Below the pieces are notes generated by a model. It was not told where the DNA came from. It saw only the letters and a program-made list of their open reading frames with translations, and made no database searches. The position numbers were made by a program, and so were the translations under genes. A DNA stretch of 47,606 nucleotides from Verrucomicrobiia bacterium. Lineage in GTDB: Bacteria > Verrucomicrobiota > Verrucomicrobiia > Verrucomicrobiales > Akkermansiaceae. The stretch is from positions 1-47,606 of the forward strand of contig JAUIGV010000039.1 of assembly GCA_030432565.1 (NCBI GenBank). Reading direction: 5' to 3'. Every line of letters starts with the position of its first letter. The stretch's first letter is position 1. Shown here piece after piece: positions 1 to 47,606 of the stretch.

Positions 1-196
1 TATCTTGACGGGTCAGGTGCTTGTATTGATTCACTTTGAGTTTGGTTTGGCGATCGAACCAGAGCGTCTCTCAGGCCCTGGCCTATTGCCAACCTCAAAC
101 GTTGCACTTCAGTTTTGATTCCAATTTGGATAGACTGGGCGGACGACAAAAAGAGATTGTTTTCAGCGAAGAGCACGGCACCGTTCCCACGAAACC

Positions 197-601
197 ATGG
201 GCAGGGGATACGAAGAGAATCAGGAACGTCTTGGGATTTTGCAGAGCTTTGGCAGGGACCTCGCAAGGCGGGCCAAATCGACCTGTGAACTCAGCGGCGC
301 GAAAGGGGTCCCGCTTGCGATTTACGAAGTACCGCCGGTTCCAAAGTCGCCCGACTTTGAACGCTGTCTTCTCTTGTCGGAGGACACGATCGCGTCTCTT
401 TCAAAGCCTTCGCTCCTCAATGCGGACGATTGGCGTCATTTGAGTGAATTGATTTGGTCCGAGCAGCCGCTGCAGCAAGTGATGAGCTATCGCATCTTGG
501 AGTTTCTCGCCAAGAATCACGATTGGTGCTCCGCAATTTTGGAAGAGGCCTATGTCGATGACGAAGTGATCGCGGAGGCAAGGGCGGTGCCAATCATCTA
601 A
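197..601 (+). CDS. PhnA/YjdM-like protein with degenerate zinc knuckles
   Basis: This 134-residue protein has the layout of the short PhnA (YjdM) family: an N-terminal zinc-ribbon-like part and a C-terminal part beginning with a W-x-x-L...W-S-E pattern. The signature Y-E-V-P-P lies near residues 43-47, and a D-W-R-H-L...L-I-W-S-E block plus a Y-V-D-D-E near the C-terminus match relatives. Family members normally carry two C-x-x-C pairs. Here the first pair is C30-x-x-S33, and the second region holds only C57 with Ser61 nearby, so the metal site looks lost. The family's role is unclear; despite the name it is not a proven phosphonate hydrolase. ATG 197 has no strong ribosome site. The LysR gene starts 42 bases downstream on the same strand. 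Confidence 0.75.
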   Translation: MGRGYEENQERLGILQSFGRDLARRAKSTCELSGAKGVPLAIYEVPPVPKSPDFERCLLLSEDTIASLSKPSLLNADDWRHLSELIWSEQPLQQVMSYRILEFLAKNHDWCSAILEEAYVDDEVIAEARAVPII

Positions 602-643
602 CGAAAACAGAGTTGGTATGCGCTCTGCTCATCTTATTCACAA

Positions 644-1567
644 ATGATGGAGCTTCCAGATTTAAGGCAGGTGAGGTCGCTGGTGGCAGTGGCTGAGACT
701 GAGAGTTTTACCAAGGCCGCCGAAAGGCTGGGAGTCACGCAATCAGCGGTCAGCCATTCCATTCGCGCGCTCGAGACCCAACTCGACTCCAAGTTGGTCG
801 AGCGGGCCGGTAAAAGAGTCGCGCTTTCCCAAAACGGCACCATTTTGCTACGGCGCTTCAAGGCCGCGATCAGCGAACTGGAGAAAGCCCAGGAGGAATT
901 GGGCCTTCTCAAGCGCTGGGGCCAGGGAAGATTGCGGGTTGGAGCCACCCATACGCTTTGCACCTACCTGCTCCCCGCAGTCATGCAAAAATTCCGGGAG
1001 CTTTATCCCCGAGCCGAAATCCATATCGAGTCCGGCGACACCTCGGAGTTGATCGAGAGTCTGGACCGGAGCGAGATCGATCTTGTCCTCGGCATGAACG
1101 GCCGCGAGCCAACCTGGGCCCGCTTTGATCCCATCTTTGAGGATGAGCTCATCTTTGTGGTTGCCCCCGATCATCCGTGGGCCAAAGCCGGATCCGTGGC
1201 CGCCGAAGAAGTCGGCAAGGAATCCTTCCTCGTTTACGCACGCTCCAGCGAGACCTATCGCTTCCTCAAGTCCTCGTTTGAAGAAGCCGGAGTTCGCCTC
1301 CGCCCCAGCCTCAGCCTCGGCGATATGGGGGCGATCAAGGAAATGGCCAAAGTCGGCGTCGGCGTCGGAATTGTGGCCCCTTGGGTTGCGCAGAATGAAA
1401 TTGATGACGGCGAGCTTGTCGCGATCCCGCTCGGAATCGCCACCCGCCGTCGCTCCTGGGGTCTCGTTTGTCACGAAGGCCGCCACCTCAACATGGTCGA
1501 GGAAGACTTCCTCCGCATCTGCCGGAATGTCGCCAAAACCCTCACCGGAGTTCGGAACGAGGATTGA
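644..1567 (+). CDS. LysR-family transcriptional regulator
   Basis: A 307-residue LysR-type regulator of normal family length. The N-terminal winged helix-turn-helix is clear at about residues 5-65 (F-T-K-A-A-E-R-L-G-V-T-Q-S-A-V-S-H-S-I), followed by a linker helix and a periplasmic-binding-like effector domain at about residues 92-300. Such proteins act as tetramers that bind promoter DNA and respond to a small molecule. The two first codons are both ATG, so translation could begin at 644 or 647. The enolase-superfamily gene starts 36 bases after the stop on the same strand, so the two are probably co-transcribed and the regulator may sense that enzyme's substrate or product. The effector cannot be named from sequence. 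Confidence 0.93.
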   Translation: MMELPDLRQVRSLVAVAETESFTKAAERLGVTQSAVSHSIRALETQLDSKLVERAGKRVALSQNGTILLRRFKAAISELEKAQEELGLLKRWGQGRLRVGATHTLCTYLLPAVMQKFRELYPRAEIHIESGDTSELIESLDRSEIDLVLGMNGREPTWARFDPIFEDELIFVVAPDHPWAKAGSVAAEEVGKESFLVYARSSETYRFLKSSFEEAGVRLRPSLSLGDMGAIKEMAKVGVGVGIVAPWVAQNEIDDGELVAIPLGIATRRRSWGLVCHEGRHLNMVEEDFLRICRNVAKTLTGVRNED

Positions 1568-1603
1568 TGTTCGCGGTTGGGCCGGTCAACCTGTCGACCG
1601 CCC

Positions 1604-2944
1604 ATGAAAGTCACCGGTATCTCGCTCTCCTTTGTCCCCGTCATCACCCGGGTTCCCCTCAAGTTTGGCGATCAAACATTGACCGAAGTCCGCTGCGCGC
1701 GCGTCGCGATCGAAGCTGGTGACGCGGGCCGAAGCGCAACCGGTTGGGCTGAGACTCCGCTCAGTGTCGCCTGGGTCTGGCCTTCCTCGCTCGGCTACCG
1801 GGAACGCGAGGAACGTTTGCAGGAGTTTTGCGAAAAACTGCGCGGCGATCTCGAGTCGCACCTTGGCGAAGGCCACCCCTTTGTCATCGGCCATCGCTAC
1901 ATTGAGGACCGCCTGCACGACTGTCTCCAGGAGGAAAACGCCGGCCGCGAAGCGGACGCCCACATGCCACACCTCGCTGCCCTCGTCTGTCTCTCCGCCT
2001 TTGACCTCGCCCTTTATGATGCCTTTGGGAAACTTCACAACGTGGGGGCCTTCGAGTGCCTCGACAAGCAATGGCTCGGTGACCACGACCTGAGCCACTT
2101 CCTTGAACCGGCCGATCAATTCATCGCAAAATACCCCGCCGACTACCTCGTCGAACCTGCCATGACCCAGCCCGTTTGGCACCTTGTCGGCGGGCTCGAC
2201 CCCATCAAGGAATCCGAACTCACCGGCGGAGAACCGGACGATGGTTATCCCGTTCTCCTCCGCGATTGGATCCAGCGCGATGGTTTGCAGTGCCTCAAAA
2301 TCAAACTCCGTGGCAACGACCTCGAGTGGGATTTCCAGCGTCTCGTCGAGATTGGTCAAATCGCCCTTGAAGAAGGCGTCACCCACCTCACCACCGACTT
2401 CAATTGCATGGTGACCGATCCCGCCTACGTGAATGAAATTCTCGACCGTACCGCCGCCGATTATCGCGAAATTTTTGACCGCATCGTTTACGTCGAGCAG
2501 CCTTTCCCCTACGATCTCGAGGCCAATCAAATTGACGTTCATTCCGTCAGCGAGCGAAAGCCGCTGTTCATGGATGAGAGCGCGCATGACTGGCGCTTCG
2601 TCCGGCTGGGCCGTGAACTGGGCTGGACCAGTGTCGCATTGAAAACCTGCAAAACGCTCACTGGAGCCATCCTCAGTTTATGCTGGGCCAAAGAGCATGA
2701 CATGACCCTCATGGTTCAGGACCTCACCAACCCCAGGCTCGCGCAAGTGCCCCATGTCCTCCTCGCCGCATATGCCGGCACCATCTGCGGAGTCGAGAGT
2801 AACAGCATGCAGTTCTACCCCGAGGCCTCATCCGAGTTCCTTAAGGTGCATCCCGGCTTGTATCAACGCCGCAACGGCATCCTCGACCTGAGCACCCTCA
2901 ATGGTCCTGGCTTCGGCTACGCAGGCGTTGAGTTCCTCTCCTGA
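1604..2944 (+). CDS. Enolase-superfamily enzyme (muconate cycloisomerase/dipeptide epimerase type), enlarged N-terminal domain
   Basis: A 446-residue enolase-superfamily protein. The barrel shows the full muconate-lactonizing subgroup set: K232-I-K234 on one side, metal ligands D265, E298 and D324 (in M-D-E-S), and K347 on the opposite side. This arrangement supports proton abstraction next to a carboxylate, as in dipeptide epimerases, cycloisomerases or o-succinylbenzoate synthases. The protein is about 70-80 residues longer than typical members, and the extra length lies before the first catalytic lysine, in or next to the capping domain that sets specificity. ATG 1604 was chosen because the family-like sequence M-K-V-T-G-I starts there; an earlier in-frame start at 1577 would add nine unlikely residues. 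The substrate is unknown. It probably forms an operon with the LysR gene upstream. Confidence 0.88.
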   Translation: MKVTGISLSFVPVITRVPLKFGDQTLTEVRCARVAIEAGDAGRSATGWAETPLSVAWVWPSSLGYREREERLQEFCEKLRGDLESHLGEGHPFVIGHRYIEDRLHDCLQEENAGREADAHMPHLAALVCLSAFDLALYDAFGKLHNVGAFECLDKQWLGDHDLSHFLEPADQFIAKYPADYLVEPAMTQPVWHLVGGLDPIKESELTGGEPDDGYPVLLRDWIQRDGLQCLKIKLRGNDLEWDFQRLVEIGQIALEEGVTHLTTDFNCMVTDPAYVNEILDRTAADYREIFDRIVYVEQPFPYDLEANQIDVHSVSERKPLFMDESAHDWRFVRLGRELGWTSVALKTCKTLTGAILSLCWAKEHDMTLMVQDLTNPRLAQVPHVLLAAYAGTICGVESNSMQFYPEASSEFLKVHPGLYQRRNGILDLSTLNGPGFGYAGVEFLS

Positions 2945-3180
2945 CCTCCCCGCCAAATCGCCCACCGGGCCACAGCCCTGATCTCAACCCGGACTGCGAT
3001 CTCAAGGGGAATTTTCAGGCTGAGGCAATAAGCTTCATGAGGAGGCTGACGGAATCACCAGCATGGTGAGTCAGATCTCGGGACGGGGAGTGGTTTTGAT
3101 CTGTAATTGGTTCGGCTGGGTCACTGGGAAGGGATTGGTTACATGGTTGGAATCCGCCGCTACCTTGAGGGCCGGGCCGG

Positions 3181-5772
3181 TCACGCCATGTTGGAGGACG
3201 TGTCTGCGAGCAATAACGGGCCGCTGGGCGGAATGGATTCTGATGGTCTGTCGAGGAGGTAGACGCGGCCACGAGTACCATCGACACGGACCCGGGTGCC
3301 ATTCTGGAGTTGTGAAAGGCAGTTGCGGACGGACATGACGGCTGGGATACGCATTTCCCGTGCGGTGACCGCTCCGTGGGAGAGAGACCCGCCACTTTCG
3401 GTGATGACGGCACTCGCGGTGTAGAATAAGGGCGTCCAGGCAGGGTTGGTGGTCCGGGCGACGAGGATGGCTCTGCGGGGGAAATCAGCGAAGTCCTGGG
3501 GGCCGGAGACGATGTAGATCTGACCTTCCACCGTGCCGGGACTGCCGGGATGACCTGTCATTTGGGTTCCTGCCGGAGCAGGACCATGCCCGGTATCCGT
3601 AGCATCGGGGGTCCAGCCGGGAGTTTGCGCACGGGCCTTCTCCCAAGAGGCTTTTTCGTTGGTGACGACCTTTGAGAAGGCTGCCCACGTGGTGTTGTCG
3701 TCGGCGCAGATAGCGGCTTCAATGTCGTTCTCACGGGCGAAGAAGATATCCATGGGGTCGCTCAGGATGCCCCGGTCAACGAGACGCTGGCCGAGGGATC
3801 GCAAAATTTTTCGGAGGGGTTTGGCGAGACGGGTCGTCTGATAGTGCTCGAGGTCATCGAGGCTGGTATAGGCCCGTGCGAGGCGGATGACTTCGTGCAT
3901 GAAGAAGTGGAGATCGGCGGGGAGGCGTTGGATGAGCGAGAATTCGGCGGCCTGCGAGCGGATTTTCATTTCCCGTTCCCGGTCAGCAGGGGTGAGATCG
4001 ACGGGGGCATCGAGGATGAGTGCGATTTGATCGAGGGCGACCCAGGGGACCTCGGCCCAGAGTGGTTGGTAGAGATCGAAGTCGATCTCGCGGTGGCCGT
4101 GGTTGCGCATCATGAGGAGGAAGCGGCGGTGGAACCCGGTATGGTCGGTCTCGAGGAGACCACTTTCCCAGAGGGATTGGTTGCTTTCCCCGCTGCGGAG
4201 CCTTCTACCGAGGAGGGGATCGAGGCGGGCGAGTTCAGCGAGTTCAAAAAGTTCCTTGTTGATGGCACCTGTCTTCGTTTCGCAGAAGGCGAGGAGGTCG
4301 TCCATGATCGGTGCGAATTCTTCCGGGCCGAAAAGATTGTGGAGGAGGAAGTGGAGGAGTTTGTAGAGGAGTCCCTGCGTGACGGAGATGGCGATGTTGG
4401 GGAGGAAATACTGGGTGCCGTGGGCGTTGATTTTCCGGACGAGATCCCAGAGGCCGCAGATCGATTTGTCATCGAGTGGTTCTGCATCGAATTCGCCGAG
4501 TCGGACGAGGTAGTAGTCGAGGTCACGGGACCAATGGATTGGGAGCTCCTGGACCCATCGAAAGCGTTCGCGAAGTTGGGGGATGAGGGTGGGGAGGTCT
4601 TCGAGGGAATTGAGGACGAAGGGAAATTGTTTGGCGTAGAGGTCGACGGCGTTTTGGTTCCCGTAGATGTAGTGTCCGTGTTTGCCGAACCATTCACCTG
4701 AGAAGGGCGGGAAGCCCATCAGGCGGAAGGAGTGGTCCATGGATTGATGGAAGCCGCGGTTCACAAAATCCCAGGTGAGGGGAGTGATGACATTGGGGAA
4801 GCGCTCGGCGGACTCGTTGCGGGTCCATTTTGGGGGAATGGTGGTGATGGGGCGGGACTGGAGAAGGACGAGTTGATCATCGACGAACCCCCACTCGATG
4901 TCCTGGGGAAAACGGTAATGTTGCTCTACTTCTTGAAGGAGGTCGTTGACTGCTTTGAGATTGGCGGGGGTGAGGCTCGGAGACCGGCTGTCGCTGGCGT
5001 TGAGGATCTGGTCTTCGACGCCGCCCGAAGTTGAGGATCTGGTCTGGATTGATTTGTCGGCGATGATGGTGGAGAGAATGGCACCGGAGGATTTTTGAAT
5101 TTCCCATTGATCGACTTCGCAGGCACCGTTGACGACGGATTCTCCGAGGCCGAAGTTGGCGCTGATGAGGGCGGTGTCGAGGTCGCCGGTGATGGGGTTC
5201 ATGCTGAAGGCCACTCCTGCCTTATCGCAAGGGGCCATGAGTTGCACGACGACCGCCATTTGCGCTGCGGAGTGATCGAAGCCGTGCTGGTTACGGTAGG
5301 CGATGGTGCGGTCGTGCCAGAGAGAGGCGTAACATTCGCGAACGGCGGTGAGGACAGCATCTTGGTCGATGCAGTTGAGGAAGGAATCGTGTTGTCCGGC
5401 GAAAGCGGCATCGGCCATGTCCTCCATGGTTGAGGAGGAGCGCACGGCAAAGGCGGTGTTGGCGGGGAAGGTTTCGAGGGTGGTCCTGATCCCGGCAGCA
5501 ATGGAATCGGGGAGGGGGATCGTCCGGAGGTACTGGCGAAGTTCATTGGCAGCTTTGGTGAGGGCAGAAGGGTTGTCGTGGGGGAGGTTACACAGAGCGT
5601 GGCGGAACGAAGGGGCGGACTCGAGCCAATCCCGGTAGGCAGAGACGGGGACGATGAAGCCGTTGGGCACGTTGAAGTTACCCGACGTCAGTTGCGCGAG
5701 GTTTGCGCCTTTGCCACCACTGTATTCGGGAAGGAGCGCGTGAGGGGAGTTGAAGTTGAGGATGGTGTTCAT
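3181..5772 (-). CDS. ATP-grasp / phosphohistidine phosphotransferase, rifampicin-phosphotransferase-like
   Basis: An 863-residue protein with an N-terminal pyruvate-phosphate-dikinase ATP-binding domain (Y-S-G-G-K21-G-A-N-L; F-A-V-R-S-S-S-x-x-E-D; G-Q-H-D-S-F), a long middle domain, and a C-terminal swivelling phosphohistidine domain (G-G-S-L-S-H799-G-A-V-T-A-R-E). The His domain is at the very end and no C-terminal PEP/pyruvate barrel follows, so it should not be a PEP synthase. Length and order match rifampicin phosphotransferase (Rph), which moves a phosphate from ATP via His to a hydroxyl of a bound small molecule. The real acceptor is unknown. ATG 5772 overlaps the stop of the upstream acyltransferase by 4 bases, which points to translational coupling. 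A longer open frame upstream of 5772 is only a shadow of that acyltransferase. Confidence 0.88.
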   Translation of the reverse strand: MNTILNFNSPHALLPEYSGGKGANLAQLTSGNFNVPNGFIVPVSAYRDWLESAPSFRHALCNLPHDNPSALTKAANELRQYLRTIPLPDSIAAGIRTTLETFPANTAFAVRSSSTMEDMADAAFAGQHDSFLNCIDQDAVLTAVRECYASLWHDRTIAYRNQHGFDHSAAQMAVVVQLMAPCDKAGVAFSMNPITGDLDTALISANFGLGESVVNGACEVDQWEIQKSSGAILSTIIADKSIQTRSSTSGGVEDQILNASDSRSPSLTPANLKAVNDLLQEVEQHYRFPQDIEWGFVDDQLVLLQSRPITTIPPKWTRNESAERFPNVITPLTWDFVNRGFHQSMDHSFRLMGFPPFSGEWFGKHGHYIYGNQNAVDLYAKQFPFVLNSLEDLPTLIPQLRERFRWVQELPIHWSRDLDYYLVRLGEFDAEPLDDKSICGLWDLVRKINAHGTQYFLPNIAISVTQGLLYKLLHFLLHNLFGPEEFAPIMDDLLAFCETKTGAINKELFELAELARLDPLLGRRLRSGESNQSLWESGLLETDHTGFHRRFLLMMRNHGHREIDFDLYQPLWAEVPWVALDQIALILDAPVDLTPADREREMKIRSQAAEFSLIQRLPADLHFFMHEVIRLARAYTSLDDLEHYQTTRLAKPLRKILRSLGQRLVDRGILSDPMDIFFARENDIEAAICADDNTTWAAFSKVVTNEKASWEKARAQTPGWTPDATDTGHGPAPAGTQMTGHPGSPGTVEGQIYIVSGPQDFADFPRRAILVARTTNPAWTPLFYTASAVITESGGSLSHGAVTAREMRIPAVMSVRNCLSQLQNGTRVRVDGTRGRVYLLDRPSESIPPSGPLLLADTSSNMA

Positions 5773-6956
5773 GAGGCTGATTTTTGTGGAGGGAGTTCGG
5801 TGAGGATGAGAGAGTGCAGAGTGAGAGCGTCGGATCGGAGACCGGCGTGGAAGAGGCCGTTCCATGAGGCGACGGCGAGCTTCTTGAAGCGATACCAGCC
5901 GAGGAGGGAGACGGTCGTGAAGCTGAGATAGGCGATGGTCGCTCCGACCTGCTCGAGAATCAGAAGCAGGGTGACCATGGCCGTCGCCCAGGCGACGAAA
6001 GCAGGCACGCCCGGGAGGATACGCCAGAGGGCAATGACGTTGGTGTCGTCGGCGCAGCGGCGGGCTGTCCAGTAGCCGATGGCGAGCGGAGGTAGATTGA
6101 GCAAGGCTCCAGTGAGGACGGGAATGGCCAGGAGAATGGTGAGGAGGGCGTAGAGCCAGGCGGGGCCCTTTGGGAAGAGGGGGACGCCTTGGTGGCGCAG
6201 GACGCGGCGAGGTTGCACCTTTTCCTCGAGGTCGTTCCAGGCCTGCACGGCGCGGGAGGGAAGGCCGTGCTCCATGGCCTTCAGCTTGTCGAAGAACTGA
6301 TGGTCGGTGCCGAGGGTGGCGATATAAGCGAAGCGATGAGCGAGGTCGTGGGTTTTCTGATCGGGGACATTGAAGCCGACGTCTTCGAGGGCGGTGGTGA
6401 AGCGTTGTTTGATGTGGCCGAGATTCGAGTCGGTGGCTTGGAGAGTCATTGGTTCTCCGACGATGATCTCGACCCGGGAGCGAAAGGCCCAGGGGCATTC
6501 GTAGTGAATGCCGAGGGGGAGGACCGTGAGGGGAGTGCCGTTCTCGATGAAGCGATGGGCAATGCGGGCGGCACCGCTTTTGAAGGGGAGATGGCGTGGA
6601 CCAAGTTTGCTGGTCCCTTCCGGGAAGATGGCGAGACGATTGTTTTCCTGGAGATGGCTGACGCAGGAATCGATCATGCGACGGTTGTCGTCCCGTGTGC
6701 CACCGTCACTGCTGCGAATGACCTCCAGACCGCTGAAAAAGAGTTTGCCGATGGGATTGTCGCGGAGCCTGGCCCGGACAAGGTAGGTGAGGTTGGAGAC
6801 GGCCGAGCGGTAGACGAATCCATCGGTGGCGCCGTTACGGTGGAGGCAGAGGACGAGGAGCGGGCCTGATGGGGGCACCTTGGCTGCGCCGCGGACAGTG
6901 ATCCGGCTGTAGTAGAGACCGCGGATGAAGCCATGAAACCGGGCGTGGAAGCTCAT
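5769..6956 (-). CDS. PlsC-type lysophospholipid/glycerolipid acyltransferase
   Basis: A 395-residue acyltransferase of the PlsC/GPAT superfamily. The catalytic His-Asp pair is H39-R-N-G-A-T-D45, one residue wider than the textbook H-x4-D spacing. The F-P-E-G acceptor-binding motif follows at residues 111-114, and a P-F-K-S-G-A-A-R-I block continues the fold. About four hydrophobic stretches after residue 270 predict a membrane-bound C-terminus. Family members move an acyl chain to a hydroxyl of a glycerol phosphate or related lipid. The start overlaps the sulfotransferase stop by 4 bases and the stop overlaps the phosphotransferase start by 4 bases, so the three proteins are probably made together. 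The acceptor need not be glycerol phosphate. Confidence 0.88.
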   Translation of the reverse strand: MSFHARFHGFIRGLYYSRITVRGAAKVPPSGPLLVLCLHRNGATDGFVYRSAVSNLTYLVRARLRDNPIGKLFFSGLEVIRSSDGGTRDDNRRMIDSCVSHLQENNRLAIFPEGTSKLGPRHLPFKSGAARIAHRFIENGTPLTVLPLGIHYECPWAFRSRVEIIVGEPMTLQATDSNLGHIKQRFTTALEDVGFNVPDQKTHDLAHRFAYIATLGTDHQFFDKLKAMEHGLPSRAVQAWNDLEEKVQPRRVLRHQGVPLFPKGPAWLYALLTILLAIPVLTGALLNLPPLAIGYWTARRCADDTNVIALWRILPGVPAFVAWATAMVTLLLILEQVGATIAYLSFTTVSLLGWYRFKKLAVASWNGLFHAGLRSDALTLHSLILTELPPQKSAS

Positions 6957-8170
6957 GCCTTGGTGGGAGAGGGGAAATAGTCGGCGAGGCAGTAGCTGTG
7001 TTTGCCGAACTTGTTGGGGACGGAGATGTCCATCTCGTGCTGCAGTTTTTTCTCAAGGGGAGCGGTGAGTGCGGTTCCGGCGAAGCGGAAGATGGAGGCC
7101 GCCGTTTCGACGGGATCGTTGAGAAATTCGCGGTAGCGAACGGAGAGGACGCGGTTCTGGTGGGTGCGGAGAATGGCATCGGCCCGGGCGTTGTCGCGGA
7201 CGATGTACTTTTTCACTTGGCGTCCGATGTCTTGTCCATTCAGGTGGTCACTGGTCAGACAGCGGAAGGCAGCGCAAAGGGAGCAGATGCTGCCGAGGAC
7301 CTCGCTGAAGTTTCGCTGGAGGTGAATGAAGCGAGCATCGGGAAAGACCTTGAGGATGCTGTCGATGGACTGGGTGTGGAGGGGGGACTTGAGCAGCCAT
7401 TGTTTGCCGTGGTCGCCGAGGATCTGGAGTTGGTTGTGGAAGTGTTGATACGTGGGCAGGTAGTTGGCGGTTTCGAGAAACTCATTGTAGGCGGGGATGT
7501 GGAAGAGGGCCGGGAACATTTGGGAGACAAAGCGGCCGAGGAGCATCTTCGTGCATTCCTCGGGGCCCTCGACACGTTGTTCGTGGATGGTCCGCATCGA
7601 CGGTGCGAAGTGGTGGGTGAACTTGATTTGGGCGAGGGCTTGGATCCGTTTGACGAGGACCGGACGTTTGCTGGCGACCTTGTGGGTTTCCCAATTGCGG
7701 AGGGTGCGGAAGTTGCCGGTGGCTCCGAGAAGGTTGAAGAGGTAGGTGGAGCCGGTGCGGGGCATGCCCAGGATGAAGATGGGCGCCTTGATGGCCGGGA
7801 AGGAGGAATGCTCAAGACGGCGCTTGATCTGGTAGTTGTTGAGGAGGGTTTCCTTGACGAACTGTTCGAACACGCCCTGACCGAAACCATTGAGGCGGGC
7901 GGTCTCGTGGACGCAGCGGAGGAGGAACTCGCAATCCTGCTGCATGGCGGGATCGAGGTGCTCGGCGTATTTTAGTCGATCGAGTTCGATCAGCCGGGGT
8001 TTCTTAAGGGAGCGGACCAAGCGATACGAAAGCGAGCGATGGGGGTTTCGCAGGTCGATGGTGGGAGCCTCAGGGGCCGGCGATGGATTGGCCGGAGTAG
8101 TTTCGAGCGTGACAGGCTTGATTTTCTGGGGGCCGGGTCCAATGGGGCGGGGTTGATTTTTCGTTCTCAT
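6953..8170 (-). CDS. PAPS-dependent sulfotransferase
   Basis: A 405-residue sulfotransferase. The 5'-phosphosulfate-binding loop is plain at about residues 132-144 (F-I-L-G-M-P-R-T-G-S-T-Y), and the 3'-phosphate-binding region follows near residues 250-285 (L-L-K-S-P-L-H, then R-F-I-H-L-Q-R-N-F-S-E). These motifs define enzymes that move sulfate from PAPS to a hydroxyl or amine. About 40 proline-rich, disordered residues precede the fold. ATG 8170 has a good ribosome site (AGGGGTG about 8 bases upstream). It is the first gene of the trio sulfotransferase-acyltransferase-phosphotransferase, with a 4-base overlap to the next gene. A tandem 9-base repeat lies about 100-120 bases upstream. The acceptor molecule cannot be named. 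Confidence 0.9.
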   Translation of the reverse strand: MRTKNQPRPIGPGPQKIKPVTLETTPANPSPAPEAPTIDLRNPHRSLSYRLVRSLKKPRLIELDRLKYAEHLDPAMQQDCEFLLRCVHETARLNGFGQGVFEQFVKETLLNNYQIKRRLEHSSFPAIKAPIFILGMPRTGSTYLFNLLGATGNFRTLRNWETHKVASKRPVLVKRIQALAQIKFTHHFAPSMRTIHEQRVEGPEECTKMLLGRFVSQMFPALFHIPAYNEFLETANYLPTYQHFHNQLQILGDHGKQWLLKSPLHTQSIDSILKVFPDARFIHLQRNFSEVLGSICSLCAAFRCLTSDHLNGQDIGRQVKKYIVRDNARADAILRTHQNRVLSVRYREFLNDPVETAASIFRFAGTALTAPLEKKLQHEMDISVPNKFGKHSYCLADYFPSPTKA

Positions 8171-8271
8171 GGGGTCTTCACCCCTGAGATCGGATTTTGA
8201 AAGGAATAGTTACGGGCTGCAGGGAAAATGGCCGAAAATGCTCCAAAGAGCGGAGGAAAAGGTCCCCTGCC

Positions 8272-8289
8272 TAATCTAACTAATCTAAC
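8272..8289 (-). repeat. Tandem 9-base repeat upstream of the sulfotransferase operon
   Basis: Two perfect head-to-tail copies of TAATCTAAC (GTTAGATTA on the coding strand of the operon) occupy 8272-8280 and 8281-8289. They lie in the 287-base gap between the sulfotransferase start (8170) and the end of the hydrolase gene (8458), about 100-120 bases before the sulfotransferase start codon. The position suits an operator or an activator site, but no known regulator motif is recognised. The rest of the gap shows no gene. Confidence 0.4.
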
Positions 8290-8457
8290 ATATGTCAGGC
8301 TTGGTAAACGCTTTTCGGGAAAAGGCCCTGAGAACCGGATTTGGTGGGGGAACGGGGGTTCCGTAATTCGGCGTCATCGCGCACCTCGAAAGATTTTACC
8401 TCCGACCAACCCGATAAAACAGACCCGGGCCGTTGGTGTCTTGGTCCACAACCGCCG

Positions 8458-9432
8458 TTATTTGTCCGCGCTGTTATTTGCCTGTCTTTTAAAACGCTGG
8501 AGAACTTCAACGATCGTTGCCCGGACCTCTTCGGCCGTTTCTCCCTGGAGAAGACCGTGGGCCGCGTCAAATTGGAAGGCCTCGAATTGCACCCCGCCTT
8601 CTCTCGCCTTTTGCTCCAGGGCGGGTGCCAATTCCCCGGTCGATACTGTGGTATCTCTGGAGCCCGAGATGAGATAAATTCCCTGTTTCACCCTTATCTG
8701 CTCGGGGCTGACTTCGTCCTGGAGAAGGAACATCTGGTGGGTGGAATTAGCTTCGAAGAACGGATAGCGAAAGCGACTTTGATCTGAATAGTCTTCGGGA
8801 TCGGAAAACTTGTAGGGCATCACTCCTTTTAGGATTTGCGAGGCAACCGGTGTATCCAAAAGAACCTTGTATCTGGCCGCTGAAGGACCAGGAGAGAAGT
8901 TTGGCACAATCAAAACCAGACTCTCGACTTCCCGCTGAGCTGAAAGCCAGGTTGCAATGAGAGAACCGGTGGAGGTGCTGACAATGCTGACCCGCTCGGC
9001 ACATTGGGCCAGCGTGTCGTATCCGATCAGGGCATCCCTGAGCCAATCAGAGAAGGTAACGTGAGGGAGCAGGTTCAATTCCGTAGTTCCAAAACCTGTG
9101 AGCATGGGCGCAAGATACGGGACGCCTTTTTCCTCAAGCTGATTGCACAGACCGGTGAAGGTGGAAGTCGAGGAAGGAATGCCATGAATCAAGAGCACCC
9201 CGTGAGGCTTCTTCTCCAGACCAAAATAGACCCGTTGCATCGACATCCTGGTCGCATTGGGAGTACCTTCTTGCGAAAACTGAGCGGAATAGTCGGTCAA
9301 TTCAGCCTTGGCTTTCATTCGTGTGGACCTGTTGATCGCCATGAAAACCACCGTAAGTGAAACGATGGTCCACAAGATGAAGCGCCTCTTTTTACGACCA
9401 ATCATGTCCGGGACACTATCTCCCCCAAGCAT
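8458..9432 (-). CDS. Membrane-anchored alpha/beta hydrolase (esterase/lipase-like)
   Basis: A 324-residue alpha/beta hydrolase with an N-terminal signal anchor (about residues 17-34, after K-K-R-R). The oxyanion segment H-G-I-P-S-S follows strand 3 near residue 83. The nucleophile elbow is S152-T-S154-T-G156, with Ser in place of the usual first Gly. The acid and base are D260 (G-S-R-D) and H292 (D-A-A-H-G). The closest general shape is carboxylesterase/monoacylglycerol lipase, so the substrate is an ester, not further defined. The start may instead be ATG 9405, which follows a GGGGGAG stretch and places the basic residues directly before the anchor. It lies upstream of the sulfotransferase trio on the same strand, 287 bases away, so it may or may not share a transcript. 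Confidence 0.85.
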   Translation of the reverse strand: MLGGDSVPDMIGRKKRRFILWTIVSLTVVFMAINRSTRMKAKAELTDYSAQFSQEGTPNATRMSMQRVYFGLEKKPHGVLLIHGIPSSTSTFTGLCNQLEEKGVPYLAPMLTGFGTTELNLLPHVTFSDWLRDALIGYDTLAQCAERVSIVSTSTGSLIATWLSAQREVESLVLIVPNFSPGPSAARYKVLLDTPVASQILKGVMPYKFSDPEDYSDQSRFRYPFFEANSTHQMFLLQDEVSPEQIRVKQGIYLISGSRDTTVSTGELAPALEQKAREGGVQFEAFQFDAAHGLLQGETAEEVRATIVEVLQRFKRQANNSADK

Positions 9433-9805
9433 TCATGTAAACAACCAGCGAAGTTATGACGAAACCGCATCCAATCTAGCCATGATATCAGGTATAGAAA
9501 ATAGGTTGGAAATAGTGCAGTGAGGCTTAGTGCAGTGTATTGCAGCGGAAAACCTCTTCACGCTGTGACCCTCTTCGAAAAGCAACACGGATGAAGTCTT
9601 GGGAGAGGGATTTGGCAAAGCCTGGGTTTGACGGAAATCCGGCGATCGGCTTAACAGCGTCGACATTGCAATTCTCTTGCAGATCGGCTCGGTTTGGCTG
9701 CTCCAAACTTGTTCTGAAACAAGGAACATCGTGAAGGTTAAGCCTCACAAAATCTGTCTGAACCTTCTGCCTTAAGTGATCCGACTGACAGGAACGAGAC
9801 GGCCT
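9433..9805. other. 373-base gap upstream of the hydrolase; no convincing gene
   Basis: I see no convincing protein or RNA gene here. The short open frames have no recognisable protein features. The stretch is the 5' flank of the hydrolase gene and the 3' flank of pyrE, both on the minus strand. Its only notable element is a short direct repeat, listed separately. Confidence 0.5.
9513..9537. repeat. Direct repeat TAGTGCAGTG x2, 15-base period
   Basis: TAGTGCAGTG occurs at 9513-9522 and again at 9528-9537. The 15-base spacing and the location about 80-105 bases upstream of the hydrolase start are compatible with an operator, but a chance repeat is also possible. No known binding site is recognised. 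Confidence 0.3.
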
Positions 9806-10366
9806 CTAAGAACCCAAAAGCTCCCGGCGCGTGAAGATGCTCACGACAGGCACTCCCTCGGCCTCAATGGCGGCTCGTCCGCCCTCTTCCCGGTCCACCA
9901 GCACGAGGCAAAAGACGACCTCGCCACCCGCTGCACGAATGGCCTCGATCGCCTTCAAGGTGGACCCGCCGGTCGTGATGACATCGTCAACCACCACCAC
10001 CTTGTCGCCTTCTTTGAAATTCCCCTCGATCTGCTTCCCCCGACCGTGGCCTTTCGGTTCCTTGCGGATATTGAAAACCTGCAAGGCCTTCTCATCCCCG
10101 GCGCTTGCCATTCCCACTACCAGTGAGATGGGATCCGCTCCCATCGTCATTCCACCAATCGCATCGACTTCAAGATTCTCCGCCTCTATCCTTCCCTTTA
10201 CCAATTCCCAACCTGTTTCGCCAATCCAACCCGCTCCCCGGTTGTCCAAAGCGGTCAGCCGACAATCGACATAGAGATCGCTCTTCTTCCCGGAAGCGAG
10301 GGTAAAATCACCCGTCCGTACCGACTTCTCCAACAACATTTCCTTCAAATCTTCCTTCGCGCTCAT
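9806..10366 (-). CDS. pyrE: Orotate phosphoribosyltransferase
   Basis: This 186-residue protein catalyses the step from orotate and PRPP to orotidine 5'-phosphate in pyrimidine synthesis. It has the usual family length, an early T-G-D-F-T-L-A-S-G-K-K-S-D segment, and the PRPP-binding loop V-V-V-V-D-D-V-I-T-T-G-G-S-T. The N-terminal sequence S-A-K-E-D-L-K-E-M-L after ATG 10366 fits the fold; a longer in-frame start at 10402 would add a poorly supported 12 residues. The enzyme is cytosolic. The YXWGXW lipoprotein gene ends 121 bases upstream on the same strand; the two functions are unrelated. Confidence 0.95.
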   Translation of the reverse strand: MSAKEDLKEMLLEKSVRTGDFTLASGKKSDLYVDCRLTALDNRGAGWIGETGWELVKGRIEAENLEVDAIGGMTMGADPISLVVGMASAGDEKALQVFNIRKEPKGHGRGKQIEGNFKEGDKVVVVDDVITTGGSTLKAIEAIRAAGGEVVFCLVLVDREEGGRAAIEAEGVPVVSIFTRRELLGS

Positions 10367-10487
10367 CGACTCGATGTTGCGTGACCTGGATGCCAAACTC
10401 AATCCCTACAAAAAAAATCTCCGCATCGCGGGAGCGGTCCAACCTTGCGGCGACCCTGTATATACATCTTCGCCAACGGACGGCGCA

Positions 10488-12290
10488 CTACTTGCCACGC
10501 CGCCGACTCGGATCGGCTTTCTTTCGCTGGCGTTCGGTTTCCTCGCGCTGTCTTCTTTGCATCTCTTCCCGTTGCCTTCTTTGCTCTTCAATCCGCTGGC
10601 GCTGTTCCTCGGCTTTTCTTTGACGTGCGGCTTCTTCCATGCGACGGCGCGCGGCTTCCTCACGCTGTTTTTTCTGTTCTTCGATTCTGCGGCGCTGCTC
10701 TTCCGCTTCTTTTTGACGTTTCGCGTCCTCGCGCTGACGACGCTGCATTTCCTCGCGGGCCCTTTGCTGTGCCGCAATTTTTTGGCGCTGCTCCTCCGCT
10801 TCTTGATTGCGACGGGCCACTTCGCGTTGCCTTTTCTGCTCTGCGATTCTTTGACGGCGCTCCTCTTCCTCCTGCTTGCGTTGGGCTGCTTCACGCTGCT
10901 TGCGTTGCATTGCTTCCCGCGCACTCCTTTGTGCTGCGATGGCTTGGCGTTCCTCTTCCTCCTCCTGTTGTCGCCGAGCTACTTCTCGTTGGCGACGTTG
11001 CTCTTCAATTTTCCGATGCCTGGCAGCTTCTCTTTGAACCGCCTCCTGTCGGGCTCTGGTCTGTTGCCGGGCCATCTCATCCTGCTGCTGTCGGCGGGTG
11101 ATTTCGGTCTGAACGTTTCGCTGCGCGTTGGCGTCTTCGTTTGCCTTCGGAGACGGCTGCCGACCCGTGGCCCGCGACCTTGGCTCGGGCCGGATCATGT
11201 CGGGTTTGGAACGCTCCTGGCCGGCTTCTTCCGCGATATTCCTGTTCCGCACCCGGCCAGCCTCAAGTTGCCGCATTTGTCGGAAAGCCTCGATTGCCCG
11301 GGGGTCGGTATCCTTGCTTCTTTGCACTTCCACCGCAATCTTTTGAGCCCGGGTTTGGAGCTGTCCGGTGGATCGCACTTTGGGCGCGTTCACGATCAGC
11401 TCATTACCATCGACTCGGTTCCGGAGCTTCACCGAAACCGGCAGGCGCGAAAAATCACGGGATCGTCTGATCTGACAAAATGGGAGTCGGCGACCCAAGC
11501 GGCCTGAAAGATCCCGGTAAACCGGCCCGCCGCAGAAGATCCGATTGTTATGAAAGCGGATCCTCGTGATGTTACGGGTGGCATTGAAACAGGCCGTAAT
11601 TTGACTGACCGAAAGACAATACGAAGCGATCGAACGATCAAAGTGATGCGACTGCACAAAGCTGTAGCAGGAGGCGGTTATTCCGTAACTTCTCTCGACG
11701 CTGGAGTCCCACTCGCTGTCTGGGAATGCAAGAGTTTCAGGCGGGAGTGGGGCCCAGCCAATGTAGTGGTCATTGCTGCGCCACGAACACCAATTCGGTG
11801 CCCATTCGGTGCCCGGGACCCAGACCCAGCCCTGGGTTTGTAGCTTGGCCCACCGACCATAATGATAAGTGGCCCATCCAAAATCTTCGCTCGAAACCCA
11901 GGTCCACCCTTGGTCGCTGTAGACCCACTGGCCCCGCGTGTAAGGGGCCCAATTCACTTCGCGTGAAGCGAGGGGTTGCCAAACCGGGCCATACTCATTT
12001 GTCTCATACCAAGTGCCCATGGGAGACAAGGCTTTGTGAAAGTAGTCGTAGTCAACGACCACTTCCGGCGTGTCGGTAGATTCGGGAGCGAGAGCCGGCT
12101 CTCCAGGCACCGGAACGTCGAGTGGCGCGGGCTCAAACGCTTTCCCTTCGTCGGCCACTTCTTTTTCATCCTCACGGATTTCGAGGCGCAGAGGTTCTTG
12201 TTTGTTGGCCGCTTGATCCGTCCCGGAGGAATCACAAGAGACAAACGAAATCAGGCTGGAAAGAGCAAGTGAGTAGCAAAGGAGTTTCAT
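10488..12290 (-). CDS. YXWGXW (DUF6600-type) lipoprotein with long charged helical tail
   Basis: A 600-residue envelope protein. Residues 1-18 form a lipoprotein signal peptide ending in F-V-S-C19. An acidic, proline-rich linker follows. About residues 80-190 carry repeated aromatic motifs of the YXWGXW/DUF6600 type (M-G-T-W-Y, Y-G-P-V-W-Q-P, G-Q-W-V-Y, W-A-T-Y-H-Y-G-R-W, H-Y-I-G-W-A-P-L). Roughly residues 395-600 are an almost uninterrupted, Arg/Glu/Gln-rich helix or coiled coil with a net positive C-terminus. The tail DNA is low in complexity, so its other strand gives long leucine-rich shadow frames that I do not accept. ATG 12290 was chosen because the signal peptide starts there; an in-frame ATG at 12341 is less likely. 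The function is unknown; an envelope or DNA/polyanion-binding role is only a guess. Confidence 0.85.
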   Translation of the reverse strand: MKLLCYSLALSSLISFVSCDSSGTDQAANKQEPLRLEIREDEKEVADEGKAFEPAPLDVPVPGEPALAPESTDTPEVVVDYDYFHKALSPMGTWYETNEYGPVWQPLASREVNWAPYTRGQWVYSDQGWTWVSSEDFGWATYHYGRWAKLQTQGWVWVPGTEWAPNWCSWRSNDHYIGWAPLPPETLAFPDSEWDSSVERSYGITASCYSFVQSHHFDRSIASYCLSVSQITACFNATRNITRIRFHNNRIFCGGPVYRDLSGRLGRRLPFCQIRRSRDFSRLPVSVKLRNRVDGNELIVNAPKVRSTGQLQTRAQKIAVEVQRSKDTDPRAIEAFRQMRQLEAGRVRNRNIAEEAGQERSKPDMIRPEPRSRATGRQPSPKANEDANAQRNVQTEITRRQQQDEMARQQTRARQEAVQREAARHRKIEEQRRQREVARRQQEEEEERQAIAAQRSAREAMQRKQREAAQRKQEEEERRQRIAEQKRQREVARRNQEAEEQRQKIAAQQRAREEMQRRQREDAKRQKEAEEQRRRIEEQKKQREEAARRRMEEAARQRKAEEQRQRIEEQRRQREEMQRRQREETERQRKKADPSRRRGK

Positions 12291-12625
12291 GGAGTGGGGT
12301 GGAATGAAAAATGAGACCCCACTCATTTGATCTTTATTCAAATATTCCAGTCCATCGCTACTGATCCCTTTGGTTCGTTTGGACTCCTGTTCAAAAAGCT
12401 CTTTCTAATCCGGCTTCAAGGAAGCCACTTTTATCATATGGTCCGTAGTCATTTTCCCGGGGATGGCCTGGAAAGGTGGTCCGGTGACATCTCCTATTAT
12501 CCTCTCGGTTTGAAACGCGTGATTCAAGGTTGTTGGCAAGCTTTTTGATCTTCGCCAGATCTTCCCCCGGGGGATATTCCCGTGACCCGGACTCCATGAG
12601 GCAACTCACCAATCTCTGCGCGAGA
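12291..12625. other. 335-base gap before the YXWGXW lipoprotein gene; no gene seen
   Basis: The stretch holds the 5' flank of the YXWGXW gene and the 3' flank of the small membrane-protein gene, both on the minus strand. Open frames here lack protein-like composition. No terminator hairpin with a T-run or clear promoter was found by eye. Confidence 0.45.
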
Positions 12626-12928
12626 TTAGATCCCAACCATGGCAGATCCAAGGATCAGACTTAGCCCAAAGCTTACTACGAAAGCCACCACACAGAAAAC
12701 CACAGTCATCATCCGATAAGAAAATTTCTTCTGCTTTCCAAGCAGGATCGCCAGTAACAAAGCCGGAAAAAATCCGACAACTACGGCAATCTTCAGATTG
12801 AAAAGACCCAGGCCAAACACCCAACTCCAATCGAGGACTCCGACGCCAAGCAGCGCGCCGGTCGAAATCGAAATTTCAAGACCAGAAAATGTCATGAAGA
12901 TCTTTTTCAACTCTCCGGACACTCTCAT
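12626..12928 (-). CDS. Small membrane protein of unknown function
   Basis: A 100-residue protein with about three hydrophobic segments (about residues 15-40, 43-62 and 72-97), separated by the basic patch K-Q-K-K-F-S-Y-R. I do not recognise a family. ATG 12928 lies 9 bases after the stop of the 192-residue orphan gene upstream, so the two are probably co-transcribed. A second in-frame ATG at residue 12 is also possible. Confidence 0.55.
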   Translation of the reverse strand: MRVSGELKKIFMTFSGLEISISTGALLGVGVLDWSWVFGLGLFNLKIAVVVGFFPALLLAILLGKQKKFSYRMMTVVFCVVAFVVSFGLSLILGSAMVGI

Positions 12929-12937
12929 TGTAACACT

Positions 12938-13516
12938 CTAGGTATCATAGTCCCCACGATTCCACGGCTCGAAGAAGGCCATGTAATTTCCGGGCTGCAT
13001 TTCTACCGCCCACACATCTTCCTGATCTTCAGGCTCTCGCAAAATTAGACCAAACTTCACCCCCTCATGTTCAACCGAAAATGGAGTCACCTCGATCCGC
13101 CCATAGGTGAAGTCACCCAGTGATTCCAGAAGCGTATCATGAACAAAATGGGCTCGCTCCAGGTTCATCTCATTCCTCGGACCCAGAGTCTCAATCCTGG
13201 CCTGGGCGAAATCTCCTCCAGCACTAAAGAGAAAGAGCGCGACATACTCGCAGCCTGGATGCGTGGCTGTGGCCGGCTCAAACGGGGTGGTTAAAAAGAA
13301 CTGACGACCATCAGCCAGACTTCCAATGAATTCAGCATGATGATCATCGTGATCGATCGCTACCCGCTCCGGGCCATCGTTTCGTCCGGGCTTCTTTGGT
13401 TTGAAGAGCCTCGCAATCGACTGAAACAACGCTCCACCGAGACTCTGCGGAGTCACTCCTGGTTCAAGCCCCAAGGGATCATCAATCCTGGCATCCACAC
13501 TCGAAATCGAAGGCAT
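12938..13516 (-). CDS. Conserved-looking protein of unknown function (192 residues)
   Basis: A soluble 192-residue protein with no signal peptide or membrane segment from ATG 13516. An in-frame start at 13606 exists, but ATG 13516 follows a GGGAAG ribosome-site-like stretch and gives a normal N-terminus. The protein is rich in acidic residues and ends in P-G-N-Y-M-A-F-F-E-P-W-N-R-G-D-Y-D-T. That compact C-terminal pattern seems familiar from uncharacterised bacterial proteins, but I cannot name a family. The small membrane-protein gene follows after 9 bases, suggesting a two-gene operon. Confidence 0.65.
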   Translation of the reverse strand: MPSISSVDARIDDPLGLEPGVTPQSLGGALFQSIARLFKPKKPGRNDGPERVAIDHDDHHAEFIGSLADGRQFFLTTPFEPATATHPGCEYVALFLFSAGGDFAQARIETLGPRNEMNLERAHFVHDTLLESLGDFTYGRIEVTPFSVEHEGVKFGLILREPEDQEDVWAVEMQPGNYMAFFEPWNRGDYDT

Positions 13517-13636
13517 GCCTATTTCTTCCCGCCGAAGGCACTTGCGAAACAGAGAACAACGGCAACAACGGTGTGAGGGATTTTTAAATTCATGCCACGA
13601 AAACAAGTAGTTCAGATGCGGACGGATTCACAGACT

Positions 13637-14143
13637 TCACTTTTCCCAATCCGGATTGGTGACGGGAATTCCGAGAGAAGCCATCAGAGAGCGCAGTGAT
13701 TGATAATCCGCAAACTCCGCAAAGCCGGCGGGGGCCCCTCCCGCGCTCGAGCAAAGAAAACAAATGTCAAAGTGCCCCACGATTTCACCGCTCTCCGAAT
13801 AGAAGATAAAGGCGTGATGAGGATTGTGACACATAGTTAGCGCTCCGCCGATTCTTCCTTCCATGATGGCCTTCCTGAGCTCTTCCATTTGTCGGTCAGA
13901 CAAAACAATTCCCTCCTTGGGCTGCCGCGACTCATTCAAGCTTTCCCCAATTAGAATTCCATTGCGAGCGTATTCATCGTCCCAGTTCATCCGATAGGCC
14001 CGCACTTCCGAAAACTGGAAGTGCCAGGGGATGGGCCCGGTGTTGGTGGGCACCATCAACCGAACAAGCAGAACGCCCAGCACACACAAAATCACCAGTG
14101 CAACCACGATGGTTCCGGACCGGATCCTAATACGCTCGCTCAC
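13637..14143 (-). CDS. Membrane-anchored protein of unknown function with Cys pair
   Basis: A 168-residue protein starting at GTG 14143. It has one N-terminal signal anchor (about residues 11-30) and a small outer domain with L-S-D-R-Q-M-E-E-L, a C-H-N-P-H-H-A-F-I-F-Y segment and an F-D-I-C-F-L-C motif. The Cys/His pattern hints at a metal site or disulfides, but no function is known to me. The GTG start was chosen because a perfect AGGAGG lies 4 bases upstream; a longer frame from 14215 has only a TTG start. It sits upstream of the 192-residue orphan gene on the same strand, after a gap of about 120 bases. Confidence 0.65.
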   Translation of the reverse strand: MSERIRIRSGTIVVALVILCVLGVLLVRLMVPTNTGPIPWHFQFSEVRAYRMNWDDEYARNGILIGESLNESRQPKEGIVLSDRQMEELRKAIMEGRIGGALTMCHNPHHAFIFYSESGEIVGHFDICFLCSSAGGAPAGFAEFADYQSLRSLMASLGIPVTNPDWEK

Positions 14144-14147
14144 TTTT

Positions 14148-14153
14148 CCTCCT
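14148..14153 (-). promoter_or_regulatory. Strong Shine-Dalgarno that decides a GTG start
   Basis: A perfect AGGAGG on the minus strand is separated by four A residues from GTG 14143. The spacing is slightly short, but it is the best ribosome site nearby and supports the GTG start of the anchored orphan protein over longer in-frame options. Confidence 0.6.
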
Positions 14154-14430
14154 GTTGACGCTGCTCTTGAAGACTTCCGTTTCAATCGATGATTGTGACT
14201 TCGCACGTCGGGCAATTCCGGGCGTCCGGAGATCTCCCGAACTCACCACGAGTTGATGGCTTCCATACTTACCTTCGGATTTCGTCTTCCGAAAAAAAAG
14301 CCCCTCCCGTGATAGTCCCAACAAAAGGAATCGGAAGAAACGGCCATGAACGGAAGCTCGTCCGGAATTCATCTGGTTTTCACGAGCAGGATATTTCATG
14401 GAGATAATTTTTTTTGCAAGACTTGAGCTA

Positions 14431-14461
14431 GGGACCCTTCAAAGAAGGGACCCTTCAAAGA
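14431..14461 (-). repeat. 15-base tandem repeat with hairpin potential after GH16
   Basis: GGGACCCTTCAAAGA occurs at 14431-14445 and again at 14447-14461. Because the unit holds near-palindromic halves, GGGACCCTTC and GAAGGGACCC can pair through nine of ten positions around a 3-base loop. It lies 24 bases past the GH16 stop, so it may act as a transcription terminator or mRNA-stabilising hairpin, although no clear T-run follows. Polymerase slippage is another origin. Confidence 0.4.
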
Positions 14462-14484
14462 TCGCTCCAGCCCACGCCTGAAAA

Positions 14485-15468
14485 TCACTTGTCAGTCTGC
14501 TTCGGTGGTTTGTTCTGGTCGGGCGGCTGCGACAATTTTTCAAGCTCCCAGACTCTCACGTAGTCCACCAGCATCGATGTTGGAAAGTCATCGCCTTCCG
14601 CGCCCTCATTGGTCACCAGCTTGTTGTCCTGCCATCTTACGTATGGGGCACGGAGTCCGAGTGAAAGCGCGACACTCATGGGCCTATGCCAGAATTGGTT
14701 GGGCTTTCGGCCCACTTCGATACCATCGACGTACCAGATGATCTCTTCTTTTCCAACCCGACATCCGTAGGTGTGAAAGTCGGTTCTCGGGTCGAAGTGA
14801 GCGCGATATTCATTCGCCTGCGCCGCGCGAAAGGCGTCGTGATGGGGCCGGCGCCATTCGCGGCCCGGGACTCCGCGTTTTCCATTCGATAGGATGACAT
14901 GAAGGTTGTGATCGGTAATTCGTTCGTTGCCGTCCTTGTGTGATTGCCTTTGCGTCAGTTCCACAATGTCGATCTCGCAGTATCGAACGTCTCCCTGCTT
15001 GATAATAGTATCGTCGATCGTGCTGTAGAGCCAGAATGCAGGTGATGCGCCCGGAAACATCGGTGCCGCCTTGATCCGGGCCTCGTAATATCCATAGGAT
15101 CCTCGAGCATACGATTTCAGCATGCCTGAAGTAAAGCGTGCGGTCTTCGCGCCCTGATCCTTCGCGGCAACCGGTTGTGCGGCATTTTCGCGTAAAGTGA
15201 TTCTTAGTTGTCCGCCGTTGACTGTGACGTTTGTTCCATTATCCCACCGCCATCCACTGAAATGCTCCGGATGGCGATGCCACTTCCGCCAATCTACATC
15301 GGGGGCATTGAAGTCATCCGAGCGGTTCCACCGAATGACCCAATTCTCACCCGGAGACGCTGTCGTCGGCCTAACGTTGTTCGGAGTCTGCGCTGGCGCG
15401 GCAGGAGCGAAAGCTCCACTCATGAGAGCTGCGCACCGGAGCCATAGAAGTAAGGGGGGATGGCTCAT
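14485..15468 (-). CDS. Secreted glycoside hydrolase family 16, ExDxxE type
   Basis: A 327-residue secreted enzyme with a signal peptide ending near A-P-A-Q (residue 27). The GH16 active site is E165-I-D167-I-V-E170, where E165 is expected to be the nucleophile and E170 the acid/base. The six-residue E-x-D-x-x-E form with a beta-bulge is found in agarase, porphyranase and kappa-carrageenase branches, while lichenases have E-x-D-x-E. Nearby features (S-Y-G-Y-Y-E-A-R-I-K-A, A-F-W-L-Y-S, V-E-L-T-Q-R) also fit marine-galactan branches. The C-terminus is a Lys/Pro-rich tail. The precise polysaccharide is uncertain. A sulfatase and a lyase-like protein elsewhere in the window fit a polysaccharide-feeding lifestyle, but they are not clustered with this gene. 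Confidence 0.88.
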   Translation of the reverse strand: MSHPPLLLWLRCAALMSGAFAPAAPAQTPNNVRPTTASPGENWVIRWNRSDDFNAPDVDWRKWHRHPEHFSGWRWDNGTNVTVNGGQLRITLRENAAQPVAAKDQGAKTARFTSGMLKSYARGSYGYYEARIKAAPMFPGASPAFWLYSTIDDTIIKQGDVRYCEIDIVELTQRQSHKDGNERITDHNLHVILSNGKRGVPGREWRRPHHDAFRAAQANEYRAHFDPRTDFHTYGCRVGKEEIIWYVDGIEVGRKPNQFWHRPMSVALSLGLRAPYVRWQDNKLVTNEGAEGDDFPTSMLVDYVRVWELEKLSQPPDQNKPPKQTDK

Positions 15469-15570
15469 TTTGTAGTCAGAAGGTTTGGATTACCGGTAGG
15501 CGTCCAACGACAATCATTTCAAATTTCGTGCTGAATCGCTATGCAGCTTCAACCGATTGTTATCGGATTG

Positions 15571-15996
15571 CTATTTCTCTTCTTCCGCTTTGACGGCAAA
15601 TTCAATGTTGGGAATCAAGATATAGATTCCATTGGCCTTGGTTCCCCAGTCTGTGAGTTCCGCCGCGTCAGTCAAAATGCGTTCACCATTCTTAATTATG
15701 ATTGCCCCTCGTTTTGATACTCCCGCATGAGTGATCATTCCGAATTGTGAAGCCTCGTACTTCACCGCCTTTTCACCGTCTCCCACGTAGACGCACCGTG
15801 CTCGCATTGAAATTTCCCCGCTGGTAATCGTCAACATCATGCCTTGCAGTGTTTCGTCGTGACGAAAGTTGACATCACCAATGGGGAATTCGATCTCGAC
15901 GACTGGCGGCAAGCGCACCGGAGCACAGCTTGAAGCAAGAGGTATCGAGATCACAGAAAACGCAAATGCCACAATCCAAGCATTAAGAAATTTCAT
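15571..15996 (-). CDS. Small putative lipoprotein of unknown function
   Basis: A 141-residue protein with an N-terminal signal peptide ending in a lipobox-like L-A-S-S-C (Cys near residue 24). The mature part is mostly beta-prone and ends in an acidic-basic tail (A-E-E-E-K). No family is recognised. The GH16 gene follows about 100 bases downstream on the same strand, but shared function is not shown. Confidence 0.65.
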   Translation of the reverse strand: MKFLNAWIVAFAFSVISIPLASSCAPVRLPPVVEIEFPIGDVNFRHDETLQGMMLTITSGEISMRARCVYVGDGEKAVKYEASQFGMITHAGVSKRGAIIIKNGERILTDAAELTDWGTKANGIYILIPNIEFAVKAEEEK

Positions 15997-16119
15997 AAAA
16001 GTATCTTTTTTTGTTTTTAACTGATCCTAACGCTGGTTCATGCAAAACGAAGGAACAAGGAGAAAATCTCTCAAACGACTAAACAAAATACTGTGAGAGT
16101 GTTGATTAAGAACAATTTG

Positions 16120-16162
16120 GCTCACGACCGGATGGGGCGACTACCGGAGGGTCAGCGTGAGC
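16120..16162. other. Interrupted inverted repeat GCTCACG...CGTGAGC
   Basis: GCTCACG at 16120-16126 and CGTGAGC at 16156-16162 can pair over seven bases around a 29-base loop that contains further short complementary pieces. It lies just past the trmL stop (minus strand) and has no adjacent T-run, so it may be a weak terminator, a structured 3' end or a chance palindrome. Confidence 0.3.
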
Positions 16163-16183
16163 GGCATACCTGTCAGGAGTTGT

Positions 16184-16630
16184 TTATTCCAGCTCTCCGA
16201 CTTGTCGCTCGGCTTCGTAAAGGATGATGGCGACTGCGGTAGCGAGGTTGAGCGAGCGGGTCGAACCCTGTTTCATGGGGATACGGATGGCGCGGTCATC
16301 GAGCCACTGTTCGGGCAGACCCCGGGTTTCGGGACCGAAGACGAGAAAGTCGTTCGCCTGGAATTCGACGCTCCACGCCGATTTTTTTCCTTTGGTGCTG
16401 AGAAACCAAATCCGTGCTTCAGGGTGGGCGGCGAGAAGCTGGTCGAAGTTGTCCCAGACTAGCAGATCGACGTCTTTCCAGTAGTCGAGGCCGGCACGGC
16501 GGACTGATTTCTCATCAAGCGAGAATCCCAGTGGTTTGACCAAATGCAAGGTGGACCCGGTGGCGAGGGCGAGGCGACCGATGGCGCCGGTGTTGTGTGG
16601 GATTTCCGGTTCGACGAGAACGAGGTGCAT
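16184..16630 (-). CDS. trmL: tRNA (cytidine/uridine-34 2'-O)-methyltransferase
   Basis: A 148-residue SPOUT methyltransferase that methylates the wobble ribose of certain leucine tRNAs, using S-adenosylmethionine. The N-terminus (L-V-E-P-E-I-P-H-N-T-G-A-I-G-R) and the knot-forming C-terminus (F-G-P-E-T-R-G-L-P, I-P-M...R-S-L-N-L-A-T-A-V) are typical, and the length is that of a minimal TrmL. It lies downstream of rpmA on the same strand, but a terminator hairpin separates them, so it probably has its own promoter or depends on read-through. Confidence 0.93.
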   Translation of the reverse strand: MHLVLVEPEIPHNTGAIGRLALATGSTLHLVKPLGFSLDEKSVRRAGLDYWKDVDLLVWDNFDQLLAAHPEARIWFLSTKGKKSAWSVEFQANDFLVFGPETRGLPEQWLDDRAIRIPMKQGSTRSLNLATAVAIILYEAERQVGELE

Positions 16631-16672
16631 TTCAAAAACTTAAAAAGATCCGACTGTAAGAATTTTCGAAAG

Positions 16673-16698
16673 AAAAAAGGCGAACCAACCGGTCCGCC
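16673..16698 (-). terminator. Rho-independent terminator after rpmA
   Basis: On the minus strand, GGCGGACC and GGTTCGCC pair over eight positions (one G-U) around a 4-base loop and are followed directly by TTTTTT. It lies about 40 bases past the rpmA stop and before the trmL start, so it should end the rplU-rpmA transcript. Confidence 0.8.
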
Positions 16699-16738
16699 TC
16701 TTTTCCCAAAAATGAAATACTACCTGGAAAAACTGAGA

Positions 16739-16987
16739 TTAGTCGGCGAGTGCCACATTGATGCGGCGGCCTTTCTTATCGAAGTAAACGCTTCCGTCCG
16801 TCAGGGCGAAAAGGGTGTGATCCTTGCCCATTCCGACGTTGGCACCGGGATGCCATTTGGTGCCACGCTGGCGGATGAGGATGTTACCGGCGATGACTGC
16901 TTCTCCGCCGTATTTTTTCACGCCGAGGCGTTTGCTGTTCGAGTCGCGTCCGTTTTTAACGGAACCCTGTCCTTTTTTGTGAGCCAT
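16739..16987 (-). CDS. rpmA: 50S ribosomal protein L27
   Basis: An 82-residue L27 protein of the large ribosomal subunit, near the peptidyl-transferase site. The N-terminus M-A-H-K-K-G-Q-G-S and the core [13 protein letters not shown][13 protein letters not shown] are diagnostic. It starts with the mature A-H-K-K form and shows no Firmicutes-type cleavable leader. It lies 31 bases after rplU in the standard L21-L27 order. Confidence 0.97.
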
Positions 16988-17018
16988 GTCTAAAAAGTGG
17001 TAGGAGGTTTCTAAGAAT

Positions 17019-17333
17019 TTATCCTTCGATCCCGGTGATCTGAAGCTTGGTGAGGTGGTGACGGAAACCGATGGTCTTGTGAAAACCCTTCCGGCGTTTG
17101 AACTTGAAGGCGACGCCTTTCTTTCCGCGGTGTTGCTCGATCACCTTGGCGGTGACGCCGGCCCCTTCGATGGTGGGAGCCCCAACCTTGGTGTTTTCGC
17201 CATCGTTCACGAGGAGGACCTCAGGGAACTTGATTTCATCGTCAGCCTCCACAGGGAGTTTGTCGACACTGATGGTGTCACCTTCTTGGACGCGGTATTG
17301 TTTACCGCCAGTTTTGAAAATTGCGTAGGCCAT
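17019..17333 (-). CDS. rplU: 50S ribosomal protein L21
   Basis: A 104-residue L21 protein that binds 23S rRNA in the large subunit. The start [15 protein letters not shown] and the C-terminal [14 protein letters not shown] are typical. ATG 17333 was chosen because the conserved N-terminus begins there; a longer in-frame extension to 17414 has no family support. It is followed by rpmA and then a terminator. The 190 bases upstream, up to tsaE on the other strand, must hold the promoter. Confidence 0.97.
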
Positions 17334-17523
17334 GATAGGGATGTGGCTAAAAATTGAGGACGAAAAGAAGCAAACCGGATTACTCGTGGCCTGCGCGGGG
17401 CGGGAATTCACCACAGACGCACCGGACGGGCAAGGTTTTTTTGGAAAAAATCCGTTTTATTAGTCCTCGGGTCGCGCAATCCCAAAACTTGCCTTTTGCC
17501 GCCCTTCTTTCTACCAAATCCAG

Positions 17524-17958
17524 GTGTTCCCGTCTTTTCCGGTCAAATTGCCTGATGCTGCAGCCACAATCGCTCTCGGGCATGAGATTGGCCGGGCTGC
17601 CCGGGCTGGTGAGGTGATTGCTCTGGTGGGCGACCTGGGAGCGGGGAAAACGACTCTTACCCAGGGAATTATGGAAGGATTGGGCTACAAGCAAGAGGTC
17701 ACCAGTCCGACTTTTTCGTTGGTTCAGGAATACCTCGGCGGGCGGCTGGAGGTGTTTCACTTCGATTTCTATCGCGTCGAGGAAGAGCACGAGCTCCTGG
17801 ATCTGGGTTGGGACGATTATTTGGAGCGCGGAGGCCTTGTCATTGTGGAGTGGCCGAGCTTGCATCCGGGCCTCCTTCCCAAAAAAACCCGTTGGCTCGA
17901 GCTCAGGCATACCGGGGAAGGAAGAATCATCGATGACCTGCGAAATGAAGGAGTTTAG
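17524..17958 (+). CDS. tsaE: tRNA threonylcarbamoyladenosine biosynthesis ATPase TsaE
   Basis: A 144-residue TsaE, the small ATPase that works with TsaB and TsaD in making t6A37 in ANN-decoding tRNAs. The Walker A motif is G-D-L-G-A-G-K-T-T-L, followed by the family's S-P-T-F-S-L-V-Q-E-Y and H-F-D-F-Y-R motifs, and I-V-E-W-P near the C-terminus. Translation appears to start at GTG 17524; no good ATG is in frame nearby. It is divergent from rplU and overlaps the next small gene. Confidence 0.93.
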   Translation: MFPSFPVKLPDAAATIALGHEIGRAARAGEVIALVGDLGAGKTTLTQGIMEGLGYKQEVTSPTFSLVQEYLGGRLEVFHFDFYRVEEEHELLDLGWDDYLERGGLVIVEWPSLHPGLLPKKTRWLELRHTGEGRIIDDLRNEGV

Positions 17959-18454
17959 TCCAAAGTTTGCCGTCGCTTCGACTATTTTGGTTGCCTTGGC
18001 GTGGTTAGCGATCGACTACTTCCGAGCCTTTAACACATACAATCGTTTCAAGGAGAATGCCAATTCACCTCTCCTGGAACTCACTCCAATCGATCGCAAG
18101 GAGCAGAGGTTTCTTGATGAAGTGAGGAAATCTTGGGTGGCTCTGAATCCCGATGAGGATTTTGACGGGCTCATGCCTTTTTGTGAAATGAACGGCATGG
18201 AAAGGTCGGTCGAGGGGTTGGCGAAGCTCCTCACCTACGAGATCCCGCCATTTTCGTATTGGAACCATGAGAAGAATCTCAGGGAAGTGAGTCGTGCAGG
18301 TGCCCTGTCTGCGGTTGAGACCAGATCGATCGATGGAAGGTTATACTATGGGGAAGGCGTTCTGTTTATCAGAACCAGAAAGGACATCGTCGAGTATTAC
18401 GAGGACACCGACCAAGGGGTGTGGTTCACTTTCTATGGCAGAGTGGATGAGTGA
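17933..18454 (+). CDS. Membrane-anchored protein of unknown function, overlapping tsaE
   Basis: A 173-residue protein with an N-terminal anchor (about residues 12-29, F-A-V-A-S-T-I-L-V-A-L-A-W-L-A-I) and a soluble, charged remainder. No family is recognised. ATG 17933 follows an AAGGAAGA ribosome-site-like stretch and overlaps tsaE by 26 bases; ATG 17945 is the alternative. The overlap suggests co-expression with tsaE. Confidence 0.65.
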   Translation: MTCEMKEFSPKFAVASTILVALAWLAIDYFRAFNTYNRFKENANSPLLELTPIDRKEQRFLDEVRKSWVALNPDEDFDGLMPFCEMNGMERSVEGLAKLLTYEIPPFSYWNHEKNLREVSRAGALSAVETRSIDGRLYYGEGVLFIRTRKDIVEYYEDTDQGVWFTFYGRVDE

Positions 18455-18557
18455 GGTTCCGGACTGCGACAGCAGGAAAGTCTTGTTTGGCACCAGATCG
18501 TGGACAGTTCTAACGACGGGGTGTTTGAGTCATTTGTTGGTCTGTGGAGATCGCAAG

Positions 18558-19715
18558 TCAGAGCCGAATTTCGCGGACCCGAAAGTAGGCGTGACTTGGA
18601 AGCTGTGCCGGGGCCTCTCCGGTGAAGGTCGGGACGTCGGCCGAAGTCTCCCGGCCACTTGAATCAATGTCATCGTTGATTTCCAACCAAGGACCGTTCT
18701 CGAGGTCGTAGGTGAGATCAATGGCATACTTTGTGCCCGGCTTTGATCGCCAGGTAAGAGTCGCGCCCGCCCGGTCTTCGGTCACCGAGATGCCGGTGAA
18801 GGCAAGCTGCCCCGAGCCGGAGTTTCCACCGGAGCCGTCCGGGTTTTCGACGAGCCATTCATTGATCTCCACGATCTGTTGGTCTGTGAGTGCGGCGGCG
18901 TATGCGATGGCCTGCACAATATCGAAATCTCCCCGTGCCGGATTAGGCCCATTAACTCCGGGCGTCCCGGTGGCGCCGGCGCGCAGGTCTCCGAGAAAGA
19001 AGTCATCAGTGCTCGTGGTAAACGATGAGCCATTGACCGAGAGCACCTTCTGTAGTGTTCCGTTTTCATTGAACCATTCGTCGATGGTATCTGGAATTCT
19101 CGACATGCGGGCGGTCCGAATAAAGGTGGTTTGGTTGGGGAAAGGCTCGGTGTAGCTACCTGCTCCGATCTGGCCGTTGTCCTTGCGGATGGACGGGTCG
19201 GAGCCGAGATTAAAATTGTTACCGGCGGCTGTTTGCAGGGCCGAGATTGATCCGATACCAACCGGTCTGATCTGGCTGGTGATGGCAGCAAGAGGATCGA
19301 CATTGTAGACAACAAACAGGGTGAGGTCGGTGAGGCCGGCCCCACCGTTGATCTCCTCGACAACGAGAAGATCTTCGACGCCGGCACTGAACTTGACGGC
19401 AGGAAGATCGTCGTCGGAAAGTCCGCCTCCGGGCACGTTGGAAGCGGTCGGTGCCAGAAAGGTGCGGAGCTCTGCGACGTTCACCTCGCCGACCGGGGTC
19501 GCGTGGCGTTGGTTGCCGCTTGAGTCCGACCAAATTCCGGTTTCGGCGTCGAAGGTGGTGGAGGCATCCCTCAGCCAGACACCTAGATTGGGAGCGACAC
19601 TGGGATCATTTGGAGACAGTTGCGCTGCCGAATTGCCCGAATGAAGCGAAGTGAGAACAGCAATCCGAACTGCTCTTCGAAGGATTTTAGCGAAGCTCCT
19701 TACCAAAAAAGACAT
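18558..19715 (-). CDS. Secreted laminin-G/concanavalin-like protein
   Basis: A 385-residue exported protein. The N-terminus has several basic residues followed by a short hydrophobic run ending near N-S-A-A-Q. The middle (about residues 45-295) has a jelly-roll pattern typical of laminin-G-like domains in verrucomicrobial surface proteins (G-V-W-L-R-D-A-S, W-S-D-S-S-G-N, A-V-K-F-S, Y-A-A-A-L-T-D-Q-Q-I-V-E-I). The C-terminal 75 residues (L-T-W-R-S-K-P-G-T-K-Y-A-I ... Y-F-R-V-R-E) resemble a small beta domain that recurs in these proteins. Binding of a glycan or surface is a family-level guess. Its upstream region overlaps possible upstream sequence of the divergent pseudouridine-synthase gene. 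Confidence 0.75.
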   Translation of the reverse strand: MSFLVRSFAKILRRAVRIAVLTSLHSGNSAAQLSPNDPSVAPNLGVWLRDASTTFDAETGIWSDSSGNQRHATPVGEVNVAELRTFLAPTASNVPGGGLSDDDLPAVKFSAGVEDLLVVEEINGGAGLTDLTLFVVYNVDPLAAITSQIRPVGIGSISALQTAAGNNFNLGSDPSIRKDNGQIGAGSYTEPFPNQTTFIRTARMSRIPDTIDEWFNENGTLQKVLSVNGSSFTTSTDDFFLGDLRAGATGTPGVNGPNPARGDFDIVQAIAYAAALTDQQIVEINEWLVENPDGSGGNSGSGQLAFTGISVTEDRAGATLTWRSKPGTKYAIDLTYDLENGPWLEINDDIDSSGRETSADVPTFTGEAPAQLPSHAYFRVREIRL

Positions 19716-19881
19716 GGGGCTTTATAAGACAAGTCCAGGTGGAACCAAACTGTTTTTAGAAAGTGAGACGAGGGTTGGAAATGTATCCTATTTATCTTTC
19801 GCTTTTCCGATCTCGCAAACCGGACCAAGCTACGGCGTGGCCGGAGAGAAAAAGAAGCGTGGCAGGCGCAAACACCAACCG

Positions 19882-20574
19882 ATGGGTCTCGAGATTCTTC
19901 ACGAGGATCGCGATATCATCGTGGTCAATAAAACGGCCGGCCTTCTTACGATTGGAACCGGGCGCGATGGCGGTCGCACCGCGCATGCGGCGCTCGATGA
20001 CTATGTGAAGAAGGGAAACTACAAGTCGCGTGAGCGAATCTTTGTGGTGCACCGGCTTGATCGCGACACTTCGGGGGTCCTCGTTTTTGCGCGGACCGAG
20101 AAGGCCAAGCTCACATTGCAGGAGAATTGGAAGAAGGCCGCCAAAACCTACCTGGCTTTTGTCGAGGGCCACCCGGAACCCGGGGAGGGAACGATTGAGA
20201 GTTATCTGATCGAGAATGACGCGCGCCGCGTTTTTTCATCGACCGACAAGCGGAAGGGCAAGCTTTCGAAAACCAACTATAAAGTGATCAAGACGGTCGG
20301 GGAGCGCGCGTTGCTGGAAATTCATTTACTGACCGGCCGCAAGAACCAGATCCGGGTGCACCTTGCCGATAAAGGATGGCCCATCGTGGGTGACGGGAAA
20401 TACGGTCGCAAGATCCGCGACAACAAGCGCCTCGCTCTGCATGCGAAGGAGCTGAGCTTTGATCACCCATTTTCGGGGAAGCGTATGACTTTCACCGCAC
20501 CGGTGCCGGCGACTTTTCACAAGATGGCCGCTGCGCCTGCTCCGGAGCCTCCCAAAAAGAGGGACTCTAGGTAA
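19882..20574 (+). CDS. RluA-family RNA pseudouridine synthase
   Basis: A 230-residue pseudouridine synthase of the RluA family, which converts uridines in rRNA or tRNA to pseudouridine. The catalytic aspartate is D60 in [14 protein letters not shown]. Other family motifs are [11 protein letters not shown] near the start and [10 protein letters not shown] later. No S4 domain is present. The true start may be GTG 19837, which would add a basic stretch (G-E-K-K-K-R-G-R-R-K-H-Q-P) that seems common at the N-terminus of relatives. The target uridine is unknown. Its stop overlaps the convergent VF530 gene by 8 bases. Confidence 0.88.
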
Positions 20575-20782
20575 TCGATTCGCGGTAAAGATTCTCCACC
20601 TTGTTCCGGGCCCAGGGAGTTTTACGGAGAAACTTGAGGCACGACTTGAGCGAAGGGTCGTTGGCGAAGCAGCGGATGCGAATGCGGTCCGCGAGTTCAT
20701 CCCAACCGTATTGGTCTTCGAGATGAATGAGCATTTGCTCGAGTTTCACTCCGTGAAGGGGATCGTTGGATTGGTGCGGCAT
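20567..20782 (-). CDS. VF530 (DUF2132) family protein
   Basis: A 71-residue protein matching the small VF530 family: [12 protein letters not shown] near the start, [15 protein letters not shown], then [23 protein letters not shown] at the end. Relatives are compact helical proteins proposed to bind DNA, without a proven role. It is convergent with the pseudouridine-synthase gene, with an 8-base 3' overlap. Confidence 0.9.
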
Positions 20783-20881
20783 GGTATTTGGAGGGTGAGG
20801 TAAAAAAGGGACGAGGGATATGAGATAATCCGACCACGGTCTTTCCTTTTCGGCCGGGAAATTCCGCCTAGGATCCCGCGC

Positions 20882-22081
20882 ATGGCGGCCAAGAAAGTGG
20901 ATGGGATCTCATGGTCCGACCGTATCCTCGCGCCTTTTCAGCGCAAGACTTCATCAGGCCGTTACCTTCCGGAGATTGATGGTCTTCGCTGCCTCGCGGT
21001 TGTCCTGGTGGTGCTCTTTCATTCGCATGGATTTTTCACGAGCGGCAACGAGCCTTCCACGGTCCCCGAGCTGCTCGCAACGGATCCGGGAGCGGCGCTC
21101 GCTCATGTGCCTCATGCCATGATTGGCCGGGGGTGGTTCGGGGTGCAGATTTTCTTTCTGATCTCAGGGTTGGTTTTGTCCCTTCCTTATGCCGCGCACT
21201 ATTTGCTGGGGGAGGAGAAGCCGCTGGTTAGGAACTACTTTAAGCGTCGTCTCATCAGGATTGAGATTCCCTATATCATCGCGCTGACCTTCTTCTTCAT
21301 CCTCTCGATCGGCTATTGCCAAAACGGATTTGCAAAGTTGCCGAACTATCTTGCGGGGCTTATTTATGCCCATGGGTTCATCTACGATGGCGACCACAAC
21401 CCGCTTTTGTTTGTGGCTTGGACGCTTGAGATTGAGGTGCAATTCTACCTTATCGTTCCATTGGTTTGCCGGGTTTTTGCACTGCCCAAAATCATGCGCC
21501 GCTCGCTTCTCGTTTTCGGAATTATCGCGGTGGATCAATTTTGTGGTGGCTCCTGGCAGGCCTTTACGGACAGCATTTGGCACCACACCGTCATCCGTCA
21601 GCTGAATTGGTTCCTCCCCGGTCTTTTGCTGGCCGATCTCTACCTGTCCCAGAACTTAAAAGAAATCCGCAAGAAGGGCGGAACTTTGTGGGCTGATCTC
21701 GTTGGCATTCCGGCCTGGATCGCAGTCTTCGTTCTGATCGACTACTACTTTGAGGTGAGCCCGCGGCCCTTTGTTCTGCTGCTCGCCTTTTGGTGCGTCC
21801 TCGCCAGTCGATACCTCGGAGCTGTGTTTCGCAATCGTTGGATCACAGCGGTGGGAATGATGTGCTATACCATTTACCTCTTCCACAACTTCTTCATCCA
21901 CACAATCTTCGGCCCCCACATTCTTGGATCGGTGGTGACTTATGAAAAAGGGGACTGGCCCCGGAATGCCGTCATCCTGGCGGGAATGGCTGTTGTAATC
22001 ATCATAGGATGTGGATTTGTTTATTTGGTTGTGGAGAAACCCTTCGCGAGAGGAAAATTCCCGAAAATCCGTAAGAATTAG
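20882..22081 (+). CDS. Acyltransferase-3 family membrane protein (OafA/YrhL type)
   Basis: A 399-residue polytopic membrane protein of the acyltransferase-3 family. The signature [12 protein letters not shown] appears at residues 29-40, with the likely catalytic H47 in L-F-H-S-H. About ten hydrophobic segments follow, and [12 protein letters not shown] is typical of the family. Such proteins O-acetylate or otherwise O-acylate extracellular glycans, cell-wall sugars or antibiotics. No glycan-synthesis gene is adjacent, so the acceptor is unknown. Confidence 0.9.
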
Positions 22082-22148
22082 CTTGTCCACGTGATGTTTT
22101 TTCCGTGACCGGGCGATGGAAGCTCGTTGGGAACAGGGGTCGGATTAC

Positions 22149-22175
22149 AAAAAAGGCCCGTTTGAAAACGGACCT
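22149..22175 (-). terminator. Rho-independent terminator after the PEP-CTERM gene
   Basis: On the minus strand, AGGTCCGTTT and AAACGGGCCT form a 10-position stem (one G-U) around a 2-base loop, followed by TTTTT. It lies 31 bases past the PEP-CTERM stop. On the plus strand it also lies about 70 bases after the acyltransferase-3 stop and may help terminate that transcript, but its T-run favours the minus strand. Confidence 0.8.
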
Positions 22176-22205
22176 CTTGAGGTGGTTTGGCTCAAATTAG
22201 CCTCC

Positions 22206-22874
22206 TTACTTGCGGCGCCTTCCAAGGATTGCACCGAGACCGAGGAGGGTCAGGAGAGCCGTGGAAGGCTCGGGAATGGCAGCTGCTGACTGAACTCCTA
22301 GGATAGAGTCGCCCGGTGTGAACAGACCATTGTCGGCCGCGTCGAAGAGCTGAACCTCAGCGACTTGCATGCTGTTCGCCGAGCTATCATCTTTTACCGT
22401 GGGGAAAAGAACCATGTAGGTGTCGTAGGCATCAGAATTTGCGAAGCTCACCGTGAAGGAATTGGCAGGGTCAAGTGCCGCCGCTCCACCACCATTACGG
22501 CTTGCGGGAAGGGAAAGTGGACCGTTCGAGATGAGGGTGAAAAGCGATGAGTCAAAGGATGTTCCGCCAATGACCGAATTGGTGCCAAATAAGAGGTAGC
22601 TGGCAGGGTCACGCGGCTCTGCGTCATTCGCAGACCACAAGGTCATCTTCGTTGCGACCGTTCCGCTGCTTCCCGGAGTCACCACCACTCCGGTGTTGAA
22701 TTCCCCGAAGTTGAGATATTTTTGTCCGGCGCCGTCGATGATCGCCGAGGGTGGCTCGTTGGTGGGCCAATTGTTGATCCCGGCCGAGAAACCCTCGACT
22801 CCAACGTTGATGGTCACCGCATGAGCTGATACCGAGAGGGATAAAATTCCCCCCAATCCAATCATCTTTTTCAT
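22206..22874 (-). CDS. PEP-CTERM sorting-domain protein
   Basis: A 222-residue exported protein with an N-terminal signal peptide ending near A-H-A and a C-terminal PEP-CTERM signal (I-P-E-P-S-T-A-L-L-T-L-L-G-L-G, then R-R-R-K). Such proteins are cleaved and sorted by exosortase. The central part is Ser/Gly/Asn-rich and beta-prone, suggesting an exposed structural or binding protein. No exosortase gene is in the window. Confidence 0.9.
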   Translation of the reverse strand: MKKMIGLGGILSLSVSAHAVTINVGVEGFSAGINNWPTNEPPSAIIDGAGQKYLNFGEFNTGVVVTPGSSGTVATKMTLWSANDAEPRDPASYLLFGTNSVIGGTSFDSSLFTLISNGPLSLPASRNGGGAAALDPANSFTVSFANSDAYDTYMVLFPTVKDDSSANSMQVAEVQLFDAADNGLFTPGDSILGVQSAAAIPEPSTALLTLLGLGAILGRRRK

Positions 22875-22946
22875 TAGGTCGGCAGGCTAACAAGCTGATC
22901 GGGAGATCATCAAGAAAAAAGACCTCATGAGTGCTTCATGATCAGC

Positions 22947-25187
22947 TCATGAGCTGGAAAGAAGCAATCGAAGGCTGTTGAGGCACACGATGACGGTACT
23001 TCCCTCGTGAGCGAAGACGCCGAGAGTGAGCGGAAGGTTTCCTCCAAGGGCGAGGATAAGCATGAGGACGACGGTGCCCAGGGCGATTATGAGGTTCTGG
23101 CGAATGATGCGGCGGGCCTTGCGGCTGAGACGGATGGCATCGTGAAAACCTTCAATCCGGTCGTTCATCAGGACCACTTCACTTTGCTCAAGAGCGGCGT
23201 CGCTGCCACGGCCTCCCATCGCAACCGAGACGTATGCCGCAGCGAGGCTGGGCGCATCGTTGACTCCATCTCCGACCATGGCAACGTAATGTCCTTCCTT
23301 CCCGAAACCCTGAACGAGGGCGACCTTGTCTTCGGGAAAGAGTCCGGCGTGGACATCGGATTCCTCAAGTGAGAGCTGGCGTGCGACATCCAGGGCGGCC
23401 TCGGGTCGATCGCCGGTGAGCATCACGGGGCGGATCCCCGCAGACTTCAATTTTGTCAAAACCGAGGCTGAATCTTCGCGGACTTCGTCCTTTAAAATAA
23501 AGCGTCCGGCAATGTCGTTGGCGATGATCCAGACTTCGGAATATCCGACGCCCAGCTCGGATGCCCCCTCGACCAGGTCCTCAAGCGGACCGTTTTTGAG
23601 GAGGTCGCGCCGGCCGAGAAGAACCTCGCCTTCATTGGTCATCCCCCGCAGGCCCATACCGGTGAGGGATTGAAAATTGGTGACCCTGGCCGGTGAAATG
23701 CTGCGCTCATCGGCGTGGGCCAGAATGGCTTTGGCGATGGGATGGGTGGAGTTTTCTTCAAGGCTTGCGGCGATGGCCAGCAGTCTGTCGTGGTGGCCCT
23801 CGGGAAAGCTCTCGATCTTCTGCACGCGAAGATTTCCGGTGGTGAGGGTGCCCGTTTTGTCGAGTGCGACGAGGTCAACTTGAGCCAGCTTCTCAACTGC
23901 GGCTCCACCACGAAACAAAATTCCGTTTTTGGCTCCCCAGGCGATGGCGGCAAGAATGGCTGAGGGAATTGAGAGCACGAGGGCGCACGGGCTGACCACG
24001 ACCAGCAAGGTCATGGAGCGGTAGAGGGCCGAGAAACTTTCGGGCGTGGATGTGAAGGGTGGGACTTTAAAGATCTGCCACCAAACGAAAAACATGACCA
24101 GGGTCATGCAAAGCACAGCCCAAGTGTAGCCCGTGCCGAACTTGTCGGTGAAGCTCTGCGAAGGGGCCTTGCTGTCCTGGGCGTTCCGGATGAGCCGGAT
24201 GATTTTTTGCATCGAGCTCTCGGAGGCCGGACGAAGGACCCGGGTCCGAAGGACTCCCCAGAGGTTCAGGGTGCCGCTGAAGACCTGGTCGCCGTTCGCC
24301 TTTTGAATGGGATTGGCCTCTCCGGTGAGCGTGGACTCGTCGGCGGCAGACTCGCCTTGCTCCACAGTGGCATCGAGCGGGAAGACATCGCCCGGTTTTA
24401 CGAGAACGAGTTGCCCGGTCTTGATTCGGGAAACAGAAAGCCGTCGCTCGCTACCGTCGTCATCGATGACGGTTGCTTCCTTGGGAGCGGCCTTGAAAAG
24501 GGAATCGATCTCGCGACGGGTGCGATAGAGGGCAAAGTGTTCCATGGCCCCCGAGACCGAGAACAGAAAAAGGAGAAGAGCCCCCTCACCCCAGGCTCCG
24601 ACCACAGAGGCACCAACGGCCACTGCCAGCATGAGAAAGTGAATGTCGAGCTTGCCCTTGCGGAGGAGTTTCCAGGTGTCCTGGGCGGCATCCCAACCGC
24701 CGGCAATCATGGCGATGATATAAAGGATGACGGGAACAAATGACGGGATGTGTTCCTGGAACGAAAGAGCGTATCCAATGAGGCCGCAGACGCCGCAGAC
24801 CGCGGCAAAAATAGCCATTTCCTGCCACTCGTCTTCATCGTGATCCTCCTCTTCGGCGGGCCAGGAGACTTTTCGCCAGTGCCAGAGTTTTGGAGCTGTT
24901 TCGCAGGTGTCCTTTTCGAGAATGGTTGTTTTTCCGCTGTCCCGTACGTGGATGTGGTCGCCGGAATCCAGAGCCAGTGAGTCGAGCTTGCCGAAGTCTT
25001 TTTGGACCTGGCCCAGAACGGCTTCAATCCGCTCCTTGAGATCTTCTTCATCGACTTGTCCGATGGTGGCCACGCGGATGCGGCGCTCGTCGCGCGAAAT
25101 TTCGAGGGCTTCGATCTGAGGATCATTGGCCATGAATTCGCGGATCTGTTCCGCTCCGGTGGGCCGGTCTTTCTCCTCATCGCTCAT
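22947..25187 (-). CDS. P1B-4-type heavy-metal transporting ATPase
   Basis: A 746-residue P-type ATPase. The phosphorylated aspartate is D443 in D-K-T-G-T-L-T, with T-G-E-A in the actuator domain and M-V-G-D-G-V-N-D-A-P in the hinge. The transmembrane metal motif is S399-P400-C401, not C-P-C, and the last helices carry H727-E-G-S-T. SPC plus HEGxT marks the P1B-4 subgroup, whose members export cobalt, iron(II), zinc or nickel. The about 90-residue N-terminal domain looks like a ferredoxin-like metal-binding fold but lacks the C-x-x-C pair, and an acidic/His stretch (E-E-E-D-H-D-E-D-E) precedes the first helix. An upstream in-frame ATG at 25202 is the alternative start. It lies about 50 bases after the heparinase-like gene on the same strand. 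Confidence 0.9.
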   Translation of the reverse strand: MSDEEKDRPTGAEQIREFMANDPQIEALEISRDERRIRVATIGQVDEEDLKERIEAVLGQVQKDFGKLDSLALDSGDHIHVRDSGKTTILEKDTCETAPKLWHWRKVSWPAEEEDHDEDEWQEMAIFAAVCGVCGLIGYALSFQEHIPSFVPVILYIIAMIAGGWDAAQDTWKLLRKGKLDIHFLMLAVAVGASVVGAWGEGALLLFLFSVSGAMEHFALYRTRREIDSLFKAAPKEATVIDDDGSERRLSVSRIKTGQLVLVKPGDVFPLDATVEQGESAADESTLTGEANPIQKANGDQVFSGTLNLWGVLRTRVLRPASESSMQKIIRLIRNAQDSKAPSQSFTDKFGTGYTWAVLCMTLVMFFVWWQIFKVPPFTSTPESFSALYRSMTLLVVVSPCALVLSIPSAILAAIAWGAKNGILFRGGAAVEKLAQVDLVALDKTGTLTTGNLRVQKIESFPEGHHDRLLAIAASLEENSTHPIAKAILAHADERSISPARVTNFQSLTGMGLRGMTNEGEVLLGRRDLLKNGPLEDLVEGASELGVGYSEVWIIANDIAGRFILKDEVREDSASVLTKLKSAGIRPVMLTGDRPEAALDVARQLSLEESDVHAGLFPEDKVALVQGFGKEGHYVAMVGDGVNDAPSLAAAYVSVAMGGRGSDAALEQSEVVLMNDRIEGFHDAIRLSRKARRIIRQNLIIALGTVVLMLILALGGNLPLTLGVFAHEGSTVIVCLNSLRLLLSSS

Positions 25188-25235
25188 ACCCGAAGTTACC
25201 ATTGCCGGGGCCGGTCGTCGATCCGGGACCTCTTG

Positions 25236-28200
25236 CTAATTTGATAGTAAAGTGGTCTTTCCGTTTCGGTCGAGACGGACCTTGTCCTCCGGGTCGAAGT
25301 GAATGCTGTCGATATGCCCCTTGAGTTCTACGATGATGCCATTGCCGGTGGCGGTGAATTTGGGTGGGTCTTCGCCGCGCTTGAAGGGGTAGAGGATCCA
25401 GCCGAGGGGAGTGCCCGGTTTGGTTTCGATCCGGAGCCATTTCTGATATTCGCCGTACATCCAGGAGGCTCTCCAATGAGGTGGAGGCATCAAGGCCCGG
25501 CCGTCGGTGGCTTTGATGAGTTCCTGCCAGTCCAGGCTGGTTTTGGATTTAGGATCCTGCCAGGTGGGCTTCCAGCCGGGAAGGGGGAGGGTCTTGACCT
25601 GGTGTTTTTTCATCAGGGCTTCCATGCGCGAGTTCCAGGCGCTTTGGCTTTCGCCGGGCCGAAGGGTGTATTGGGAAGGGCCAAGCATCCATTCGTCGCT
25701 GTAGTGCCAGGACTTGATTTGAGTTTCCGGCTCGGTGGCTTGTGCAAGGAAGACGATCATGTCCTTGTCGAGCTGTCCGGTGGCGGTGAAAGTCCGGCCG
25801 TCTTTTGATGGCTCAACGTCGCGGGCGAGGAGGTGGATGTTCAATTGCTGCCGCTGCATGCTGTCGCTTTCATCCCATACGACCAGATAATCGCTGAGCG
25901 GGCTTTGGTCGCTGTTCTTCACAAAGACGAGCTTGCGCCGATGGGTGAAGGCGGGAACCTGCCGCGAGGGATAGTCCCGACCGAATTCATTGTCGCGCGG
26001 ATAGAGGGGACGGAGGGAAAGCGAGTCTGCGGAACGTTCGGCGATGACAAGATCGGCGACTTCGCTGGTGGCAAAGTGGCGGACACGAGCGGTCGAGCCA
26101 GTTTCCTCTTGAGCGGGGACTTTGGTGCCGCGACCGTTGTGAGTCAGGGTGGTGGCAACGCCGAAGGTCATGCTGTTGTGCAGGGCGGCGTGATCGCCAC
26201 GGGGAGTGTAGGAACAATTGTAGTCGAGCGAAATCGGTGTGCCTCCAGAGTAAAAGTGGTAGGCGTTTTCATCATTGTGATAATGGCCCCGGCTTGGACC
26301 TGCTTTGAAGCTGAGGAAGCTTTCGTTTGCGGTGCCGAATCCATCCCGCATGATGGCGCCAAATCCTTCGAAGGCTTCGCTCGACCAGTCCATTTTTGCC
26401 GGATCGGTGGCCGGAATGGTTCCATCGATGGCGACCACTTGTTCCCTCAGCGAGACCTTGGCGGGCTCCTTGGAAGCAGCGACCTTGCTTTCCTTGAGGA
26501 GTTTCCAGGTGCCCATCATTTCGGAGGCGAATGCGGGATCTTTCTCTTTAAAGAAGGGGGCGAGTTTGGCGAATCCTTCGGCATACATCCCGGAATCCCA
26601 GCGGTGGGTGTCGCCGTGGGGAGCTTCGTGGCGACGCTTGATGCGCTGGTCATAAGGCGTGATGAGCTTGCGGTGCCAGGTGCCGTTTTTCTTCACGAGA
26701 GGGTTGCTTGCCATGACATTTCCGAAGCCGGTATTCATGAGGATGCGGGCGATTTCGAGTTGCAGCTTCATGGAGTAACCGGAGTAACCCGGGCATTCCG
26801 CTCCAACGCCATCGGGTGCGGTGAAGACCTTGGCAGCGTCTTCCTTGAAATTCTGGTAGCCGAAATCGAGCCATTCCCGGGAGTGGGGATGATCGAGGAG
26901 CGAACCACCGGCATACATTGCGGCCATGTATTTGTCGGTGTGAAAATTGGGGTTGCCCGGGCGCCATCCCTGATGCCAGCCGGGCCAGGCATCGAGGTCG
27001 GTGGAGATGTATCCAAAGGCGGCTTGGCTGGCTCCGCCCCTTGGTTGGCCGCCCGCAAAAAGGTCGGCGGTGGCAAGTCCGGGGATCCCACGGGTCGGTG
27101 ACGAGGTGGGATTGAGAAAGTCATCCTGGTAACGGCGCGCGCGCCAGAGTTCGGAGGAAGGCATCTTGACCTCGCGTCCTTTGCCGGTGGTGAGAAGGCG
27201 ATAGAGATCGAAGTCGGTGCCACGAAGCTTCTTATCCAGTTCGCGAAGCCGTGGGTCTTTTTTCGGGGCGTCGCGGGCGGTGCGCCACGCTTTTTCCAGC
27301 TTTTTGACCTTATCCCGGAGCGACTTTGGTGCGTCCCTTTCCTTGGCTTTTTCTTTGGCAGCCGCGACTTGATTTTCGAGATCGGCTTTTTCCCTGGCGA
27401 ATTTCTCAAGCAAAGCATCACGCTCTTCGAGCAGGGGGCCCCAGGTCGCGGCGTGTGCTTTCAGGGCTTCATTGACGGGAGTCTTCCTGCCCGCCTTGTA
27501 GTCGACCTGCAACTTGGCGAGTTGTTCCCCGGTGATGAGAATATTTGGGCCGGCTTTTTTCGGGTCCCGTTTCCAGTCGAGGATGTACTTGTTAATCTGT
27601 GCGGTCAGGGTCCAGTCGGTGTGGCGGCGCACGATGCTATTGAGATTCTCCATGCGGGCGCGGGGACCAACGAGGAGTCCGAAAGCGCGTTGGCCGAGGT
27701 GCATTCCAGATCGTTCGCCATCGACCAAGGGAAAGCGTGCCCGGCCCCAATTGCCATCGAGCGCATAGACCGGGATGTAGTTCACATACGGGCCGACCCA
27801 TTTGCTGGCATAGGCTGCGACGACTCCGATCGCCGGGTTTTCAGGACGGTATCCTTTTTCCGCTTTACCGTCCCGTCCGGGGGCTGAGCCACCGGCGGTG
27901 AGAACGAAATCCTGGGCACCGCCGCCTCCTTGATTCCAGCGTGGGCGGAGGAGGGCGAAGGGCCGTCCCTTCTGGGCGGGGCGCGGCCTGGCGGGGACGT
28001 AGAGTTGTTCGGTGTTGCCGCCGAACTTGTCATACTCGAACCAGCGAACCCAGCTCGCGGTATCGACGGGGAGCCCGCCCTTTCCCCATTCGAGATAATA
28101 CTGGCTGATGCCATAAGGGCTGGCTTCTTCGTCGCGCGGAAAATGAAAGCGTTCGTTCACATCGATCCAGATGTCGTCCATGACAAAGCGGATCAGTAGT

Positions 28201-28886
28201 TCGTAGTGGCAAGGTTTTTTAGGAACCATTTCACGGGGAAGTTGGTTCGGTTTGAAGAGGTGGGATTGCTTGCCGGGAGCGAGGGGCATGGCTTCAACCT
28301 CGCCATCGGCATCGCCTTCGAACTCGTAGGTGATTTTAAAGTCGAGAAAGACCGGGCCGCTGCGGATCAGCTCGGTTGTTGCGCCTACGACGGGGACCTT
28401 GCTCTCGAAGTAGGCTTTTCCGTCCCAGCCTTTTTGCTCCTTGGTTTTCATTCCGCCACACCAATGCGGGAGGTCGCCAAGGGAGGTGGGTTTGGGAAAT
28501 TTTCCGCGATAGTTGCGAAGGCGAAACTGGTAGGTGCCATTGTCGATGAGATGGTAGTCACCGTCTTTCTTCAGGCTGATCCCCGGGGAAACTTTCCTGG
28601 TGTTCAAGACCGCAGGCACGGTGCTGATCTCGATTTTTTGGCCTTCGGCATCGCGGTCGGTGATGGTGACGTAGCTCCAGATGCGGTCGCCATCGCGCTG
28701 TGCGGGGCGGGTCACTCCCTGGACCTTGAGGGCGAGATCGCCGGAGGGGATTTTGCGGCCGTTGAGGTTGAAGGAAACAAGCTCGCCCGGCCAGATGTGG
28801 TTGAGTTGGTTCGGGATGGTCAGCCGAATCTCGCCGAAGGCTGTCAGTGTTGCAACAGAGAGAAAAGCGAGAAGGATTCGAGGCAT
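25236..28886 (-). CDS. Large secreted heparinase II/III-like protein (putative polysaccharide lyase)
   Basis: A 1216-residue exported protein; residues 1-18 are a signal peptide (R-I-L-L-A-F-L-S-V-A-T-L-T-A-F-G). The N-terminal half is beta-rich, followed by a predicted coiled coil at about residues 475-560 (E-R-D-A-L-L-E-K-F-A-R-E-K-A-D-L), a helical domain, and a C-terminal half carrying the heparinase II/III-like motif at about residues 860-880 (G-H-Y-H-N-D-E-N-A-Y-H-F-Y, then S-L-D-Y-N-C-S-Y) and a later A-L-H-N-S-M. Enzymes with this fold cleave uronic-acid polysaccharides by beta-elimination. The protein is much longer than ordinary lyases (about 600-800 residues). An in-frame ATG at 28922 is less likely because the signal peptide begins at 28886. 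The substrate is unknown. Confidence 0.78.
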   Translation of the reverse strand: MPRILLAFLSVATLTAFGEIRLTIPNQLNHIWPGELVSFNLNGRKIPSGDLALKVQGVTRPAQRDGDRIWSYVTITDRDAEGQKIEISTVPAVLNTRKVSPGISLKKDGDYHLIDNGTYQFRLRNYRGKFPKPTSLGDLPHWCGGMKTKEQKGWDGKAYFESKVPVVGATTELIRSGPVFLDFKITYEFEGDADGEVEAMPLAPGKQSHLFKPNQLPREMVPKKPCHYELLIRFVMDDIWIDVNERFHFPRDEEASPYGISQYYLEWGKGGLPVDTASWVRWFEYDKFGGNTEQLYVPARPRPAQKGRPFALLRPRWNQGGGGAQDFVLTAGGSAPGRDGKAEKGYRPENPAIGVVAAYASKWVGPYVNYIPVYALDGNWGRARFPLVDGERSGMHLGQRAFGLLVGPRARMENLNSIVRRHTDWTLTAQINKYILDWKRDPKKAGPNILITGEQLAKLQVDYKAGRKTPVNEALKAHAATWGPLLEERDALLEKFAREKADLENQVAAAKEKAKERDAPKSLRDKVKKLEKAWRTARDAPKKDPRLRELDKKLRGTDFDLYRLLTTGKGREVKMPSSELWRARRYQDDFLNPTSSPTRGIPGLATADLFAGGQPRGGASQAAFGYISTDLDAWPGWHQGWRPGNPNFHTDKYMAAMYAGGSLLDHPHSREWLDFGYQNFKEDAAKVFTAPDGVGAECPGYSGYSMKLQLEIARILMNTGFGNVMASNPLVKKNGTWHRKLITPYDQRIKRRHEAPHGDTHRWDSGMYAEGFAKLAPFFKEKDPAFASEMMGTWKLLKESKVAASKEPAKVSLREQVVAIDGTIPATDPAKMDWSSEAFEGFGAIMRDGFGTANESFLSFKAGPSRGHYHNDENAYHFYSGGTPISLDYNCSYTPRGDHAALHNSMTFGVATTLTHNGRGTKVPAQEETGSTARVRHFATSEVADLVIAERSADSLSLRPLYPRDNEFGRDYPSRQVPAFTHRRKLVFVKNSDQSPLSDYLVVWDESDSMQRQQLNIHLLARDVEPSKDGRTFTATGQLDKDMIVFLAQATEPETQIKSWHYSDEWMLGPSQYTLRPGESQSAWNSRMEALMKKHQVKTLPLPGWKPTWQDPKSKTSLDWQELIKATDGRALMPPPHWRASWMYGEYQKWLRIETKPGTPLGWILYPFKRGEDPPKFTATGNGIIVELKGHIDSIHFDPEDKVRLDRNGKTTLLSN

Positions 28887-29102
28887 TTCGATGGAACGAC
28901 TTGAGATCAGGAAATCTTCCATCAAATGAGGGCGTGCATCGCATCTCGCAATCCTGATGTTGCGGATCGAACGATGGTTCGAAATGACATTCGTGAAAGA
29001 TTCTTCGTGTGAATCGCCGTCAGCCCGGGTGTGCAGGGAGAAGGAGCGATTTTGGGAAGATGCCGCCGCGATTGGGAGGGATCCTGCAACATTCAAGGTG
29101 TT

Positions 29103-29606
29103 ATGAAAAAGAACCTACACGAACTCTATCACGGACAGATTAAAGATCTTTATAACGCCGAAAAGCAGCAGCTGGAAGTTCTTACCGGGATGCAGAGCGC
29201 GTCGGAGGACGAGGATCTTCGAAACAAGTTCGGCCAGCTCGTAAAGTCCCACCGCAAGCACAGCGAGCGTCTGCGGAAAATTTGTGACACCCACCACATC
29301 AGCCCCACCGGGGAGAAGTGCGAGGCCATGGAAGGCTTGGTCAAGGAAGCCCGCCATCATATGGCCGAAAGCGTTCCCGGTGCCGTTAAGGATGCGGTGA
29401 TGATTGCCTCGGCAAATCGCTTCGAGCACTATGAGATTGCCGGTTACGGAGTCGCCAAGGCCTTTGCCAAGGCCCTTGGATTCAGCGACGACGCGACGTT
29501 GCTCGATGATTGTATCGACGAAGCCAGCGACTTTGATGCGGAAATGTCCAAAATTGCGACAGGGGGATGGTTTGGTTCGGGCGTAAACGAGGCCGCCATG
29601 GCGTAA
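29103..29606 (+). CDS. DUF892 (YciF-type) ferritin-like protein
   Basis: A 167-residue four-helix protein of the DUF892/YciE-YciF family. It starts [18 protein letters not shown] and has helix motifs with Glu and His spaced for a di-metal site ([21 protein letters not shown]). Family members are linked to stress responses, but the reaction is not established. ATG 29103 was chosen because the family N-terminus begins there; in-frame sequence upstream is not protein-like. A strong terminator follows. Confidence 0.92.
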
Positions 29607-29634
29607 GCCATTGTTCTGCAAACGGCATAAAAAG

Positions 29635-29661
29635 AACGGGAGGGGCAACCTCCCGTTTTTT
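29635..29661 (+). terminator. Rho-independent terminator after the DUF892 gene
   Basis: AACGGGAGG (29635-29643) pairs perfectly with CCTCCCGTT (29649-29657) around a 5-base loop and runs into TTTTTTGTTTTG. It lies 28 bases past the DUF892 stop and upstream of folE. Confidence 0.92.
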
Positions 29662-29739
29662 GTTTTGTTTTGGCAAGATTGTTGTGGGGCTGCTGGTCAA
29701 AGCGGATCTGATCGGCTAGAACGGATCCAGCGATTTTCC

Positions 29740-30321
29740 ATGAGTGATTCCAAAGACATCGACTTTGCCCGTATCGAAAATGCCGTGCGCGAGATTCTCG
29801 GCGCGATTGGCGAAGATCCCGGGCGCGACGGTTTGCTCGACACTCCGGCGCGGGTGGCGCGGATGTATGGCGAAATTTGCAGTGGCCTGCGGGAGGAGCC
29901 GGCTGACCATCTCGATAAGACATTTCAAGTCGAGCACGATGAAATCATCGTGGTGCGTGATATTTCGTTCTATTCCATTTGCGAACACCACCTCATTCCA
30001 TTTTTCGGGAAAGCCCATGTGGCCTACCTTCCCGAGAAGGATGGCCGGATCACGGGGCTCTCGAAATTGGCCCGCTTGGTCGATGGGTTTGCCCGTCGTC
30101 CGCAGGTCCAGGAACGCCTGACCGGCGAAATTGCGAACGCCATCGAGGCGAAACTCGCGCCGCGAGGCGCGGCGGTCGTGCTGGAGGCGGAACACCTCTG
30201 CATGTCGATGCGGGGGATTCGTAAACCGGGAGCGCGCACGGTGACGTCCTCGATGCGGGGGATTTTTCGATCCAACTCAGCTTCGCGTGAAGAGGTTTTG
30301 AATCTCATTCAACGGTCATAA
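29740..30321 (+). CDS. folE: GTP cyclohydrolase I
   Basis: A 193-residue homodecameric enzyme that converts GTP to 7,8-dihydroneopterin triphosphate for folate or pterin synthesis. The zinc ligands are visible as C81 and H84 in [10 protein letters not shown] and C154 in [14 protein letters not shown]-x-R-V-A-R-M and I-T-G-L-S-K-L-A-R are also typical. ATG 29740 is the first start that gives the family N-terminus. The stop codon shares a base with ATG 30321 of a short downstream frame (TAATG). Confidence 0.97.
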
Positions 30322-30488
30322 TGGAAAGTGATCCGGAAATTTGGGTTGAGTTTGAGAAAATTAGTGATGTTCTAGCACCCCGTTCCATTGAATCAATCCA
30401 CTACAAATCTCCGAAAGAGCGTTTTCCATTTATTGGGAGCTCTGCTTTTTGGGGTTTTTTGTTCGGGAGTCTGTGGAGCACCAAGTGA
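30321..30488 (+). CDS. Short frame coupled to folE by TAATG (uncertain)
   Basis: A 55-codon open frame begins at ATG 30321, overlapping the folE stop as TAATG. Its predicted peptide starts [14 protein letters not shown] and ends in an aromatic hydrophobic stretch with W-G-F-L-F-G-S-L-W. The coupling is typical of re-initiating operon genes. However, no family is recognised, the composition is AT-richer than neighbours, and a competing frame overlaps it. Confidence 0.3.
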   Translation: MESDPEIWVEFEKISDVLAPRSIESIHYKSPKERFPFIGSSAFWGFLFGSLWSTK

Positions 30489-30741
30489 TTCCTCACCGGA
30501 CTTTGGTCGCGGTTATGGCGAATTTGATGACCTGAGAGATCCGATATCCAGCCATCAAAATGAGTTCACTGCTTGTGAAGAAGAAGAGAACGAGGATCTC
30601 GATGACACTCCTTTGGAACGATCCAATCGACAGATCTTTGCCTTTCGAAGACAGGTCGTTTCGGGTCGGGGTCTGAGTTGCGAATTGGTTCAGTCGGCGA
30701 AACGATACCTTTTGTTTTGTTGCCTCAAGGTAGATTGCTAG
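30388..30741 (+). CDS. Possible small secreted protein (uncertain)
   Basis: An open frame starting at TTG 30388 encodes 117 residues with a signal-peptide-like N-terminus (L-R-K-S-V-F-H-L-L-G-A-L-L-F-G-V-F) and an acidic mid-section (C-E-E-E-E-N-E-D-L-D-D-T). It overlaps the folE-coupled frame, has a weak start and an atypical Cys-rich end. It may be a decayed gene or chance frame. Confidence 0.25.
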   Translation: MNQSTTNLRKSVFHLLGALLFGVFCSGVCGAPSDSSPDFGRGYGEFDDLRDPISSHQNEFTACEEEENEDLDDTPLERSNRQIFAFRRQVVSGRGLSCELVQSAKRYLLFCCLKVDC

Positions 30742-30866
30742 GCTCTTGCCTATGAATTTGACGAACTCCGTAGGGCTTTGGAGAGAACCTGTGTTGAGTC
30801 GTCGTAAAATGTGCCGTAGCATCGTGTTTGCGGGGCGAAATCTCTCCTAAATTTTAGAATCAATTT
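30489..30866. other. AT-richer 378-base stretch upstream of the SulP/DAB operon
   Basis: This stretch holds the 3' half of an uncertain secreted-protein frame and, at its right end, must hold the promoter of the SulP-dabA-dabB operon. By eye it is AT-richer than the neighbouring genes. No terminator, RNA gene or known regulatory motif is recognised. Confidence 0.4.
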
Positions 30867-32486
30867 ATGAAAAATCATCAGGAAACGCTTCTCCCGCCCA
30901 AGGATGGATTAGAGGGTTTGAAACAAAATTTTAGTCAGGACGCCACCTCCGGATTCGTGGTCTTCCTCCTCGCCCTCCCGCTGAGCCTCGGAATCGCGGC
31001 AGCCTCGGGCTTCCCTCCGATCATGGGAGTTTTGACGGCTATCATTGGTGGTCTTGTTGCCACTTTCTTCACCGGATCCCAACTTTCCATCAAGGGACCG
31101 GCTGCCGGTCTGATCGTCATCGTGGCAGATTGTGTCGGTGCTTTTGGCGGTGGTATGGAAGGCTGGCGCCTCGCTCTCGGAGTGATGGTGGTCGCGGGAG
31201 TCATTCAGATTCTCATGGGAGTTTTCAAATGGGGAAAATTTGTCGATATCTTCCCGCTCTCAGCCGTTCACGGAATGTTGGCGGCGATTGGCTTTATCAT
31301 CATTGCCAAGCAGGTCCCGGTCTTGCTGAACGTCGATCCATCGCTGGCTTCGGGAAAGGCACCTTTTGAATTGTTCGCGGCCATCCCTTCGTTCTTTGCC
31401 AACCTGGATCCACAAGTAAGCATCATCGGAGGCGTGAGTCTGGCGATCATGCTGGGATGGGGCTTCGTGAAGCATCCCTTTTTGAAGCAAATACCGGCTC
31501 CATTGCTGGTGTTGATCTTTGCGATTCCTGCGAGTTTGATGATGAATCTTGGTGAAAGCGCACCTGACTACACTCTTGTGAAAGTGGGAAAGATCATCGA
31601 CCAGGTCGGGATCAACGCTACCATGGAGGGATTTTCCCAGACCGGGATATTCATTAAGTTTGTCATTATGGTTTCGCTGGTGGGAACGCTGGAAAGCCTT
31701 CTGACCGTAAAGGCCATCGACATGCTTGACCCGTGGAAGCGGAAGGCGGATCCAAACAAGGACATCGTTGCGATTGGGATCTCGAACTCGGTCGCAGGCC
31801 TCCTCGGCGGCCTGCCCATGATTTCGGAAGTCGCGCGCAGCTCGGCCAACGTTGCCCAAGGGGCGCGCACGCGCTGGGCGAATTTCTTCCACGGGCTTTT
31901 CCTTCTCCTTTCCGTGCTTTTGGCCTTCCAGCTCCTCGAGTTGATTCCGAATGCGGCTCTTGCTGCCATGTTGATTGCGGTGGGTATCAAATTGGCCCAT
32001 CCCAAGGAGTTCACCCACATGCTCAAAGTGGGACCGGAGCAACTCGCGATCTTCGTCACGACAATCGTCTTCACTCTGGCCAAGGATCTCCTCGTGGGCA
32101 TCGCGGCCGGGATGATCCTGAAAGCAATTATTCACGTGAGCCGGGGGGCTTCTCTGGGTTCTCTTTTCCGGGCCGGAGTGGTGGTTGATGAAGAGAATGA
32201 GCGTTACTTACTTCGCCTCGGAGACGCGGCCATCTTTACCAACTATCTCGGTATTAAAGAGAAACTGGATAAGATTCCTAAAGGAAAAACGGTGGCGTTT
32301 GATCTCGCGAATACGGTGGTGATTGATCACTCCGTGATGGATAATTTGCATCACTTCGAAGAGGACTACGTCCGTGCCGGCGGCACAGTCGAGTTCATTG
32401 GACTCGACGAATTGGAGCCGGTTTCCTCGCATCCCCATGCGGCCCGGAAGCGCAGTAAAAATCCTGACAAGGACCAGAACAACTAA
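30867..32486 (+). CDS. SulP-family anion transporter with STAS domain (bicarbonate-type candidate)
   Basis: A 539-residue SulP (SLC26-like) membrane transporter. About residues 25-420 contain 10-14 hydrophobic segments with the family's S-Q-L-S-I-K-G-P-A-A-G-L motif, and a STAS domain lies at about residues 445-520 (V-A-F-D-L-A-N-T-V-V-I-D-H-S-V-M-D). SulP proteins carry sulfate, chloride or bicarbonate. Because dabA starts 12 bases downstream and dabB follows, bicarbonate is the favoured substrate. The direct sequence does not prove it, and sulfate remains possible. Start ATG 30867 is the first codon of the typical N-terminus. Promoter must lie in the AT-richer gap upstream. Confidence 0.88.
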   Translation: MKNHQETLLPPKDGLEGLKQNFSQDATSGFVVFLLALPLSLGIAAASGFPPIMGVLTAIIGGLVATFFTGSQLSIKGPAAGLIVIVADCVGAFGGGMEGWRLALGVMVVAGVIQILMGVFKWGKFVDIFPLSAVHGMLAAIGFIIIAKQVPVLLNVDPSLASGKAPFELFAAIPSFFANLDPQVSIIGGVSLAIMLGWGFVKHPFLKQIPAPLLVLIFAIPASLMMNLGESAPDYTLVKVGKIIDQVGINATMEGFSQTGIFIKFVIMVSLVGTLESLLTVKAIDMLDPWKRKADPNKDIVAIGISNSVAGLLGGLPMISEVARSSANVAQGARTRWANFFHGLFLLLSVLLAFQLLELIPNAALAAMLIAVGIKLAHPKEFTHMLKVGPEQLAIFVTTIVFTLAKDLLVGIAAGMILKAIIHVSRGASLGSLFRAGVVVDEENERYLLRLGDAAIFTNYLGIKEKLDKIPKGKTVAFDLANTVVIDHSVMDNLHHFEEDYVRAGGTVEFIGLDELEPVSSHPHAARKRSKNPDKDQNN

Positions 32487-32498
32487 GCTCCGAGCGAC

Positions 32499-35051
32499 AT
32501 GTCAGATTTTCAAGAAGCCCTCCTCTTCGAGCGGCTCAAGCACCACCTGCCCACGCAGGCCGCATTGAAGGATTTCGTTCACCACAATCCCCTTCATTCC
32601 TTCCAGGAGATGGAGTTCTTCAAGGCCATCTTTTCAGCCTCGAAGATCTTCGGAATCAAGCCGACCTTCAGTATGAATGAATACCGCCGGCTTCACCAGG
32701 CCGGGCGGATTGATTCGGAGGTTATCGAACGCATTATCCGGCAGGAGAAGGGAGGTGATGATGTCGACGCGTGGCAGGAAAAGCTTCTCCGCCGAGGCTA
32801 TCCCCACGTTTACGAACCCAAGGTCGGCCGACTTCGGTCGCGGTGGAATGCCGAGTTAAAATGCTCGCTCGAGGACCGCGTGCAACCGCTCCTTTTCCGC
32901 ATCATTTGCAGCTACCTTGACCAGGGGATTTCGCTCTGGCCCTTTCCTTTCGAGGACCAGGGCGTGGTCGAAGCGGTTAGGAAAATTGAGAAGAATAGCT
33001 TCGCCAGTTTCTTCCGATCCAAGCGGGCGCGGAAGCTCTTGCTGGATGGTGAGGCCAGCATGCAAGACCTCCTCAAAATCGTGGTGGGCCGCGAGGAACT
33101 CTACGAACAATACCTGTTCGATCAGCAGTTTTCCCACAAGGGATGGAGCGGTATTATTAATGCGATCGAGGACCAGCCGGAGACTCTTTTTTACCAGAAG
33201 AAGATTGATCTACGCGGGTTCATCATGCTGGAACTTCTCCTTGAGATCGATGCCATCGATCAGGAGCTGGGCGAAGGCTGGAAACCGCTTGGTGAAAGAT
33301 CGGGAGTGATTCCCGAGGACTATTTTGAAGAGATCCCGCTGGGTGAAATGGAAGAGGTTCTTAAGCTCTGGCAGCTTGCTTTCGAGTGGAGCTATTATGA
33401 TGAAGTCCTCGCCGGGGTCGGCTACTTGAACAAGTTGAAGCGTCGTCCTCATGACAATCAGAAGAGCTTTCAGGCGGTCTTTTGCGTTGATGATCGCGAG
33501 TGTTCGATTCGACGCTACTTCGAAGAAGTTGATCCCAACTGCGAAACCTATGGCGCGCCCGGGTTCTTTGGCGTCTCGATCTATTTCCAACCCTTCGGCG
33601 GAAAGTTTTTTGAGAAGAACTGCCCGGTGCCAATCACCCCCAAGCATGTCATTCAGGAGCTGGAAGCCAAGACGCCGCATGGCTCGGTGCCTTTCCATGA
33701 TAAGCACTCGCACACCTTCTTTCGGGGGCTGTGGTGTTCCCTGTCACTTGGACTGACGTCGGGCGCGCGTATGATTTTGGATCTCTTCCGCCCCACCATG
33801 CGGGCGGACATTGCTGATGCCTTCGCGCACATGGACATAAACGGGAAGCTTCACATCGAATGCGATGATCCGGAGCAAAAAATCAATGGCGTTCAGGCCG
33901 GTTACACTGTGCCGGAGATGGCTGATGTGGTGGAAGGAATCCTGCGGGGAATTGGCCTCATTTCTGATTTCGCCGAGATGGTTTATATCGTGGCTCACGG
34001 CAGTAGTAGTGCCAACAATCCCCACCACGGTGCCCACGATTGTGGAGCTTGTAGTGGGCGACCTGGCGCGCCGAATGCCCGTGTCTTTGCCCACATGGCG
34101 AATCACCCAAGAGTAAGGGAGATCCTGAAGGGCCGGGAAATCGACATTCCCGAATCGACTCACTTCCTCCCTGCGATGCACGACACCGCGAGCGATGAAA
34201 TCGGTTACTATGACCGGATTCAGCTCTCCGAGAAGGGTCGCGAGAATCACAAAGCCAACCTGGTCAATATCGAGAAAGCTCTCGATCTCAATGCCAAGGA
34301 AAGAGCTCGGAGGTTTGCCTCCATCGATGTGAATCAGGACATTCGGAAAATCCGGAGGGCGATCAAAAAGCGTTCGCATTCCTACTTTGAGCCACGCCCT
34401 GAACTGGGTCATGGAACCAATGCCCTGTGCTTCATCGGAGCTCGACATCGCCTCAAGGGCCTCTTCCTGGATCGACGGGCTTTCCTGCAATCCTATGATT
34501 ATCAACAGGATCCCGAGGGAGAGGTTTTGGCCAATGTTCTGGCTCCGCTCCCGGGCGTCTGCGGAGGGATTAACCTTGAGTATTACTTTTCGCGAATGGA
34601 TATCGAGAAGATGGGGGCTGGCACCAAGCTGCCCCACAACGTTGTGGGACTCATCGGAGTAGCTAACAGCAGCGACGGCGATTTGCGACCGGGGCTGCCT
34701 TTGCAGATGATCGAAAACCACGATCCGGTCCGCCTCCTTATGTTGGTGGAACATCGACCGGAAGTGGTGCTGAGAATTCTCAAGGCCTCGCCTGAAAATT
34801 GCGAATGGTTCAGCAAAGGGTGGCTGCACCTCGTGGTATCTTCGCCCGATGATGGCGAACTCTACCATTTCAAGGATGGTGGTTTCCAACCCTACGAGCC
34901 GCTGGCTCAAGTTTCGACGGTCGATGACATTACCAACACGATCCATTCTCATCCGAAGATGAGGTCGAATCACATCTTGGATGCCACGCGGGAGAATATT
35001 CCGGTTCACGTGTACGACGGATCCTCTAGAAAAACCGAACTGACAAAATAG
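32499..35051 (+). CDS. dabA: DabA, inorganic-carbon transporter catalytic subunit
   Basis: An 850-residue member of DUF2309, DabA. With DabB it forms an energy-coupled system that turns cytosolic CO2 into bicarbonate. Known beta-carbonic-anhydrase-like zinc-site residues are conserved: C329-V-D331-D-R333 in F-C-V-D-D-R-E-C-S-I-R-R, and H500 and C515 in the region V-A-H-G-S...H-D-C-G-A-C-S-G. The 15-residue spacing between H500 and C515 matches the reference enzyme (H524/C539). The N-terminus F-V-H-H-N-P-L-H is also characteristic. It follows the SulP gene by 12 bases and precedes dabB by 5 bases. No RuBisCO or carboxysome gene is visible, so supply of bicarbonate for carboxylases is the likely use. 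Confidence 0.95.
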   Translation: MSDFQEALLFERLKHHLPTQAALKDFVHHNPLHSFQEMEFFKAIFSASKIFGIKPTFSMNEYRRLHQAGRIDSEVIERIIRQEKGGDDVDAWQEKLLRRGYPHVYEPKVGRLRSRWNAELKCSLEDRVQPLLFRIICSYLDQGISLWPFPFEDQGVVEAVRKIEKNSFASFFRSKRARKLLLDGEASMQDLLKIVVGREELYEQYLFDQQFSHKGWSGIINAIEDQPETLFYQKKIDLRGFIMLELLLEIDAIDQELGEGWKPLGERSGVIPEDYFEEIPLGEMEEVLKLWQLAFEWSYYDEVLAGVGYLNKLKRRPHDNQKSFQAVFCVDDRECSIRRYFEEVDPNCETYGAPGFFGVSIYFQPFGGKFFEKNCPVPITPKHVIQELEAKTPHGSVPFHDKHSHTFFRGLWCSLSLGLTSGARMILDLFRPTMRADIADAFAHMDINGKLHIECDDPEQKINGVQAGYTVPEMADVVEGILRGIGLISDFAEMVYIVAHGSSSANNPHHGAHDCGACSGRPGAPNARVFAHMANHPRVREILKGREIDIPESTHFLPAMHDTASDEIGYYDRIQLSEKGRENHKANLVNIEKALDLNAKERARRFASIDVNQDIRKIRRAIKKRSHSYFEPRPELGHGTNALCFIGARHRLKGLFLDRRAFLQSYDYQQDPEGEVLANVLAPLPGVCGGINLEYYFSRMDIEKMGAGTKLPHNVVGLIGVANSSDGDLRPGLPLQMIENHDPVRLLMLVEHRPEVVLRILKASPENCEWFSKGWLHLVVSSPDDGELYHFKDGGFQPYEPLAQVSTVDDITNTIHSHPKMRSNHILDATRENIPVHVYDGSSRKTELTK

Positions 35052-35056
35052 TGACC

Positions 35057-36925
35057 ATGGAACTTTTAATATCGATCCTCGTGGTTGCGCCGATTTTGGC
35101 GCTTCTTGTCGGCTTCTGTTTTTCCAATCACCAGGAAAAGCCAATTTTCTCTTCGGCGATCACCGGTGTCGGAGTGAACTTCGTAGTGGCTTTGACCGTG
35201 CTGGTGCTCTGGCTGCAGGGAGGGATGGAATCGGTCTTCGTGAAAGGCCCGGTGCTATACTACGCCAAGGAAACCGAGTTCGCGCTGAGCTTCTTCCTGG
35301 ATGGTTATGGCCTCTCTTACATCCTGCTTTCCACCTTCCTGACGGGGATCATTATCCTCTTCAGCCGAACTTATCTTCACCGTGAGAAAGGCTTCAAGCG
35401 CTTCTTCAATATTCTGAAGTTTTTCTACTGTGGATTAATGGTGCTGCTTCTGGCGGGCAATCTTGAGATCCTCTTTGTAGGTTGGGAGATCATTGGGGTG
35501 ACCTCCTTTTTCCTGATCAGTTTTTATCGCGAGCGCTATTTGCCGGTGAAGAATGCGGTTAAGGTGGTGTCGCTTTATCGGGTTGCCGATATCTCCATGC
35601 TCCTTGGAATTTGGGTGTGCCACCACTACTTCGGGCGGAGCCTGAACTTTGGCGAACTCAATGGATTACACAATGCCCAGCCACACATCATGGCCCATGG
35701 ATTTTACGAGTTCTTTATTCCTGCGACCTTCTTGTTGGCGGCGATGGTGAAGTCGGCACAGGTACCATTTTCCTCCTGGCTGCCGCGCGCGATGGAAGGT
35801 CCGACAACTTCGAGCGCGATCTTTTACGGTTCGCTCTCGGTGCATATCGGAGTGTTCCTGTTGATTCGGACGTCGCCGCTCTGGGAGGACAATTCAGCCT
35901 TCCGCTGGTTGGTCGGTGGCGTGGGTTTGGTGACCTGCTTTTCAACCACTCTCATTGGGCGGGTGCAATCGACGATCAAGACGCAGATCGCTTATTCCTC
36001 GGTGGCGCAGATTGGGCTGATGTTTATCGAGGTGGCGATGGGATTCTATGGCTTCGCGATCATTCACTTTGTTTGCAACGCCCTCTTCCGAAGTCATCAG
36101 CTCCTGGTGTCGCCTTCCGTTTTGAATTACCAGATTCACAACCAATTCTTCCACTTCTCGAAGCCAGCGGGGCAGGGGACGGCGGGGCTTTGGAATAAGG
36201 TGAAGCTGTCTTGTTACAGCCTTGGGGTTCAGGAGTTCCGGCTGGATCGCTTCATGTTTCAATCCTTCTGGCGTCCGCTCAAGAAGGCTGGAAACTTCTT
36301 CACCTTCCTGGGAACGCAGAATACTTACATCCTGGCGCTTCCGCCATTTCTGATTGGCGTTTATGCCGCTTATCATAAAGCAGTTGTCCCGGAATCGATC
36401 CTGAAGTTTCTTCCTGAAGGCTTCGCACTGGTGGGATTGGTCTTCATTTTAAAGGCCTTCGTCGAGAGGCGGTCCGCGCTTAATGCCTGGGTCTTGATCG
36501 TGGTGAACCAACTTTACCAATCTCTCGCCTTCAGCTTTAACGAGGAGTTCGATATGAGTCAGGTTTATCTCTATCTCAGCGGAATTTCGGTGTCGGCCTT
36601 CATTGGGATCTGGGTTCTTAACCGGATGCGTAACAATGGCGAAGACATCTCATTGGCGAAGTTCCACGGCCATTCCTACGAGTATCCAAGGCTGGCTTTC
36701 CTATTTGTGTTTGCCTGCCTGGGTCTTGCTGGATTCCCGATCACGCCGACTTTCATCGGTGAAGATTTGATGCTCGGTCACATTCACGAGAACCAGTTTC
36801 CGCTGCTCATTCTGATTGTCCTGAATCTTATCATGGATGGTCTCGTGATCTTCCGGATCTATTCGCGGCTCTTTCTGGGACCTCATGAAAAGGGGTATCA
36901 CGAAACCGCTTACCGTTCGTCGTAG
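35057..36925 (+). CDS. dabB: DabB, NuoL-like proton-channel subunit of the DAB system
   Basis: A 622-residue membrane protein of the NuoL/MrpA-like proton-translocating family. It contains the antiporter-core pattern V-K-S-A-Q-V-P-F-S-S-W-L-P-R-A-M-E-G-P-T and many hydrophobic helices. Next to dabA it is best read as DabB, the cation-conducting partner that couples ion motive force to DabA. ATG 35057 was chosen; a GTG at 35051 overlaps the dabA stop. Its 3' end overlaps the convergent rhomboid gene by 16 bases. Confidence 0.93.
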   Translation: MELLISILVVAPILALLVGFCFSNHQEKPIFSSAITGVGVNFVVALTVLVLWLQGGMESVFVKGPVLYYAKETEFALSFFLDGYGLSYILLSTFLTGIIILFSRTYLHREKGFKRFFNILKFFYCGLMVLLLAGNLEILFVGWEIIGVTSFFLISFYRERYLPVKNAVKVVSLYRVADISMLLGIWVCHHYFGRSLNFGELNGLHNAQPHIMAHGFYEFFIPATFLLAAMVKSAQVPFSSWLPRAMEGPTTSSAIFYGSLSVHIGVFLLIRTSPLWEDNSAFRWLVGGVGLVTCFSTTLIGRVQSTIKTQIAYSSVAQIGLMFIEVAMGFYGFAIIHFVCNALFRSHQLLVSPSVLNYQIHNQFFHFSKPAGQGTAGLWNKVKLSCYSLGVQEFRLDRFMFQSFWRPLKKAGNFFTFLGTQNTYILALPPFLIGVYAAYHKAVVPESILKFLPEGFALVGLVFILKAFVERRSALNAWVLIVVNQLYQSLAFSFNEEFDMSQVYLYLSGISVSAFIGIWVLNRMRNNGEDISLAKFHGHSYEYPRLAFLFVFACLGLAGFPITPTFIGEDLMLGHIHENQFPLLILIVLNLIMDGLVIFRIYSRLFLGPHEKGYHETAYRSS

Positions 36926-37584
36926 CGGGGAATATACCGGTTGGCCAGGGTGGCCAGCAACATGCCGGCGACGAAGCCGCCGATGTGGGCGCTGTGGCCG
37001 ATATTGCTGGGCGGACCCATGATGCCGAGGAAATCCAACGCAATCCCGATCACACCGGTGGCGGCCAGTTGGGTGGAGTTGACGGGACGGGCCAGAGGCC
37101 AGACGTGGGAATCCGGGCGGGGGTGGAGGAAGGCCAAGCCGAAGTAAAATCCTTCCACTCCCATCACGCCGCCGCTCGCACCCAGACACGGGGTCGTGCT
37201 ACGGGGGTCGAACAGAATATGCCCGACCGTTCCGCCGATGACGGTAATGACGAAGGCGGCCACCATCCAGCGCCAGCCGCAAAGTTCGGTGACAACGACG
37301 CCAAAAATCCAGAGGAAGAGCATATTACCGGCCAGATGCCCTCCGTTGGCATGAAGAAATCCCGCAGTCAGGGAGGTCGCGAGGGTTTCCAGAACGTCTC
37401 GCGATAGATCTCCGTTTGAGGCTGCTTCCCAGGCTTCAACGACTTTGGCCGGAGTCATCATCCATTTCTCGGAACGTTGCCCAAATTCCCCGGTGCCGTG
37501 CATCCAATCAAGAACGGTGATGATTGAAATCACTCCGATCAGGACGAGCACCGGGACTCTTTTTTCTATCACGGGATCAAGCAT
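36910..37584 (-). CDS. Rhomboid-family intramembrane serine protease
   Basis: A 224-residue rhomboid with about six membrane segments. The catalytic serine is S137 in G-A-S-G-G-V-M-G and the catalytic histidine H200 in A-H-I-G-G-F-V-A-G. H-A-N-G-G-H-L-A-G-N-M near helix 2 also fits. Rhomboids cut transmembrane substrates within the bilayer. It overlaps the upstream truncated-haemoglobin gene by 8 bases, so both should be on one transcript, and it converges with dabB with a 16-base overlap. No substrate is evident. Confidence 0.92.
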   Translation of the reverse strand: MLDPVIEKRVPVLVLIGVISIITVLDWMHGTGEFGQRSEKWMMTPAKVVEAWEAASNGDLSRDVLETLATSLTAGFLHANGGHLAGNMLFLWIFGVVVTELCGWRWMVAAFVITVIGGTVGHILFDPRSTTPCLGASGGVMGVEGFYFGLAFLHPRPDSHVWPLARPVNSTQLAATGVIGIALDFLGIMGPPSNIGHSAHIGGFVAGMLLATLANRYIPRYDER

Positions 37585-37972
37585 GGTTGCAGGGAGGTTC
37601 CGGCTGGTTGCGCATGAAGTCGGCGACTTGGCCGAAGAACTCCATCACCGAGTTTCGAATGGTGTGGTCTGCAATGACGTCATCGGCCGCTTCGCCCATC
37701 AGTTTCATCCAGCGATCCCGCTCGGCGATGCCGATTTTAAAAGGCATGTGGCGTCCGCGCAGGCGGGGGTGGCCTCGCTTTACGAGATAGCGCTGGTCCG
37801 CTCCAAATCGAAAGAGCAGAAAGTCGCGCAGCCGCTCCTCGGAACCTTCCCAGTCATCCTCCGGATACATTGGCCCAACGAGATCGTCCGCCTTCATCTT
37901 TTCATAAAATTTGGCGGTCAGCCGGGTGAAGCCCTCTTCCCCCAAAGTCGCGTAGATCAATTCCTCGTTCAT
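37577..37972 (-). CDS. glbO: Group II truncated haemoglobin
   Basis: A 131-residue truncated haemoglobin of the trHbO group. The expected haem-site residues are all present and at matching positions to the mycobacterial protein: Y23 (B10), Y36 (CD1), proximal H75 (F8) in R-G-R-H-M-P-F and W88 (G8) in E-R-D-R-W-M. The G-H-P-R-L-R segment before H75 is a group signature. Such proteins bind oxygen or handle NO and peroxides; the exact role here is unknown. The 3' end overlaps the rhomboid start by 8 bases. A divergent 128-base gap separates it from the kinase gene and must hold two promoters. Confidence 0.92.
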   Translation of the reverse strand: MNEELIYATLGEEGFTRLTAKFYEKMKADDLVGPMYPEDDWEGSEERLRDFLLFRFGADQRYLVKRGHPRLRGRHMPFKIGIAERDRWMKLMGEAADDVIADHTIRNSVMEFFGQVADFMRNQPEPPCNHA

Positions 37973-38100
37973 TCGTCGTTGTCCTCGAAGATTGACGTGC
38001 GATCTTCGAAAATCAAGGATTGCCGCTTTTCGCCTGATTCGTCATTGTTCCGCCCTTCCCCTGACCCTTTTTCAAACCTTTTGATATATTTTCTGATCCT

Positions 38101-40845
38101 ATGAGCGAACCAATCCAATTCGATCCACCGGACCCCTCCGAGTTGAGCAAGCTTCTTGACGGTTACGAGGTGACCTCGCTGATTGCAACCGGCGGCATGG
38201 GTGCGGTTTACAAAGCGACCCAGCTTTCCCTCGACCGGGATGTGGCGATTAAGCTGCTTCCCAAGGAATTTGGTGATGACCCTTCGTTCCGGAATCAATT
38301 TCATGCCGAGGCCCGCTCGATGGCCAGGCTCAACCACGTCAACCTTATCGGAATCTACGATTTTGGCGAGGCCGATGGGATGCCCTATATCGTGATGGAA
38401 TTGGTCGCGGGTAAGTCGCTCTACTATTCCAGTTACGGAAAGGCGATCGATCAAGCGACCGCTGCCGGGTTGGTCATCGGAATCTGCCGTGGACTTTCGC
38501 ATGCCCATCAGGCCAACATTATCCACCGTGACATCAAGCCGGCGAACATTCTCCTCGATCCCAATGCCAAGCCCAAGATCGGCGACTTTGGCCTCGCGGC
38601 TGCCGGTGATTCCGAGCATTCGGAGGATGGTCCTGTTTTTGGGACTCCGGGCTATGCTGCGCCCGAGATTATTTCCAATCCCAAGGCGATTGGGGTCCAG
38701 TCCGATATTTATGCAGTCGGGGTGATTCTCTACGAACTCCTCACCGGCAAGATGCCCGAGGAGCCTGCGAGTCCACCTTCGTCAATCGCCAAATGCGACC
38801 GGAGATTTGATCCGATTTTCAAAAAAGCGACCCGTCGCAATCCGGCCTTGCGCTATCAATCGGCCCAGGAATTGGCGGATGATCTTGAGAAGATTCTCCC
38901 CAACATTGGAACGAGTGGGCAAAGGACGGTTCGCACAGGTGCCGATTCAAAAAGCAAGGCACCCGCTACGACCTTGAAGCGCCGGATGACCTCCGAAAAG
39001 GATTCCGACGGAACGGATTCTGGAAAGCCCAAGCTCGTCCCTCTCCCCAAAGGCGAAAGCGCTCCCAAGTCGCGTCTCAAGCCACTGCCCAAGTCATCTC
39101 CCGATGATCAGGGTGGCAAGCCATCGGCTCCGCCGGCAGCTGCGGCTCCTGCCGCGGTTTCCGTGAAGGCAGGTAGCAATTGGCCGATCATTCGAAACCT
39201 CCTCATCATCGCGATTTTGATTCCGATCATCATTTTCACGTGGGGTCTCTATCAAGACAAACAGGCTAAAATTAAAAAGGAGCGCGAAGCCAAGGAACTG
39301 AAAGAGAAAAACAAGGAACTGGAACGCAAGGCCATGCTGGAGCAGGCCAAGCGTGACGAGGAAAAAAAGGCGCGTGAGGCCGAGGAGAAAAAAGCCCTCG
39401 AAGCCAAGCGTGAGAAAGAGCGCCAGCGCCTGCTTGCCATCGAAAATGCCAAGACTCCAATGGAGCGTCTCGCCGAATATCGGACGGCCCTCTACAATGG
39501 ACGCCGTGATCGTTTTCCGGACAACACGATCGATCGCAGCAGTCATTTTCTCTTCTTCGTAAAAAGCCCCATGACTTGGACCGAAGCTTCGGAGTTTGCC
39601 GAAGTCCATGGCGCTCACCTTGCCACGCCAACCACCCAGGCTGACATTGATATCCTTTCCAATGACATGAGCGAACTCGACTTACGCCGCGTCTGGATCG
39701 GTGGAGGAGCCCAAGGGAAGGGCGGCTGGACCTGGGTCACCGGGGAAGAGTGGAAATTTAAAGATCCCGGAACGACCCTCGGTTCCTGTGCCTCCCTGAG
39801 TAATTCCGGAGTGATCCGGGCACGACCCAATGCCGAGAAGAATCCCTTTGTCATCCAGTGGTCCAAGGATGGCCAGAACCCGGGTTCCATTGCCTCACAG
39901 CTTGAACGCCTTGTGCCCACGCTGGACTCTCCCAGTCCGGCCTGGCCCCCAACCACCGTGTCTCATGAAAATCGCCATTTCCTGCTCGTCCAAAAGCCGG
40001 TCTCCTGGAACGAGGCAGACTTGATTGCAAGCTCCGCCGATGGCCATCTTGCGGTCTTCTCCGATCCGCTCGAAGGAATCTTTCTTCGCAAGTTTTTTGA
40101 CTCATCCCTTCTTCTCGAGCAGTCCGTTTGGTTGGGCGGCCGGAAAAAGGATGATGTCTGGTATTGGTCGAATGGTGAGCCTTGGGAAAAAGCCTCATGG
40201 GCACCGAATTCCCCCGATGGCGGCCCGCTCGATCGAGCACTGCGTTACCTCAAAGGATCCGCTGGAGTGGGTTGGGATGACGCCAACCCCAAGGAGGGGA
40301 ATGCTGACGGTTTTATCATCGAATGGAGTACGGATGCCGATGGCGCTCCGGCCGTGACCAATGAAAATCCGAATATGGCCAACGGCCAGCTTGCCAAGCT
40401 TCGTGGAATTGGCCGCCGCCTGGTCACCAAGGAAGTTGAGGATTATAATAAGTATCTTCTTGGGAACCGTGACTACTTTGTCTCCGACGTGAACACCTGG
40501 TTCCGCCTGCTTTCCAAGAATAACAGCCGGGCTTTCGAGGCTGCCTATCAGGCTCTGGAGGACAAGCTCCCTGCCGATGGTGATCTTTCCGGAGAAATTG
40601 ACCTCAGCGGGTTTCCTGCCGAGGTGCATCAGGATTTTGCCAAGGCGCGGGAGCGACAGGACCGCAAGGCCAAAGAGCTGAATACGAAGCTGGAAGCGCT
40701 ACGACAAAGTTACCTCAAAAAGTTGCTGAACCTGCGCCAAACTTTTGAAACAGGAGGCTTGAAGACGCAGGTGGGATCAGTCGATGAAGAAATCGAGGGC
40801 GTGGGGCAGGATGCCGCCGGACTCCGTGCCCACTTCGGTCTCTAA
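38101..40845 (+). CDS. Hanks-type Ser/Thr kinase with two C-type-lectin-like ectodomains
   Basis: A 914-residue membrane-spanning kinase. The kinase domain (about residues 20-285) is complete: glycine loop A-T-G-G-M-G-A-V-Y, K51, H142-R-D144-I-K-P-A-N and D162-F-G. A disordered, Pro/Ser/Lys-rich linker leads to one membrane helix near residues 362-382. A highly charged coiled coil (about 385-445) follows. Two lectin-like domains then lie at about 480-605 and 620-745 (S-H-F-L-F-F-V...W-T-E-A; W-N-E-A-D-L...W-L-G-G), ending in a helical domain. Lectin-like folds here are Cys-poor. The topology suggests an outside ligand sensor that signals inside. No PASTA repeats are present. Two small membrane orphans follow after a 32-base gap. 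Confidence 0.92.
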   Translation: MSEPIQFDPPDPSELSKLLDGYEVTSLIATGGMGAVYKATQLSLDRDVAIKLLPKEFGDDPSFRNQFHAEARSMARLNHVNLIGIYDFGEADGMPYIVMELVAGKSLYYSSYGKAIDQATAAGLVIGICRGLSHAHQANIIHRDIKPANILLDPNAKPKIGDFGLAAAGDSEHSEDGPVFGTPGYAAPEIISNPKAIGVQSDIYAVGVILYELLTGKMPEEPASPPSSIAKCDRRFDPIFKKATRRNPALRYQSAQELADDLEKILPNIGTSGQRTVRTGADSKSKAPATTLKRRMTSEKDSDGTDSGKPKLVPLPKGESAPKSRLKPLPKSSPDDQGGKPSAPPAAAAPAAVSVKAGSNWPIIRNLLIIAILIPIIIFTWGLYQDKQAKIKKEREAKELKEKNKELERKAMLEQAKRDEEKKAREAEEKKALEAKREKERQRLLAIENAKTPMERLAEYRTALYNGRRDRFPDNTIDRSSHFLFFVKSPMTWTEASEFAEVHGAHLATPTTQADIDILSNDMSELDLRRVWIGGGAQGKGGWTWVTGEEWKFKDPGTTLGSCASLSNSGVIRARPNAEKNPFVIQWSKDGQNPGSIASQLERLVPTLDSPSPAWPPTTVSHENRHFLLVQKPVSWNEADLIASSADGHLAVFSDPLEGIFLRKFFDSSLLLEQSVWLGGRKKDDVWYWSNGEPWEKASWAPNSPDGGPLDRALRYLKGSAGVGWDDANPKEGNADGFIIEWSTDADGAPAVTNENPNMANGQLAKLRGIGRRLVTKEVEDYNKYLLGNRDYFVSDVNTWFRLLSKNNSRAFEAAYQALEDKLPADGDLSGEIDLSGFPAEVHQDFAKARERQDRKAKELNTKLEALRQSYLKKLLNLRQTFETGGLKTQVGSVDEEIEGVGQDAAGLRAHFGL

Positions 40846-40877
40846 AATCCATCAAGCTGCTGCGCTTGCATGACGGG

Positions 40878-41402
40878 ATGAAACCAGGACTCATCATTTC
40901 AGCAATCGTTGGGATTTTCCTTGGTTATCTCACGGGTGGCAGCTTTTTGGTTAAACTCGTTGGTTACTTCGTTTTTCTTCCCCTTGGTGGGTTGAGCCTT
41001 GTTTTATACCTCCTCGCAATTCTGTATGATCGTAAACAGGGGAGAACGAAAGATTCCGGCAGGCCTGTGGTTCCAACGTCCCTCCTGATTGCCGCCTTCT
41101 TCCTATCCGCATTCCTGGCAGGGGAGGGAATTTTTCGCTATCGCCGCTACGAGGTGGAAAGTTTTGTGAAGGAAACGATACCGCTTTTGGACGCTTACAA
41201 AGATGAGTTCGGAGAGTATCCGTCAAAGCTTCAAGAAGTCACCGACCGCAGGTTTCCCCACTACTTTCGGGATCGCCGACCCTTTGATCAACCGTATTTC
41301 TCGGATGGGGGAGAGTTCACTTTTTCCTACATGCCTCCGGATGCCATGATCAGCGGTTTAATGCTGACCAGTTCTGATCGCAGGTGGAGCCGCGCCGATT
41401 GA
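40878..41402 (+). CDS. Membrane protein of unknown function downstream of the kinase
   Basis: A 174-residue protein with about three hydrophobic segments in its first 80 residues, followed by a soluble domain with V-K-E-T-I-P-L-L-D-A-Y-K-D-E-F-G-E-Y-P-S-K-L-Q-E. That part recalls a pseudopilin-like pattern, but a family cannot be assigned. TTG 40866 is an alternative in-frame start. The next orphan begins 6 bases after its stop, and the kinase ends 32 bases upstream, so the three may be one operon. Confidence 0.65.
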   Translation: MKPGLIISAIVGIFLGYLTGGSFLVKLVGYFVFLPLGGLSLVLYLLAILYDRKQGRTKDSGRPVVPTSLLIAAFFLSAFLAGEGIFRYRRYEVESFVKETIPLLDAYKDEFGEYPSKLQEVTDRRFPHYFRDRRPFDQPYFSDGGEFTFSYMPPDAMISGLMLTSSDRRWSRAD

Positions 41403-41408
41403 GTATCC

Positions 41409-41771
41409 ATGAAACAGAAAATTGTTCTTCTTGCTCTCGGATTATTGATCGGAGTGGGCGGGACTTTTTTGATTTCACCGGCCATCGAGACAGCGCGTGA
41501 ACGTCGAATTGTGGAAGAAGCGGTGCGCAAGTATGGCCTTCCCCAACTTCCGAATGGGTCCATTGTGAAATATGCCTATCACAATGATGAATTCCTGATG
41601 GAATGGTATGGTTTTGAGATTCAAACAACGTCCGCCCAGGCAAAAATCTGGATAGCCGGGGCTGATGAGCGACCGGGTAATGGCAAGAGGAGAACCCGCC
41701 CGGCGGAAGTGAAATGCACGCGTCGTGATGATGCAAACATCGAAGTGCGGATCTTTGAATCCCATAAGTAG
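41409..41771 (+). CDS. Signal-anchored protein of unknown function
   Basis: A 120-residue protein with one N-terminal hydrophobic segment (about residues 5-22) and a basic, beta-prone outer part. No family is recognised. It begins 6 bases after the preceding membrane orphan and probably belongs to the same operon. Confidence 0.6.
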   Translation: MKQKIVLLALGLLIGVGGTFLISPAIETARERRIVEEAVRKYGLPQLPNGSIVKYAYHNDEFLMEWYGFEIQTTSAQAKIWIAGADERPGNGKRRTRPAEVKCTRRDDANIEVRIFESHK

Positions 41772-41841
41772 CAGGGGACGAAGGAGGGGAAGGTGAGTTT
41801 GGCTCTTGGCGCGAGTGCGTTTGCGGATCATGGTTTTGGCC

Positions 41842-43320
41842 ATGAGATGGTTCGTGTTTTTTCTGAGCGTTCTTCCCGGATTTTCACAGATTGTGGAGGA
41901 AGAGAAAAAACCCAAGCCAAACATTATTTTCCTGATGGCGGATGACCAAAATACGTTGTCGATGGGGTGTTACGGGAACCCGGAGGTGCAAACCCCCAAC
42001 ATAGATCGACTTGCCGATGACGGGATGATCTTTGATCGTCACTACGACACGACTGCGATTTGCATGGGAAGCCGGGCCAACGTGTTCACGGGAATGTACG
42101 AATACAAGACCGGGTGTAATTTTGTCCATGGAAACATGTCCGCCGAGATCTGGAGCAAGTCTTATCCGGTTCGTTTGCGGAAAGCAGGTTATCTCACGGC
42201 CTTCGCGGGGAAGTTTGGAATTGTGGTGGAGGGCAAGGGGATTTGTGAGGAGGAATTTGACTTCTATGGAGGAGGAAAAGGCCAGACGAATTACGAGACG
42301 GCGAAGAATCCTTCGATGAAGAGGTTTGCGAAAAAGTATCCGCATTCGACTCTTTCCTACGGGGCTTTTGGCAAAGAGGTCATCAGGAAGGCGGTTGAAA
42401 ACAAGAAGCCTTTCTGTCTTTCGATCAGCTTTAAGGCACCACACCGGCCGACCACTCCCGATCCGCGTTTCGATCACGTTTATCAAGGGAAGAAGTTCAC
42501 CAAGCCCGCGAACTATGGGCGGCGCTACGGTGAGCACCTGGCTCCTCAAAGTAAGCAGGGGAGGCAGTACCCTCGCTTTGAGGAGTGGGGGTACGATAAG
42601 AATTACGACCGTGTCATGGCGACCTACTACCAGCAGATTTACGCGATCGACTACGCCCTTGGAATGATCCGCGATGAGCTGAAGATTCAAAAGATTATCG
42701 AGAATACCGTCATCATTTACACTAGCGACAACGGCTTCATTTGCGGTTCGCATGGATATGGTTCCAAGGTGCTGCCGATGGAAGAGTCTTCACGCGTGCC
42801 TCTGATTATTTTTGACCCGCGTGCCGGGAGCTCGGGAAAGAAGATCCGTTGCGATCGCTTGACCGGGAACATTGACTTTGCACCCACGATTTTGGAGCTT
42901 GCCGGTCTCGAACCGACGGAGAACATGGACGGGAAAAGCCTTTTGTCTCTGCTCGAGAAGCCGGAGGAAGGCGGGCACGAGACCCTCGCACTGATGAATA
43001 CCTTCCCGCCTGCGCCTACGACCTGCATGAGTATTGTTTCGGGGCCGTTCAAGTACACTTACTGGTGGTATGAAAACGATGAGATGAAGCCCACCGAGGA
43101 GCTTTTTAATCTTAAAGACGATCCCATGGAGTTGACCAATCTGGTCTCGATGCCGGAGCAGAAAGAGCATCTCGCAAGCCTGCGGGAAAAGTATGACGCC
43201 CAACTCAAGCACTGGAAGGAAGAGGCGGTAAAAAGGAACGGGTATCAGAAATACATCACCTTGTTCGACCGGGCATTGCCGATGAGTGACAAGGTGAAAT
43301 TTCAAAAGGCAAAGAAGTAA
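41842..43320 (+). CDS. Exported arylsulfatase-family sulfatase with C-x-G-S-R active site
   Basis: A 492-residue sulfatase that removes sulfate from organic esters, probably on a polysaccharide. Residues 1-15 form a short signal peptide. The metal-binding start is [10 protein letters not shown] (D34-D35). The formylglycine motif is C74[10 protein letters not shown]; the usual form is C-x-(P/A)-S-R, so Gly at the +2 position is unusual. The rest is typical (K-A-P-H-R-P; Y-T-S-D-N-G; H-G). In-frame ATG 41830 and TTG 41806 are alternative starts; ATG 41842 gives the best signal peptide. No sulfatase-maturing enzyme is seen in the window. The closest neighbour genes are unrelated orphans. Confidence 0.88.
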
Positions 43321-43576
43321 GCTGAAAATTTGGCTTTCGGTTTTCAGGGTTTGCCGTAGTTGAAGAAACCCTGTGCCTGAAGGTCATGAACTCTTGGTTC
43401 AGCGGTCCGGCATCAAGCGCGTCGGAGAAATCGGGCTAGGATTAGAAGAGTGAAGGGGAATCGTGCAAGGTGCGCATCAGCGCAAGAGTACCGGCCCGTA
43501 AAGTATTCTTCCCGACTTACCCACACCGTGAAAGTGAGGCTGATGAAAATGGAGAAAAGATTTTGCAGCAAGAATT

Positions 43577-44881
43577 TCAAGCTTCATTGGGGTCGGAGGT
43601 TTCCGCCCAATGGAAGTGTGGTTGGCCGCCGCGGACCTTGGCTGTGACAGAGTAAATGCGTTCGCAGCGGGTGCACGCGAAATCATGGGTGGCGCGGGGG
43701 TCGTCTCTACCGTCCGATGTTTTCTTCTTCATCTTCTTCTTTTCAAGAAGGAGCTCGGGCGAAAATCCGGTGTGAGCGGTGTAGATTTGGCACGGGCATT
43801 TCTCATTTTGGAGGCCTTCAATGAGCTCGGTGGCGAGGGCGAGGGCACGTTTGTCATCCGGAGTACCCGAGGGGGATTTACGGATGCTGGCGAGGTGGGG
43901 GGCGAGTGAGGAGACGAGTGCGAGGTCTTCGTGATAAAGGACTTCATCTGCCGTTTTCCGGACGAAGGCGGGATTTGCGGAGAGGAGGCCGGCGAGCATA
44001 CGACCGGCGGATGACAGCTGCCAAACTCCGCGGACCCATGAATACCAACGGCCGTTGTCGACCTCATCGCGCGAAAGAATGCCGAGATGATCCCGGTTGA
44101 TAAAAAATTGGTCGGCTTCAGTGATCTCCCGTTCCTTCACGAGCCGGGCCAGAGTGGTTTTGGCGTCGATGTCGGAGGGAAGATCCCAATCGCTTTTGGC
44201 GGTGCGCAGAATCCCGAGGAGATCTTTCTCTGGAACTGCCGAGCCGAGGTCGGCGAGAGGCCGGTATTGATTGATGCGCAGCGAGGTTCCATCGGAAAGG
44301 TCTATGCGGGTCCTTTCTTCGGCGTAGGAAAACTCGAAGGGACCATCGTACAGCACGGTTGATTTGACCGCGATTTTTTGGAGGGAGTCCGGAAGGACCG
44401 GTCCGCGGGGCAGCCGGCCGGAGCGTGGCGTGCGTGGTTTGAAATTCCATCGATCGAGACCAATCAGGACCAGTCCGAGAATGCCCAGGGCGGTGGCGAG
44501 CAGATAGCCGGTGCCAAAGGTTGCTTCCTCGGTTTTAGTTTTGAGTCGAACGGAGGGTGGATCTCCGGGCAGGACGAGAAGGGGGATTTGGGAGCCAACT
44601 TCGGTCTCATGAAAGGTTTCCGCCGGGATCTCGACTTCGACGATGCTGATGAGTGTTTCATCTTCCGAACTTGCGAGGTTCGCCCGAACCTTCACGGAGT
44701 CGTTGGTTTTGGAGTCGGGATCGGCTTCATGAAGGCTGATGACGCGGCCCGGCCGGGTCAGCCCTTCTTTTAGGAATTCATCGTTACGTTTGGATAAATT
44801 GGCGGTCAGCCCTGCAACGACCAATCCAGCAACGATAACCAGGAGGCCGGCGTTGGTGAGATTTAGAAGTTGTTTGATCAT
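43577..44881 (-). CDS. Membrane protein of unknown function with C-terminal zinc-ribbon-like Cys pairs
   Basis: A 434-residue protein. Two hydrophobic segments (about residues 10-30 and 125-148) enclose an extracytoplasmic beta-prone region, as in DUF3592-type proteins. A long soluble domain follows, then C362-P-C364 and C403-T-R-C406 near the C-terminus, spaced like a small zinc ribbon or redox site. A Lys-rich loop lies between them. I do not recognise the family. It is divergent from the first von Willebrand A gene across a 173-base gap. Confidence 0.65.
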   Translation of the reverse strand: MIKQLLNLTNAGLLVIVAGLVVAGLTANLSKRNDEFLKEGLTRPGRVISLHEADPDSKTNDSVKVRANLASSEDETLISIVEVEIPAETFHETEVGSQIPLLVLPGDPPSVRLKTKTEEATFGTGYLLATALGILGLVLIGLDRWNFKPRTPRSGRLPRGPVLPDSLQKIAVKSTVLYDGPFEFSYAEERTRIDLSDGTSLRINQYRPLADLGSAVPEKDLLGILRTAKSDWDLPSDIDAKTTLARLVKEREITEADQFFINRDHLGILSRDEVDNGRWYSWVRGVWQLSSAGRMLAGLLSANPAFVRKTADEVLYHEDLALVSSLAPHLASIRKSPSGTPDDKRALALATELIEGLQNEKCPCQIYTAHTGFSPELLLEKKKMKKKTSDGRDDPRATHDFACTRCERIYSVTAKVRGGQPHFHWAETSDPNEA

Positions 44882-45054
44882 CGCGGGGCGATCTTATTCT
44901 TTAATGGGGAGGAGGTCACGAAAGGAGCTTCGGATTGTGAAAAAATTGTGGAGAGGTCAAAATTAGGGCTGGCGGGTGGCGGATTTGAATCGCTATGGTC
45001 GCGGGCCGATCGGGAAGTCACCCCGGCAGGTTTTACGAATCATCATTCCGATCA
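44882..45054. promoter_or_regulatory. Divergent promoter region (inferred)
   Basis: This 173-base gap separates the zinc-ribbon membrane gene (minus) from the first von Willebrand A gene (plus) and must hold promoters for both, unless transcription enters from elsewhere. No clear -10/-35 pair was identified by eye. Confidence 0.3.
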
Positions 45055-46125
45055 ATGACCGAGAACGAAGCTGCATCAATTTCCCGACCTTCGGCGCGGT
45101 CAATCGTGAAACGCCAGCAGCGGACCGCGACCTTGGTGAGCTTGATCACGGCACTCCTGCTCATGGTTCTCATTGGCCTCATCCTGGCGGTGATTTTGAT
45201 GGCGGTGAAGCCGATTGAGCAACCGTCGCTGGTGGCCTACTCCGGGGTATCCGAGCCCGAGCAGAAGGTGAAGCAGCCCAAGGTTCAAACCAACGTCCAG
45301 CGCAAGCCCTCGGCTCCAAGTATGGCGGCTTCCAGGATGGTGGTGGCGAACACCGAATCACCGACCTCGATTCCGGTCCCGGAGATCGTGGTCGAGGACG
45401 TTTCGATGGATATCGGGGTGGGAGAGGATTTTGGGGAAGGGTGGGGCGATGGGGAAGGATTTGGAAGTGGAGGTGGCTCAACCTTTTTTGGGCAGACTTC
45501 GACCTCCGAGCGTTTGGCTTACGTCATCGATTACTCGGCCTCGATGAAGGGGCAGGGGCGCGATACGCTTATGCGGAAGGAACTGTCCGATTCATTGCAG
45601 AAGATGCAAAATGGCTTGAAGATCGGGATGATTTTCTTCGCCGGCCCGGCCTGGGTGGCGGGAGACAAAGTAAAGATGATCAAGCAAAAGGAGGCCGTAA
45701 TCGATCCGCCCAAGGGGAAAAGTTTCAAGTGGAAGACCACGGGAGGAGCCCACGGATGGCAGCCCGACGGACCCAAGCAAAAAGCGCCGTGGTGGGAGAT
45801 CGATGATCGCGAGGTCAAGAGGCTTCAGAAAATTGTCAACGAGACGAAGTTGGTTTGGGGAACAATTTGGCATCATCCGATTCACATGGCACTCGATATG
45901 GACCCACCGCCGCAAACGATCTATTTCATGACCGATGGTAGCGCGAGCGGCTCGGCAAAATGGGCCCAGGAAGTTGGGGAACGTGCCAAAAAGATGGGCG
46001 TGGTTATCAACTGCGTGGCCCTGATGCACCCCAAGGCCAAGGCGGATCTCAAAACAATTGCCGACATGACCGGAGGGATGCTCACCATGGTGAATGCCAA
46101 CGGAAAGCGCGAAGACATCAAGTAG
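45055..46125 (+). CDS. Membrane-anchored von Willebrand A protein (first of tandem pair)
   Basis: A 356-residue protein with one N-terminal membrane segment (about residues 28-52), a linker rich in Pro, Ser and Val, a Gly-rich hinge (G-W-G-D-G-E-G-F-G-S-G-G-G) and a von Willebrand A domain. The metal-adhesion site D159-Y-S161-A-S163 is intact, and M-T-D-G-S-A later supplies the expected acidic residue. The C-terminal part G-V-V-I-N-C-V-A-L-M-H-P is typical. Such proteins may bind other proteins at the membrane. ATG 45055 gives nearly the same length as the next copy (355). The second copy follows after 115 bases, and sequence identity between them is very high in the hinge region. Confidence 0.85.
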   Translation: MTENEAASISRPSARSIVKRQQRTATLVSLITALLLMVLIGLILAVILMAVKPIEQPSLVAYSGVSEPEQKVKQPKVQTNVQRKPSAPSMAASRMVVANTESPTSIPVPEIVVEDVSMDIGVGEDFGEGWGDGEGFGSGGGSTFFGQTSTSERLAYVIDYSASMKGQGRDTLMRKELSDSLQKMQNGLKIGMIFFAGPAWVAGDKVKMIKQKEAVIDPPKGKSFKWKTTGGAHGWQPDGPKQKAPWWEIDDREVKRLQKIVNETKLVWGTIWHHPIHMALDMDPPPQTIYFMTDGSASGSAKWAQEVGERAKKMGVVINCVALMHPKAKADLKTIADMTGGMLTMVNANGKREDIK

Positions 46126-46240
46126 CCCGCACTTACAGAATCCTTGCTGCACTGCAGGCAGGATGGTCATGGGCTGCCGGTCTATTGAAAGGTGGGGATT
46201 TTCGGCTAAGAATATTCACAGCCAGACGTTCTGAAAACTG

Positions 46241-47308
46241 ATGAGCGAACCTATCCCATCTCCTGTTCCGGCTCAAACGGCAGTGCCGAATCCCCGTGCG
46301 ATTTTAAGGCAGCAGCAGCGGACCGCGACTTTGGTCAGTTTGATCACGGCTCTTCTTTTCATGGTTTTGATCGGGCTGGTTCTCGCGGTCATTTTGATGG
46401 CGGTGAAGCCGACCGAGCAGCCCAGCCTCGTGGCTTACACCGGTGTTTCGGAGAAGAAGACCAAGGTGGTTGTTCCCAAGGTGCAGACGAATGTTCAGCG
46501 CAAGCCGTCGGCTCCAAGCATGGCGGCTTCCAGGATGGTGGTGGCAAATGCCCAGGCTCCGACCTCGATTCCGGTCCCGGAGATCGTGGTGGAGGATATT
46601 TCAATGGACATCGGGGTGGGAGAGAATTTTGGGGCCGGCTGGGGTGACGGCGATGGTTTTGGTGGTGGCGGTGGCTCGACTTTTTTTGGGCAAAGCTCCA
46701 ATGCCGAGCGCGTGGTTTACGTGATCGATTTCTCGTCTTCGATGAAGAGGGATGACCGCCATAAATTGATGCGCGCCGAGCTAACCGAGTCGTTGAGCAA
46801 GATGCGGAATGGCTTGAAGCTGGGCATGATCTTCTTTGCCGGCCCGGCGTGGGTGGCAGGCGACACCGTCAAGGGAGGAGTCATCACGACGCCCAAGGGC
46901 AAGAAATACAAGTACAAGACCACCGGAGGTCACGCCAAGTGGATCCACGATGGTCCCAAGCGGCAGGTGCCCTGGTGGACCATTGATGACAAGGAGGTCG
47001 AGCGGATCACCGGGATTGTGAAGACCGCGCCCCTGAATTCCGGAACGGTCTGGCATCTACCCTTGAACATGGCACTCGATATGAAGCCGGCTCCGCAGAT
47101 GATTTACTTCATGACTGATGGGCTCGCGAGTGGTTCGTCGCAGTGGGCCGAAGAGATTGGCAAGCGCGCCAGGAAAATGGGCGTGACCATCAACTGCGTG
47201 GCCCTCATGCAGCCCAAGGCCGAGAAGGACCTCAAAACAATGGCTGAAATGACCGGCGGCCAGGTGACCATGGTTGATGCCAAGGGCAAGCGGAAGCATT
47301 TGAAATAA
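46241..47308 (+). CDS. Membrane-anchored von Willebrand A protein (second of tandem pair)
   Basis: A 355-residue paralogue of the preceding gene with the same order: one N-terminal membrane helix, Pro/Ser-rich linker, Gly-rich hinge (G-W-G-D-G-D-G-F-G-G-G-G-G) and a von Willebrand A domain with an intact D-F-S-S-S metal-site motif. The first about 20 residues differ from copy one, while the membrane segment, linker and hinge are nearly identical, including long identical DNA runs. This suggests duplication followed by gene conversion, or strong constraint. The exact partner is unknown. A secreted-protein gene begins 27 bases downstream. Confidence 0.85.
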   Translation: MSEPIPSPVPAQTAVPNPRAILRQQQRTATLVSLITALLFMVLIGLVLAVILMAVKPTEQPSLVAYTGVSEKKTKVVVPKVQTNVQRKPSAPSMAASRMVVANAQAPTSIPVPEIVVEDISMDIGVGENFGAGWGDGDGFGGGGGSTFFGQSSNAERVVYVIDFSSSMKRDDRHKLMRAELTESLSKMRNGLKLGMIFFAGPAWVAGDTVKGGVITTPKGKKYKYKTTGGHAKWIHDGPKRQVPWWTIDDKEVERITGIVKTAPLNSGTVWHLPLNMALDMKPAPQMIYFMTDGLASGSSQWAEEIGKRARKMGVTINCVALMQPKAEKDLKTMAEMTGGQVTMVDAKGKRKHLK

Positions 47309-47335
47309 TGAAAGGCTGAGCCGCTTACCCTATAG

Positions 47336-47606
47336 ATGGCAAAAATTTTCCTTCTTTTGTTGTTTGCGGTTTCAGGTTCGTGGGCCGATTCCAACAGGGT
47401 TGACCCGAAGACCAGCTGGACCCACTCGTGGGCTGTTGGTGAAGATGCCACGAGCACGTTCTATCAGTTTATTGGACCCAACCGTGTCCGAATCCTCTGG
47501 AATGGGGGAGGTCAAAATCTGCCCACGGTGACGGATTACTTTTTCCCTGGCGGTGAAATCAAAGTTGTTCATCAGACGGGTTTGCGAAAGGATCTTCCCG
47601 ATCTCA
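47336..47606 (+). CDS. Secreted protein, cut by the right window edge
   Basis: An open frame from ATG 47336 runs to the window edge without a stop (90 codons visible). It begins with a signal peptide (M-A-K-I-F-L-L-L-L-F-A-V-S-G-S-W-A) and continues W-T-H-S-W-A-V-G-E-D-A-T. No family is recognised from the visible part. It follows the von Willebrand A pair after 27 bases and may belong to the same operon. Confidence 0.7.
   Translation, partial: MAKIFLLLLFAVSGSWADSNRVDPKTSWTHSWAVGEDATSTFYQFIGPNRVRILWNGGGQNLPTVTDYFFPGGEIKVVHQTGLRKDLPDL

Follow-up and report, generated by a model that had tools for sequence, protein, structure and literature searches.

The locus studied here encodes a large transmembrane protein kinase, and the question that it raises is which neighbouring genes, if any, belong with it: two small genes that follow closely downstream, a globin gene that diverges upstream, or neither. 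The kinase gene and its parts are placed as follows in the window (the whole stretch of DNA analysed, 47,606 nucleotides).

38101..40845, + strand: lectin-fold receptor Ser/Thr kinase, 914 aa (ORF call and profiles)
38164..38892, + strand: Hanks-type kinase domain with catalytic motifs, residues 22-264 (profile and motifs)
39187..39243, + strand: transmembrane helix, residues 363-381 (hydropathy)
39256..39450, + strand: K/E-rich juxtamembrane stretch, coiled-coil-like, residues about 386-450 (sequence by eye)
39544..39864, + strand: C-type-lectin-like domain 1 (CTLD1), residues about 482-588 (profile and model)
39937..40335, + strand: C-type-lectin-like domain 2 (CTLD2), residues about 613-745, with SPD/WDD replacing EPN/WND (model, structure match and alignment)
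40372..40833, + strand: helical cap domain, residues about 758-911 (model)

The kinase domain is that of a Hanks-type bacterial Ser/Thr kinase. The Gly-rich loop (GGMGAV, residues 31-36), the VAIK lysine (K51), E70, HRD (142-144), N149, DFG (162-164) and APE (187-189) are all found, and the Pfam Pkinase profile matches the 914-aa protein with E 1.2e-46 (159.7 bits), which bears out an earlier note on this DNA that had called the kinase complete. Of 34 aligned homologues, the window protein among them, 32 retain HRD and DFG; two lectin-kinase copies in g13 are likely pseudokinases. Hydropathy finds a single hydrophobic helix (363-381), and profiles, model and motifs together agree with the anatomy proposed earlier, that of a receptor with a kinase domain, one helix and outer domains.

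For the outer part, the Lectin_C profile matches the window kinase with a whole-protein E of 3.5e-11, in two stretches at a threshold of E 1, the better being residues 490-584; it is found in 41 of 41 family members at E <= 1 (best E 7.3e-18). Structure prediction, proposed in the earlier note as a check, was run on residues 454-914, and the AlphaFold model (pLDDT 90.9) has two CTLD folds and then a helical domain. Comparison of the model places CTLD2 close to the mannose receptor (Z 19.2, 1.9 Å across 129 residues). Both domains thus have the CTLD fold, CTLD1 being assigned solely from profile and model. The window's CTLD pair contains one cysteine, and the two domains are lectin-like and Cys-poor, as had been claimed. 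They are not canonical disulphide-bonded C-type lectins, since no cysteine is conserved among 41 relatives (0-5 per CTLD pair), and they lack the signature of calcium-dependent sugar-binding domains (EPN/QPD plus WND): EPN/QPD occurs in 0 of 41 CTLD sequences, at positions taken from the alignment and not from a bound structure, and the site variants among the 41 are SPD (21), WDD (19) and WND (2). Because the conserved disulphides and the canonical calcium and sugar residues are missing, the fold does not establish sugar binding, although their absence does not refute it either; a claim made from fold alone was not accepted. The helical cap also appears in the model as described earlier; it includes two helices, each roughly 45 residues long. 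No fold is claimed for it, because 0 of 432 Foldseek matches to the cap reach E <= 0.001 and its VIA-align rows are generic helical ones (best Z 8.9).

The outer part is matched in 94 of 145 Akkermansiaceae genomes, covering 13 of 16 genera (E <= 0.001). One cultured strain that carries the locus is Roseibacillus persicicus KCTC 12988 (L113). A wider search gave 52 matching genomes, 16 of them outside Akkermansiaceae; 14 of these match the CTLD2 part alone or slightly more, while G195 and G177, from family f2 of the same order, match most of the outer part and encode full-length lectin kinases (986 and 915 aa). The description 'restricted to Akkermansiaceae' was dropped on account of these matches. 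The cap profile is found in 17 of 285 genomes of the class, all Akkermansiaceae, a sample that does not exclude f2.

Upstream of the kinase, and absent from the earlier note, lies a divergent truncated-haemoglobin gene.

37577..37972, - strand: truncated haemoglobin, 131 aa (profile and structure-database matches)
37973..38100, no strand: intergenic region shared by globin and kinase, 128 bp (locus comparison)
38013..38023, + strand: conserved 11-bp element TCAAGGATTGC, at a distance of 40 bp from the start codon of the globin gene (intergenic comparison)

The globin scores 83.3 bits against Bac_globin PF01152 (cut-off 21 bits), and the nearest solved structures are the globin of Thermobifida fusca (2bmm, E 1.4e-28) and HbO (1ngk, E 5.9e-22). 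Of 109 Akkermansiaceae genomes examined, 71, from 9 of 14 genera, have a kinase of the same family within 6 kb of the globin, and in 69 the two genes are directly adjacent; globin fragments (G049, G075 and G076) are excluded from the 109 neighbourhoods, and weaker second globins are ignored. In 54 of 88 paired genomes the globin is within 6 kb of the outer part of a lectin kinase, and 17 further globins adjoin a kinase of the same kind, which makes up the 71. The pairing covers 88 of the 94 matching genomes; G138, which has a lectin kinase (L374) and no globin, is outside it, and its inclusion would give 54/89, with 18/21 for g1. G018 is a placeholder in the pairing, where the g6 value of 0/1 is not a finding; in that genome a kinase and a weak CTLD match do adjoin the globin. 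Among 20 genomes sampled from other families of the order, none has such a kinase near the globin in the flanks available, but these genomes were hand-picked (one or two per genus, four families), and misses are soft since some globin flanks, both in this sample and in the Akkermansiaceae neighbourhoods, extend only a little way, the shortest by 27 bp on a side.

Seen from the kinase, no other gene counted accompanies it as persistently as the globin. At 40 kinase loci, hand-chosen from the outer-part matches with the genome's own paralogue locus (L070) left out, the genes within 5 kb are globin (30), CAAX protease (20), ThiL (18), UvrA (11), rhomboid (9) and sulfatase (6). The two genes are apart in all g10 (10) and g12 (12) genomes examined and in about half of g13, and lectins are missing from the globin-side kinase of g13 and of some g6, g7 and g9 genomes. 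The g7 pair is tail-to-tail, so there is no shared promoter there. The kinase tree leaves several of its deep forks open, and eight long branches in it are unsure; the globin-side kinases of g7 fall there with a second set of paralogues (26 rows; support 86/87, without a star). That one orthologous kinase always adjoins the globin is therefore too simple.

The shared intergenic region carries a conserved element, with the pattern TCAAG[GC][AG]TTGC in 22 of 23 distinct regions of close relatives; 38 loci were entered, 36 gave a region, and 13 identical copies (same genomes, second collection) were collapsed. The region without the pattern, L228, is off by a few bases. The exact 14-mer around the element occurs once in the genome. 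When up to 3 mismatches are allowed, the window contains 3 copies of the 14-base element where 6.1 would be expected, which is no enrichment. We made no use of a sigma-70 interpretation of the region, which has one 9-of-12 site; sites of this kind number 4 in 4.5 kb, with 2.2 expected. Separately, a scan of viral contigs with a 15-base pattern returned 118 stretches and was uninformative.

Downstream, the earlier note had seen two small membrane partners that would form one signalling cassette with the kinase.

40878..41402, + strand: orphan 1, 174 aa, ATG start, three hydrophobic segments (ORF call and hydropathy)
41409..41771, + strand: orphan 2, 120 aa, one N-terminal hydrophobic segment (ORF call and hydropathy)

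The two ORFs, their hydrophobic segments and the tiny gaps are real: all three genes are on the same strand, with 32 bp from the kinase stop to orphan 1 and 6 bp from there to orphan 2. Orphan 1 has no convincing Pfam or NCBIfam match (E 0.25 and 0.058, under curated cut-offs) and orphan 2 has none at all. Against the cassette, among 145 Akkermansiaceae genomes 7 have a match to orphan 1 and 2 have one to orphan 2, namely the window genome and, as a remnant, its sister, where a 626-bp deletion spans both genes. Conservation of the pair beside such kinases, which had been suggested as a check, extends to 2 of 40 kinase loci, again the window genome and the sister, and neither a kinase nor a globin was seen next to the five other orphan-1 loci within the stretches examined (at most about 1.5 kb per side). 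Conservation thus already speaks against a unit of kinase and orphans, which we consider very improbable; rare in the family, unlinked and deleted in the sister, the orphans were rejected as partners. Still less credible is that the CTLDs are hypermutated antigen sensors on a kinase, diversified by a diversity-generating retroelement (DGR). CLec and protein-kinase domains do occur among DGR target architectures in the part of PMC10907252 drawn on here, but no reverse transcriptase (PF00078) was found in the genome (97% complete) and the window has no direct repeat of at least 40 bases at the CTLDs nor any long repeat pair, so this candidate was rejected for want of both the enzyme and a template/variable repeat.

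A serious rival concerns the globin itself. It is part of an older block that also comprises ThiL, a CAAX protease and a double-length UvrA, and its adjacency to the kinase may therefore be passive synteny: the kinase would be an ordinary receptor among one to three kinases in that block, functionally untied to the globin. We regard this as quite possible, if somewhat short of probable. Several block genes recur across loci, and tandem same-clade kinases stand within the block; 175 of 239 genomes of the order have the globin, which stands without such a kinase in the 20 cases sampled elsewhere; and the lectin kinases of G195 and G177 have no adjoining globin, a sign that the receptor does not need this linkage to work. 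Passive synteny accounts less readily for the persistence of the globin above all other genes counted, for an adjacency that outlasts altered order and orientation in g7, and for the element retained in the shared region. We lean, with modest confidence, towards a single-pass receptor kinase of an Akkermansiaceae-centred family that is kept beside the globin gene and probably co-regulated with it, the orphans being accidental neighbours; in our view the locus of this receptor kinase has become coupled to a haem protein. On this reading the N-terminal PknB-like kinase would be cytosolic and the tandem CTLDs and cap periplasmic. The CTLD pair (CTLD2 most likely) or the cap may bind an envelope or environmental ligand, whether glycan, envelope polymer or protein; binding would alter pairing by way of the juxtamembrane coil, whereupon kinase domains would autophosphorylate in trans and then signal. 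A fuller module, in which the lectin-fold periplasmic receptor and the cytosolic haem protein share one divergent regulatory region in Akkermansiaceae, envelope or glycan signals converge with oxygen, NO or redox signals, and the kinase either has the globin as its substrate or is modulated by it, seems unlikely.

To our knowledge, the ligands of most bacterial receptor kinases beyond the PASTA class are unknown, and this widespread tandem-CTLD receptor offers a defined ectodomain for ligand screening. The recurring kinase-haemoglobin neighbourhood is likewise a testable candidate for a role of truncated haemoglobins in these bacteria; the window globin resembles 2bmm and 1ngk, and differs in adjoining a receptor kinase.

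Known systems share parts of this design. The PVC transmembrane Ser/Thr kinases described in the main text of PMC11032199 likewise have a cytosolic kinase, a transmembrane helix and a mostly periplasmic accessory domain, but there the accessory domains are TPR, WD40, SUMF1 and DUF1080, in place of tandem CTLDs and a helical cap, and no word starting 'lectin' occurs in that main text. We found no description of the lectin-kinase architecture or of the kinase-globin pairing in the open-licence literature searched. PknB/PASTA kinases (NF033483) share the kinase domain and single-pass layout, whereas the window kinase has no PASTA domain (Pfam, E up to 1) and scores 272 bits, under the curated cut-off of 450 bits. 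The mannose receptor, DEC205 and PLA2R share the fold and its tandem arrangement; the window CTLDs differ in lacking conserved cysteines and the EPN/QPD site and in being joined to a kinase. Plant C-type-lectin receptor-like kinases, an unrelated lineage, also place a CTLD outside and a kinase inside, with one CTLD and the reverse domain order. One of these, as given in the part of PMC11489597 drawn on here, is cucumber CsTs.

Four features of the window concern us here:

37577-37972, divergent, upstream of the kinase: truncated haemoglobin (globin)
38101-40845, + strand: lectin-fold receptor kinase of 914 aa, with a complete Ser/Thr kinase, then one transmembrane helix, then an outer part of ~530 residues
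40878-41402, + strand: small ORF (orphan 1)
41409-41771, + strand: small ORF (orphan 2)

PknB structures are the best-scoring solved relatives of the kinase domain. A structure model of residues 454-914 (mean pLDDT 90.9), for which 41 relatives were aligned, contains two C-type-lectin folds (CTLD1 and CTLD2) and a helical domain, the cap. Lectin_C is matched in all 41 outer parts (E <= 1; best 7.3e-18), and both profile and fold searches place mannose-receptor-type tandem CTLDs nearest to the pair. CTLD2 aligns with Z 19.2 and 1.9 Å across 129 residues; because it occupies most of the second-look fold list, the assignment of CTLD1 is based on sequence profiles and the model. Kinase motifs, the Lectin_C profile and the model thus uphold the complete kinase, two lectin-like domains and helical domain described in the earlier note, and the structure prediction proposed there does return C-type-lectin folds for the outer domains. 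Since the CTLD pair has no conserved cysteine among the 41 relatives, the EPN/QPD position reads SPD in 21 and EPN or QPD in none (0/41), and the WND position reads WDD in 19 and WND in only 2, the domains, though CTLDs by predicted fold, lack the sequence signature of calcium-dependent sugar-binding lectins.

Judged by sequence matches, the lectin kinase is a family and not a one-off. Within the GTDB family Akkermansiaceae, 94 of 145 genomes have a match to its outer part (E <= 0.001), spread over 13 of the 16 genera (g1-g16); genus g3 has one genome with a marginal ectodomain match (E 4.3e-4) and a globin in 0/20 listed genomes. Among the best 80 of 133 confirmed matches from a broader search, L090-L151 have titles that are mostly Akkermansiaceae, Roseibacillus or Verrucomicrobiales, with Roseibacillus persicicus, Luteolibacter marinus and Haloferula sp. 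BvORR071 as named carriers, and the 18 at the end of the list, with E from 5e-12 to 7e-8, are weak matches scattered among other phyla. L131, a MAG titled Akkermansia muciniphila, carries the kinase; the title may be wrong. An order-wide profile search (E <= 1e-20) matched 52 of 239 genomes, 36 in Akkermansiaceae and 16 outside. Two of these 16, genomes G195 and G177 of a second family (f2), each encode a full-length lectin kinase (986 and 915 aa), and the kinase domains share 56% and 55% identity with that of the window; at these loci (L372 and L373) no globin was seen within the stretch examined. Across the class, 17 of 285 genomes had a match to the cap profile, every one within the window's family, and some kinases retain the cap without detectable lectins. 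A second lectin kinase of the window's own genome lies on contig C64, with a double-length UvrA after it.

In a tree of 76 kinase domains, 69 rows, lectin-bearing and lectin-free, fall in one group (support 100/99) that comprises at least two paralogue groups; the seven rows outside it are five own-genome or local ones and two more from locus L058. Two relatives in g13 (L052:9543-12164 and L054:9372-11900) have HGY/HGH for HRD and NFG for DFG, and are likely pseudokinases by these motifs; both retain the lectin part and neither adjoins a globin.

The earlier note proposed the orphans as two small membrane partners of the kinase. They are not partners of this family: both are present at only 2 of 40 kinase loci (the window and sister genome G008), a deletion of 626 bp net in the sister has removed part of each gene (flanks 93-94% identical), and no kinase or globin was seen in the examined flanks of five other orphan-1 loci. 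Orphan 1 is matched in 7 of 145 family genomes and orphan 2 in 2 of 145, so the suggested check of their conservation beside such kinases found no link kept beyond the window and its sister.

The globin is a more regular neighbour. It lies <=6 kb from the outer part in 54 of 88 paired genomes (g1 18/20, g7 14/15, g9 6/8, g11 3/3, g15 1/1, g16 12/15), and is absent from that range among paired genomes of g2 (1), g8 (2), g10 (10), g12 (10) and g13 (2); the g6 entry is a placeholder and gives no finding. Neighbourhoods of 55 further globins were also read, and 17 adjoin a kinase with a match to the kinase domain of the window, in several cases one that lacks lectins; among the 17 are three from g6 and two from g8 whose contigs end within the kinase. 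Combined, the globin has a same-family kinase nearby in 71 of 109 globin-bearing genomes (9 of 14 genera): 54 pairs are head-to-head, 15 (g7) have the globin immediately downstream of the kinase, and in two (G101 and G048, g7) the distance is 3-6 kb. The neighbourhood was found in 0/10 of g10, 0/12 of g12 and none of the g2, g5 and g14 examined. Across four other families of the order, 0/20 sampled globins, those of lectin-kinase owners G195 and G177 included, had such a kinase in the flanking bases examined.

Passive synteny, in which the adjacency comes from an older chromosomal block, stays a serious rival, since other genes also recur within 5 kb at the 40 kinase loci: CAAX protease (20), ThiL (18), UvrA (11) and rhomboid (9). 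Against it, no other gene counted is as persistent as the globin (30). We give a moderate probability to the globin being co-regulated with, or functionally tied to, the kinase in Akkermansiaceae. The double-length UvrA recurs near lectin kinases (L070:11738-17248 and other block loci; at L070, 1,837 aa with two UvrA-like halves), and four g16 loci (L065, L066, L085, L086) have tandem pairs of lectin kinases between globin and UvrA.

The intergenic region was compared between the window and its closest relatives (own genus, named matches with 57-82% outer-part identity). It spans 91-128 bp and has diverged apart from a putative regulatory element, TCAAG[GC][AG]TTGC, found in 22 of 23 distinct sequences. 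The element's distance to the globin start (33-44 bp) varies less than that to the kinase start (40-77 bp), which suggests the globin as its target. The exact 14-mer around it has one site in the 5.9-Mb genome, and four sites with one mismatch. By eye, a similar TTCAAGAATTC can be made out in several g16 and g8 loci, at roughly the same position.

In a Gram-negative cell the outer part of such a receptor is expected in the periplasm unless shown otherwise; with the outer part predicted periplasmic, 'surface' sensing would go a step beyond the data. On the best reading, the CTLD receptor would sit in the periplasm and pair via its coil, and trans-autophosphorylation of the paired kinases would give a cytosolic output.

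PVC bacteria have many transmembrane kinases whose outer side carries TPR, WD40, SUMF1 or other accessory domains (PMC11032199), and the lectin kinase is a variant of the same kind. CLec and kinase domains also appear among the listed targets of diversity-generating retroelements (PMC10907252), but no reverse transcriptase was found in the window's genome and no repeat pair of that type within the window.

Near the kinase, window 32499-36925 holds a DabA gene (PF10070) and then a membrane-protein gene, which is probably its DabB partner in an inorganic-carbon transporter pair. Window 10001-11000 has an AT skew of -0.39 and a GC skew of -0.24, unlike adjacent kilobases. At 44995-47308 two similar genes lie in tandem, with DNA repeats of 76-80% identity; their products (376 and 355 aa) resemble, by eye, single-pass vWA-type proteins.
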